From Paludibacter sp. (GTDB lineage: Bacteria; Bacteroidota; Bacteroidia; Bacteroidales; Paludibacteraceae): DNA of 43,813 nt. Below, in pieces: positions 1-43,813 of this stretch. The notes beneath the pieces are model-generated. The model searched no databases. It was not told the DNA's origin and saw nothing but the letters and a program-made list of their open reading frames with translations. Numbering within the stretch: the stretch's first letter is position 1; every line of letters starts with the position of its first letter. A program made the translations under genes and the position numbers. The stretch lies in NCBI GenBank assembly GCA_028691965.1, contig JAQUYE010000017.1:1-43813 (forward strand), written 5' to 3'.

Positions 1-39
1 ATGCCCGAGTTAGTTCGCGTTTATGAAAACACTACTTGA
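1..39 (+). CDS. possible 3' end of an upstream gene (partial)
   Basis: Frame 1 is open from the window edge to a TGA at 37-39 and encodes a dozen residues ending in VRVYENTT. It overlaps the start of the next gene by 17 bases, the same tight overlap style seen between the next two genes. I infer the tail of an upstream operon member. There is too little sequence to name it, and chance openness over 39 bases is quite possible. Confidence 0.3.
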   Translation: MPELVRVYENTT

Positions 40-928
40 ACAGACGCTAGACCTGTGGAGGGATCAGCTGGTTGACTGGCCGCTGGCTGCTAAATTTTAC
101 GGAAGTTTGTCTTCGGTGAAGACCAGGGAGTTCGTACTCGGGGATATTCACATTGTGGCTCAGTATAATCCTGCACGTGCTGCGTCGACTACAGCTCAAA
201 CCGACCAGAAAAGTATCGCTCAACGTCCGTGTTTTCTGTGCGATTGTAATCGTCCGCCCGAACAACAGTCGGTTGATGCCGGAGAATTCTGGATTCTGCT
301 GAATCCCTTTCCTATATTCAAACAGCACTTTACACTTCCTCACAAGCAGCATACACCCCAACAGATACTGCCGTATTATGCCGACTTTCTATTCTTTGCA
401 AAAGAATTATCAGATTTTGTAGTTTTTTACAATGGACCCCGCTGTGGTGCGTCAGCTCCCGATCACCTGCATTTCCAGGCTGGTACTAAAGGGGTGTTGC
501 CCCTGGTGGATGATTACATGCGACTTCGCGATCGGCAGACCGAATGTGTTGATAGCTATAAGGATGCTGTGCTCTTGCGACTGAAAGGCATGTACAGAAA
601 GGTATTGGTGATTGAGTCGGAAACGGCCGAAGCTTCGTTGTACTTGTTCGAGCGACTCTATGCCAGTCTGCCCGGTTCCAAAAGCGAAGAGCCCATGATG
701 AATGTGGTGGGGATGTATGAAAACGGGAAGTGGATTGTATTTGTAATGCCACGAATAGCTTTTCGACCTTCACAGTATCATGCATCCGGGCAGGAGCGTT
801 TTTTGATTAGTCCGGCTGCCCTTGAAATGGCAGGGATACTTATCACACCGGTGGAAGAGCATTTCGATCGGCTTACGTGCGATACGATTGTATCCATTTA
901 TAAACAGATTAGTCCCGACGAACCATGA
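23..928 (+). CDS. DUF4922 protein, GalT/HIT-like nucleotidyltransferase fold
   Basis: This 301-residue protein matches the Bacteroidetes DUF4922 family as I know it. It has a CFLC pair near residues 70-73 and an HLHFQ motif at residues 148-152. Together these resemble the zinc-site cysteines and the active-site HxHxQ of galactose-1-phosphate uridylyltransferase and HIT-superfamily phosphorylases, so a nucleotidyl-transfer or phosphorolysis reaction on a nucleotide-sugar is plausible. The substrate is not known to me. There is no signal peptide, so it is cytoplasmic. Its stop overlaps the next start as ATGA, indicating translational coupling with the SpoIID-like gene. The family call is good; the reaction is inference. 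Confidence 0.85.
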   Translation: MKTLLEQTLDLWRDQLVDWPLAAKFYGSLSSVKTREFVLGDIHIVAQYNPARAASTTAQTDQKSIAQRPCFLCDCNRPPEQQSVDAGEFWILLNPFPIFKQHFTLPHKQHTPQQILPYYADFLFFAKELSDFVVFYNGPRCGASAPDHLHFQAGTKGVLPLVDDYMRLRDRQTECVDSYKDAVLLRLKGMYRKVLVIESETAEASLYLFERLYASLPGSKSEEPMMNVVGMYENGKWIVFVMPRIAFRPSQYHASGQERFLISPAALEMAGILITPVEEHFDRLTCDTIVSIYKQISPDEP

Positions 929-2223
929 ACGAACCTGTAATTAATGTTGGCATACTGGCTGCTGCAGAGTTGTCGTTCACACTTGAAGGTGATTTCATAG
1001 TTGGGAAGGATGTGTATACAGGTACTTTTAAAGCACTGCCTACCGGGGAAGGAATACAGGTAGGTAACCTTAGAGCTGCAGAATGGTTGTTTGAGCCAGT
1101 GAATAGCGAATCGTATTTTGAAGTACATGAGGTGGTAATCGGCGTTGACTTCCATTGGGAACGTACTGAAACACAAATTTTCAGGGGTGCCCTGAAGTTG
1201 ATTGTAGAAGAGAATCGCATCCGGTTGATTAACAGGATCGCTGCCGAAGAGTACCTTAGGAGTGTTATCTCCAGTGAAATGTCGGCAACTGCCTCGGTGG
1301 AGTTGTTAAAAGCACATGCGATACTATCACGAAGTTGGTTGCTGAAGCCTTTGGTGCAATCCGAAGGATATGCTACACCTGAGTTGATAAGTTCGTCGGC
1401 CGACAGGATTATACGCTGGTACGAGCGGGATGCACATCTTCATTTTGATGTGTGTGCTGATGACCATTGTCAGCGGTATCAGGGAATCTCCCGTGCCACT
1501 ACCCGGAATGTAAATGTGGCGGTAGAACAGACAAGAGGGCAGGTGTTGATGGAAGGCGAGCGGGTGTGTGATGCACGCTATTACAAGGCTTGTGGCGGTG
1601 TTACCGAGCGTTTTGATACCTGCTGGTCGGAAGAGAACCCGGTTTATCTGCAGCCGGTTCGCGATACTGCCGGCGAAACAGAGTTTCCGGATCTCAGTAG
1701 ATCCGAAAAGGCCCGGGAATGGATACTTTCAAGTCCGGAAGCCTTTTGCAATACTACCGATAAAAAAATTCTTTCGCAGGTCCTTAATAATTACGATCAG
1801 GAAACCACCGATTTTTACCGATGGAGCTGTAGTTATACACAGCAACAGCTTGCAGAGTTAATACACCGTAAGTCGGGGATTGACTTCGGGGATATCCTCC
1901 GGCTAAAGGCCCTTGAGCGCGGCCCATCGGGTCGCATTGCCGAACTGCAGATTGCCGGAAGTAAACGAACAGTGGTGGTTGGTAAGGAATTGGAAATTCG
2001 CAAGTGGCTTTCCGAATCACACCTCTATAGTTCAGCTTTTGTGGTTGATACATTCCCCGAAGGAGCAGAAGTTCCCGAAACCTTTTTGCTCAGGGGGGCA
2101 GGATGGGGACATGGAGTTGGCTTATGCCAGATTGGTGCTGCGGTAATGGGGGAACGTGGGTACAGTTATCAGGATATTTTAAATCATTATTTTAAACATG
2201 CAACCATCAGAAAAATCTATTAG
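925..2223 (+). CDS. SpoIID/LytB domain protein
   Basis: This 432-residue protein has the SpoIID/LytB domain. An N-terminal portion is followed by the typical 'AEEYLRSVISSEM' stretch at about residues 108-120. The C-terminal hallmark GWGHGVGLCQIGA lies around residue 395, followed by a Y-x-x-IL-x-HYF tail. In Firmicutes SpoIID is a peptidoglycan lytic transglycosylase and LytB an amidase enhancer; this organism is not a spore former. The N-terminus starts directly with MNEPVINVGIL and shows no signal peptide, which is odd for a wall-acting enzyme. It overlaps DUF4922 by 4 bases and the permease gene by 26, so the three are one operon. Function is probably in glycan cleavage or muropeptide handling, but this is inferred. 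Confidence 0.88.
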   Translation: MNEPVINVGILAAAELSFTLEGDFIVGKDVYTGTFKALPTGEGIQVGNLRAAEWLFEPVNSESYFEVHEVVIGVDFHWERTETQIFRGALKLIVEENRIRLINRIAAEEYLRSVISSEMSATASVELLKAHAILSRSWLLKPLVQSEGYATPELISSSADRIIRWYERDAHLHFDVCADDHCQRYQGISRATTRNVNVAVEQTRGQVLMEGERVCDARYYKACGGVTERFDTCWSEENPVYLQPVRDTAGETEFPDLSRSEKAREWILSSPEAFCNTTDKKILSQVLNNYDQETTDFYRWSCSYTQQQLAELIHRKSGIDFGDILRLKALERGPSGRIAELQIAGSKRTVVVGKELEIRKWLSESHLYSSAFVVDTFPEGAEVPETFLLRGAGWGHGVGLCQIGAAVMGERGYSYQDILNHYFKHATIRKIY

Positions 2224-3475
2224 TCCCTGGAAATGGGTCCCGACCCTTTATTTTGCACAAGGAATTCCTTACGTAATTGTAATGACAGTGTCGGTGATCA
2301 TGTACAAACGTTTCGGGGTGTCGAATACAAATATAGCTCTTTACACAAGTTGGCTATACCTGCCCTGGGTGATTAAACCTTTCTGGAGCCCCGTGGTGGA
2401 TATGTTCAAGACCAAACGTTGGTGGATAATTTCGATGCAATTGTTGATGGGTGCCGGCTTTGCGGGGATTGCCCTTCTCATACCCATGCCCTTTTACCTT
2501 CAGGCAACCCTGGCCGTGTTTTGGCTGATGGCCTTCAGTTCGGCTACCCACGATGTGGCCGCTGACGGATTCTACATGCTGGCGCTGGATGAAGGTAAGC
2601 AATCGTTTTTTGTAGGGATTCGGAGTCTTTTCTACCGTATTGCAATGATAACCGGACAAGGTGCGTTGATCGTGTTTGCCGGGGCGATGGAACGCGTTAC
2701 AGGAAATATCCGGTTTGCCTGGACCATTACCTTCTTTGTTATTTTCGGACTCTTCCTGCTGATTATGATGTATCATCGCTTTGCATTACCAAAACCGGAT
2801 ACGGATATGCAACAGGATAAGGTGGATAATAATCAGGTGATGAAAGAGTTTGGAATTACTTTCCTGTCGTTTTTTAAGAAACAAGGCATTGTGCTTTCCA
2901 TTCTTTTCTTACTTATATACCGATTGGGAGAGGCGATGCTGGTAAAGCTGGCGCAGCCTTTTATGCTGGATCCGGTAGAACTGGGCGGTTTGGGTCTCAG
3001 TACCGAACAAATCGGACTTGCCTATGGGATGGTTGGTGTTGCAGCTCTTGTTGCAGGAGGAATTCTCGGGGGACTTGCAATTGCGTGGAAAGGATTAAAG
3101 TTCTGGATGTTACCTATGGCCCTGGCTATTACACTACCCAACCTTAGCTATGTGTACCTGGCAGTCTTTCAGCCCGCCAGTTACCTGACAGTACTTGTGT
3201 GTGTGGCAATTGAACAATTTGGCTATGGCTTCGGCTTTGCAGCCTTTTTGATGTATATGATACGTATGGCCGACGGGGTACATAAGACTGCGCATTATGC
3301 TTTTGCTTCTGGCTTCATGGCATTGGGAATGATGCTGCCGGGGATGATGGCAGGCTGGCTTCAGGAGCAGGTTGGATATCAGTGGTTCTTTATAATTGTG
3401 ATGTTGCTGGCTATTCCTACGCTGTTGATTGCATCGATTGTAAAGGTAGAACCCGGATTTGGTAAGAAGAAATAA
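2198..3475 (+). CDS. AmpG-like MFS permease
   Basis: This is a 425-residue polytopic membrane protein with about twelve hydrophobic segments. The N-terminal region (ISPWKWVPTLYFAQGIPY, then KPFWSPVVDMF) is typical of the AmpG/acetyl-CoA-transporter branch of the major facilitator superfamily. AmpG proteins import anhydro-muropeptides across the inner membrane for cell-wall recycling. Here the role is inferred from family likeness and from the overlapping SpoIID-like gene upstream. The ATG at 2198 lies inside the end of the SpoIID gene, a usual coupled arrangement. The real substrate could be another small solute. Confidence 0.82.
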   Translation: MQPSEKSISPWKWVPTLYFAQGIPYVIVMTVSVIMYKRFGVSNTNIALYTSWLYLPWVIKPFWSPVVDMFKTKRWWIISMQLLMGAGFAGIALLIPMPFYLQATLAVFWLMAFSSATHDVAADGFYMLALDEGKQSFFVGIRSLFYRIAMITGQGALIVFAGAMERVTGNIRFAWTITFFVIFGLFLLIMMYHRFALPKPDTDMQQDKVDNNQVMKEFGITFLSFFKKQGIVLSILFLLIYRLGEAMLVKLAQPFMLDPVELGGLGLSTEQIGLAYGMVGVAALVAGGILGGLAIAWKGLKFWMLPMALAITLPNLSYVYLAVFQPASYLTVLVCVAIEQFGYGFGFAAFLMYMIRMADGVHKTAHYAFASGFMALGMMLPGMMAGWLQEQVGYQWFFIIVMLLAIPTLLIASIVKVEPGFGKKK

Positions 3476-3486
3476 ATTTTTTTGAG

Positions 3487-3494
3487 TATTTTTG
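3487..3494 (+). promoter_or_regulatory. Bacteroidetes -7 box upstream of tyrA
   Basis: TATTTTTG matches the Bacteroidetes sigma-ABfr -7 consensus TAnnTTTG and sits 21 bases upstream of the tyrA ATG, after the permease stop. No convincing TTTG -33 box lies at the standard 19-21 base gap. Confidence 0.6.
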
Positions 3495-3515
3495 CTCCCG
3501 ATTAATAGATAGATA

Positions 3516-4289
3516 ATGAAGATTCTGATACTCGGTGCCGGTAAAATGGGCACATTCTTAACGGATGTCTTGTGTTTTCAACACGAGGTAGCCTTGTTTG
3601 ATACGGATCCTAAACGCCTTCGTTTTGTGTTCAATACCTTACGTATGACCCATTACGAGGAGATACAGGAGTTTCAGCCTGAACTGGTTATTAATTGTGT
3701 TACCCTGAAATATACGATAGAGGCATTTAAAAAGGTACTTCCTTTTTTGCCTGCCGGCTGTATTTTGTCGGATATCGCGTCGGTGAAGACCGGCCTGAAG
3801 GAGTTTTACGCAGAAACAAAGATGCGGTATGTATCCACACACCCAATGTTTGGACCAACCTTTGCCACGCTGGACAACCTGAGTTCGCAGAGTGCGATTA
3901 TTATCTCAGAGTCGGATCACATGGGTAAGGCCTTCTTCAAGGATATGTATGGTTCGTTGCGCCTGAATATCTTTGAGTATACATTTGAGGAGCATGATGA
4001 GACTATTGCCTATTCGCTTTCGATTCCGTTTGCCTCGACTCTTGTGTTTGCTTCGGTGATGCGGCATCAGGAGGCACCGGGTACCACCTTTAAGCGACAT
4101 ATGGACATTGCCAAGGGCTTGCTTTCGGAGGATGATTATTTGTTGACCGAAATTCTCTTTAACCCTTATACTCCACGACAAGTGGAGAATATTCGAGAGG
4201 AATTAAAATCACTGTTGGATATGATCGAAAAAAGAGATACCTTAGCCATGAAGGAGTTTTTGAAGAAAGTAAGAGGAAATATAGCATAA
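3516..4289 (+). CDS. tyrA: prephenate dehydrogenase
   Basis: This 257-residue protein is a TyrA-type prephenate dehydrogenase of tyrosine biosynthesis: prephenate plus NAD(P)+ to 4-hydroxyphenylpyruvate. A Rossmann glycine motif GAGKMG lies at residues 7-12. The substrate-region THPMFGPTFA follows in mid-protein, and the helical C-terminal dimer domain is present. No chorismate mutase or ACT domain is fused, and the other aromatic pathway genes are not adjacent. It has its own -7 box immediately upstream and probably drives the small winged-helix gene that follows after 19 bases. Confidence 0.88.
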   Translation: MKILILGAGKMGTFLTDVLCFQHEVALFDTDPKRLRFVFNTLRMTHYEEIQEFQPELVINCVTLKYTIEAFKKVLPFLPAGCILSDIASVKTGLKEFYAETKMRYVSTHPMFGPTFATLDNLSSQSAIIISESDHMGKAFFKDMYGSLRLNIFEYTFEEHDETIAYSLSIPFASTLVFASVMRHQEAPGTTFKRHMDIAKGLLSEDDYLLTEILFNPYTPRQVENIREELKSLLDMIEKRDTLAMKEFLKKVRGNIA

Positions 4290-4308
4290 CAATAAAAAAT
4301 TCAGAGAT

Positions 4309-4488
4309 ATGGAAACGAAAGACAAAGTATTGGATGCAATGAAAGCTGCCGGTAAACCGGTGAAAGCCGGTGAACTGGCTGAAATGATTGGTCTGGATAA
4401 GAAAGAAGTGGATAAAGCCATGAAAATATTGAAAACCGAAGGTGCCATCGAATCTCCTAAAGTGTGTTTTTGGCAGCCTAAGGCTTAA
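4309..4488 (+). CDS. 59-residue winged-helix protein
   Basis: An ATG at 4309 opens a 59-codon frame ending TAA at 4486-4488. The protein has a compact helix-turn-helix pattern: KVLDAMKAAGKPVKAGELAEMIG, then DKKEVDKAMKILKTEGAI, then a short beta tail ending FWQPKA. This looks like a stand-alone winged helix of the MarR/DprA-like type, with the second helix pair as recognition element. It is basic and cytoplasmic. It lies 19 bases after tyrA and 14 before the sigma-54 activator, so it is likely cotranscribed. No enzymatic domain is present; DNA binding is inferred from fold pattern only. Confidence 0.75.
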   Translation: METKDKVLDAMKAAGKPVKAGELAEMIGLDKKEVDKAMKILKTEGAIESPKVCFWQPKA

Positions 4489-4502
4489 TCGAAGTAGTAA
4501 GT

Positions 4503-5753
4503 ATGCAATATTCAGAAATACAAGCGGCTAAACAGCGCTACTCTATCATTGGTAATTCAGAATTGCTCAATAGGGCAATTGATATTGCTGTTCAGGTAGC
4601 AGCAACCGACTTGTCGGTACTGATAACAGGTGAAAGTGGTGTGGGGAAGGAGACTTTTCCTCAGATTATTCACCAGTACAGTCACCGTAAGCATGGTCCG
4701 TATATCCCTGTCAATTGTGGCGCTATCCCGGAGGGTACCATTGATTCTGAATTATTTGGTCATGAAAAAGGATCATTTACCGGGGCTACCGGCGACAGAA
4801 AAGGATATTTTGAAGTAGCCGACGGAGGTACTATCTTTTTGGACGAAGTAGGTGAGTTACCACTTTCCACACAGGTTCGTTTGCTTAGGGTACTGGAGAC
4901 CGGGGAGTTTATAAAGGTAGGATCGTCGAAGATTCTGAAGACTAACGTGCGTGTTGTTGCTGCTACTAATATGGTGATGACGCAGGCAATTCGTGATGGA
5001 CGATTCAGGGAAGATTTGTACTACCGGCTAAATACTGTTCCTATTTTTGTTCCGCCTTTACGTGACAGGAAGGAAGATGTAGTGCTTTTGTTTAGAAAGT
5101 TTGCTTCCGATTTTGCCGATAAGTACCGTATGCCTCCCGTAAAGCTTACTGACGAGGCTAAGGTTATGCTCACAAATTATTACTGGCATGGTAATATAAG
5201 GCAATTGAAAAATATAACCGAACAGATTTCGGTGATTGAACAACAGCGGGAAATTACTCCGCAGATTCTGAAAGCTTATCTTCCGAACGAAGACGTGGAG
5301 CGCTTACCGGCAATTTTCTCCTCGCATATCGATCATAAAACCTTCAACAGTGAGCGGGAAATATTGTACCAGGTATTGTTTGATATGAAGAAGGACATGA
5401 ACGACCTTAAAAAGCTGGTGCACGAAATAATGAGTGGTCAGCATCAGGGAGCGACAAGCTATCCGGATAATTCTGAAGTGTTCTTCGCCAAAAGAGATGC
5501 TGAACGCCAGGAGAAGGCCTTTCTCCATCCATCGACCTACGATGCAGTAGACGATGATCTCGGTTACCAGGAGGCTGAGGAATTCGACGAGGTTGAAACC
5601 ACACCTGTACCGACGAGTCTGGAGGATATGGAAAAACAAATGATACGTAAAACTCTGGAAAAACACCGGGGAAGAAGAAAAGCAGCCGCTGAAGAATTAA
5701 AAATATCTGAACGTACGCTTTACCGAAAAATAAAAGAATATGGAATTGAATAA
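4503..5753 (+). CDS. sigma-54-dependent transcriptional activator, Fis-type HTH
   Basis: This 416-residue bacterial enhancer-binding protein has an AAA+ domain with Walker A GESGVGKE at about 43-50, the sigma-54 contact loop as GSFTGA near 90-95, and Walker B GGTIFLDEVGEL near 107-118. An arginine-finger region and a C-terminal Fis helix-turn-helix (GRRKAAAEELKISERTLYRKI) follow. There is no N-terminal receiver, GAF or PAS domain: the AAA+ domain starts almost at once. An acidic linker of about 90 residues separates it from the HTH. Its 3' end overlaps lptE by 14 bases, tying it to envelope genes. Targets and signal are unknown. Confidence 0.92.
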   Translation: MQYSEIQAAKQRYSIIGNSELLNRAIDIAVQVAATDLSVLITGESGVGKETFPQIIHQYSHRKHGPYIPVNCGAIPEGTIDSELFGHEKGSFTGATGDRKGYFEVADGGTIFLDEVGELPLSTQVRLLRVLETGEFIKVGSSKILKTNVRVVAATNMVMTQAIRDGRFREDLYYRLNTVPIFVPPLRDRKEDVVLLFRKFASDFADKYRMPPVKLTDEAKVMLTNYYWHGNIRQLKNITEQISVIEQQREITPQILKAYLPNEDVERLPAIFSSHIDHKTFNSEREILYQVLFDMKKDMNDLKKLVHEIMSGQHQGATSYPDNSEVFFAKRDAERQEKAFLHPSTYDAVDDDLGYQEAEEFDEVETTPVPTSLEDMEKQMIRKTLEKHRGRRKAAAEELKISERTLYRKIKEYGIE

Positions 5754-6258
5754 AGGGTATCGTTTTTTACTCCTGCTGGGAATTATCGCCTTGTTGAACG
5801 GATGCAGTCTGAACCTGACATTTAACGGTGCCTCCATCGATTATACCAAGGTGCAGTCGATATCGATAGCCGATTATAATAATGTGGCAGAATTAATTCA
5901 TCCTCCGTTGGCTCAGGAATTCTCGGAGCGACTTAGGGATAAGTACTCCAAGCAGACGCGACTAAAACTGCTGAAGACAGGGGGAGATATGCACCTGGAA
6001 GGAGAGATAGTTGACTATATGTTAACTCCAATGTCGGTTGGACAAGACAACTATGCTCCCGAGACAAAACTCACATTGACCATCAACGTGCGCTTTGTGA
6101 ACAACAAAAACCAGGAAGAGGATTTTGAAAAACAATATACCTCCTTTAGGGCATTCGATAGTAATCTGTTGCTGAACGATGTACAAGATCAATTACTCGT
6201 GGAAATGATTGAGGAGATTGCTGACAATATATATAATGACACGGTAGCCCGTTGGTAA
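5740..6258 (+). CDS. lptE: LptE-family LPS assembly lipoprotein
   Basis: This 172-residue lipoprotein has a signal peptide ending in lipobox LNGC, with the acylated Cys at residue 22. The mature part follows the Bacteroidetes LptE pattern (TFNGASIDYTKVQSISI, then PPLAQEFSERLRDKY). LptE plugs the LptD barrel and helps insert lipopolysaccharide into the outer membrane. It begins inside the sigma-54 activator gene and is followed 9 bases later by a conserved unknown and then secG, an order typical of Bacteroidales. Confidence 0.88.
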   Translation: MELNKGYRFLLLLGIIALLNGCSLNLTFNGASIDYTKVQSISIADYNNVAELIHPPLAQEFSERLRDKYSKQTRLKLLKTGGDMHLEGEIVDYMLTPMSVGQDNYAPETKLTLTINVRFVNNKNQEEDFEKQYTSFRAFDSNLLLNDVQDQLLVEMIEEIADNIYNDTVARW

Positions 6259-6267
6259 GAGGAAGCG

Positions 6268-6855
6268 ATGACATCAGATGAATTGATAGTGTTGGTTGAA
6301 AGTCCGTCGTTAGTAGAAGCGGCGCATGAGCCGGACCTGCGTGACTGGGTTAAGCAATACCCATATTTCAGTCAGGCACGTATGTTGTGGCTTCGTTCGG
6401 CTCTGTTAGCAACCGGAGGTTCGGTTCGTGAAGAGGAGCTGGAGGCTGCAGCGCTGCAGGTCAACGATTTGCGTCAGCTGTTTTTTTATCTTTATCCCGA
6501 AATGTTGTTGTCGGCAGAGCCGACCGGGTTTCAGCGTTCCGAACGCTATACCGGAAGTTATTTTGACATCCTTGATGCAGCCAATGCAGAAGGAGGTGAA
6601 ACCAATGAATCGCTTCGTAAAATTGCACAACGATTGAAGGAGTCGCGCAGCATGATGCAGAAGTCAGAACCCCCTGCAGTTCAGTTAACTGAAACGGATG
6701 AGATGGAGCAACAGGTACGCAGGCTAATACAGGATGCCAACTACCGGGGTGCGATTGAAATATTGAAGCAATTAAATTTGATTAATCCGAAAAAAAGTAT
6801 TTACTTTGCAGACCAAATTCGGTTTTTGGAGAAAATCATTGAAAATATATACTAA
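6268..6855 (+). CDS. conserved Bacteroidales protein of unknown function
   Basis: This 195-residue soluble, largely helical protein has no signal peptide. It contains a WVKQYPYFSQARMLWLR segment near residues 27-43. A C-terminal helical pair (EMEQQVRRLIQDANYRGAIEILKQLNLINPKKSIYFADQ, broken here as separate helices) resembles a single TPR-like hairpin. I recognise the gene as a conserved neighbour of lptE and secG in Bacteroidales but know no function. It sits 9 bases after lptE and 12 before secG, so it is part of the same operon. A scaffold role at the envelope is speculation. Confidence 0.7.
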   Translation: MTSDELIVLVESPSLVEAAHEPDLRDWVKQYPYFSQARMLWLRSALLATGGSVREEELEAAALQVNDLRQLFFYLYPEMLLSAEPTGFQRSERYTGSYFDILDAANAEGGETNESLRKIAQRLKESRSMMQKSEPPAVQLTETDEMEQQVRRLIQDANYRGAIEILKQLNLINPKKSIYFADQIRFLEKIIENIY

Positions 6856-6867
6856 TATACCGTTAAT

Positions 6868-7233
6868 ATGTACACTTTTTTTATCATTCTTGTTGTTATA
6901 TCAGCTATCTTACTGACCCTTCTGGTATTGGTTCAAAACTCTAAAGGAGGTGGACTTGCGGCCGGTTTTGCATCTACAAATCAGGTTATGGGTGTTCGCA
7001 AAACAACTGATTTTCTTGAAAAGGCTACCTGGACGCTGGTGATTGCATTGGTTGTTTTCTCGGTGGCAGCCGTAGGTTTCCGTAATGATGGTGTGAGAGC
7101 CGATGAATCTGAAATTAAAGACGTTTATCAGGAAGCTCAGCAAGCTCTTCCTTCGACAGCTAATCCCGGATTCGGCGAACAGACTGAAGGAGAAGCAACT
7201 GAAGCAACAGAAGAAACGACCGGACAGCAATAA
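6868..7233 (+). CDS. secG: preprotein translocase subunit SecG
   Basis: This 121-residue protein has two transmembrane segments (residues about 2-20 and 52-71) around the conserved loop LVQNSKGGGLAAGFAS with VMGVRKTTDFLEKATW. These are hallmarks of SecG, the accessory subunit of the SecYEG channel. The acidic, Thr/Glu-rich C-terminal tail is longer than in enterobacteria and is usual in Bacteroidetes. It is the last gene before a hairpin terminator. Confidence 0.93.
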   Translation: MYTFFIILVVISAILLTLLVLVQNSKGGGLAAGFASTNQVMGVRKTTDFLEKATWTLVIALVVFSVAAVGFRNDGVRADESEIKDVYQEAQQALPSTANPGFGEQTEGEATEATEETTGQQ

Positions 7234-7254
7234 GCCGACTGAATTATATACTAT

Positions 7255-7290
7255 AAGCGTATCAAAGTAATTTGATGCGCTTTATTTTTA
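7255..7290 (+). terminator. rho-independent terminator after secG
   Basis: A 12-base stem (AAGCGTATCAAA with TTTGATGCGCTT, one T-G pair) and GTAA loop is followed by a T-rich run broken by single A residues. It sits 21 bases after the secG stop and ends just before the GTG of the next gene, so it may be partial or attenuating. Confidence 0.65.
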
Positions 7291-7299
7291 GTTACTACC

Positions 7300-7875
7300 G
7301 TGTTACAAATCGACGATACAATTATTAGCTTTGACGTGCTCGACGAGCAGTTTGTCTGCGATCTGGCCTCCTGTAAGGGGGCTTGCTGCGTGGAGGGAGA
7401 TGCCGGTGCACCGCTAACTGAAACTGAAATAGGCAAGCTGGAAGAGTTGCTGCCTCTTATAATGGACGATCTGCCCGAAGTTTCGCGGGAAGTTATCAGC
7501 CGGCAGGGAGTATTCTACATTGATGAGGACAACGAACCGGTGACTTCTATTGTGGATGGGCGGGAATGTGTATTTGCCTACACGGATAAGGGAGTATGGA
7601 AATGTGCGGTTGAAAAGGCATACCGGGAAGGTAAAACGGATTTTATTAAACCTCTTTCTTGTCACCTTTATCCGGTACGCGTGAAGCAATACGACAGTTT
7701 TCGTGCTGTGAACTACCAGCGCTGGAAAATATGTGAATGTGCAGTTGCAAACGGGACGAGACTTAAAGTTCCGGTATATCGTTTTCTGAAAGAACCGCTG
7801 ATAAGAGCTTTCGGTAAAGAATGGTATCAGCAGCTGGATATTGCGGCCAAAGAACTTAAACAATCCGACAAATGA
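7300..7875 (+). CDS. DUF3109 Cys-cluster protein
   Basis: This 191-residue protein uses a GTG start; the family's N-terminus (LQIDDTIISFDVLDE) begins right there. A cysteine cluster CDLASCKGACC at residues 20-30 and further cysteines (ECVFAY, WKCAVEKA, LSCHLYPVR, KICECA) fit DUF3109/YkgJ-like metal-binding proteins, probably holding zinc or an iron-sulphur site. The activity is unknown. It overlaps cinA by 4 bases (ATGA), so the two are coupled. Confidence 0.85.
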   Translation: MLQIDDTIISFDVLDEQFVCDLASCKGACCVEGDAGAPLTETEIGKLEELLPLIMDDLPEVSREVISRQGVFYIDEDNEPVTSIVDGRECVFAYTDKGVWKCAVEKAYREGKTDFIKPLSCHLYPVRVKQYDSFRAVNYQRWKICECAVANGTRLKVPVYRFLKEPLIRAFGKEWYQQLDIAAKELKQSDK

Positions 7876-9131
7876 AAGTTGAGATTATTACGATAGGCGA
7901 TGAAATACTGATCGGACAGATTGTGGATACAAATTCGGCATGGATGGCTGTGGAGCTGAATAAAGCAGGATTTGTAGTGGAGCAGATAAGCTCAGTTCAC
8001 GACAGGGAAGATCATATTATTCAGGCACTAGATCTGGCTCTTACACGTGCAGATATTGTACTGTTTACCGGTGGGGTAGGACCAACGAAAGACGATATCA
8101 CGAAGCAGACCCTATGCACTTATTTTAATTCCCGTTTGGTATTGGATGAGTCAGTTTTGCAACACATTAAAGAATTACTTCGTCACCGAAGTGCTGCTTT
8201 GAATGAACTTACCTATTCGCAGGCTATGGTACCCGAAAAGGCAACGGTGCTAACGAATCATGTTGGTACTGCACCCCTTACCTGGTTTGAAAAAGAAGGT
8301 AAGGTGATCGTATCCATGCCCGGCGTTCCCTATGAAATGAAACATGCCATGCAGGTTGAGATTCTTCCACGCTTGGTGCAGTATTTCTCTGCTCCTGCTG
8401 TTATTCACAAAACCATACTTGTTCGGGGGCTGCCTGAGTCGCAATTAGCTTTACGCATTGCCGACTGGGAGAATAGTCTTCCCAAAGAGCTAAGTCTTGC
8501 CTATCTGCCCAATTTTAACCTGGTTAAGCTTCGTCTGAGTGCTGTTACCTATACACCTGAGCAAGTACACCACGTGCTGAATGCTAAGGTTGAAGAATTA
8601 AAAAATATTTTACGTGAAGCCATATTGGCCGAAGAAGATCTGCCGGCAGAACAGCTGGTTGTAAGTCGCCTTGCTGAACGTGGTGCAACGGTTTCAACTG
8701 CAGAAAGTTGTACCGGAGGATATATTGCTCACCGTATCACCTCTGTTCCGGGTAGTTCGGCTTGTTTCAGGGGGGCGGTTGTAGCATATGATAATTCAGT
8801 GAAGGAGCAGGTGTTGCATGTCGATGCGGCATTGCTGGCAGTCCACGGAGCAGTAAGTCAGCCTGTAGCCGAAGCAATGGCAAATAGCGTTCGTGAATTG
8901 CTGGATACGGATTATGCAATTGCAACAACAGGGATAGCTGGTCCTTCGGGAGGCACAGATGAAAAGCCGGTGGGAACGGTATGGATAGCTCTTGCAGGTC
9001 GTGACAGAATCTTGAGTAAGGTATATCATTTTAAGTTAGACCGACAGTTGAATATTGAACGTACTACACAAACCGCTTTTCTGCTTTTGTTGGATGAGTT
9101 ACGTGAAATCCCCGATGGGCGGGGAGTTTAA
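7872..9131 (+). CDS. cinA: CinA-family protein (competence/damage-inducible; nicotinamide nucleotide amidase)
   Basis: This 419-residue two-domain protein has an N-terminal MoCF/COG1058 domain with GGVGPTKDD near residue 66. The C-terminal CinA amidase domain has STAESCTGGYIAHR near residue 274, ATTGIAGPSGGT and KPVGTVWIAL. Known family activities are ADP-ribose/NMN-related pyrophosphatase in the N-domain and NMN deamidase in the C-domain, serving pyridine nucleotide repair. Both domains look intact. It is coupled to the DUF3109 gene upstream. A possible role near competence is historical naming only. Confidence 0.92.
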   Translation: MKVEIITIGDEILIGQIVDTNSAWMAVELNKAGFVVEQISSVHDREDHIIQALDLALTRADIVLFTGGVGPTKDDITKQTLCTYFNSRLVLDESVLQHIKELLRHRSAALNELTYSQAMVPEKATVLTNHVGTAPLTWFEKEGKVIVSMPGVPYEMKHAMQVEILPRLVQYFSAPAVIHKTILVRGLPESQLALRIADWENSLPKELSLAYLPNFNLVKLRLSAVTYTPEQVHHVLNAKVEELKNILREAILAEEDLPAEQLVVSRLAERGATVSTAESCTGGYIAHRITSVPGSSACFRGAVVAYDNSVKEQVLHVDAALLAVHGAVSQPVAEAMANSVRELLDTDYAIATTGIAGPSGGTDEKPVGTVWIALAGRDRILSKVYHFKLDRQLNIERTTQTAFLLLLDELREIPDGRGV

Positions 9132-9204
9132 TAATCTGATGCTCAAAAAAATAATGAGTATCAGTTGCTTGTTGATAAAATTGAAGAAAAATATTACGGA
9201 TTAA

Positions 9205-9236
9205 CTTGCACGTTTCAAATAAATACCGTACTTTTG
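9205..9236 (+). promoter_or_regulatory. promoter of rpmB-rpmG-DUF4295
   Basis: A -33-like CTTG at 9205-9208 and a -7 box TACTTTTG at 9229-9236 are separated by 20 bases, the standard Bacteroidetes spacing. The -7 box lies 43 bases upstream of the rpmB ATG. Confidence 0.75.
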
Positions 9237-9279
9237 CACACTGTTTTTGAGAAAAAAGTAAATAATAAAATATACAGCA

Positions 9280-9519
9280 ATGTCAAAGATTTGTCAAATC
9301 ACCGGAAAGAAGGCAATGATCGGAAACAATGTTTCACACTCGAAACGTCGTACAAAAAGAACATTCGATGTGAACCTGTTTGTTAAGAAGTTCTATTGGG
9401 TAGAACAGGACACCTGGATCAGCCTTAAGCTTTCAGCAGCCGGATTACGTACCATCAACAAGTTGGGATTGGATGCAGCCATTAAGAAAGCTGCCGAAAA
9501 AGGTCATTTATACGCATAA
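9280..9519 (+). CDS. rpmB: 50S ribosomal protein L28
   Basis: This 79-residue basic protein begins [20 protein letters not shown] and ends with the L28 pattern [20 protein letters not shown]. It has only one cysteine, so it is the zinc-free form. It is followed 19 bases later by rpmG, as expected in Bacteroidetes. Confidence 0.97.
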
Positions 9520-9538
9520 TTAAGAGAGGAATTTAATC

Positions 9539-9727
9539 ATGGCAAAGAAATCAAAAGAAGCACGGGTTCAGGTAATTCTTGAATGTACTGAACACAAAGA
9601 AAGCGGGATGCCGGGTACTTCGCGTTATATCACTATGAAAAACAGGAAGAACACTCCGGGCCGTATGGAGTTGAAGAAATACAATCCTATTTTGAAGAAA
9701 GTTACAGTTCACAAAGAAATTAAATAA
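9539..9727 (+). CDS. rpmG: 50S ribosomal protein L33
   Basis: This 62-residue basic protein has the L33 core ([11 protein letters not shown], then [20 protein letters not shown]). The paired zinc cysteines of the C+ form are missing (only one Cys), so this is the zinc-independent C- form. It is the middle gene of a three-gene ribosomal unit. Confidence 0.96.
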
Positions 9728-9735
9728 GTTGAATC

Positions 9736-9888
9736 ATGGCAAAGAAAGCGGTTGCGTCAATGCAAAAGGGGGAAGGTCGTTCTTTCTCAAAAGTTATTAA
9801 GATGGTAAAGTCGCCTAAAACAGGTGCTTATATCTTCCAGGAAGAAATTATACATAACGAAAAGGTAAAAGATTATTTCGCGAAATAA
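9736..9888 (+). CDS. DUF4295 small basic protein, ribosome-linked
   Basis: An ATG at 9736, 8 bases after the rpmG stop, opens 50 codons ending TAA at 9886-9888. The product is very basic (MAKKAVASMQKGEGRSFSKV, then SPKTGAYIFQEEII) and belongs to DUF4295, a Bacteroidetes-specific family always beside rpmG. Cotranscription with L28 and L33 and the composition indicate a lineage-specific ribosomal protein. A Bacteroidetes ribosomal protein bL38 has been described; I cannot confirm from sequence alone that this is it. A strong terminator follows. Confidence 0.88.
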   Translation: MAKKAVASMQKGEGRSFSKVIKMVKSPKTGAYIFQEEIIHNEKVKDYFAK

Positions 9889-9915
9889 TTTTTACGTTTA
9901 CGATACTGAATACAT

Positions 9916-9953
9916 AAACTGTCACGAAAGCTTGCTTTCATGACAGTTTTTTT
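9916..9953 (+). terminator. rho-independent terminator after DUF4295
   Basis: AAACTGTCA plus GAAAG pairs with CTTTC plus TGACAGTTT around a CTTG loop, with a single C-A mismatch, and is followed by seven T residues. It closes the ribosomal protein unit and separates it from ftsY. Confidence 0.9.
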
Positions 9954-9999
9954 GTGTCTGTGTATTTTAGTTTTAATTTCTCAATCAGGATTTTTTTTT

Positions 10000-10007
10000 T
10001 ACTTTTG
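10000..10007 (+). promoter_or_regulatory. -7 box upstream of ftsY
   Basis: TACTTTTG fits TAnnTTTG, 35 bases upstream of the ftsY ATG and preceded by a run of ten T residues. No clear -33 TTTG is seen at the usual spacing. Confidence 0.65.
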
Positions 10008-10042
10008 TAACTCTATATATTTCATCCATAAACATATATTTA

Positions 10043-10993
10043 ATGGGAATATTCAATTTCTTCAGTAAAGAAAAGAAAGAGACGCTTGACCAGGGGCTCT
10101 CAAAAACGCGTGAAAGTGTATTCTCTAAGATTACGCGTGCGGTAGCCGGTAAGTCGAAAGTTGACGATGAGGTACTTGATAACCTGGAGGAAGTTTTAAT
10201 TACGTCGGATGTTGGTGTAGAGACCACCCTGCGGATTATTCAGCGGATTGAGAAGAGGGTGGCATCAGATAAATACGTTACCACCAACGAACTAAATACT
10301 ATTTTAAAGGAAGAAATTGCTGGTTTACTTGCTGAGAATAATACAGATACAGGTGTAGACTTTGGCGATCCTCTTCCTGCCAGTCCCTATGTTATAATGG
10401 TGGTAGGTGTTAACGGAGTGGGAAAAACGACTACCATTGGCAAGTTAGCTTACCAGTTCACAAAAGCTGGCAAAAAGGTTTATTTGGGAGCTGCGGATAC
10501 CTTTCGTGCGGCAGCAGTGGATCAGTTGATAATCTGGGGAGAACGTACAGGAGTTCCGGTTATTCGACAAAAGATGGGGGCTGATCCTGCTTCAGTAGCA
10601 TTTGATACCTTGTCATCGGCAAAAGCAAACGGGGCTGATGTTGTAATTATAGATACTGCCGGTCGTCTGCACAATAAGATTAATCTGATGAATGAGCTTA
10701 CCAAAATAAAGAATGTGATGCAAAAGGTGATGCCTGATGCACCGCATGAGGTATTGCTGGTGCTGGATGGATCTACTGGTCAGAATGCGTTTGAACAGGC
10801 AAAGCAGTTTACGAAGGCTACAGATGTAAATGCATTAGCCATTACTAAACTTGACGGCACAGCAAAAGGTGGTGTAGTGATTGGAATATCCGACCAGTTT
10901 AAGATTCCGGTGAAATACATCGGCTTGGGAGAGGGAATGGAACACCTTCAGGTGTTTGATAAAAATGAATTCGTGAATACCTTATTTGAATAG
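10043..10993 (+). CDS. ftsY: signal recognition particle receptor FtsY
   Basis: This 316-residue SRP-receptor GTPase docks SRP-ribosome complexes at the membrane. The NG domain is complete: helical N bundle, G1 GVNGVGKTTTIGKLA near residue 121, DTFRAAAVDQL, G3 DTAGRLH, G4 TKLDGTAKGG and the closing GLGEGMEHLQVFD. The acidic A-domain of enterobacteria is absent; only about 20 residues precede the N domain, so membrane binding must use the short amphipathic N-terminus. Its TAG stop shares one base with the GTG start of rimO. Confidence 0.97.
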   Translation: MGIFNFFSKEKKETLDQGLSKTRESVFSKITRAVAGKSKVDDEVLDNLEEVLITSDVGVETTLRIIQRIEKRVASDKYVTTNELNTILKEEIAGLLAENNTDTGVDFGDPLPASPYVIMVVGVNGVGKTTTIGKLAYQFTKAGKKVYLGAADTFRAAAVDQLIIWGERTGVPVIRQKMGADPASVAFDTLSSAKANGADVVIIDTAGRLHNKINLMNELTKIKNVMQKVMPDAPHEVLLVLDGSTGQNAFEQAKQFTKATDVNALAITKLDGTAKGGVVIGISDQFKIPVKYIGLGEGMEHLQVFDKNEFVNTLFE

Positions 10994-12285
10994 TGAAAAA
11001 AGGGAAAGTAGATATAGTTACGCTGGGTTGTTCGAAGAATCTGGTGGATACAGAGCAGTTAATGCGTCAGTTTGATGCATTAGGGTATACGGTAAGTCAT
11101 GATTCTCCTGATCCGGACGGAGAAATTGTGATTGTTAATACCTGTGGGTTTATCGGTGACGCAAAGGAAGAAAGTGTGAACACTATACTTCAGCTTGCCG
11201 AACGAAGAAAGCAGAAAAAGATGGACAAATTGTTTGTTATGGGCTGTTTGTCGGAACGCTATCAGAAAGAACTGGAAAAGGAAATTCCGGAAGTTGACAA
11301 GTATTACGGTAAATTCAATTATACGAATATTCTGACCGATCTTGGGATGGAGTACCGTGCAGACCTTCGGCTCGAACGTTCACTAACCACCCCTCCACAT
11401 TATGCTTATTTGAAAATTTCAGAAGGATGTAACCGTAGTTGTACGTATTGTGCCATTCCAATCATTACCGGCCGTCATCGTTCACGGTCAATCGAAGATA
11501 TAGAGAATGAAGTAAAAGCCCTGGTAGCTAAGGGAGTGAAGGAATTTCACGTAATTGCTCAGGACTTATCATCATACGGACTTGACCGGTATAAGTCGCA
11601 AAAACTGGCGGAGCTCATCGAGCGGATTTCTGATATACCAGGGGTAGAGTGGATTCGTTTACATTACGCTTATCCGGCTCATTTTCCCTACGACATTCTG
11701 CGGGTTATGCGCGAACGGGATAACGTGTGCAGTTACCTGGATATAGCCCTCCAGCACATAAGTGATTCGATGTTAAACATCATGCACCGGCATATCACGA
11801 AAGAAGAAACCTATGCCTTAATACGTCGTATTCGTGAGGAAGTGCCCGGTATACACCTGCGCACTACCATGCTTGTTGGTCACCCGGGTGAAACAGAAAA
11901 GGATATTGATGAATTAAAAGAGTTTTTACGATTTGCCCGTTTTGAACGTTTGGGTGCATTTGCTTATTCGCACGAAGAAGGTACTTATGCGTATAAGCAT
12001 TACACCGATGATATACCAGAAGAAGTAAAGCAACAACGACTAGCCGATCTTATGATGGTTCAGCAGGGGATTGCTTCAGAGATTAATGCCGAAAAGGTTG
12101 GGTCGACTTTAAAAGTAATTATCGACCGGAGGGAAGGAGAGTATTACATTGGTCGTACTGAGTTTGATTCTCCGGAGGTTGATCCGGAAGTGTTGATTCC
12201 TGTTGAAACTGAAGGGGTGAGAGTGGGTGAGTTTTATTCTGCCTGCATTACTGATGCTACCGATTTTGAATTAGTTGGAAAATAA
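10993..12285 (+). CDS. rimO: ribosomal protein S12 methylthiotransferase RimO
   Basis: This 430-residue radical-SAM methylthiotransferase modifies Asp88 of ribosomal protein S12. The UPF0004 domain carries its three cluster cysteines (TLGCSKN, NTCGFIGDAKEES, MGCLSERY). The radical-SAM cluster CNRSCTYC is at residues 146-153, and a C-terminal TRAM domain follows. The start is GTG at 10993, overlapping the FtsY stop by one base (TAGTG). It is followed 3 bases later by a HU gene, so ftsY-rimO-HU-HU/LysM is one unit. Confidence 0.96.
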   Translation: MKKGKVDIVTLGCSKNLVDTEQLMRQFDALGYTVSHDSPDPDGEIVIVNTCGFIGDAKEESVNTILQLAERRKQKKMDKLFVMGCLSERYQKELEKEIPEVDKYYGKFNYTNILTDLGMEYRADLRLERSLTTPPHYAYLKISEGCNRSCTYCAIPIITGRHRSRSIEDIENEVKALVAKGVKEFHVIAQDLSSYGLDRYKSQKLAELIERISDIPGVEWIRLHYAYPAHFPYDILRVMRERDNVCSYLDIALQHISDSMLNIMHRHITKEETYALIRRIREEVPGIHLRTTMLVGHPGETEKDIDELKEFLRFARFERLGAFAYSHEEGTYAYKHYTDDIPEEVKQQRLADLMMVQQGIASEINAEKVGSTLKVIIDRREGEYYIGRTEFDSPEVDPEVLIPVETEGVRVGEFYSACITDATDFELVGK

Positions 12286-12288
12286 GAT

Positions 12289-12579
12289 ATGAAACACAAG
12301 GAATTAATTACCGCTATTGCCATGAAACTTGATCGTCAGGAAGCTGATGTGGAGCAGTTGCTGCATAGCTCTGTGGAGCGAATTAAGTCACTGTTGGTTG
12401 AAGGTCAATCTGTTGCTCTGCAGGGGCTTGGGGTTCTGGAGGTGAAGCGCAAAGAAGAACGCTTATCAGTACATCCGATGACAAAAGTGCGTACAATGAT
12501 ACCACCCAAGCAGGTGGTTGGTTTTAAGCAAAGTCCTACCATGAAATCAAAATTAAAAGAACTTCCAAATTATGAATAA
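12289..12579 (+). CDS. HU/IHF-family DNA-binding protein
   Basis: This 96-residue protein has the HU fold: N-terminal helices (MKHKELITAIAMKLDR), then the beta-arm region with VALQGLGVLEVKRKEERLSVHPMT. The usual R-NP-T arm sequence is replaced by SVHPMTKVRTMIPPK, so it is a divergent HU. It starts 3 bases after rimO, and its last 8 bases overlap the next gene, which begins with a second HU domain. The pair may heterodimerise, as HU and IHF subunits do. Confidence 0.88.
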   Translation: MKHKELITAIAMKLDRQEADVEQLLHSSVERIKSLLVEGQSVALQGLGVLEVKRKEERLSVHPMTKVRTMIPPKQVVGFKQSPTMKSKLKELPNYE

Positions 12580-13966
12580 GGATAAAATCAGTACAGGCGA
12601 ACTTGCAGCGATGATTGCTACTGACCTAACATGTTCAGTGCGCGAAGCCGATGATTTTATGAGGGCGCTGATCCATATATTGGAGGAGCAGTTATTGGCA
12701 AGCGATAGTGTTAAAATAAAGGGACTTGGTACATTTAAACTTCAGTGGAACGCACCCCGGAAGAGTGTGGATGTTAATACAGCAGAAGAGATTGTAATTG
12801 AAGGTTATTATAAGGTTTCTTTTGCTCCGGAATCAGAATTGAAAGATCTTGTTAATGAACCATATGCACATTTGATGCCGGTTGTTTTAAGTACTTCTGA
12901 TGAAGATGAAGTGTTGATGACACCCGAAAAAACATCCGATCCGGATGAGGACTTGCAAGAAGAGCAAATCGCGGATACTGTGGATCCGGTTAAACTGGAT
13001 GAAGCCATGAAAGCCATTACAGAACAAGCGATGGAGATTAAAGACATACTCTCTGAAATGAGTATGATGGGAGTTTCGTCAACAAAAACTCAACAACCGT
13101 CGATGGTGTCGGAAGAGGTTAAAAAAGAAAAGAAAGAGATTCCTGTGGCAGTTGCTTCGACCCCGGTTATATCACCTGTGTCTGCTCCGACACCTCCTGC
13201 TCCAACATCCGTTGCACCCCCGGTTACCCCTCCAATCGTACCCCCGCCTGCACCTCCTGTTAGCGATGTGACTCAGGATCAGCAGGTGAAGCTGTCAAAA
13301 GAGCCATTGAAAGAAAAACCCATTGTTAAAAAGGAGTCTGTGATAAAGGATAGTATTCCGGATAGAATTCAACATTCAAGTAGTTCTCATCATTCACATA
13401 GTTCTCATTATAGTAGAAGAAGGTCTTCGAGAAGAAGATCAGTCTCCAATGGCTTGTGGCTTTTGTTGGTCGGAATTATTGCCGGTGGTATCATTACCTA
13501 CATTCTTAGTTCAACAGGTGTGTTGCCTGAGTTAGGTTTGTTTTCGGGTAAAAGTAAGTACATAGAAGTTGTTCCGATAACCAACGCAGCTGCCTTGACC
13601 GAAAATATAACTATTGCTGATAGTTTAGAGATGGATTCGACACAAGCAACCATCTCAAATAATCAGTCGACGGTTGATTCGATGCAAACTCTATTTGATA
13701 CTCCCCGAATATACACTGAGTTTATTGGAACGGAAGAGGTGCGCGAAGGAAGTCGTATGACGCGTATTTCGGAACGGCATTATGGAGCTAAAGAGTTTTG
13801 GGTGTATATTTACGAGGCAAACAGGGATATGTTGAAGTATCCCGATGATATCAAAATGGGTATGGAGCTCAAAATTCCGAAAGTTGACCCTCGGTTACTC
13901 GATAAAACCAACCCCCGAAGCATCGAATATGCGCTTAAATTACACGATGAATACCTGAAAAAATAG
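12572..13966 (+). CDS. HU-domain protein with transmembrane helix and C-terminal LysM
   Basis: This 464-residue three-part protein has an N-terminal HU/IHF-like domain (about 1-90; ISTGELAAMIATDL, then IKGLGTFKLQW and RKSVDVNTAEE). A long acidic then Pro/Val-rich linker covers about 100-290. A strongly basic Arg/Ser/His patch (SRRRSSRRRS) comes immediately before one transmembrane helix at about 293-315. A C-terminal LysM domain lies at about 387-436 (REGSRMTRISERHYGAKEFW, then IYEANRD, then KMGMELKIPK). By the positive-inside rule the HU part is cytoplasmic and the LysM part periplasmic. LysM binds peptidoglycan, so the protein could tether DNA to the wall. It is known to me only as an annotated family in Bacteroidales; the function is inferred. 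Confidence 0.85.
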   Translation: MNKDKISTGELAAMIATDLTCSVREADDFMRALIHILEEQLLASDSVKIKGLGTFKLQWNAPRKSVDVNTAEEIVIEGYYKVSFAPESELKDLVNEPYAHLMPVVLSTSDEDEVLMTPEKTSDPDEDLQEEQIADTVDPVKLDEAMKAITEQAMEIKDILSEMSMMGVSSTKTQQPSMVSEEVKKEKKEIPVAVASTPVISPVSAPTPPAPTSVAPPVTPPIVPPPAPPVSDVTQDQQVKLSKEPLKEKPIVKKESVIKDSIPDRIQHSSSSHHSHSSHYSRRRSSRRRSVSNGLWLLLVGIIAGGIITYILSSTGVLPELGLFSGKSKYIEVVPITNAAALTENITIADSLEMDSTQATISNNQSTVDSMQTLFDTPRIYTEFIGTEEVREGSRMTRISERHYGAKEFWVYIYEANRDMLKYPDDIKMGMELKIPKVDPRLLDKTNPRSIEYALKLHDEYLKK

Positions 13967-14059
13967 ATTAATAAAAAGTTGATAATCTGGTTCTATACTT
14001 ATTAATCAAAAATGACGTTAATTGTTATTAAACCTGACTTTTAACCATTGAATAAATAG

Positions 14060-14067
14060 TACATTTG
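14060..14067 (+). promoter_or_regulatory. -7 box of the Bat operon
   Basis: TACATTTG matches TAnnTTTG and lies 34 bases upstream of the moxR ATG, in the only sizeable gap (135 bases) before the Bat cluster. No -33 TTTG is obvious at 19-21 bases. Confidence 0.65.
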
Positions 14068-14101
14068 TTCCACTTTTTTTAAAAACAGACATTTAAAAAT
14101 T

Positions 14102-15097
14102 ATGGAGCAATCTGTTGATATAAGGGAACTTAACGAAAGAATAGAACGTCAGAGTTCATTTGTGGATGCCCTGGTGATGGGGATGGATAAGGTGATCATA
14201 GGTCAGAAGCACCTGGTAGAGTCGTTACTTATTGGCTTACTATCGGATGGACACATCTTATTAGAAGGGGTTCCGGGTTTAGCCAAGACCCTGGCAATTA
14301 AAACGTTGTCGGACCTGATGAAGGGTGAATTCAGCAGGATTCAGTTTACTCCCGACCTGTTACCTGCCGATGTTATCGGTACAATGATTTACAGTCAGAA
14401 GAAGGAAGAGTTCAGTATTCGTAAAGGACCTGTATTTGCAAACCTGATTTTAGCAGATGAAATTAACCGTGCACCGGCCAAAGTGCAGAGTGCATTGCTT
14501 GAAGCGATGCAGGAGCGGCAGGTAACCATTGGTGAAAATACATACGATTTGCCAAAGCCCTTCCTTGTAATGGCTACTCAAAACCCAATTGAACAGGAAG
14601 GAACTTATCCTCTACCTGAGGCGCAAATCGACCGTTTTATGCTTAAGGTGGTTATTAACTACCCTAAGAAAGATGAAGAAAAGCTGATTATTCGTCAGAA
14701 CCTCCTGAAAGATAAACCCAAAGTTAGTCCCATTCTGAGCCCGGAAGATATCATGGCTGCCCGTGATGTTGTTAGACAGGTGTATATCGATGAAAAAATC
14801 GAACGTTACATAATCGATATTGTTTTCGCTACTCGTTTCCCGGGTGATTACGGACTGAACAACCTGAAAGAGATGATTGCCTTTGGAGCTTCTCCTCGTG
14901 CCTCAATCAACCTGGCGTTGGCAGCACGGGCGTATGCGTTTATTAAACGACGTGGTTACGTTATACCTGAAGATGTGAGAGCAGTATGTTATGATGTAAT
15001 GCGTCACCGTATAGGGCTTAGCTACGAGGCTGAAGCCAATAATATGACCTCGGATGAAATTATTACCGAAATTTTAAACTCGGTTGAAGTTCCCTGA
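14102..15097 (+). CDS. MoxR-family AAA+ ATPase of the Bat operon
   Basis: This 331-residue MoxR AAA+ ATPase has Walker A-like GVPGLAKT near residue 56, Walker B LILADEINRAP near residue 117 and sensor-1 MATQNPIEQEGTYPLPEAQ. MoxR ATPases act as chaperones that activate von Willebrand (VWA) domain partners, and here the partners are DUF58, BatA and BatB directly downstream. It is the first gene of an eight-gene unit conserved in Bacteroides as the aerotolerance (bat) operon. Confidence 0.95.
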   Translation: MEQSVDIRELNERIERQSSFVDALVMGMDKVIIGQKHLVESLLIGLLSDGHILLEGVPGLAKTLAIKTLSDLMKGEFSRIQFTPDLLPADVIGTMIYSQKKEEFSIRKGPVFANLILADEINRAPAKVQSALLEAMQERQVTIGENTYDLPKPFLVMATQNPIEQEGTYPLPEAQIDRFMLKVVINYPKKDEEKLIIRQNLLKDKPKVSPILSPEDIMAARDVVRQVYIDEKIERYIIDIVFATRFPGDYGLNNLKEMIAFGASPRASINLALAARAYAFIKRRGYVIPEDVRAVCYDVMRHRIGLSYEAEANNMTSDEIITEILNSVEVP

Positions 15098-15111
15098 TTC
15101 ATATTTTCACA

Positions 15112-15978
15112 ATGGAAACCAGCGACATCATACAGAAAGTACGTAAGATTGAGATTAAAACCAAAGGGTTGTCCAATCATATTTTTGCAGGAGAGTACCA
15201 TTCTGCCTTCAAGGGTAGGGGTATGACCTTTGCTGAGGTTCGTGAGTACCAGTTTGGTGACGATGTACGTACTATTGATTGGAATGTGACTGCACGTTTC
15301 GGACATCCTTATGTAAAGATTTTCGAGGAAGAACGTGAATTGACGGTGATGTTGCTGATTGATGTTTCAGGAAGCAGAGTGTTTGGAACCGTGTCGCGTC
15401 TTAAAATGGATATTGTTACTGAAGTTGCTGCTACATTGGCTTTTTCAACCATACAAAATAACGACAAGATAGGTGTAATTTTCTTTTCGGATCGTATAGA
15501 GAAGTTTATTCCTCCTAAGAAAGGTCGCAAGCACGTGCTGCATATCATTCGTGAAATGATTGATTTTAAGCCGCAAAGTACCCGTACTGATATTGCTGCA
15601 GCTGTGCGATACCTGACAAATGCTATTAAAAAAAGATCGACTGCTTTTCTGATCTCTGACTTTATGGATGAAGGTTTTGAAAAGGAACTTACAATAGCCA
15701 ACCGAAAACACGATATAGTTGCTCTTCAGGTGTACGATGTACGTGAAACCGAAATGCCCGATGTAGGCCTTGTAAAACTTAAAGATGCAGAAACCGGTGA
15801 ACGGATATGGGTAGATACCTCTGATGCACGTTTGCGGAAATCATACAGAAATGCCTGGGGACAAAGTCAGTTGGAACTACAGAAAACCTTTTCGAAGTCA
15901 GGTGTCGATTCCGTATCAATGAATACAGCCGATGATTATGTGAAATCATTGATGAAATTATTCAGGATGAGAGCCTGA
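15112..15978 (+). CDS. DUF58 protein with VWA fold
   Basis: This 288-residue cytoplasmic protein has the DUF58 signature GMTFAEVREYQFGDDVRTIDWNVTAR, without the last residues of a longer pattern, near residues 35-62. A VWA metal-site DVSGS lies near residue 84, and a later TDIAAAVRYL supplies the conserved Thr. DUF58 proteins are the usual partners of MoxR ATPases. It sits 14 bases after moxR. Confidence 0.92.
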   Translation: METSDIIQKVRKIEIKTKGLSNHIFAGEYHSAFKGRGMTFAEVREYQFGDDVRTIDWNVTARFGHPYVKIFEEERELTVMLLIDVSGSRVFGTVSRLKMDIVTEVAATLAFSTIQNNDKIGVIFFSDRIEKFIPPKKGRKHVLHIIREMIDFKPQSTRTDIAAAVRYLTNAIKKRSTAFLISDFMDEGFEKELTIANRKHDIVALQVYDVRETEMPDVGLVKLKDAETGERIWVDTSDARLRKSYRNAWGQSQLELQKTFSKSGVDSVSMNTADDYVKSLMKLFRMRA

Positions 15979-16004
15979 ATGGGTAGATAAATGTGGGAAG
16001 TGAA

Positions 16005-16967
16005 ATGAAAATGAAGATGAGGAAATTTGTGTTATGGTTATTGCTCCTGCCGGGCGTGTTGATTACCGGATACGTGCAGGCTCAGAAAATTACTGTACAA
16101 GCAAGTATCGATTCCACACAATTATGGATAGGTCAGCAGACCTTGATGACGTTTGAAGTTAGCCAACAACCCGGTCAACTGGTACTGACACCTTTATTCT
16201 CAGATACCATCATCGATGGTATTGAATTGGTGGAGCCAGTGAAAAGCGATACTACTCAAACTGCGGATGGACATTTGCTGGTGCGTCAGCAGTACCTGGT
16301 AACTGCCTTTACCGATTCTTTATACCTAATACCTGCTTTCCCTTTTGTGTCAGAAGGAGAAGATACGGTTTGGTCGAATCCATTATCCCTGAAAGTAATT
16401 CAACCTTTTGAAATTGATACTGCATCCAATTCGATTACTGATATTAAGGATGTTGCTGCCCCGAAGTTCAGTTGGAAGTATTTTTTTCGTCAGGCTTTGC
16501 CCTGGATGATTGGATTGTTGGTACTGGCTGCTATCATCTGGTTACTGATTAGATTACTCAGGAAGAAGCCGGTCTTACCGATGTCTCAACCAGTTAAGGT
16601 AATTCCGCCACATGAGTTAGCACTGGGCAAACTGCAACAACTTAAGGACGAAAAGCTTTGGCAGCAAAATCGTCAGAAAGAGTACCATACAGCGCTCACT
16701 GATATACTTCGGGAATATTTAGAGCTCAGTTTTGATATTCCGGCTCCTGAACTTACGTCTGATGAATTACTTACGCATTTGTCATTCCTGCGTAAGGAAA
16801 ACAAAAATGCGTACACCGCATTGCAACAGATTTTACAATTAGCCGATTTGGTGAAGTTTGCTAAATGGTATGCATTGCCTGAAGAAAATGAATTATCGTA
16901 TGGTCATGCTATTGAATTTATAAACCTTACTAAAACAGAGGAGAAAGAAGACAATGGCATTTCATAA
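16005..16967 (+). CDS. BatD-like single-pass envelope protein of the Bat operon
   Basis: This protein has about 320 residues from the ATG at 16005, which has a GGGAAG ribosome site just upstream; an in-frame GTG at 15993 is less likely. A signal peptide (MKMKMRKFVLWLLLLPGVL) leads to a beta-rich periplasmic domain, one transmembrane helix near residue 160-180 (ALPWMIGLLVLAAIIWLLI), and a helical cytoplasmic tail of about 130 residues. This architecture repeats that of BatD in short form. It lies between DUF58 and batA, and its 3' end overlaps batA by 14 bases. No enzymatic motif is visible. A role as an adaptor between MoxR/VWA proteins and the periplasm is inferred. Confidence 0.8.
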   Translation: MKMKMRKFVLWLLLLPGVLITGYVQAQKITVQASIDSTQLWIGQQTLMTFEVSQQPGQLVLTPLFSDTIIDGIELVEPVKSDTTQTADGHLLVRQQYLVTAFTDSLYLIPAFPFVSEGEDTVWSNPLSLKVIQPFEIDTASNSITDIKDVAAPKFSWKYFFRQALPWMIGLLVLAAIIWLLIRLLRKKPVLPMSQPVKVIPPHELALGKLQQLKDEKLWQQNRQKEYHTALTDILREYLELSFDIPAPELTSDELLTHLSFLRKENKNAYTALQQILQLADLVKFAKWYALPEENELSYGHAIEFINLTKTEEKEDNGIS

Positions 16968-17937
16968 TCCGGAATATTTACTTGGTTTACTGGTACTGAT
17001 ACCGATGGTGTATTGGTTCCTGAAAGAATTACATCAGGCAGATGCGAGTCTTCAGATTTCTTCGCACCGAAATCTGGCTGGCTTTCCGGGAAGTATGAAA
17101 GTAAAACTTCGGAATCTGCCTTTTTATTTACGATTTATTGCAATAGCGCTATTGGTAGTTGCAATAGCGCGACCTCAGTCATCTAACTCATGGCGCTCAG
17201 AAAACACAGAGGGAATAGACATTATGATTACTATGGATATTTCAGGATCAATGTTGGCTGAGGATTTCAAGCCTAATAGATTGCAGGCTTCACAATCGGT
17301 TGCAAATGAATTTATCTTATCCCGACCAAATGATAATATAGGCCTTGTGCTTTTTGCAGCTAAAAGTTTTACTCAATGTCCGTTAACCACTGATCACGCC
17401 GTTTTGATTAATTTGTTTAACAACATAAACTACGGAATGATAGAGGATGGAACCGCTATCGGTCTGGGATTGGCCAATGCAGTTGCACGTCTAAAAGAAA
17501 GTAAGGCAAAATCGAAAGTTGTTATCCTGCTAACCGACGGTGACAATAACCGTGGTGATATAGCACCGGTTTCGGCCGGAGAACTGGCAAAAGCATTGGG
17601 TATAAGGGTATATACAATTGGAGTTGGTTCGTACGGAATGGTAAATATCCCGGTACAAACTCCCCTCGGACAACAGTATCAGCAGATTGAGTCGGCTTTT
17701 GATGAAACGCCGTTGAAAGAAATTGCCGACATGACGGGTGGTCAATACTTCAGGGCTACCAATAATGAAAAGTTGAGAGATATTTATGCGGAAATTGATC
17801 AAATGGAAAAAACTAAGATTAATGTTCGCGAATATAGCCGGAAATACGAAGAGTATTTTCTCTTTGCCTTGGCAGCCATGGTGTTGCTTGTTGCTGAAGT
17901 GCTGTTGCGCAATGTGTATTTACGTAAAATTCCCTGA
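16954..17937 (+). CDS. batA: BatA, VWA-domain membrane protein
   Basis: This 327-residue protein has an N-terminal transmembrane pair (LLGLLVLIPMVYWFL; LRFIAIALLVVAIARPQ). A VWA domain follows with an intact metal-ion site (DISGS near residue 94, DGTAIG, LLTDGDNN), then a C-terminal helix. It belongs to the Bacteroides aerotolerance proteins, membrane-anchored VWA modules thought to bind partners in the periplasm. It is followed by batB after 17 bases. Confidence 0.93.
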   Translation: MAFHNPEYLLGLLVLIPMVYWFLKELHQADASLQISSHRNLAGFPGSMKVKLRNLPFYLRFIAIALLVVAIARPQSSNSWRSENTEGIDIMITMDISGSMLAEDFKPNRLQASQSVANEFILSRPNDNIGLVLFAAKSFTQCPLTTDHAVLINLFNNINYGMIEDGTAIGLGLANAVARLKESKAKSKVVILLTDGDNNRGDIAPVSAGELAKALGIRVYTIGVGSYGMVNIPVQTPLGQQYQQIESAFDETPLKEIADMTGGQYFRATNNEKLRDIYAEIDQMEKTKINVREYSRKYEEYFLFALAAMVLLVAEVLLRNVYLRKIP

Positions 17938-17954
17938 GAGTAAGCAAAAAGAGT

Positions 17955-18989
17955 ATGTTTAGATTCGCAGATCCTGAATATTTAGTCCTACTGGCAGTCA
18001 TCCCCGTGTTGGCAGCTGTGTTTATATATCGTCGCATCAGGCAGCGTAAGGCTATTCGTAATTTTGGCGATCCTGACCTGCTTGCTCAACTTATGCCCAA
18101 TGTTTCGCGCATACGACCAATAGTTAAGTTTGCTATGCTGTCGTTTGCGCTGCTGTTGGTGATTATTGTGTTAGCACGACCTCAGTTTGGAACAAAAGCT
18201 CAGGAAGTTAAGCGACAGGGAATAGAAGTTATGGTCGTACTTGACATTTCTAATTCCATGATGGCTCAGGATGTACAGCCGAATCGTCTGGAAAAGGCAA
18301 AACAGGTATTGTCACGCTTAATTGATCAGATGAAAGATGATAAGGTAGGGATGGTAGTATTTGCAGGTGATGCATTTACTCAATTACCTATAACTGCTGA
18401 TTATGTTTCTGCAAAGATATTTCTTCAATCGATTAGTCCGAAGTTGATTGCTCGTCAGGGTACTGCAATTGGTTCGGCTCTTGAACTTGCTGTTAAATCG
18501 TTTACTCCTAATGATCAGACATCGAAAGCTATCATCCTTATTACCGATGGAGAAAATCATGAAGATAATGCTGTTGAAGCTGCCAGGATGGCAACTGACA
18601 AAGGGGTTGTGGTTCATGTTATCGGAATGGGTCGTCCTGAAGGAGCTCCTATACCGATTGATGGTTCTATGAGCTTTTGGAAAGATAATCAGGGAAATGT
18701 GGTGGTTTCTAAGTTAAACGAGCAGATGTGTCAGGATATTTCTGCTGCCGGTAATGGTATTTATGTTAGAGCAGATAATACGAATGCTGCCTACCGCGCA
18801 GTGTCTTCAGAATTGGATACCCTGGCTAAATCTGAACTTTCAGCAACTGTATTTGCTGATTACAACGAGCAGTTTCAGTCGTTTGCCATTTTGGCCTTGT
18901 TGCTGTTGATCATTGAATATTTTGTATTGGAACGAATTAACAAACGATTGAGCAGGTTGAAGATATTTGATTTAAAAGAGAAAATGTAA
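17955..18989 (+). CDS. batB: BatB, VWA-domain membrane protein
   Basis: This 344-residue protein is a paralogue of BatA. Two N-terminal transmembrane segments precede a VWA domain with DISNS near residue 96, RQGTAIGSAL and ITDGENHEDN. A C-terminal helix (FQSFAILALLLLIIEYFVL) anchors it again. The metal-site residues are intact. Close spacing to batA and batC supports a single complex. Confidence 0.93.
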   Translation: MFRFADPEYLVLLAVIPVLAAVFIYRRIRQRKAIRNFGDPDLLAQLMPNVSRIRPIVKFAMLSFALLLVIIVLARPQFGTKAQEVKRQGIEVMVVLDISNSMMAQDVQPNRLEKAKQVLSRLIDQMKDDKVGMVVFAGDAFTQLPITADYVSAKIFLQSISPKLIARQGTAIGSALELAVKSFTPNDQTSKAIILITDGENHEDNAVEAARMATDKGVVVHVIGMGRPEGAPIPIDGSMSFWKDNQGNVVVSKLNEQMCQDISAAGNGIYVRADNTNAAYRAVSSELDTLAKSELSATVFADYNEQFQSFAILALLLLIIEYFVLERINKRLSRLKIFDLKEKM

Positions 18990-18995
18990 TTTGGT

Positions 18996-19646
18996 ATGAC
19001 TATTAAGCAGATTTTATTGTTCGTTGCTTTCTCAGGCTCACTCATTCCGGCAATTGCACAGGAGGAGTACAAACCTTTGCGTGAAGGGAATAAACAATAC
19101 AAAGCCAGGAAATATACAGAGGCTGAAATTGAATACCGCAAGGGACTTCAACGCAATAAATCATCCTTTGATGCTAACTATAACCTTGGTAACGCTTTGT
19201 TTCGGCAGCAAAAGTATGCCGAAGCGTTGGAGCACTACCAGGCGGCCGTACCGATGGAAAAGGATTCTAAGTTAAAGTTAGCTTCAGCTTTTCATAATTC
19301 AGGGAATGCACTGTTGATGGAAAAAAAGGTGAAGGAAAGTATCGAGGCCTATAAACAAGCGTTGAAATTGAATCCTTCGGATGATGATACACGATACAAC
19401 CTGGCATTCGCTCAGTATTTATTGAAGAACCAGGATCAACCTCCTCAGCAACAGCAACAGCCTCAGCAGCAAAAACAGGAGCAAAAACAGGAACAACAAG
19501 AGCAACAACCTGCTCCTCAGGAGGGAATGTCGAAGGAACAAGCTGAGCAGATACTTCAAGCGCTGATGCAGGACGAGAAGGAGACCATGGAAAAGGCTAA
19601 AAAGCAACCAAAGGCATCCCGCAAAGGTAGTGAAAAGGACTGGTAA
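18996..19646 (+). CDS. batC: BatC, TPR protein
   Basis: This 216-residue protein has a signal peptide ending near AIAQ, two to three tetratricopeptide repeats (YKARKYTEAEIEYRKGL; NYNLGNALFRQQKYAEALEHY; HNSGNALLMEKKVKESIEAY) and a low-complexity Gln/Pro tail of about 50 residues encoded by CAG/CAA runs. TPRs are protein-binding scaffolds; the location is periplasmic. The Gln/Pro tract is prone to length variation. It starts 6 bases after batB. Confidence 0.9.
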   Translation: MTIKQILLFVAFSGSLIPAIAQEEYKPLREGNKQYKARKYTEAEIEYRKGLQRNKSSFDANYNLGNALFRQQKYAEALEHYQAAVPMEKDSKLKLASAFHNSGNALLMEKKVKESIEAYKQALKLNPSDDDTRYNLAFAQYLLKNQDQPPQQQQQPQQQKQEQKQEQQEQQPAPQEGMSKEQAEQILQALMQDEKETMEKAKKQPKASRKGSEKDW

Positions 19647-19649
19647 GAG

Positions 19650-21500
19650 ATGGTTATGAAACAGATGTGGAACAAAAAAGTGAATATGGCAAAACGATGG
19701 TTATTTCCTCTGCTTTTATTGCTATCCCTGCAAGGGATACGGGCAAATGATGTAAAGCTGACTGCCTCAGCACCTGCGACGGTGATTTTGGGGAAGCCAT
19801 TCCAGATTACCTATACTGCCAATGCTAAAGTATCTGATTTCAAAGCTCCGGCAATTACGAATTTTGATATTTTAGCAGGTCCTTTTAAAGCAGAGAGTTA
19901 CAGTTCGCAAATTGTAAACGGAAATATGACTTCTTCGGTTTCGATAGCATATACCTTTACACTACAGGCTCAAAAGACGGGTACTTTTACTATTCCTTCA
20001 GCATCTGTAACTGTTGATAAGGAGCGAGTTACTTCCAATGGTTTGAGCATAAAGGTATTACCTGCTGATGAACAATCTTCATCTACTGCTAGCTCCGGAT
20101 CATCGGGCACCAACACTACTATTTCTGCTTCCAATTTGTTTATTCGTCCTATACTTTCGAAGTCGACGGTATACGAACAGGAAGTAGTTAAACTTACCTA
20201 TAAATTGTATACTACTTACGATGTAGTACAGTGTAATGCACGAACAATTCCGGATTTTAAGGGATTTCTCTCACAAGAGATGGAACGAAGTAGTAACACA
20301 CAATTAGATTATGAGAATTACAACGGGAAGAATTACCTTACCGCAGTATTATACGAAACCTTGTTATATCCGCAATCATCAGGCGAAATTAAAGTTGATA
20401 AGGCATCCTTTGATGCCATTATACGCGTTCAAAACCGACAGCCGGTACGTAGTATTTTTGATGAGTTTTTTGATTCCTATAGTAATGTAGCCCACAGTAT
20501 TGAGGTACCTGCGGTTAAGGTTAACGTTAAATCACTTCCTACAGGCAAGCCTTCAGGCTTTAACGGAGTGGTTGGAAATTTCAGCCTTAGTTCAAGTATC
20601 TCAGCTGAACAGGTGAAAGTAAACGAAGCTGTCACGCTGAAAATTAGTATTTCCGGTAACGGAAACATGAAACTGATTCAGAACCCGACACTTGATTTCC
20701 CGGATGCCTTCGAGGTATATGATCCGAAAGTAAATAATAACTTTAAAGTATCGGGTGGCGTTTTAAGTGGAGCTAAATCGGTCGAAATTATGTTTATTCC
20801 CCGTCATGCCGGAACTTTTGAGATCCCTTCTTATACACTTTCTTACTTTGACTTAAAGGAAAACCGGTATATCACCCATGCAACTCCTACTTATATTGTT
20901 CAGGTATTAAAAAGTGATGGCACCGTTGAGGAAGCGGTTGTTACAGGATCATACGCACGAAAGGAAGATGTAAAGCAGTTAGGTAATGATATACGTTATA
21001 TTCATACCGGAGCCATGAAGCTGCTACAACAACCGGTTTATAGTATAGATAAACCGATTGCATGGATGATTTATCTGGCGCCTGCAACTATTGCACTTCT
21101 GTTATTCCTTATTTTCCGTAAACAGGCAAAGGAAAATGCAAATTTGAAATTGGTGAAGAATAAACGGGCAAATAAGATTGCCCGCATGCGTCTGAAAGTT
21201 GCAATGCGTATGTTGAAAGAGGATAATGCCGACCGATTCTATGAAGAGTTGATGAAGGGATTATGGACCTACCTGAGTGATAAGTTGTCGATTCCGGTTG
21301 CAGAGCTTACCAAGGAAAAAGTTAGTGTTGAACTTAACCAGAGGGGGGTTGCTGACGATCTTATAAGTAACTGTACAGAGGTGCTTAACGAGTGCGAGTT
21401 TGCACGTTATGCTCCTTCGGCAGGACAACAACAGCGTGATCAGTTATACAAGACTACTGTACGGTTGATTGGAGAACTGGAAAATGAAATCAAAAACTAA
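19650..21500 (+). CDS. batD: BatD, oxygen-tolerance family protein
   Basis: This 616-residue protein has a signal peptide (AKRWLFPLLLLLSLQGIRA), long beta-sandwich periplasmic repeats of the BatD/Oxygen_tol family (residues about 30-440), a transmembrane helix near 470-490 (MIYLAPATIALLLFLIF) and a cytoplasmic helical tail. In-frame ATGs at 19650, 19659 and 19686 compete; the signal peptide fits any of them. It is the largest member of the Bat unit and follows batC by 3 bases. Confidence 0.9.
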   Translation: MVMKQMWNKKVNMAKRWLFPLLLLLSLQGIRANDVKLTASAPATVILGKPFQITYTANAKVSDFKAPAITNFDILAGPFKAESYSSQIVNGNMTSSVSIAYTFTLQAQKTGTFTIPSASVTVDKERVTSNGLSIKVLPADEQSSSTASSGSSGTNTTISASNLFIRPILSKSTVYEQEVVKLTYKLYTTYDVVQCNARTIPDFKGFLSQEMERSSNTQLDYENYNGKNYLTAVLYETLLYPQSSGEIKVDKASFDAIIRVQNRQPVRSIFDEFFDSYSNVAHSIEVPAVKVNVKSLPTGKPSGFNGVVGNFSLSSSISAEQVKVNEAVTLKISISGNGNMKLIQNPTLDFPDAFEVYDPKVNNNFKVSGGVLSGAKSVEIMFIPRHAGTFEIPSYTLSYFDLKENRYITHATPTYIVQVLKSDGTVEEAVVTGSYARKEDVKQLGNDIRYIHTGAMKLLQQPVYSIDKPIAWMIYLAPATIALLLFLIFRKQAKENANLKLVKNKRANKIARMRLKVAMRMLKEDNADRFYEELMKGLWTYLSDKLSIPVAELTKEKVSVELNQRGVADDLISNCTEVLNECEFARYAPSAGQQQRDQLYKTTVRLIGELENEIKN

Positions 21501-22266
21501 GGTGAAGACAATGAGAAGAATATTTTTAATCCCTGTAGTTTTGCTGATACTATCTCCGGTACTTGCTGCCGCTGATACAACAGCTATTTCACTGGCTAAT
21601 CGTCTGTATGCTGCAGGAAGTTATTCAGAAGCCGCTGAAAAGTACGAAGAATTATTACTTACCGAAGGGGAGGCCCCTGAACTATATTACAATCTTGGGA
21701 ATGCATATTTCAAAGCTAATGAGTTAGCAAAGTCTATTTTGAATTATGAACGCGCTGTGCGACTAAAACCCGATTATGCAGATGCTATTCATAATCTGAA
21801 GTTTGCCAACTTGAAAGTAATTGATAATTTGGAAGAGAATGATGCTTTCTTCCTGAAGAAGTGGACCGACATGTTGTTGAAGCTACAGTCTTCAAATGGT
21901 TGGTTTTATTTTGGAGGAGTGGTGTTTATATTAACCATGATCTCTATCTTGTTGTTTGTATTCGGTAAAACACTATTTGTTCGCAAATTATTTTTCTATC
22001 TGGGTATGGTAGGAATCGTAGTAAGTGTGTGCTCAGTTGTGTTTTCAGGAATTCGTAAACAACAACTTATTCGTCACGATGAAGCCATAGTGCTTTCCGG
22101 AGTTGTGGTAGTTAAAAGTGCGCCAGATAAGAGCGGAACTGATTTATACCAGTTACACGAAGGGACAAAAGTTTCGGTTGTAAGTATTCTGGGTGATTGG
22201 TATGAAGTGCGTCCGGGAACCGGGAATGTAGGTTGGGTTGAAGTAAAACACCTGGAAAAAATCTGA
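21484..22266 (+). CDS. batE: BatE, TPR and SH3-domain protein
   Basis: This protein has about 260 residues. From the N-terminus it has a signal peptide (RRIFLIPVVLLILSPVLA), two TPRs (ANRLYAAGSYSEAAEKYEEL; YYNLGNAYFKANELAKSILN), two transmembrane segments (residues about 140-190) and a C-terminal bacterial SH3 domain (VVVKSAPDKSGTDLYQLHEG, then WYEVRPGTGNVGWV). A TTG at 21469 opens the frame, but ATG at 21484, or ATG at 21511 with a strong AAGGTG ribosome site after the batD stop, is more likely. It is the last classical Bat gene. Confidence 0.88.
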   Translation: MKSKTKVKTMRRIFLIPVVLLILSPVLAAADTTAISLANRLYAAGSYSEAAEKYEELLLTEGEAPELYYNLGNAYFKANELAKSILNYERAVRLKPDYADAIHNLKFANLKVIDNLEENDAFFLKKWTDMLLKLQSSNGWFYFGGVVFILTMISILLFVFGKTLFVRKLFFYLGMVGIVVSVCSVVFSGIRKQQLIRHDEAIVLSGVVVVKSAPDKSGTDLYQLHEGTKVSVVSILGDWYEVRPGTGNVGWVEVKHLEKI

Positions 22267-22268
22267 AC

Positions 22269-22853
22269 ATGCTGGAAACTTTATTAGAACTTGATCGATC
22301 ACTATTTTTACTGATAAATGGATGGCATTCTCCTTTTATGGATGAAATCATGTATTTTGTAAGTAAAGTCTGGATTTGGGCACCCTTGTACCTTACATTT
22401 ATTATTTATGCAGTAAAACGATGGAAACTTGAATCTATCTGGATAATCGCTGCAGTTATTATTTGTGTGGTAGCTACGGATCAATTAACTAACCTTACTA
22501 AAGAGGTATTTCAGCGATTACGGCCATCTCACGAGCCATTACTGGAAGGCCTTGTTCATCATGTTAACGGCTATGTCGGAGGACGGTTTGGTTTTGTATC
22601 CGGTCATTCATCAAATGCCTTTGGTTTTGCTATGCTGAGTTCGCTCATTATAAGGAATCCGTCTTATTCCATTTTTGTTTTTTTCTGGTCTGGTCTGGTT
22701 GCCTACTCCAGGATGTATCTGGGCGTGCATTACCCCTTAGATATTGTGGGTGGAGTTATACTCGGATTAATTGTAGCCGCAGGAGTATTTCTAATCTTAG
22801 AAAAGGTTCGCAAGCGTTTAAGATCAGCTATAAAATCAGGTTTTGACGATTAA
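22269..22853 (+). CDS. PAP2-family membrane phosphatase
   Basis: This 194-residue polytopic protein carries the three PAP2 motifs: KEVFQRLRP, SGHSS within VSGHSSNAFGFA, and SRMYLGVHYPLD. The catalytic His residues of motifs 2 and 3 are present. Such enzymes remove phosphates from lipid pyrophosphates, for example undecaprenyl pyrophosphate or lipid A. It begins 2 bases after batE and ends convergently 10 bases from hisF. The exact lipid is not decidable here. Confidence 0.92.
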   Translation: MLETLLELDRSLFLLINGWHSPFMDEIMYFVSKVWIWAPLYLTFIIYAVKRWKLESIWIIAAVIICVVATDQLTNLTKEVFQRLRPSHEPLLEGLVHHVNGYVGGRFGFVSGHSSNAFGFAMLSSLIIRNPSYSIFVFFWSGLVAYSRMYLGVHYPLDIVGGVILGLIVAAGVFLILEKVRKRLRSAIKSGFDD

Positions 22854-22863
22854 GAACACCAGG

Positions 22864-23616
22864 TTATCGTATAGTTATTCCTTCTTCGCGAAGATAATCC
22901 TTTAATTCCGGGATTCCGATTTCCTTGTAATGGAATATACTTGCAGCAAGGGCTGCATCAGCTTTTCCTTTATCAAATACTTCCTTGAAATGTTCCATAC
23001 TACCAGCTCCGCCACTGGCTATTACGGGTACATTGACAGCTTCTGATACTGCTCGGGTGATATCTATTCCGAATCCGTTTTTAGTACCGTCGTGATCCAT
23101 TGAAGTTAACAGGATTTCGCCTGCTCCCAACTCCACTGCCTGACGAACCCAATCGAGGGTTCGAATGTCGGTAGGTACTCTACCTCCGTTCAGGTATACA
23201 TACCACTCCCCATCACGTTCTTTGGTGTCGACAGCAAGTACTACACATTGACTACCAAAACTCATTGCTAATTCACGTATGAGTTCCGGTCGACGCACGG
23301 CTGCAGTGTTAACAGAGATTTTATCTGCTCCGCATGCCAATAATACGGACACATCTTCAACGCTTGCTATTCCGCCCCCTACAGTAAAGGGGATGTTAAT
23401 ATGTCTGGAAATTCTCGTTACCAGTTCGGATAAAGTTTTTCGTTTTTCGTTTGTGGCGGTTATATCCAGAAAGACCAATTCGTCGGCACCCATTTTTGCG
23501 TATAAAGATCCGAGTTCAACAGGATCACCAACGTCGCGTATATTAATGAAATTAACTCCTTTAACCGTTTTTCCGTCTTTTATATCTAAACAGGGAATGA
23601 TGCGTTTTGCCAACAT
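22864..23616 (-). CDS. hisF: imidazole glycerol phosphate synthase cyclase subunit HisF
   Basis: This 250-residue TIM-barrel protein has the catalytic Asp11 within CLDIK and the second catalytic Asp near 130 within AVDTK. Phosphate-binding loops GGGIASVED and [10 protein letters not shown] are present. It makes imidazole glycerol phosphate and AICAR for histidine and purine metabolism with HisH. No hisH, hisA or hisIE is adjacent, which is unusual. It follows mtaB by 12 bases on the minus strand and meets the PAP2 gene convergently. Confidence 0.93.
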
Positions 23617-23628
23617 ATTAAATGAGTT

Positions 23629-24921
23629 TTAATCGAATACCAAATTATTTTCAGTAAGTTGTATCAGTTCAATTGTGTTGACCTTTTGACGAGTCATCGG
23701 GGCCATCACCTTTACATAATTGGAGGTGAAGCCCATCATGTTATCTCCATGACTTCGACTTTCCCACAGGACTGGATATTCTTTACCGAGTTGAGAAGTG
23801 TAAAATGATCTTATTTTTTTATCAGAGAGTTGATGTAAGATTTCGCTACGACGTTTGCGTTCAGAAATACTGTTGTGGTGTTCTATTTCCAGCATTTTAG
23901 TGTCGGCACGTTCAGAATACGTAAACACATGCAATTGCGAAATGTCTAAAGAGTCTATGAATCGACAAGATTCTTCAAAAAGTTCAGCAGTTTCGCCATG
24001 GACACCAACAATAACATCCACTCCAATAAATGCATGGGGCATCAATTCCTTAATCCGACCTACTTTATTGGCAAAAAGTTCACGGTTGTACTTCCGTTTC
24101 ATTAGCTGAAGAACTTCATTTGTTCCTGATTGGAGTGGAATGTGAAAGTGAGGCATGATTCGTTGACTTACTGCCACGAAGTCAATAATTTCGTCACTTA
24201 ACAGGTTTGGTTCGATTGATGAGATACGGAAGCGAACATCTGCTTCAATCTTATCCAGTGCCTTTACAAGTTCAAAAAAGCTTTCACCGGTGCTGCGTCC
24301 AAAATCTCCGATGTTTACACCGGTTAGAACAATTTCTCTGGCTCCGTCGCGGATTGCTTCTTCAGCCCTTGCAACGGTTTCAGCAACAGAAGCGCTTCTG
24401 CTTCTCCCTCTTGCTAAGGGGATAGTGCAATAGGTACAGAAATAGTCACAACCATCCTGTACTTTCAGGAATGATCGGGTTCGGTCGTCCCTGGAACAGG
24501 AAGGTTTGAATTCACGAACGCGCTTAACAGAATTACGGTGTACCTTCTCAGTATCTTTGTTTATAGTTCGAAGATATTCCAGCACTGAAAACTTTTCGTT
24601 GGCACCTAATACGAGATCAACTCCTTCTAATTGGGCAATCTCATCGGGTTTAAGCTGAGCGTAGCATCCTGTAACCACCATAATAGCATCGGGATGTTGC
24701 CGGTTAAGGCGATGAATTGCCTGACGACTCTTACGGTCAGCTATATCTGTCACCGAGCAGGTGTTAATAATGCATACGTCGGCTTGTTCTCCGGATTTGA
24801 CTTTTACGAATCCTTCGTCCTTCATCTTTTTCGCAATAGCCGATGTTTCAGCAAAGTTGAGCTTACATCCAAGCGTGTGAAAAGCTACTTTTTTATTATT
24901 AAATATAAAATTATCTGTCAT
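23629..24921 (-). CDS. mtaB: tRNA ct6A37/t6A37 methylthiotransferase MtaB
   Basis: This 430-residue radical-SAM enzyme adds the 2-methylthio group to t6A37 of tRNA. The N-terminal cluster cysteines are TLGCKLNFAE, NTCSVTDIADRKSRQ and TGCYAQ; NTCSVTD distinguishes MtaB from MiaB. The radical-SAM motif CDYFCTYC lies near residue 157. It starts 9 bases after the nitroreductase stop, so it is cotranscribed. Confidence 0.94.
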   Translation of the reverse strand: MTDNFIFNNKKVAFHTLGCKLNFAETSAIAKKMKDEGFVKVKSGEQADVCIINTCSVTDIADRKSRQAIHRLNRQHPDAIMVVTGCYAQLKPDEIAQLEGVDLVLGANEKFSVLEYLRTINKDTEKVHRNSVKRVREFKPSCSRDDRTRSFLKVQDGCDYFCTYCTIPLARGRSRSASVAETVARAEEAIRDGAREIVLTGVNIGDFGRSTGESFFELVKALDKIEADVRFRISSIEPNLLSDEIIDFVAVSQRIMPHFHIPLQSGTNEVLQLMKRKYNRELFANKVGRIKELMPHAFIGVDVIVGVHGETAELFEESCRFIDSLDISQLHVFTYSERADTKMLEIEHHNSISERKRRSEILHQLSDKKIRSFYTSQLGKEYPVLWESRSHGDNMMGFTSNYVKVMAPMTRQKVNTIELIQLTENNLVFD

Positions 24922-24930
24922 TCCCGAAGT

Positions 24931-25563
24931 TTAAATATACTCAAATAGATCAGCCTTGCTTTTTCTGACTTTTGGTAAAGTAGCATTGTAATCTGTTGCT
25001 TCATCACGCACACCGATGGCCATTAAACATACTGAGCCAAGGTTGCGTTTTTCGAGACCCAGCAATTCATCAAGAGCAGGAGGAGTAAAACCTGCAATAG
25101 GTACTGAGTCAACGTTTTCTACAGCTGCAGCAGCCAAAGCAAAACCCAAAGCTATGTATACCTGATGCGATGACCAGATAAAATTGTCTTCTTCCGTCTG
25201 TAAGGTAAGTGCGCTCATCATCTGACGATAGGCTGTTACTTTTGCAAGCGGCAGAGTTGGGCGCGTGATCTTAATATTCTCAACATACTCATCCAGAAGT
25301 TCCGGGGTAATTCTCTTGTAACCGGCAAATACAAGTAAATGGGATGATTTTGGGATTTGCGGTTGCCCTTTGGCTGATTTCTCAAAAATCCTGTCTTTAA
25401 TTTCCTGATCTTCGATTATAATTACTTTAAAAGGCTGAAGTCCCATGGATGTAGGGGCCAACCGTATGGCTTCCAGAATGGTTTCAACTTTGTCGGGACT
25501 CACTTTCTTCCCGCTCATCTGCTTACTCGCGTAGCGTTTATTTAAACTTTCAATAAAATTCAT
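24931..25563 (-). CDS. nitroreductase-family NAD(P)H oxidoreductase
   Basis: This 210-residue flavoprotein is of the NfsB/nitroreductase family. The N-terminal RYASKQM, the FMN region LAPTSMGLQPFKV near residues 40-53 and the C-terminal GLEKRNLGSVCLMAIGVRDEA are typical. An upstream in-frame ATG at 25608 lies just outside a -7 promoter box at 25596-25603, so the ATG at 25563 is the start, giving MNFIESLNKRYASK. It is the first gene of nitroreductase-mtaB-hisF. The physiological substrate is unknown. Confidence 0.88.
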   Translation of the reverse strand: MNFIESLNKRYASKQMSGKKVSPDKVETILEAIRLAPTSMGLQPFKVIIIEDQEIKDRIFEKSAKGQPQIPKSSHLLVFAGYKRITPELLDEYVENIKITRPTLPLAKVTAYRQMMSALTLQTEEDNFIWSSHQVYIALGFALAAAAVENVDSVPIAGFTPPALDELLGLEKRNLGSVCLMAIGVRDEATDYNATLPKVRKSKADLFEYI

Positions 25564-25595
25564 TGATGTAACTTGATTATGAATCAATAGAAACG

Positions 25596-25603
25596 CAAAA
25601 TTA
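25596..25603 (-). promoter_or_regulatory. -7 box of the nitroreductase-mtaB-hisF unit
   Basis: Reading the minus strand, TAATTTTG matches TAnnTTTG and lies 32 bases upstream of the ATG at 25563. It decides that start over the in-frame ATG at 25608. Confidence 0.65.
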
Positions 25604-25758
25604 CACATTTTGTTTAGATTAATCGTGTTTGTGAAGATTTCTTAGGATTTGATGTAGATCTAGAGGCCCATCTATAAGCTAAGTAAAATTTATAAAAATG
25701 TACCGATTAAAAACAGCCGGTTATTCCCTTAACTATGCGTTATATCGTCCTTTTTTTG

Positions 25759-25766
25759 TATTTTTG
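25759..25766 (+). promoter_or_regulatory. -7 box upstream of ffh
   Basis: TATTTTTG matches TAnnTTTG, 21 bases upstream of the ffh ATG. The divergent gap 25604-25758 between this and the nitroreductase promoter shows no other gene or clear RNA. Confidence 0.65.
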
Positions 25767-25787
25767 CGGAAAATTTACCGATAGAAT

Positions 25788-27107
25788 ATGTTTGAATCAT
25801 TAAGTGAAAGGCTGGAACGGTCGTTTAAAATACTAAAGGGCGAAGGTAGTATTACCGAAATTAACGTAGCTGAAACCCTCAAGGATGTGCGTAAAGCATT
25901 ATTGGATGCCGACGTTAACTATAAAATTGCCAAGCAATTTACAGATACTGTAAAGGAAAAGGCCCTGGGACAGGATGTACTCAACTCGTTGAAACCATCG
26001 CAATTGATGGTGAAAATTGTTCACGACGAGCTTGCCGGTCTGATGGGGGGACAAAGTGTTGATATAAATCTGAAAGGGAATCCATCAGTAATTCTTATGT
26101 CAGGTTTACAGGGATCCGGTAAAACCACCTTCTCAGGGAAGCTTGCTAGTTTGTTGAAAAATAAACGTGGTAAACGTCCATTACTGGTAGCTTGTGACGT
26201 CTACCGTCCTGCTGCTATCGAACAGTTGAAAGTGCTTGGTGAACAGTTACAGGTTCCTGTTTTCTCTGATACGGAAAGTAAGAATCCGGTTGCTATTGCT
26301 GAAGCAGCTCTTAAGTATGCCCGTCAACATCTTCATGATGTAGTAATTGTCGATACAGCTGGACGACTGGCTATTGATGAGATGATGATGAACGAGATTG
26401 CAGCAATTAAAAAAGCTATTCAACCTCATGAAATCCTGTTTGTAGTTGATTCAATGACTGGCCAGGATGCCGTCAATACTGCAAAGGAATTCAATGAACG
26501 CCTGGATTTTGATGGGGTTATACTTACTAAACTGGATGGTGATACACGTGGTGGTGCTGCCTTATCAATTCGCTCAGTAGTTAACAAACCGATTAAGTTT
26601 GTAGGGACGGGTGAGAAAATGGATGCGCTTGATGTGTTCTACCCTGAACGTATGGCCGACCGAATTCTGGGTATGGGAGATATTGTTTCGTTAGTGGAAA
26701 GAGCCCAGGAACAATACGACGAAGAAGAAGCCCGACGACTGCAGAAGAAGATTGCTAAGAATCAATTTGACTTTGATGACTTTATTTCCCAGATCCAACA
26801 GATTAAGAAAATGGGAAATATCAAAGACCTTGCAGCAATGATACCCGGAATGGGAAAAGCGTTAAAGGATGTAGAAATCGATGATAATGCATTTAAAGGT
26901 ATAGAAGCAATCATTCACTCTATGACTCCACGTGAGCGCTCCAATCCAAGCTTGCTAAACGGTAGTAGAAAACAACGAATAGCTAAAGGTAGCGGTACTA
27001 CCATAGTAGAAGTTAACCGCTTACTGAAGCAATTTGAACAAACCAGTAAAATGATGAAGATGGCAACTGCAAATCCTGGTAAACTAAAGGCTATGCGTCG
27101 TCGCTAA
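25788..27107 (+). CDS. ffh: signal recognition particle protein Ffh
   Basis: This 439-residue SRP54 GTPase recognises signal peptides as they leave the ribosome. The N domain is followed by the G domain (G1 GLQGSGKTTFSGKLA near residue 106, DVYRPAAIEQL, DTAGR, TKLDGDTRGG). The C-terminal M domain is Met-rich (IKKMGNIKDLAAMIPGMG) and has the RNA-binding GSRKQRIAKGSG. Its receptor gene ftsY is 15 kb away on the same strand. A strong terminator follows. Confidence 0.97.
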   Translation: MFESLSERLERSFKILKGEGSITEINVAETLKDVRKALLDADVNYKIAKQFTDTVKEKALGQDVLNSLKPSQLMVKIVHDELAGLMGGQSVDINLKGNPSVILMSGLQGSGKTTFSGKLASLLKNKRGKRPLLVACDVYRPAAIEQLKVLGEQLQVPVFSDTESKNPVAIAEAALKYARQHLHDVVIVDTAGRLAIDEMMMNEIAAIKKAIQPHEILFVVDSMTGQDAVNTAKEFNERLDFDGVILTKLDGDTRGGAALSIRSVVNKPIKFVGTGEKMDALDVFYPERMADRILGMGDIVSLVERAQEQYDEEEARRLQKKIAKNQFDFDDFISQIQQIKKMGNIKDLAAMIPGMGKALKDVEIDDNAFKGIEAIIHSMTPRERSNPSLLNGSRKQRIAKGSGTTIVEVNRLLKQFEQTSKMMKMATANPGKLKAMRRR

Positions 27108-27118
27108 AAGAATAACAT

Positions 27119-27150
27119 CCGCCGTGTAGCTGTTGCTGCATGGCGGTTTT
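27119..27150 (+). terminator. rho-independent terminator between ffh and folD
   Basis: CCGCCGTGTAGC pairs with GCTGCATGGCGG (two G-T pairs) around a TGTT loop and is followed by TTTT. It sits 11 bases after the ffh stop. An ATG at 27140 that extends the folD frame lies inside this hairpin and is therefore unlikely to be used. Confidence 0.85.
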
Positions 27151-27166
27151 AATAGCTATCCATATT

Positions 27167-28048
27167 ATGTATCAACTTATCGACGGGAAAGCAATCTCTG
27201 ATCAAATAAAGTCTGAAATTGCAGAAGAAGTAAAGCAACTGACAGCTAACGGTGGTAAACAACCCCATTTGGCGGTAATAATTGTGGGGCACGATGGTGG
27301 AAGTGAAACATACGTGGCTCATAAGGTAAAAGCTTGTGAACAAGTGGGATTCAAATCAACACGAGTGGCCTTTGATGAATCTGTGACAGAAGAACTTCTG
27401 CTTGCTAAAATTCAGGAGATGAATATAAATTCTGATATTGACGGATTTATAGTTCAGCTTCCACTGCCTCCACATATATCAGAACAAAAGGTGATAGAGG
27501 CAATTGATTATCGTAAGGATGTAGATGGCTTTCACCCGGTTAACGTGGGACGTATGTCTATTGGACTTCCTTGCTATGTTTCCGCTACACCATCGGGTAT
27601 TATGGAGTTGTTTCGTCGTTACCAAATACCTACTCAGGGTAAAAACTGTGTAGTAATAGGGCGTTCGAATATTGTTGGAAAGCCGGTAGCAACTCTTATG
27701 ATGCAGAAAGGTAATCCCGGTGATGCTACTGTTACAGTTTGTCATAGTCGTACAAAAAACCTGAAAGAAATCTGTCGGAATGCTGATATTATAATTGCAG
27801 CACTCGGATCTCCTGAGTTTTTAAAAGAAGATATGGTGAAAGAAGGAGCAGTTGTGGTTGATGTTGGAACTACTCGTGTTCCTGATACAAGCTCAAAAAC
27901 CGGTACACGATTGAAAGGTGATGTGGATTTTAAACAAGTAGCCCCTCATTGTTCATTCATTACACCTGTACCAGGTGGTGTAGGCCCAATGACCATTATT
28001 TCTTTACTCAGGAATACCCTGGCGGCTGCCAGGAAAGAAATATACTAA
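27167..28048 (+). CDS. folD: bifunctional methylenetetrahydrofolate dehydrogenase/cyclohydrolase FolD
   Basis: This 293-residue enzyme interconverts 5,10-methylene- and 10-formyl-tetrahydrofolate. The catalytic Lys region [13 protein letters not shown], substrate loop [12 protein letters not shown], cofactor motif [11 protein letters not shown] and [10 protein letters not shown] are all present. The frame extends to an ATG at 27140, but that codon lies in the ffh terminator. The family N-terminus ([14 protein letters not shown]) begins at 27167. The next gene starts 19 bases later. Confidence 0.95.
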
Positions 28049-28067
28049 TAAATAATTAATCTGGTCG

Positions 28068-28760
28068 ATGCATAGTTTCTACGTTCCGGATATAACTGCA
28101 GGAGTGCTGCCAGAGGAAGAATCTCTACACGCAGCAAAAGTGCTTCGCCTTAAAGAAGGTGACTTAGTTGTGTTGTTGGATGGGAAAGGGGGAGTTTACG
28201 AAGCAGAGATTACTATCCCTCATCCTAAAAAATGTGGTTTCCTGATTTGTAAAACTGAACAAAGAACCAGTGGACGTGACTATCGGCTTCACGTGGCTAT
28301 AGCCCCTACAAAAAATATTGATCGATTTGAATGGTTCATCGAGAAAGCAGTGGAGATTGGAGTAGATGAAATTAGTCCAATACTATGTCGATACTCTGAG
28401 CGCAAGCAATTAAAACCTGAACGTGTTGAGAAAATCATGATAGCAGCCTCTAAACAATCCATTCAATCCGTTTTTCCAATTCTTCATCCTCTAACCACGT
28501 TTAGCGAGCTGATTACTTCGTCAAAGGAGAGCTTGAAATGTATTGCACATTGTTATCCGCAGGATAAGACTGAGCTAAAGGTGGCTTTAAAAGGTCAGCA
28601 AGATTTGTTGATTCTAATCGGACCGGAGGGTGATTTTAGTCAGGAAGAGGTTGAAGCAGCAATTGGTAAAGGTTTTATACCGGTTAGTTTAAGTAATAGT
28701 CGACTGAGAACTGAAACAGCCGGATTAATGGTATGTGCAACAGCTGCTCTGTGTAAGTAA
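28068..28760 (+). CDS. rsmE: 16S rRNA m3U1498 methyltransferase RsmE
   Basis: This 230-residue SPOUT methyltransferase has an N-terminal PUA-like domain (HAAKVLRLKEGD). The C-terminal trefoil-knot motifs GPEGDFSQEEVE and LSNSRLRTETAGL bind S-adenosylmethionine. The substrate is U1498 of 16S rRNA. It follows folD by 19 bases and ends at a strong hairpin terminator. Confidence 0.95.
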   Translation: MHSFYVPDITAGVLPEEESLHAAKVLRLKEGDLVVLLDGKGGVYEAEITIPHPKKCGFLICKTEQRTSGRDYRLHVAIAPTKNIDRFEWFIEKAVEIGVDEISPILCRYSERKQLKPERVEKIMIAASKQSIQSVFPILHPLTTFSELITSSKESLKCIAHCYPQDKTELKVALKGQQDLLILIGPEGDFSQEEVEAAIGKGFIPVSLSNSRLRTETAGLMVCATAALCK

Positions 28761-28777
28761 ATTGCTATAATACAATT

Positions 28778-28818
28778 GCCTTGTTAGTACGCTTGACAGT
28801 ATACTAACAAGGCTTTTT
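28778..28818 (+). terminator. rho-independent terminator after rsmE
   Basis: A perfect 12-base stem GCCTTGTTAGTA / TACTAACAAGGC with a 12-base loop is followed by five T residues. It separates rsmE from the convergent sucD. The minus-strand side lacks a T run, so it mainly serves rsmE. Confidence 0.9.
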
Positions 28819-28822
28819 ATTT

Positions 28823-29707
28823 CTATGACTTCGATCGCTTCTCAAGCATTTCTTTAACAAGGGTAGGAATTTCAACCGGACGTCGGGCTACAGGAACGCC
28901 AATGGCTTCGAATGCAGCAATCTTTTCTGCAGCTGTTCCGCTACCACTGGAGATAATTGCTCCTGCATGTCCCATACGTTTACCCGGAGGAGCTGTCTGG
29001 CCTGCTATAAAAGCAACTACCGGTTTGGTGATATGTTCTTTTATATATTGAGCTGCCCGTTCTTCTGCATCACCACCAATTTCACCAATTAAAACGATTG
29101 CATCTGTTTCAGGGTCGTCTTCAAAGAGTTGTAAAAGTTCCTGATAGTACAATCCTGCCACTGGGTCACCGCCAATTCCGACACAGGTACTTTGACCAAT
29201 ACCATGAGTTGTGAGTTGATTTACCATTTCGTAAGTAAGGGTTCCACTACGGCTCATAAGTCCTACGTTACCCTTCAGAAATATGTTGGCCGGAAGAATT
29301 CCGACAAGGGCTTCACCGGGAGTAATTAAACCCGGACAATTAGCTCCGATTAGTTTTACCCCCTTTTTCTTCAGGTAATTTGTTGCTTTAACCATGTCAA
29401 GGGTAGGAACACCTTCAGAAATGCAAATTACTAGTTCAACGCCGGCTTCACCAGCTTCAAGTATAGCATCGCCAGCCAGAGGAGCCGGGACGAAAATTAT
29501 TGAAGTGTTAGCATTTGTAGCCTTAACAGCTTCTTCGACTGTGTTAAAGACGGGTATGCCTTCTACTGTCAGTCCTCCTTTTCCGGGAGATACCCCGGCA
29601 ACGATATTAGTGCCATAGGCTTTCATTTTGGAAGTGTGGAAACTTCCATCGCGTCCGGTAATGCCTTGTACAACCAGATGTGTTTTATTGTTTACTAAAA
29701 TACTCAT
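28823..29707 (-). CDS. sucD: succinyl-CoA ligase subunit alpha
   Basis: This 294-residue subunit carries the CoA-binding Rossmann fold ([20 protein letters not shown]), [12 protein letters not shown] and the phospho-histidine His247 in KRMGHAGAI. With SucC it converts succinyl-CoA to succinate with ATP or GTP formation. It lies 30 bases downstream of sucC in the same unit. Confidence 0.97.
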
Positions 29708-29737
29708 GTTCTTAGAATTTAATGGTTTGTTATCTAC

Positions 29738-30877
29738 TTACTGACAAGCGGCACATAAACGGATGGCTTCCTGAGCGGCTTCACTCATCGTATTAACAAC
29801 CGGTAAATTTGCTTCCTTTATTATTTCAAGTCCCTGACGCGCATTGGTCCCCGATAGGCGAACAACAATCGGGATATCTACTTTCATCTGATCCAGGGCT
29901 GTAACCAGACCTCTGGCCACATCATCACAGCGGGTAATCCCACCAAAGATATTAATCATTACTACTTTCACGTTTTTGTCGGATAGTAATAAGTTCATGG
30001 CATCAACAACCTTTTGGGGATTGGAACTTCCACCAATGTCAAGAAAATTAGCAGGTTGTCCTCCAAAATATTTTACAAGGTCCATTGTGGCCATTGCTAA
30101 TCCTGCACCGTTAACCATGCAACCGATAGTGCCATCAAGGCGAATATACGATAAACCTTTATCTTTTGCTTCAAGTTCCTTTACTTCATCTTCATCAGGT
30201 TCGTTGAGAGCTTCAATTTCCGGTTGACGAAAGAGTGCGTTGTCGTCAAAATTCATTTTACCATCCAGAGCCAGTAAGTTGCCTTCATCGGTTACTACTA
30301 AAGGATTTATTTCCACTAATGAGGCATCAGTGTCAATGAAGATTTGATATAACTTGATGAACAAGTCCACTGCTTGTTTTACTAATGAGAAGTCGTTGAA
30401 GAGTTTGAAAGCTATTTTACGTGCCATAAATGGCGACATACCCAGGTCTGGATCAATTATAAATTTATGGATAGCATTAGGGTTAACTTTCGCAACTTCT
30501 TCAATTTCCACACCTCCTTCGCTGCTAGCCATAAAGATGACTGATTTAGTATTGCGGTCGATGGTGAGACCGACATAATATTCTGCATTAAACCTGATGC
30601 CTTCCGCAACTAAAACTTTTTCAACTGTTAGTCCTTTGATGTTCATTCCCAGGATTTGTTCACCCGCTGCACGGGCTTCATCAATGGAACGAGCGAGTTT
30701 AACTCCTCCGGCTTTTCCACGTCCTCCCACCAGCACCTGAGCTTTTACTACCACCGGCATGTCGAAACCAGATGCGGTTTTTACAACTTCATCAACGGTA
30801 TAGCACACATTTTCAGTGGTAATAGGAATGGCATAGCGCGAGAAAATTTCTTTTGCCTGATATTCGTGAATCTTCAT
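29738..30877 (-). CDS. sucC: succinyl-CoA ligase subunit beta (ADP-forming type)
   Basis: This 379-residue ATP-grasp subunit begins MKIHEYQAKEIFSRY. It contains VKAQVLVGGRGKAGGVKLA and the nucleotide and CoA sites VEINPLVVTDEG, DIGGSSNPQKV and NIFGGITRCDDVA. In Bacteroidetes the pair serves succinate/propionate metabolism as well as the TCA cycle. It has its own promoter upstream. Confidence 0.97.
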   Translation of the reverse strand: MKIHEYQAKEIFSRYAIPITTENVCYTVDEVVKTASGFDMPVVVKAQVLVGGRGKAGGVKLARSIDEARAAGEQILGMNIKGLTVEKVLVAEGIRFNAEYYVGLTIDRNTKSVIFMASSEGGVEIEEVAKVNPNAIHKFIIDPDLGMSPFMARKIAFKLFNDFSLVKQAVDLFIKLYQIFIDTDASLVEINPLVVTDEGNLLALDGKMNFDDNALFRQPEIEALNEPDEDEVKELEAKDKGLSYIRLDGTIGCMVNGAGLAMATMDLVKYFGGQPANFLDIGGSSNPQKVVDAMNLLLSDKNVKVVMINIFGGITRCDDVARGLVTALDQMKVDIPIVVRLSGTNARQGLEIIKEANLPVVNTMSEAAQEAIRLCAACQ

Positions 30878-30927
30878 GTGTATGTGTTTTTAAATTATAT
30901 AACTATCTGTAACAGGTACAAGCAGGT

Positions 30928-30958
30928 CAAAAGTAAAAATATTTTCTATCTAAACCAA
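30928..30958 (-). promoter_or_regulatory. promoter of sucCD
   Basis: On the minus strand, TACTTTTG at 30928-30935 matches the -7 consensus and a TTGG at 30955-30958 matches the -33 element, with a 19-base gap. The 5' leader is about 45 bases. Confidence 0.75.
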
Positions 30959-30983
30959 TACATAGTTGATATTTATACCTAAT

Positions 30984-31187
30984 TTATTTCTTTCGATAGT
31001 CCATACAGGTTATATCAGCCGGATTTCTGGCTGTTTTGTATTTCATCATGAATTCTTTTTTAACATCGCAGCCAGAACAGTCGCCACACGGACCTGAGTT
31101 TTTCTTTTGGAGCGAGCGAATAACTGAATAAACAGTATAGGCCACGGCACCTGCAATGATGACTATGACTATTATTTCCTGTATCAT
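30984..31187 (-). CDS. FeoB-associated Cys-rich membrane protein
   Basis: This 67-residue protein has one N-terminal transmembrane helix (IVIVIIAGAVAYTVYSVI) followed by a CGDCSGCD cysteine motif and a basic tail with one further Cys. It matches the FeoB-associated Cys-rich family, FeoC-like partners thought to aid ferrous iron uptake. It lies downstream of rlmD on the minus strand, while feoB itself is about 6.7 kb away on the other strand. Iron binding by the cysteines is inferred. Confidence 0.83.
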   Translation of the reverse strand: MIQEIIVIVIIAGAVAYTVYSVIRSLQKKNSGPCGDCSGCDVKKEFMMKYKTARNPADITCMDYRKK

Positions 31188-31235
31188 ACCTTCTTAATTT
31201 ATGATCAGGCAAAGGGGTAAATGACAGGTAACTTA

Positions 31236-32645
31236 TCAGTTCCGGGCTTCAAGCAGGACTACGTTCTCAACGTGATGAGTATGGGGAAACATATCCACCG
31301 GTTGAACACGCGTTACAAAGTATGCATTATTCAGCAAGCTAAGATCACGGGCCTGCGTGGCCGGGTTACAGCTCACGTACACAATTCGCCTTGGTGCGGC
31401 AAAAAGAATTGCATCAATCACGTCATTGTGCATTCCGGCTCTCGGTGGGTCAGTAATAATTACGTCCGGTCGACCGTGTTGCAAAATGAAGCTTTCGTTC
31501 AGTATATCTTTCATGTCGCCTGCGTAAAACAAAGTATTCTGTATATTGTTCAGTGATGAATTAAGTACTGCGTCATCAATAGCTTCAGGAACATACTCTA
31601 TTCCAATTACTTGGCGTGCCTGACGCGCTATGAAATTTGCAATAGTACCGGTTCCGGTGTACAAATCGTACACTAGTTCTGTTCCGGTCAGTCCAGCAAA
31701 TTCTCGTGCTACTTTATATAAGGTATATGCCTGTTCCGAATTTGTCTGGTAAAAACTCTTAGGCCCTATCTTAAATTTCAGGCCTTCCATTTCCTCGTAA
31801 ATGCAATCTGTGCCTTTGTATAGTACAATTTCCTGATCTGTAATTGTGTCGTTTGCTTTTGAATTGATTACGTAAAGTAAGGAGGTGATCTGGGGGAATC
31901 GAAGTGCAAGATGATTTAGCAAGGCTGTTCTGACTTCATCGTCCTCGTGAAAGAAAACCATAATTAACATTAACTCACCTGTTGAAGTAGTACGTACAAT
32001 CATGGTACGTAATAAACCTTCCTGCTTTCGTAAATCAAAGAATGAAAGAGTATGTTTCTCTGCATATGTTCGAATTTCGTTTCGCAACTGATTAGATATA
32101 TCATCCTGTAACCAACATTTGTGTATGTCCAGAACTTTGTCGAACATGCCAGGAATATGAAATCCTACTCCGTTCATATTTTCCGCTAAACCAGAATCCA
32201 TTTGTTCAGTTGTTAACCATTTTTTGTTAGAAAAGGTGAACTCAAGTTTATTTCGGTAGAATTCAGTTTTAACAGATCCAAGAATGGGTTGAATCTCCGG
32301 AAGTTCAATTTTACCGATCCTTACAAGGTTATCGGATACTTGTTGTTGTTTGTAAGCCAGTTGATCGGCATAAGGGAGCATTTGCCACTTACATCCTCCA
32401 CATATTCCGAAATGTTCACAAACTGGTTGGATACGTTGGGGAGAATAGGAATGAAACCGGATGGCTCGCGCTTCCAGATAAGCACTCTTCTTTTTAGTTA
32501 CTTGTAAGTCAACTACATCACCGGGAATAACGTGGGGTACAAAAACCACTTTATCGTTATAACGGGTAAGTGCTTTTCCTTCAGCGGCTATATCAGTTAT
32601 GGTAATGTGTTCAATAATTGGATGGGGCTTTGATTTTCGTACCAT
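31236..32645 (-). CDS. rlmD: 23S rRNA m5U1939 methyltransferase RlmD
   Basis: This 469-residue RNA methyltransferase has an N-terminal TRAM domain, an iron-sulphur motif CEHFGICGGCKW near residue 73, SAM-binding DLYTGTGTIANFIA and the catalytic SCNPATQARDL. The open frame reaches back to a TTG at 32672, but that codon lies within the -7 box. The ATG at 32645 is therefore the start, giving VRKSKPHPIIEH. It leads the unit that includes the FeoB-associated protein 48 bases downstream. Confidence 0.93.
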   Translation of the reverse strand: MVRKSKPHPIIEHITITDIAAEGKALTRYNDKVVFVPHVIPGDVVDLQVTKKKSAYLEARAIRFHSYSPQRIQPVCEHFGICGGCKWQMLPYADQLAYKQQQVSDNLVRIGKIELPEIQPILGSVKTEFYRNKLEFTFSNKKWLTTEQMDSGLAENMNGVGFHIPGMFDKVLDIHKCWLQDDISNQLRNEIRTYAEKHTLSFFDLRKQEGLLRTMIVRTTSTGELMLIMVFFHEDDEVRTALLNHLALRFPQITSLLYVINSKANDTITDQEIVLYKGTDCIYEEMEGLKFKIGPKSFYQTNSEQAYTLYKVAREFAGLTGTELVYDLYTGTGTIANFIARQARQVIGIEYVPEAIDDAVLNSSLNNIQNTLFYAGDMKDILNESFILQHGRPDVIITDPPRAGMHNDVIDAILFAAPRRIVYVSCNPATQARDLSLLNNAYFVTRVQPVDMFPHTHHVENVVLLEARN

Positions 32646-32669
32646 TTCGTATTTTTGTTCTTTTTTTGG

Positions 32670-32677
32670 CAAAGATA
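32670..32677 (-). promoter_or_regulatory. -7 box upstream of rlmD
   Basis: On the minus strand TATCTTTG fits TAnnTTTG, 24 bases upstream of the ATG at 32645. It rules out the upstream TTG start. Confidence 0.6.
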
Positions 32678-32775
32678 ATTAAAAACAAGTCGTTATTAGT
32701 TGGAATTTTCAGTTTAACCTAAACAATTATCAGTGAAAGCTGTTTTAGGAATGAAGATAATTAGTTTATTTTTTG

Positions 32776-32783
32776 TAAATTTG
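32776..32783 (+). promoter_or_regulatory. -7 box of the OmpA-family gene
   Basis: TAAATTTG matches TAnnTTTG. The ATG is 97 bases further on, so this transcript has the longest leader in the window. The leader contains a six-base inverted repeat (GGAGTA 32795-32800, TACTCC 32830-32835). Confidence 0.6.
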
Positions 32784-32880
32784 CATTTGAAAACGGAGTA
32801 AGAATATACTTTTTCAGTCTGATTGACAGTACTCCCTTTAAAAAGAAAATATTAATATCAATTTTTTAATTCGAAACGTT

Positions 32881-34080
32881 ATGAAGAAGTTTTTAAGTGT
32901 GTTATTGTTTGCCGTGATGGTTGTAGCTGCTACAGCTCAAACTTCAACAAAAGTTTCCCGCGACGAAGTATCAAAATTATCTATCGCTGTTAAAGCCGGC
33001 CTTACGTATGATTTAGTACTTCCCCAGGGTGATTTTGTTGAAAGTTTAGGTACTTTGCTGCCAGGTATTTCTCTTGATTACACATTCAATCCGATTTTTG
33101 GGATGGGTGCAGATCTGAGTTTCCTGAATTACAAACGTTCTATTGACCAGGGAAAGACAATGGATGCAACTGTTTACAGTGCTGTAAACTTATCAAATTT
33201 GTTTGCTCCTGTTCGTACAGGTTTCTGGAAGAAAGTGAATTTCTACGGAAATCTTGGTGGAGGTCTTGGCTGGTATTCATATACCACTAACGCTGGTGCA
33301 TCTAACGATGCCGTATCTCCACTTATGTTATACGGTTTGTTGGCTGAATATTCTATAAACAGAAAGTTTGCTGTTGGCTTGGAAGGTCAGTATCGTTACT
33401 ACATGGATTTTAAAGAAAATCCGGGTGTAGCTCCTATCAATGGTTTAGGTGTGGATGGTGCTGTTGCAGCAGTAAGTCTTCGTTACAAATTTGGTAGCAA
33501 AGACAAAATGCATACCCGCGATATGAGCATGTCTGATTTCTATCCTTCACCAGTGAAATTGCTCGCTGATGAAATTAGAGCTGAAAATGCTGAATTGATG
33601 CGTGAATTAGATGCTCTTAAGGCTGATAATGATAAAGTTCGCAAAAGCCTCGATAAGCTTTCGGATGATGTTACAAGCGTAAAAGCTCAGATGGAAGAAA
33701 CCAAACAAGCTGCTGCAAAATTAGCTGCTGCTCAGAATAGCAAGGATTTTGATTTGCCTGAAGTTTTGTTTGAATTCCAGACTAATAAATTAACTAATGA
33801 ATCAAAAGCAATTGTTGATAACGTAGTTAGTGTTCTTAAGAACAATGTATTTAATTCAGTAGTTCTTTCCGGACATGCTGATAATATCGGTTCTGACGCA
33901 TACAACCAGAGTCTTGGTTTGAGACGTGCAAATGCTGTTAAAGAGATCCTTACTTCGAATGGTATACCTGCTGCAAAAATTGAAACAGTAAGTTTCGGAG
34001 AAACACAGCCTGTTGCACCAAATAATACTCCGGAAGGTCGTCAGCTCAATCGCCGTGTTGAATTTGACGTAAAACGCTGA
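32881..34080 (+). CDS. OmpA-family outer-membrane protein
   Basis: This 399-residue protein has a signal peptide (MKKFLSVLLFAVMVVAATAQ), a beta-barrel of about residues 35-215, and a charged coiled-coil at about 225-285 (LMRELDALKADNDKVRKSLD). A C-terminal OmpA peptidoglycan-binding domain follows (VVLSGHADNIGSDAYNQSLG, with RRANAVKEIL and GRQLNRRVEF). This is the major-porin architecture in Bacteroidales. Its codon use is even and highly expressed in style. It is a monocistron with a strong terminator. Confidence 0.93.
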   Translation: MKKFLSVLLFAVMVVAATAQTSTKVSRDEVSKLSIAVKAGLTYDLVLPQGDFVESLGTLLPGISLDYTFNPIFGMGADLSFLNYKRSIDQGKTMDATVYSAVNLSNLFAPVRTGFWKKVNFYGNLGGGLGWYSYTTNAGASNDAVSPLMLYGLLAEYSINRKFAVGLEGQYRYYMDFKENPGVAPINGLGVDGAVAAVSLRYKFGSKDKMHTRDMSMSDFYPSPVKLLADEIRAENAELMRELDALKADNDKVRKSLDKLSDDVTSVKAQMEETKQAAAKLAAAQNSKDFDLPEVLFEFQTNKLTNESKAIVDNVVSVLKNNVFNSVVLSGHADNIGSDAYNQSLGLRRANAVKEILTSNGIPAAKIETVSFGETQPVAPNNTPEGRQLNRRVEFDVKR

Positions 34081-34131
34081 TAGCATTTGTTGCCGGTGTT
34101 GTTAATTATTCCGGATAACAACTGAATATAT

Positions 34132-34171
34132 AAAACGCAAAGTAGTCTAATATCACTACTTTGCGTTTTTT
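34132..34171 (+). terminator. rho-independent terminator after the OmpA-family gene
   Basis: A perfect 15-base stem (AAAACGCAAAGTAGT with ACTACTTTGCGTTTT) and 8-base loop is followed by T residues. It is the strongest hairpin in the window. Confidence 0.93.
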
Positions 34172-34210
34172 GTTTTTGAAAATGCAAAATGCAAAATAAT
34201 CGGAAATTAT

Positions 34211-34242
34211 TTTTGATAAACCGATAGAAATTAGTAATTTTG
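34211..34242 (+). promoter_or_regulatory. promoter of gapdh
   Basis: A -33 box TTTTG at 34211-34215 and a -7 box TAATTTTG at 34235-34242, gap 19, match the full Bacteroidetes consensus. The leader is about 30 bases. Confidence 0.8.
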
Positions 34243-34268
34243 CGGTTGAAAAAGAAACTCAATTTTAA

Positions 34269-35282
<1,014 letters not shown>

Positions 35283-35283
35283 T

Positions 35284-35314
35284 AAAAAAGCTCCGGGAAA
35301 CCGGAGCTTTTTTT
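35284..35314. terminator. bidirectional terminator between gapdh and DUF2490
   Basis: GCTCCGG and CCGGAGC pair around a GAAA loop with A6 before and T7 after, so the hairpin works in both directions. It sits at once after gapdh and 4 bases beyond the end of the minus-strand DUF2490 gene. Confidence 0.93.
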
Positions 35315-35318
35315 ATGG

Positions 35319-36125
35319 TTATAGTTTTATTGACCATGCTAAACCTAAAACGTAATCATCGATCCAGTCAGATATTGCATAATAGTTTGGACCTGGAACT
35401 ACTTGCTCTTCGGCACCACGTTCGTGCGAATATATTCCATATAGTTCTACTTTGTGTCTTTTGTTAATTTTATATTCGATACCAGCAGTGTACCGGATCT
35501 TAGAAAAAAACTGATTCTTTACACTGAAATCGGATTGATCACTGTTGTAAAAACGAATTTCTTCCGGATCATTTAAAAGAAAGTAGGTTTCGATTGATAC
35601 GTAAGGTTCCCAATCACTGTCCTTAGTTCCGTATGACACTTTCAATCTGTTTCTCCAAACATATTCTGGATTTATTCGATTAGTGTTAATGCTTCCATCT
35701 TCCTTTAATCTGTTTCTGTCATCTTATAAGGTGGTCTGTGCTCTCTCCCTAAACTGAAACCCAAAATCTCCCAACTTAAATTTCCAGCTGGCTTGTGCAT
35801 TGAAACGATGTCGGTTTTGAAAGAAATCAGTCCTGATTGAATCATCACTGAATTTATAGTCATCATCAACATTCATCCAGCTATATGAGAGTCCAAGTTT
35901 TAAATTCTTAAAAAATTCATAATCCGTACCTATTTGTATTCCAATACGATCCCGGTCAGTAGTAAATCCGATCGTTCTCAGTTCAATTTCGCCTCCAACT
36001 GACCACTTTTTTGTCAGGTCTTTTTCAGCTGATATGGAAGTCCAGATTCCTCCGGGTTCGCTTTCTTGTGCCGACAAATGGATTGAAAGACATAAAAAAG
36101 CTAACAGGTAAAGCTTATTTTTCAT
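35319..36125 (-). pseudogene. DUF2490 outer-membrane-like protein, interrupted by an in-frame stop
   Basis: The minus strand encodes a signal peptide (MKNKLYLLAFLCLSIHLSAQ) and a beta-barrel-like sequence through residue 133. Then comes a TAA at 35724-35726. The same frame continues without shift (DDRNRLKEDGSI, then YVWRNRLKVSYGTKD) to a proper stop at 35319, ending in the typical VLGLAWSIKL barrel strand. Full length would be about 268 residues. The break is a single nonsense codon after TTL. It may be a recent inactivation, an error or a readthrough site. It overlaps the DUF4956 gene by 11 bases at its start. Confidence 0.85.
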
Positions 36126-36888
36126 AGTAGTAAATGTTTATTTTAGCGATATCTTTCAGATAATCAATTTCTTCAATGGATACCCTATGGATTTCCAAAC
36201 CAGTTCTTTTTCGAAGAAGTTCAATCAATTGTTCCTCTTTGTCCGGTTGAATCATTGTGATGTCTTCAAATCGAATCATTTTTACTGATTCACGTTTTCG
36301 TAATAATTGTGTATCCATTAAGAAGGTCACCAAAAAGATAAGTGAACCCAGAATCGCCTGCTCGTATACTCTCATCTGAATTGCATTTAATAATCCAACT
36401 ACTATGAATATAAACAGATAAGTCATATCTTTCATATTAATACTCATAGTACGGTATCGAAGCATTGAAAATACAGCAAACAAACCAAAGGCCGCTCCCA
36501 TTGAAATTTTAACAACGTTGAACACATATGTGAGCATGAAAATTCCTACATTAAACATTACAAACGTAAATACGGTATCCATACGTTTGTAATTTGGATA
36601 GTAGATAAAAGCGATGATCATAAACATCAATGCGAGGTTCATGCCAAGACTAATGAAGAAACGACCGCTGATTTCTACTTCTTCTCCCTTTTTCTTAACT
36701 GGTCCCGCCAATTCATCCACTTTCTCCATTTCACTTGTACTATTTACCGTATCGTTGTTGGTGAAAACTGAGAATGCCTGATCCTGAGTGTTGATGTCGG
36801 AACATGCGGGAAAGGTGGTTAAACCTATAATCAACAGAATGAGTAAATGGGAAAAATTACGCCGAAGCGTTGCATAATTTCTTAACAT
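36115..36888 (-). CDS. DUF4956 integral membrane protein
   Basis: This 257-residue protein has an N-terminal hydrophobic stretch ending FPAC (a possible lipobox) and a hydrophilic segment of about 50 residues. Four transmembrane segments between about 80 and 185 follow, then a C-terminal soluble domain of about 60 residues (MIRFEDITMIQPDKEEQLIE). Bacteroidetes DUF4956 proteins usually lack the lipobox-like leader, so this N-terminus is longer. It overlaps the VTC gene by 32 bases and DUF2490 by 11, indicating one operon. The function is unknown; it is a recurrent partner of VTC-domain polyphosphate polymerases. Confidence 0.85.
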   Translation of the reverse strand: MLRNYATLRRNFSHLLILLIIGLTTFPACSDINTQDQAFSVFTNNDTVNSTSEMEKVDELAGPVKKKGEEVEISGRFFISLGMNLALMFMIIAFIYYPNYKRMDTVFTFVMFNVGIFMLTYVFNVVKISMGAAFGLFAVFSMLRYRTMSINMKDMTYLFIFIVVGLLNAIQMRVYEQAILGSLIFLVTFLMDTQLLRKRESVKMIRFEDITMIQPDKEEQLIELLRKRTGLEIHRVSIEEIDYLKDIAKINIYYYEK

Positions 36889-37612
36889 GTAGTAATTTGA
36901 TTTTAAAGTTATTAGTTTTTACGTTGGTTGCTAAACTTGCTATACCCAGGCAGTATTTACTTATTGAAATGTCTTTAATTCGGAGTTCATTCATTAGATG
37001 AATGAAGTTGGAAGCTCCACTTTTGTCTTGTTTCACCTCAGCAATAATCATATTCGGAAAGGATATCATCTTATCTCCCAATTTATAAGACAGACCGGTG
37101 TCGATAGTTACACGCTCTTTTAAGTCGTTACTGACAAGAGTTATGCGACTGTAAAAAACTTGAATTGATTCCTGCAATTGTTCTTTTTTGTAAGGTGAAC
37201 GCTTATTAAGTAGCAGCTCTGCATCGTCGATTATATCATAATGATTATGCGGGAGTAATACTCTTTTCTTAATCGTACGTCCTTTGTTGGTTTTGAACTT
37301 TACTTCAAAAAAATGTAAACCAGAGTCAAGATATGTTCTGAAACGCACCTTGTAGCGGTTTAACTTTTTATTGTGGTGCTTCGTATACATTTCATATTCC
37401 GGGGTATCGAAATAATGTGTTTCGTACCGTGCAAATCGCAACTCATCAATTTCCAGAATCTTGTAATTCGTAAGGAGGCGTTTAAGAATTCCATTTAGTC
37501 GATAGGAAGGAAATGTGTATTTTCGATCCATCCGATCGAGTAATTTGACTGAATTCATTTCATCCAGCGAGATTGGTGGAAAGAGTGAAAGTATGGGTGA
37601 AGATGGTATCAC
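36857..37612 (-). CDS. VTC-domain polyphosphate polymerase-like protein
   Basis: This protein of about 251 residues has the VTC/triphosphate-tunnel fold: LDRMDRKYTF, YETHYFDTPEYEMY, KLNRYKVRFRTY, FFEVKFKTNKGRTIKKRV and IAEVKQDKSG supply the basic and acidic tunnel residues. Yeast VTC makes polyphosphate from ATP; a like activity is inferred. The open frame extends to an ATG at 37696, but a -7 box at 37659-37666 lies inside that stretch, so I choose the GTG at 37612. It heads an operon with DUF4956 and DUF2490. Confidence 0.85.
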   Translation of the reverse strand: MIPSSPILSLFPPISLDEMNSVKLLDRMDRKYTFPSYRLNGILKRLLTNYKILEIDELRFARYETHYFDTPEYEMYTKHHNKKLNRYKVRFRTYLDSGLHFFEVKFKTNKGRTIKKRVLLPHNHYDIIDDAELLLNKRSPYKKEQLQESIQVFYSRITLVSNDLKERVTIDTGLSYKLGDKMISFPNMIIAEVKQDKSGASNFIHLMNELRIKDISISKYCLGIASLATNVKTNNFKIKLLHVKKLCNASA

Positions 37613-37658
37613 TGAAATAAAAGATTCGCAGGTTTGTAATAAAAATTTAATAGAACGG

Positions 37659-37666
37659 CAAATATA
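37659..37666 (-). promoter_or_regulatory. -7 box of the VTC-DUF4956-DUF2490 unit
   Basis: On the minus strand TATATTTG is a match to TAnnTTTG, 46 bases upstream of the GTG at 37612. It excludes the ATG at 37696 as the start. Confidence 0.65.
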
Positions 37667-37828
37667 ACTAAAAAGAACGTTATTATAGTGAATCATGCTT
37701 CATTTGTTAATTATTGAACTCATTTGAGATAGTTTTACTCCAATTGCAATTTTCTTAATCTAACAAACCTTGTCAAACCTGGTGAAAAATACCTACTTAT
37801 GGGGATGTGATATCATGGGTATTAGTGT

Positions 37829-37836
37829 TATTTTTG
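37829..37836 (+). promoter_or_regulatory. -7 box upstream of feoB
   Basis: TATTTTTG matches TAnnTTTG and is 69 bases upstream of the feoB ATG. The leader that follows holds the palindromes described separately. The divergent gap between this and the VTC promoter contains no other gene. Confidence 0.65.
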
Positions 37837-37842
37837 CGTGTT

Positions 37843-37876
37843 GTAAGTCTTACTCTGTAAGTAAATACTAGAGTAA
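37843..37876 (+). promoter_or_regulatory. palindromic elements in the feoB leader
   Basis: GTAAGTCTTAC at 37843-37853 is a perfect 5-1-5 palindrome just after the -7 box. TTACTCT (37850-37856) and AGAGTAA (37870-37876) form a second inverted repeat, and TGTAAGT occurs twice (37842, 37856). The position fits an operator or a leader hairpin. It does not look like a classical Fur box. Confidence 0.4.
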
Positions 37877-37905
37877 ATGACTTTTCATGATTTTAAAAAG
37901 ACAAA

Positions 37906-40380
37906 ATGGACGAAAAACATACTTTTTTATCAGATATTAAAACTGGCGAAACCGCAATTATTACAAAAGTGCTTGGTCGTGGGGCCTTCCGTAAGCGAAT
38001 TACCGAGATGGGTTTTGTAAAAGGAAAGAAGGTTACCGTTATAAAGAGTGCGCCTTTGCTTGATCCTATTGAATATGAAATTATGGGTTATAAAGTCTCT
38101 CTTCGGAGAAGTGAGGCTGAATTGGTTGAAGTTTTAACTGCAGGTGACACAACTTATACTGATCTCGATTTTAATGGAACAATCGATGAAGAAGGGCTCA
38201 AAATATCTGCTATTGAAAAGGGCAAAATAATTAATGTGGCATTGGTCGGTAACCCAAATTGTGGCAAAACAACATTGTTCAATTATGCTTCCGGATCACA
38301 TGAACGTGTCGGCAACTATAGTGGGGTAACTGTTGACGCGAAGACAGCCCGGTTTAAGCAAGATGGGTATACTTTTAATATAGTAGATTTACCGGGCACC
38401 TATTCAATTACTGAGTATTCGCCGGAAGAACTATACGTACGTACTCAGATACTTGAAAAAATGCCTGATATAGTCATTAACGTGGTGGATGCGTCTAATC
38501 TGGAGAGAAATCTGTTTCTCACAACACAGCTTATTGATATGAATATCAAGGTTGTGATTGCATTGAACATGTACGACGAACTAAAAAAACAGGGTGCTAA
38601 ATTTGATTATGAAGGATTAGGAAAAATGATAGGGATTCCTATTGTCCCAACTGTAGCTTCAAAGGGGAAGGGTATTCAAAAGTTATTTTCCAAGCTAATT
38701 GAGGTTTACGAAGATCGCGATCCTGTAGTACGTCATATTCATATTAATTACGGAACATTAATTGAGAAAAGCATACGGGATGTTCAGGATTCTATTTGGA
38801 AAAATCCCTCGTTGACCGACCGTATCTCATCCCGGTTTATCGCAATTAAGTTATTGGAACAAGACAAACCAATCCGTGAGAAACTGAAAAGTTTACAAAA
38901 TTACAAGGAAATAAAACAAACAGTTAAACAGAATATTAAATTCCTTGAAGACGAATATGGAGAAAGTTCTGAAACCATTCTCACAGATGCAAAATATGGC
39001 TTTATAAGTGGGGCGTTACGTGAAACCTACCGGGAGTCGAAGAAAGAAAAAAGGGTAATACGTGAATTAGATGATTTGTTAACACACAGGTACTGGGGAT
39101 TTCCTTTATTTCTTCTTTTTATGTGGGTTATGTTTCAGGCTACCTTTACTGTTGGAAGTTATCCCATGGAATGGATTGATGCAGGAGTTGGTTTGCTGAG
39201 TGAAGCTGTTAGTAATCTTATGACTGATGGACCATTACGTGACTTGTTAGTAGATGGTGTAATTGGTGGAGTAGGAGGTGTTATTATTTTCCTGCCAAAT
39301 ATATTAATTCTGTTTTTCTTTATATCGTTGATGGAAGACTCGGGATATATGGCAAGGGCTTCGTTTATGATGGACAAACTTATGCATAAGATAGGTTTGC
39401 ATGGAAAGTCTTTCATCCCTCTCATCATGGGTTTTGGTTGTAACGTTCCTGCAATAATGGCTACACGCACACTTGATAATCGAAAAGATCGTATTTTAAC
39501 GATGATAATTACGCCGTTCATGTCGTGTAGTGCCCGATTACCAGTGTATGTTTTGCTAATCTCTGCTGTTTTCCCAAATAATCAGGGGCTTGTGTTGTTT
39601 GCTATCTATTTTACGGGCATTTTATTAGCTATTTTTACAGCATTGATAATGAAGAAGGTGGCGTTTGCAAAGAAAACCGTTCCCTTTGTGATGGAACTTC
39701 CACCCTATCGTATCCCAACGCTCCGAAATACAAGTCTGCACATGTGGCACAAAGCACAACAATACCTTAAAAAGATGGGTACTGTTATATTGGTCGCTTC
39801 TGTGCTAATTTGGGCCCTGGGCTATTATCCCCGAAATACAGAGTTCTCCACCGATTATTCTGCGTTAATAGCTGCGGTGGAGGCAGATACTCTTTTAACT
39901 CAACAGCAACGCTCAGAACAATTGAATGGATTTGTAATTAGTATGGAGTCTGAGCGTCAGGAACAATCTTATATCGGTCGTATGGGGCATGCAATTGAAC
40001 CGGTTATCCGGCCTTTGGGCTTTGACTGGAAAATGGGAGTAAGCATACTTACCGGACTGGCAGCCAAAGAAATTGTAGTTAGTACTATGGGTGTACTCTA
40101 TCAGGCTGATACAAATGCCGATGAATCGTCAGAAACCCTCAAACAAAAGATTAGGGAGCAAAAACATCACTCAGGTACCTTGAAGGGACAAGCTGTTTTT
40201 ACACCACTTGTGAGTATAGCCTTTATGCTTTTTATATTAATTTATTTTCCTTGTGTGGCAGTAATTGCTGCTATTCGGAAAGAGGCAAACTGGGGTTGGG
40301 CTATCTTTACTATGGTTTATACTACCGGCTTGGCCTGGATAGTTTCATTTTTAGCATTCCAGATTGGTAGTTTGTTCTGA
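37906..40380 (+). CDS. feoB: ferrous iron transporter, FeoA-FeoB fusion
   Basis: This 824-residue protein has a FeoA (SH3-like) domain at residues 1-75. The cytosolic G domain follows (G1 GNPNCGKTTLFN near 115-126, G3 VDLPGTYSITEYSPEE, G4 ALNMYDEL) and then the membrane core with two Gate regions (GFGCNVPAIMATRTL with MSCSARLPVYVLL). The FeoA-FeoB fusion is common in Bacteroidetes. It takes up Fe(II) under low oxygen. No FeoC lies alongside; the Cys-rich partner is at 30984. Confidence 0.96.
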   Translation: MDEKHTFLSDIKTGETAIITKVLGRGAFRKRITEMGFVKGKKVTVIKSAPLLDPIEYEIMGYKVSLRRSEAELVEVLTAGDTTYTDLDFNGTIDEEGLKISAIEKGKIINVALVGNPNCGKTTLFNYASGSHERVGNYSGVTVDAKTARFKQDGYTFNIVDLPGTYSITEYSPEELYVRTQILEKMPDIVINVVDASNLERNLFLTTQLIDMNIKVVIALNMYDELKKQGAKFDYEGLGKMIGIPIVPTVASKGKGIQKLFSKLIEVYEDRDPVVRHIHINYGTLIEKSIRDVQDSIWKNPSLTDRISSRFIAIKLLEQDKPIREKLKSLQNYKEIKQTVKQNIKFLEDEYGESSETILTDAKYGFISGALRETYRESKKEKRVIRELDDLLTHRYWGFPLFLLFMWVMFQATFTVGSYPMEWIDAGVGLLSEAVSNLMTDGPLRDLLVDGVIGGVGGVIIFLPNILILFFFISLMEDSGYMARASFMMDKLMHKIGLHGKSFIPLIMGFGCNVPAIMATRTLDNRKDRILTMIITPFMSCSARLPVYVLLISAVFPNNQGLVLFAIYFTGILLAIFTALIMKKVAFAKKTVPFVMELPPYRIPTLRNTSLHMWHKAQQYLKKMGTVILVASVLIWALGYYPRNTEFSTDYSALIAAVEADTLLTQQQRSEQLNGFVISMESERQEQSYIGRMGHAIEPVIRPLGFDWKMGVSILTGLAAKEIVVSTMGVLYQADTNADESSETLKQKIREQKHHSGTLKGQAVFTPLVSIAFMLFILIYFPCVAVIAAIRKEANWGWAIFTMVYTTGLAWIVSFLAFQIGSLF

Positions 40381-40390
40381 AAAAAATACT

Positions 40391-40398
40391 TAACTTTG
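40391..40398 (+). promoter_or_regulatory. -7 box upstream of the GNAT gene
   Basis: TAACTTTG matches TAnnTTTG, 34 bases upstream of the ATG at 40432. An in-frame TTG at 40396 lies inside it, so that codon is not the start. Confidence 0.6.
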
Positions 40399-40431
40399 CC
40401 GTCATCATTTTTTAATAACCCAACGACTGAT

Positions 40432-41556
40432 ATGGCGGTTCTTGTTAAAGAGGTTGTTTCATCAAAAGAACTAAAGAAATTCATCAGGTTCGGAATTTCA
40501 ATGTATCAAGATTGTCAATTTGCGGCTCCACCCCTGCTGCTTGATGATTTATTGAACCTGACGCGTGGAAAAAATCCGGCGTTGGAATTTTGTGATGCTA
40601 TATATTTCCTTGCTTTAAAGGATGGAAAAGTGGCCGGCAGAATAGCGGGTATTATTAACCCTGTGGCCAATGAGACCTGGAATCATCGAAACGCACGTTT
40701 TGGATGGGTAGATTTTATTGACGATGCTGAAGTCGTGGATGCATTATTCGATGCTGTTGAAAATTGGGCTAGGGAGAAGGGAATGGAAGCGTTGGAAGGT
40801 CCTCTGGGATTTACTGATTTTGATAAAGAAGGTGCTCTTATCGAGGGGTATGACCAGGTTGCGACACTTGCCACAATCTACAATTACCCCTATTACATTG
40901 ATCATTATATTCGCAGGGGCTTTGTTAAGGCGGCCGATTGGAACGAATACAGAATAACAGTGCCGGAAGTATTCCCGGAACGCTATATGCGAATTGCAGG
41001 AATTGTAAAACAGAAATATGAACTTGAAATTGTAAAAGCCCGTTCCAAGAAACATCTTATTTCGGGTTATGGGACTAAAATTTTTGATTTACTTAACGAC
41101 ACCTACAAGGATTTATATGGTTTCTCACGATTAAATGATGACCAAATAAAGTTTTACATAAAACTTTATTTTAGTTTTTTTCGATTAGATACTGTAGTGG
41201 TTGTAGTTAATAAAGAAGATGATGTTGTTGCTTTGGGGATTGGAATGCCTAGCTTTACAAAAGCCCTGCAAAAGGCCAAAGGTCGCTTGTTCCCATTAGG
41301 CTGGTGGTATATGCTGCGCTCACTCTATAAAAATGATACGATCGACCTTTACCTGATGGCAGTTCATCCCGACTACCAGGGCAAGGGAGTAAACTCGATG
41401 TTATTTGCTCATATGATGCCAATAGCTGCCAGAAACGGTTATAAATTTTCAGAATCAAACCCTGAATTGGAAACGAATACTAAAATGTCATCGCAATGGG
41501 ATTCGTTTGAGTATTCGCAGCATAAAAAGCGAAGAGTGTTTATCAAGAGCATTTAA
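40432..41556 (+). CDS. GNAT-like acyltransferase, large Bacteroidetes type
   Basis: This 374-residue cytoplasmic protein has the conserved motif A HPDYQGKGVNSMLF near residue 312, as in GNAT acetyltransferases. The N-terminal half (ALKDGKVAGRIAGIINPVAN; EALEGPLGFTDFDKEGALIEG) belongs to a large Bacteroidetes family usually annotated as hypothetical or GNAT. The start at 40432 is set by the upstream -7 box. It precedes nadB by 10 bases and is probably cotranscribed. The substrate is unknown. Confidence 0.78.
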   Translation: MAVLVKEVVSSKELKKFIRFGISMYQDCQFAAPPLLLDDLLNLTRGKNPALEFCDAIYFLALKDGKVAGRIAGIINPVANETWNHRNARFGWVDFIDDAEVVDALFDAVENWAREKGMEALEGPLGFTDFDKEGALIEGYDQVATLATIYNYPYYIDHYIRRGFVKAADWNEYRITVPEVFPERYMRIAGIVKQKYELEIVKARSKKHLISGYGTKIFDLLNDTYKDLYGFSRLNDDQIKFYIKLYFSFFRLDTVVVVVNKEDDVVALGIGMPSFTKALQKAKGRLFPLGWWYMLRSLYKNDTIDLYLMAVHPDYQGKGVNSMLFAHMMPIAARNGYKFSESNPELETNTKMSSQWDSFEYSQHKKRRVFIKSI

Positions 41557-41566
41557 AAAGAAAGAT

Positions 41567-43135
41567 GTGATTAGGAAAATTGATTTTTTAGTTATTGGAA
41601 GTGGTATTGCAGGCATAAGTTTTGCTCTTAAAGCTTCCCGATATGGTAAAGTAGCACTTATCAGCAAGTCCCAACTTGATGATACTAATACAGCCTATGC
41701 TCAAGGTGGAATTGCTTCGGTGACCTACGAACCTGATACCTTTGACAAACATATTAAGGATACCCTTATAGCAGGTGATGGCCATTGTGATATAGCGGCA
41801 GTTGAAAAAGTTATACGTGAAGCTCCCGAACAAATTGACGAGTTGTTGAAATGGGGGATAGACTTTGATCGTGATGATCAGGGGAAGTTTGATTTACACA
41901 AAGAGGGGGGACATAGTGAATTCCGGATTCTACATCATAAAGACAATACCGGTTACGAAATACAACAAAGTCTTATTCGCAAGCTAAGATCTGATCCTAA
42001 CATTGAAATATACGAGAATCATTTTGCCGTTGAGATTCTGACACAGCATCACCTCGGAGAGATTGTAACTCAACATACACCGGGTGTGGAATGTTATGGG
42101 GCTTATGTGCTGGATCAGCAGACCAATCACATCCATACTTTTTTAGCAAGAATTACAATGCTGTCGACAGGGGGTATCGGAAATGTATATGCCACTACCA
42201 CCAATCCGTCTATTGCAACCGGTGATGGTATTGCCATGGTGCACAGAGCCAGGGGTGTAATTCGGGATATGGAGTTTGTACAATTTCACCCTACAGCATT
42301 ATTTCAACCGGGTGTCCGTCCAAATTTCCTTATTACAGAAGCTATTCGCGGATATGGTGCAGTATTACGGTGTCAGGATGGTCGTGAGTTCATGCAGAAA
42401 TACGATGAGCGGGGATCATTAGCGCCCCGCGACATAGTGGCCAGGGCCATTGATAATGAAATGAAAACAAGGGGGCATGATTATGTATTTCTGGATGTAA
42501 CGCACAAAGATCCGGATGAGACCAGAGAACATTTTCCCAACATCTACAAAAAATGCCTTGAACTCGGTATTGATATTACAAAAGACTATATACCAGTGTG
42601 TCCCACACAGCACTATTTGTGCGGTGGCGTGGTGGTTGACCTAAATGCGCGTACCTCAATAAAACAATTATACGCTGCAGGTGAATGTTCGTGTACAGGT
42701 TTGCATGGTGCTAACCGATTAGCTTCGAATTCCCTTATTGAGGCAATTGTTTATGCTGATGCTGCAGTCAAAGATGCTGTTAAAATACTTGAAACTATCC
42801 GTTTTAATGAGCATATTCCTCAATGGGATGACGAGGGTACCAGTCTTCCTGAAGAAATGGTTCTAATCACTCAAAGCTTCCGTGAAGTAGAACAAATAAT
42901 GAATAGTTATGTGGGTATTGTGCGCTCTAACCTGCGTTTGAAAAGAGCGATGAGTCGTCTGGAGATACTTTTTCGTGAAACCGAGGATTTGTTCGACCGA
43001 TCAGTAGTTTCAAGGGAGATCTGTGAATTGAGAAATGTTATCAGTGTAGCTTATCTGATTATTAAACATGCCCTTCGTCGTAAGGAAAGCAGAGGACTGC
43101 ACTATACAGTTGATTATCCTAAAAGAATGTCATAA
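41567..43135 (+). CDS. nadB: L-aspartate oxidase
   Basis: This 522-residue flavoprotein is of NAD biosynthesis: aspartate to iminoaspartate. It has the FAD motif GSGIAGISFALKAS, DTNTAYAQGGIASV, GGHSEFRILHHKDNTG, the substrate region CPTQHYLCGGV and GLHGANRLASNSLIEA. The open frame goes back to 41507, inside the GNAT gene. The family N-terminus (IRKIDFLVIGSG) fits the GTG at 41567, 10 bases after the GNAT stop. No nadA or nadC is adjacent. Confidence 0.94.
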   Translation: MIRKIDFLVIGSGIAGISFALKASRYGKVALISKSQLDDTNTAYAQGGIASVTYEPDTFDKHIKDTLIAGDGHCDIAAVEKVIREAPEQIDELLKWGIDFDRDDQGKFDLHKEGGHSEFRILHHKDNTGYEIQQSLIRKLRSDPNIEIYENHFAVEILTQHHLGEIVTQHTPGVECYGAYVLDQQTNHIHTFLARITMLSTGGIGNVYATTTNPSIATGDGIAMVHRARGVIRDMEFVQFHPTALFQPGVRPNFLITEAIRGYGAVLRCQDGREFMQKYDERGSLAPRDIVARAIDNEMKTRGHDYVFLDVTHKDPDETREHFPNIYKKCLELGIDITKDYIPVCPTQHYLCGGVVVDLNARTSIKQLYAAGECSCTGLHGANRLASNSLIEAIVYADAAVKDAVKILETIRFNEHIPQWDDEGTSLPEEMVLITQSFREVEQIMNSYVGIVRSNLRLKRAMSRLEILFRETEDLFDRSVVSREICELRNVISVAYLIIKHALRRKESRGLHYTVDYPKRMS

Positions 43136-43147
43136 AGATACAAGGAA

Positions 43148-43504
43148 ATGATAATACGCATTCTGTTACTAGTAGGAGTCCTTCTCTTTTTGCTACCTGA
43201 CTTGCCTGAGTTAACAGCTCAGAATGAAAAGGCCGGACCTGCAGTAATTAGGGTTGAAAAGCCGGTTAAAGCGGATGAAGCTGCTGCTAATATTATTGTA
43301 GCTGATGGTTTCAGTTATTACACTACTCAGAATGGTCTTTACCTTATATTTCCTAAAACGAATAATAACGTTAAACTGGTTGCCCTTACAGGACAGGTGA
43401 TTTGGAGTGGAGAGCTGGTATCTGGTCGGTTTTACATCCCGACTGGCCGGGGCATCTATTTTTTGAAAGTGAATGATAAAAGTTATAAAGTAAGTTGTAA
43501 GTGA
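43148..43504 (+). CDS. small secreted protein with type IX-like C-terminal sorting domain
   Basis: This 118-residue protein has a hydrophobic signal peptide (IIRILLLVGVLLFLLPDLP) and a short linker. The C-terminal region (VKLVALTGQVIWSGELVSG, then GRGIYFLKVNDKSYKVS) has the pattern of type IX secretion C-terminal sorting domains: a hydrophobic strand, L-x-G, a GIYFLKV strand and a basic KV ending. No cargo domain exists between them. It starts 12 bases after nadB and ends 1 base before the next ATG. The match is by eye and not verified by profile. Confidence 0.6.
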   Translation: MIIRILLLVGVLLFLLPDLPELTAQNEKAGPAVIRVEKPVKADEAAANIIVADGFSYYTTQNGLYLIFPKTNNNVKLVALTGQVIWSGELVSGRFYIPTGRGIYFLKVNDKSYKVSCK

Positions 43505-43505
43505 T

Positions 43506-43811
43506 ATGATAAAACACATTGTTTTTTTTGGAATTGCAGATGAATTCGAAGGAAGGTCAAAAGCTGAATTATGTTCAAAGATTAAGGCAGACCTGGAAGA
43601 ACTGAAGGGTATGATTCCGGAACTTAACCATATCGAAGTAGGTATTAATCACCCGGAAGCTCCTGCAGGTAACTTTGATTTGGCTTTGTATTCAGAGTTT
43701 GATTCTATGGATGCTCTGAATATATATCAGGTTCATCCTGAACATCAACGGGTAGCTTCATTTATTGGTAAAGTGAAAGTGTCACGTGCCTGTGTCGATT
43801 ACGAACTGTAA
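43506..43811 (+). CDS. Dabb (stress-responsive A/B barrel) family protein
   Basis: This 101-residue protein has the Dabb fold: MIKHIVFFGIADEF, then LEELKGMIPELNHIEVGINH and FDLALYSEFDSMDALNIYQVHPEHQRVASFI. Members form small dimeric alpha-beta barrels; some are stress-induced and a few are cyclases, but no activity can be read here. The TAA at 43809-43811 lies just before the window end, so the gene is complete. It probably shares the nadB transcript. Confidence 0.85.
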   Translation: MIKHIVFFGIADEFEGRSKAELCSKIKADLEELKGMIPELNHIEVGINHPEAPAGNFDLALYSEFDSMDALNIYQVHPEHQRVASFIGKVKVSRACVDYEL

Positions 43812-43813
43812 TC

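Follow-up and report, generated by a model that had tools for sequence, protein, structure and literature searches.

The stretch of DNA analysed here (the window) comprises 43,813 nucleotides of a Paludibacter sp. genome and contains, next to each other on the forward strand, two genes encoding proteins of the HU family. The first (12289..12579, +) encodes a short HU-family protein of 96 amino acids, which matches the HU/IHF profile PF00216 with an E-value of 2.3e-19 and 69.9 bits (cut-off, 22.4) and has the arm motif VHPMT, the proline of which is residue 63. The second is an open reading frame starting with ATG (12572..13966, +) and encodes a fusion protein of 464 amino acids, in which an HU domain is connected by a linker and a transmembrane helix to a LysM domain, as assigned by profiles, a PDB match, hydropathy and a structural model. 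The two genes share 8 nt (ATGAATAA, 12572..12579, +), an overlap that suggests translational coupling. The gene order is ftsY, rimO, short HU, fusion, moxR and a DUF58-like gene, where ftsY, rimO, moxR and the DUF58-like gene are putative names given from reading the sequence. PF00216 has four matches in this genome: two free HU genes and the two members of the pair.

A preliminary description of this locus had stated that the fusion gene follows ftsY and rimO, both of which are found upstream, and that it overlaps a second, short and divergent HU gene. The overlap is real, but the transcription is not divergent: the two genes share a strand, so that "divergent" may describe the sequence of the short HU protein and not the direction of its gene.

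Domains and predicted topology of the fusion protein

The HU domain occupies residues 1-95 (12572..12856, +), and its arm motif, VDVNTAEE, has no proline. In a Pfam profile search, residues 10-95 match PF00216 with an E-value of 1.2e-14 and 54.7 bits against the cut-off of 22.4. An AlphaFold model of the full-length protein (mean pLDDT, 66.7) consists of a confident HU domain, a low-confidence linker, a membrane helix and a LysM domain. The HU part has a pLDDT of about 90, and its best Foldseek match is 5lvt_A (E 4.7e-7); with the full-length model, Foldseek finds 39 chains at E ≤ 0.001, all of them HU or IHF by title. Both the profile score and the fold place the fusion protein in the HU/IHF superfamily.

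The linker is a proline-rich segment of 183 residues (101 to 283) including 24 prolines, 30 acidic residues and 19 basic residues. Within it, the model (pLDDT about 60-80) and an alignment indicate a helix at residues 139-166 (12986..13069, +). This helix is conserved in the genus, with a consensus around EQAxEIKDILSEI, in an otherwise variable linker, and it is not conserved in the four other-family sequences of the alignment; a role as a docking or oligomerisation site is possible. The linker is followed by an arginine patch, RRRSSRRR (residues 282-289; 13415..13438, +), on the predicted cytoplasmic side, and by the transmembrane helix, which spans residues 292-314 in the model (13445..13513, +) and corresponds to a hydrophobic stretch at 293-316. 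Kyte-Doolittle hydropathy peaks once, at 2.26; the 15 positions before the helix contain six lysine or arginine residues and the 15 positions after it one.

The LysM domain (residues 384-436; 13721..13879, +) is followed in the models by a C-terminal helix (residues 448-463; 13913..13960, +). It was recognised by the NCBIfam profile PRK11198, which covers the LysM of Kbp/YgaU, at residues 389-437 (E 1.9e-8) with 34.8 bits, a score below the whole-protein equivalog cut-off of 134. By sequence it also matches Escherichia coli Kbp in the PDB (E 5.5e-5). A model of the last 105 residues has a mean pLDDT of 88.4, and its best Foldseek matches are Kbp entries with a probability of 1.00 and E-values of 4.4e-3 and 4.6e-3, none reaching E ≤ 0.001, followed by contractile-tail and other LysM-bearing structures. 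PRK11198, Kbp and Foldseek thus identify the domain as LysM, both by its fold and by its homology to recognised LysM proteins. In the domain check by profile search that had been proposed for this protein, HU was found by PF00216 and LysM by PRK11198, whereas the Pfam LysM profile PF01476 had no match at E ≤ 1 in the whole protein or its C-terminal part and its cut-off was not reached, an absence to be read in light of HMMER filters that discard most weak matches. At the same threshold PF01476 matches five of 22 aligned fusion proteins, with a best E-value of 0.0014. Since it matches only these members and not the window protein, the domain is described here as a divergent LysM and a putative wall binder.

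Recurrence and descent of the gene pair

The window protein alone was used as a query against 36 genomes, the window's own and others of its genus: 35 matched at E ≤ 9.1e-31, and the remaining one gave a weak HU match (6.7e-4). Of 24 further genomes from the order, five matched, one of them weakly. A profile built from 22 sequences found the HU part of the fusion in a frame of at least 300 amino acids in at least 48 of 295 genomes from the order, that of the window among them, and, in a phylum sample of 392 genomes, the HU part in 40 of the 47 listed genomes of f49, our code for one family in another class of Bacteroidota; both the order and the f49 counts were made by hand from the matches listed. 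Named carriers include Paludibacter, Dysgonomonas, Coprobacter and Bacteroides mediterraneensis, and metagenomic carriers belong to Parabacteroides, Muribaculaceae and Prevotellaceae, in a survey that retained 79 loci out of 373 relatives found. Altogether, 181 loci and the window (entered as L003-L005) yielded 160 open reading frames with both HU and LysM, which were reduced to 109 distinct fusions once copies without any difference from residue 41 onwards had been removed; the last 100 residues differ among all 109. They comprise 84 fusions from Bacteroidales and 25 from f49. Two of them (L089 and L102) end at a contig edge, leaving 107 with a whole HU domain (82 and 25). A held-out set consists of 14 new fusions from L182-L200, 19 loci of which five had previously been counted.

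The occurrence of the HU-TM-LysM architecture in 109 distinct proteins excludes chance as its origin and, together with PF00216, hydropathy and the PRK11198 and Kbp matches, bears out the domain order given in the preliminary description, namely HU, long linker, arginine patch, single transmembrane helix and LysM. A single segment reaching a hydropathy of 1.6 is present in 81 of 84 Bacteroidales fusions and in all 25 f49 fusions; two of the three exceptions fall narrowly below 1.6 and one has two segments. The 15 residues preceding the helix contain more lysine and arginine than the 15 following it in 81 of 84 fusions from Bacteroidales and in 22 of 25 from f49. According to the positive-inside rule, this excess predicts a cytoplasmic N-terminus with the HU domain and a periplasmic LysM, in agreement with the earlier prediction. 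In Bacteroidales fusions, the linker on the cytoplasmic side is 57 to 341 residues long, and 51 to 130 residues separate the helix from LysM. Two fusions (L045:1701-3419 and L109:281-1960) have two tandem LysM matches after the membrane helix.

Could the membrane part be incidental? The divergence of the domain from PF01476 would suit an ordinary nucleoid protein whose membrane tail is incidental and whose LysM has no role at the wall. Nevertheless, eight LysM core residues (F409, W410, Y412, I413, N417, P424, G430 and P436) do not vary among the 22 aligned fusions, and 107 of the 109 fusions, which had been selected for HU and LysM, have a hydropathy peak of at least 1.6 between these domains or elsewhere; we regard such an incidental tail as barely credible. 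It is rather improbable that the protein is a signalling device, in which LysM would sense the state of the wall or, like Kbp, an ion, and the HU dimer would alter local DNA structure and transcription. Kbp, named a potassium-binding protein, is indeed the nearest solved relative of the LysM domain, and the linker is long and flexible, but a cytoplasmic linker so variable in length and so poorly conserved in sequence is unlike a transmembrane signal relay, and Pfam finds no sensor domain.

The short HU gene lies directly upstream on the same strand in every distinct fusion whose HU domain is whole (107 of 107), and it is likewise upstream in all 14 of the held-out set. It overlaps the fusion gene in 94 of the 107 pairs, by exactly 8 nt in 62 and by 4 nt in 18, lengths that rest on mechanically called starts. 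Seven loci have no fusion reading frame, and the six of these with a 5′ end all have the upstream HU gene, leaving no counter-example; L059, L122, L123 and L139 extend past the contig end, with L059 and L123 looking like one gene, L133 lacks a start, and L154 has HU and the transmembrane helix while the LysM profile misses its C-terminus. At L140 (5001-6326), the fusion appears as two reading frames, an HU part ending in EEPKQ repeats and then a part with the transmembrane helix and LysM.

Is this pairing simply the consequence of a common operon? In Bacteroidales, rimO is upstream at 65 of 75 loci with at least 1 kb of flank, ftsY is upstream at 46 of 61 loci with 3 kb of flank, and moxR is downstream at 49 of 78 loci with 0.7 kb of flank. 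In f49, rimO is found at none of 25 loci (about 1.5 kb of flank), and no common theme was seen among the f49 neighbours in the two contexts read out of L216-L220. The short HU gene is retained at the loci that lack rimO in the examined flank, 10 of 75 in Bacteroidales and 25 of 25 in f49. Because the pair is kept where no adjacent rimO is found, a shared operon was rejected as the sole cause of the pairing. The HU-LysM unit is a gene pair, a conserved two-gene module, and this conservation supports the suggestion, already made in the preliminary description, that the short HU protein could be the dimer partner of the fusion.

A tree built from 74 HU domains, including 18 of the 82 Bacteroidales pairs and nine of the 25 f49 pairs, was used to examine the descent of the pair; many of its forks are unresolved because the alignment has 99 columns. 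Bacteroidales fusions form a single clade (99/99), as do f49 partners (98/91); f49 fusions were not recovered as one clade in this tree, and Bacteroidales partners by themselves are weakly supported (69/90). The partners of both lineages cluster together (93/98, just below the tool's star) and free HU proteins are separate from them (95/89, starred), while CCDC81-type HU domains are distant on long branches (100/99). Since the partners of both lineages cluster apart from free HU proteins, they resemble a dedicated paralogue; the probable history of the pair is a single origin in Bacteroidota or a transfer between these lineages. A mirror-tree analysis of co-divergence, made on the 30 loci among 65 in which all genes were present, did not single out the partner and the fusion, the partial r being 0.51 for partner-fusion and 0.67 for partner-moxR.

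Arm asymmetry and the proposed function

In HU and IHF, the DNA-binding arm has an intercalating proline at its tip. This proline is present in none of the 82 Bacteroidales fusions, the tip residue of which is V in 73, I in eight and E in one, as opposed to all 82 of their partners. In the held-out set, all 14 fusions lack it in the arm, and 13 of the 14 partners visibly have NP; the sequence examined for one held-out partner (L185) stops short of the arm. The charge is similarly uneven. HU domains have an average net charge of -1.1 in Bacteroidales fusions, +4.3 in their partners and +6.1 in free HU proteins (n = 15, from 16 loci of which one, L206, yielded none), and for the arm alone the averages are 0.8, 3.8 and 4.4, respectively. 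The f49 pairs, which are located away from rimO (L157-L181), have the arm proline in both subunits (25 of 25 each); their arm charge is 3.0 in the partner versus 0.5 in the fusion, and the whole-domain charge is -1.3 versus +0.3.

Among the free HU proteins, the arm proline is present in 10 of 15. In the five Bacteroidota proteins without it (L002, L208, L210, L212 and L213), NISKN replaces the NP motif at the arm tip. Its absence from these free proteins means that loss of the proline need not abolish DNA binding. The lack of the proline in all 82 Bacteroidales fusions combined with a mean charge of -1.1 suggests that the fused HU domain alone is probably a poor DNA binder, and the short partner thus looks essential rather than optional. 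In 20 aligned partners, E57, R58, P63 and P72-K74 are invariant.

A protein-adaptor role has been proposed for eukaryotic CCDC81, and the HU pair could likewise be a protein-protein adaptor that has lost DNA binding and recruits a cytoplasmic partner, for example one for division or wall synthesis, to wall sites marked by LysM. A fused HU domain deprived of arm proline and positive charge in Bacteroidales is what such an adaptor would have, and the genus-conserved linker helix could serve as its docking site. We consider this unlikely, as the partner retains the proline and a positive arm and its invariant residues are hard to explain without DNA.

We favour, with a probability of roughly 60%, the reading that the pair constitutes one envelope-spanning DNA anchor built on a dedicated split HU heterodimer, with LysM on the peptidoglycan. 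An outline of the proposed mechanism is as follows: the short HU protein and the HU domain of the fusion would form a dedicated cytoplasmic heterodimer, as the asymmetry of their arms in proline and charge suggests. The short subunit, whose arm is the more positive of the two and alone has the tip proline in Bacteroidales, would do most of the gripping and bending of DNA. The fused subunit would link the dimer, via the flexible linker and one membrane helix, to the periplasmic LysM, which would bind peptidoglycan so that the bent DNA is kept close to the wall. Such an anchor may participate in nucleoid positioning or segregation. To our knowledge, mechanical coupling of the nucleoid to the envelope is an open question in most bacteria. 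If the pair spans from DNA to wall, it would provide a direct and testable link in Bacteroidota, for example in Bacteroides, Parabacteroides and Dysgonomonas.

Comparison with known systems

HU and IHF (PF00216) have the fold in common with the fusion. IHF consists of two unlike subunits, which the pairing of partner and fusion resembles. HU and IHF are soluble, whereas one subunit of the present pair is predicted to be anchored in the membrane and at the wall and has no arm proline in Bacteroidales. The LysM domain is closest, both by sequence and by structure, to that of Kbp/YgaU (PRK11198). Kbp differs in that it is not known to have a transmembrane helix or an HU domain and is named for potassium binding, and the fusion stays below the curated cut-off of PRK11198.

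HubP/FimV polar landmark proteins combine a transmembrane region with a LysM-like domain in the periplasm and a large, acidic part in the cytoplasm, and end in a C-terminal TPR/FimV domain (PMC12918733). They are like the fusion in combining LysM, a transmembrane segment and a large acidic cytoplasmic part. They are unlike it in that the fusion begins with an HU domain and ends with LysM; the window fusion has no FimV or TPR match in Pfam or NCBIfam at E ≤ 1.

A precedent is the HU-CCDC81 type, in which HU-fold domains (PF18174 and PF18175) and, by eye, a hydrophobic segment are combined with a SPOR domain (PF05036). Such HU-CCDC81-SPOR proteins were reportedly proposed by Burroughs and colleagues in 2017 as DNA-membrane-peptidoglycan links. 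Of 60 related genomes, 52 score above the cut-off of PF18175, the genome of the window being one of them, and four of five scanned HU-CCDC81 proteins of related genomes have PF18174, PF18175 and a C-terminal SPOR; the protein at L067 has no SPOR match at E ≤ 0.01. In the window's own genome, another contig carries a protein of this type (L201:2193-2843; 216 amino acids; PF18175, 50.2 bits), the frame of which stops 21 bases before the contig end and has no SPOR as assembled. Membership of the fusion in the HU-CCDC81 family was considered and rejected: it scores 18 bits on PF18175 against a cut-off of 35, where short-frame HU genes also score about 20-27 bits, has no match to PF18174 or SPOR at E ≤ 1, and is separate in the tree. 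Whereas an HU-CCDC81 chain contains two CCDC81-type HU domains and SPOR, the fusion has LysM instead, and, unlike at the fusion loci, no other gene with an HU-profile match is found in the flanks of the 12 HU-CCDC81 loci (L062-L073).

The idea of a tether from HU through the membrane to peptidoglycan is therefore not new. The preliminary description had known of no characterised mechanism for this architecture, a statement that is corrected by the HU-CCDC81/SPOR precedent and by a paper on the HU superfamily whose title names "chromosome partitioning" (Burroughs, Kaur, Zhang and Aravind, Cell Cycle 2017, PMID 28441108). No HU-LysM protein is among the literature matches listed, a set that does not cover the 2017 HU superfamily paper; PMC10434189 gives an HU gene and a LysM gene separately and has no bearing on the fusion. 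Because profile and tree set the pair apart, it is a variant outside HU-CCDC81, and by analogy it would work like the HU-CCDC81-SPOR proteins without being one of them. More tentatively, and with somewhat less than even confidence, we propose that the pair is an ancient two-gene device of Bacteroidota, distinct from HU-CCDC81/SPOR, in which an obligate, functionally split HU heterodimer physically couples the chromosome to peptidoglycan, so that these cells would possess two parallel tethers, one based on LysM and the other on SPOR. If this is true, an HU heterodimer that divides DNA bending and anchoring between its subunits would exist alongside the HU-SPOR design in related genomes.
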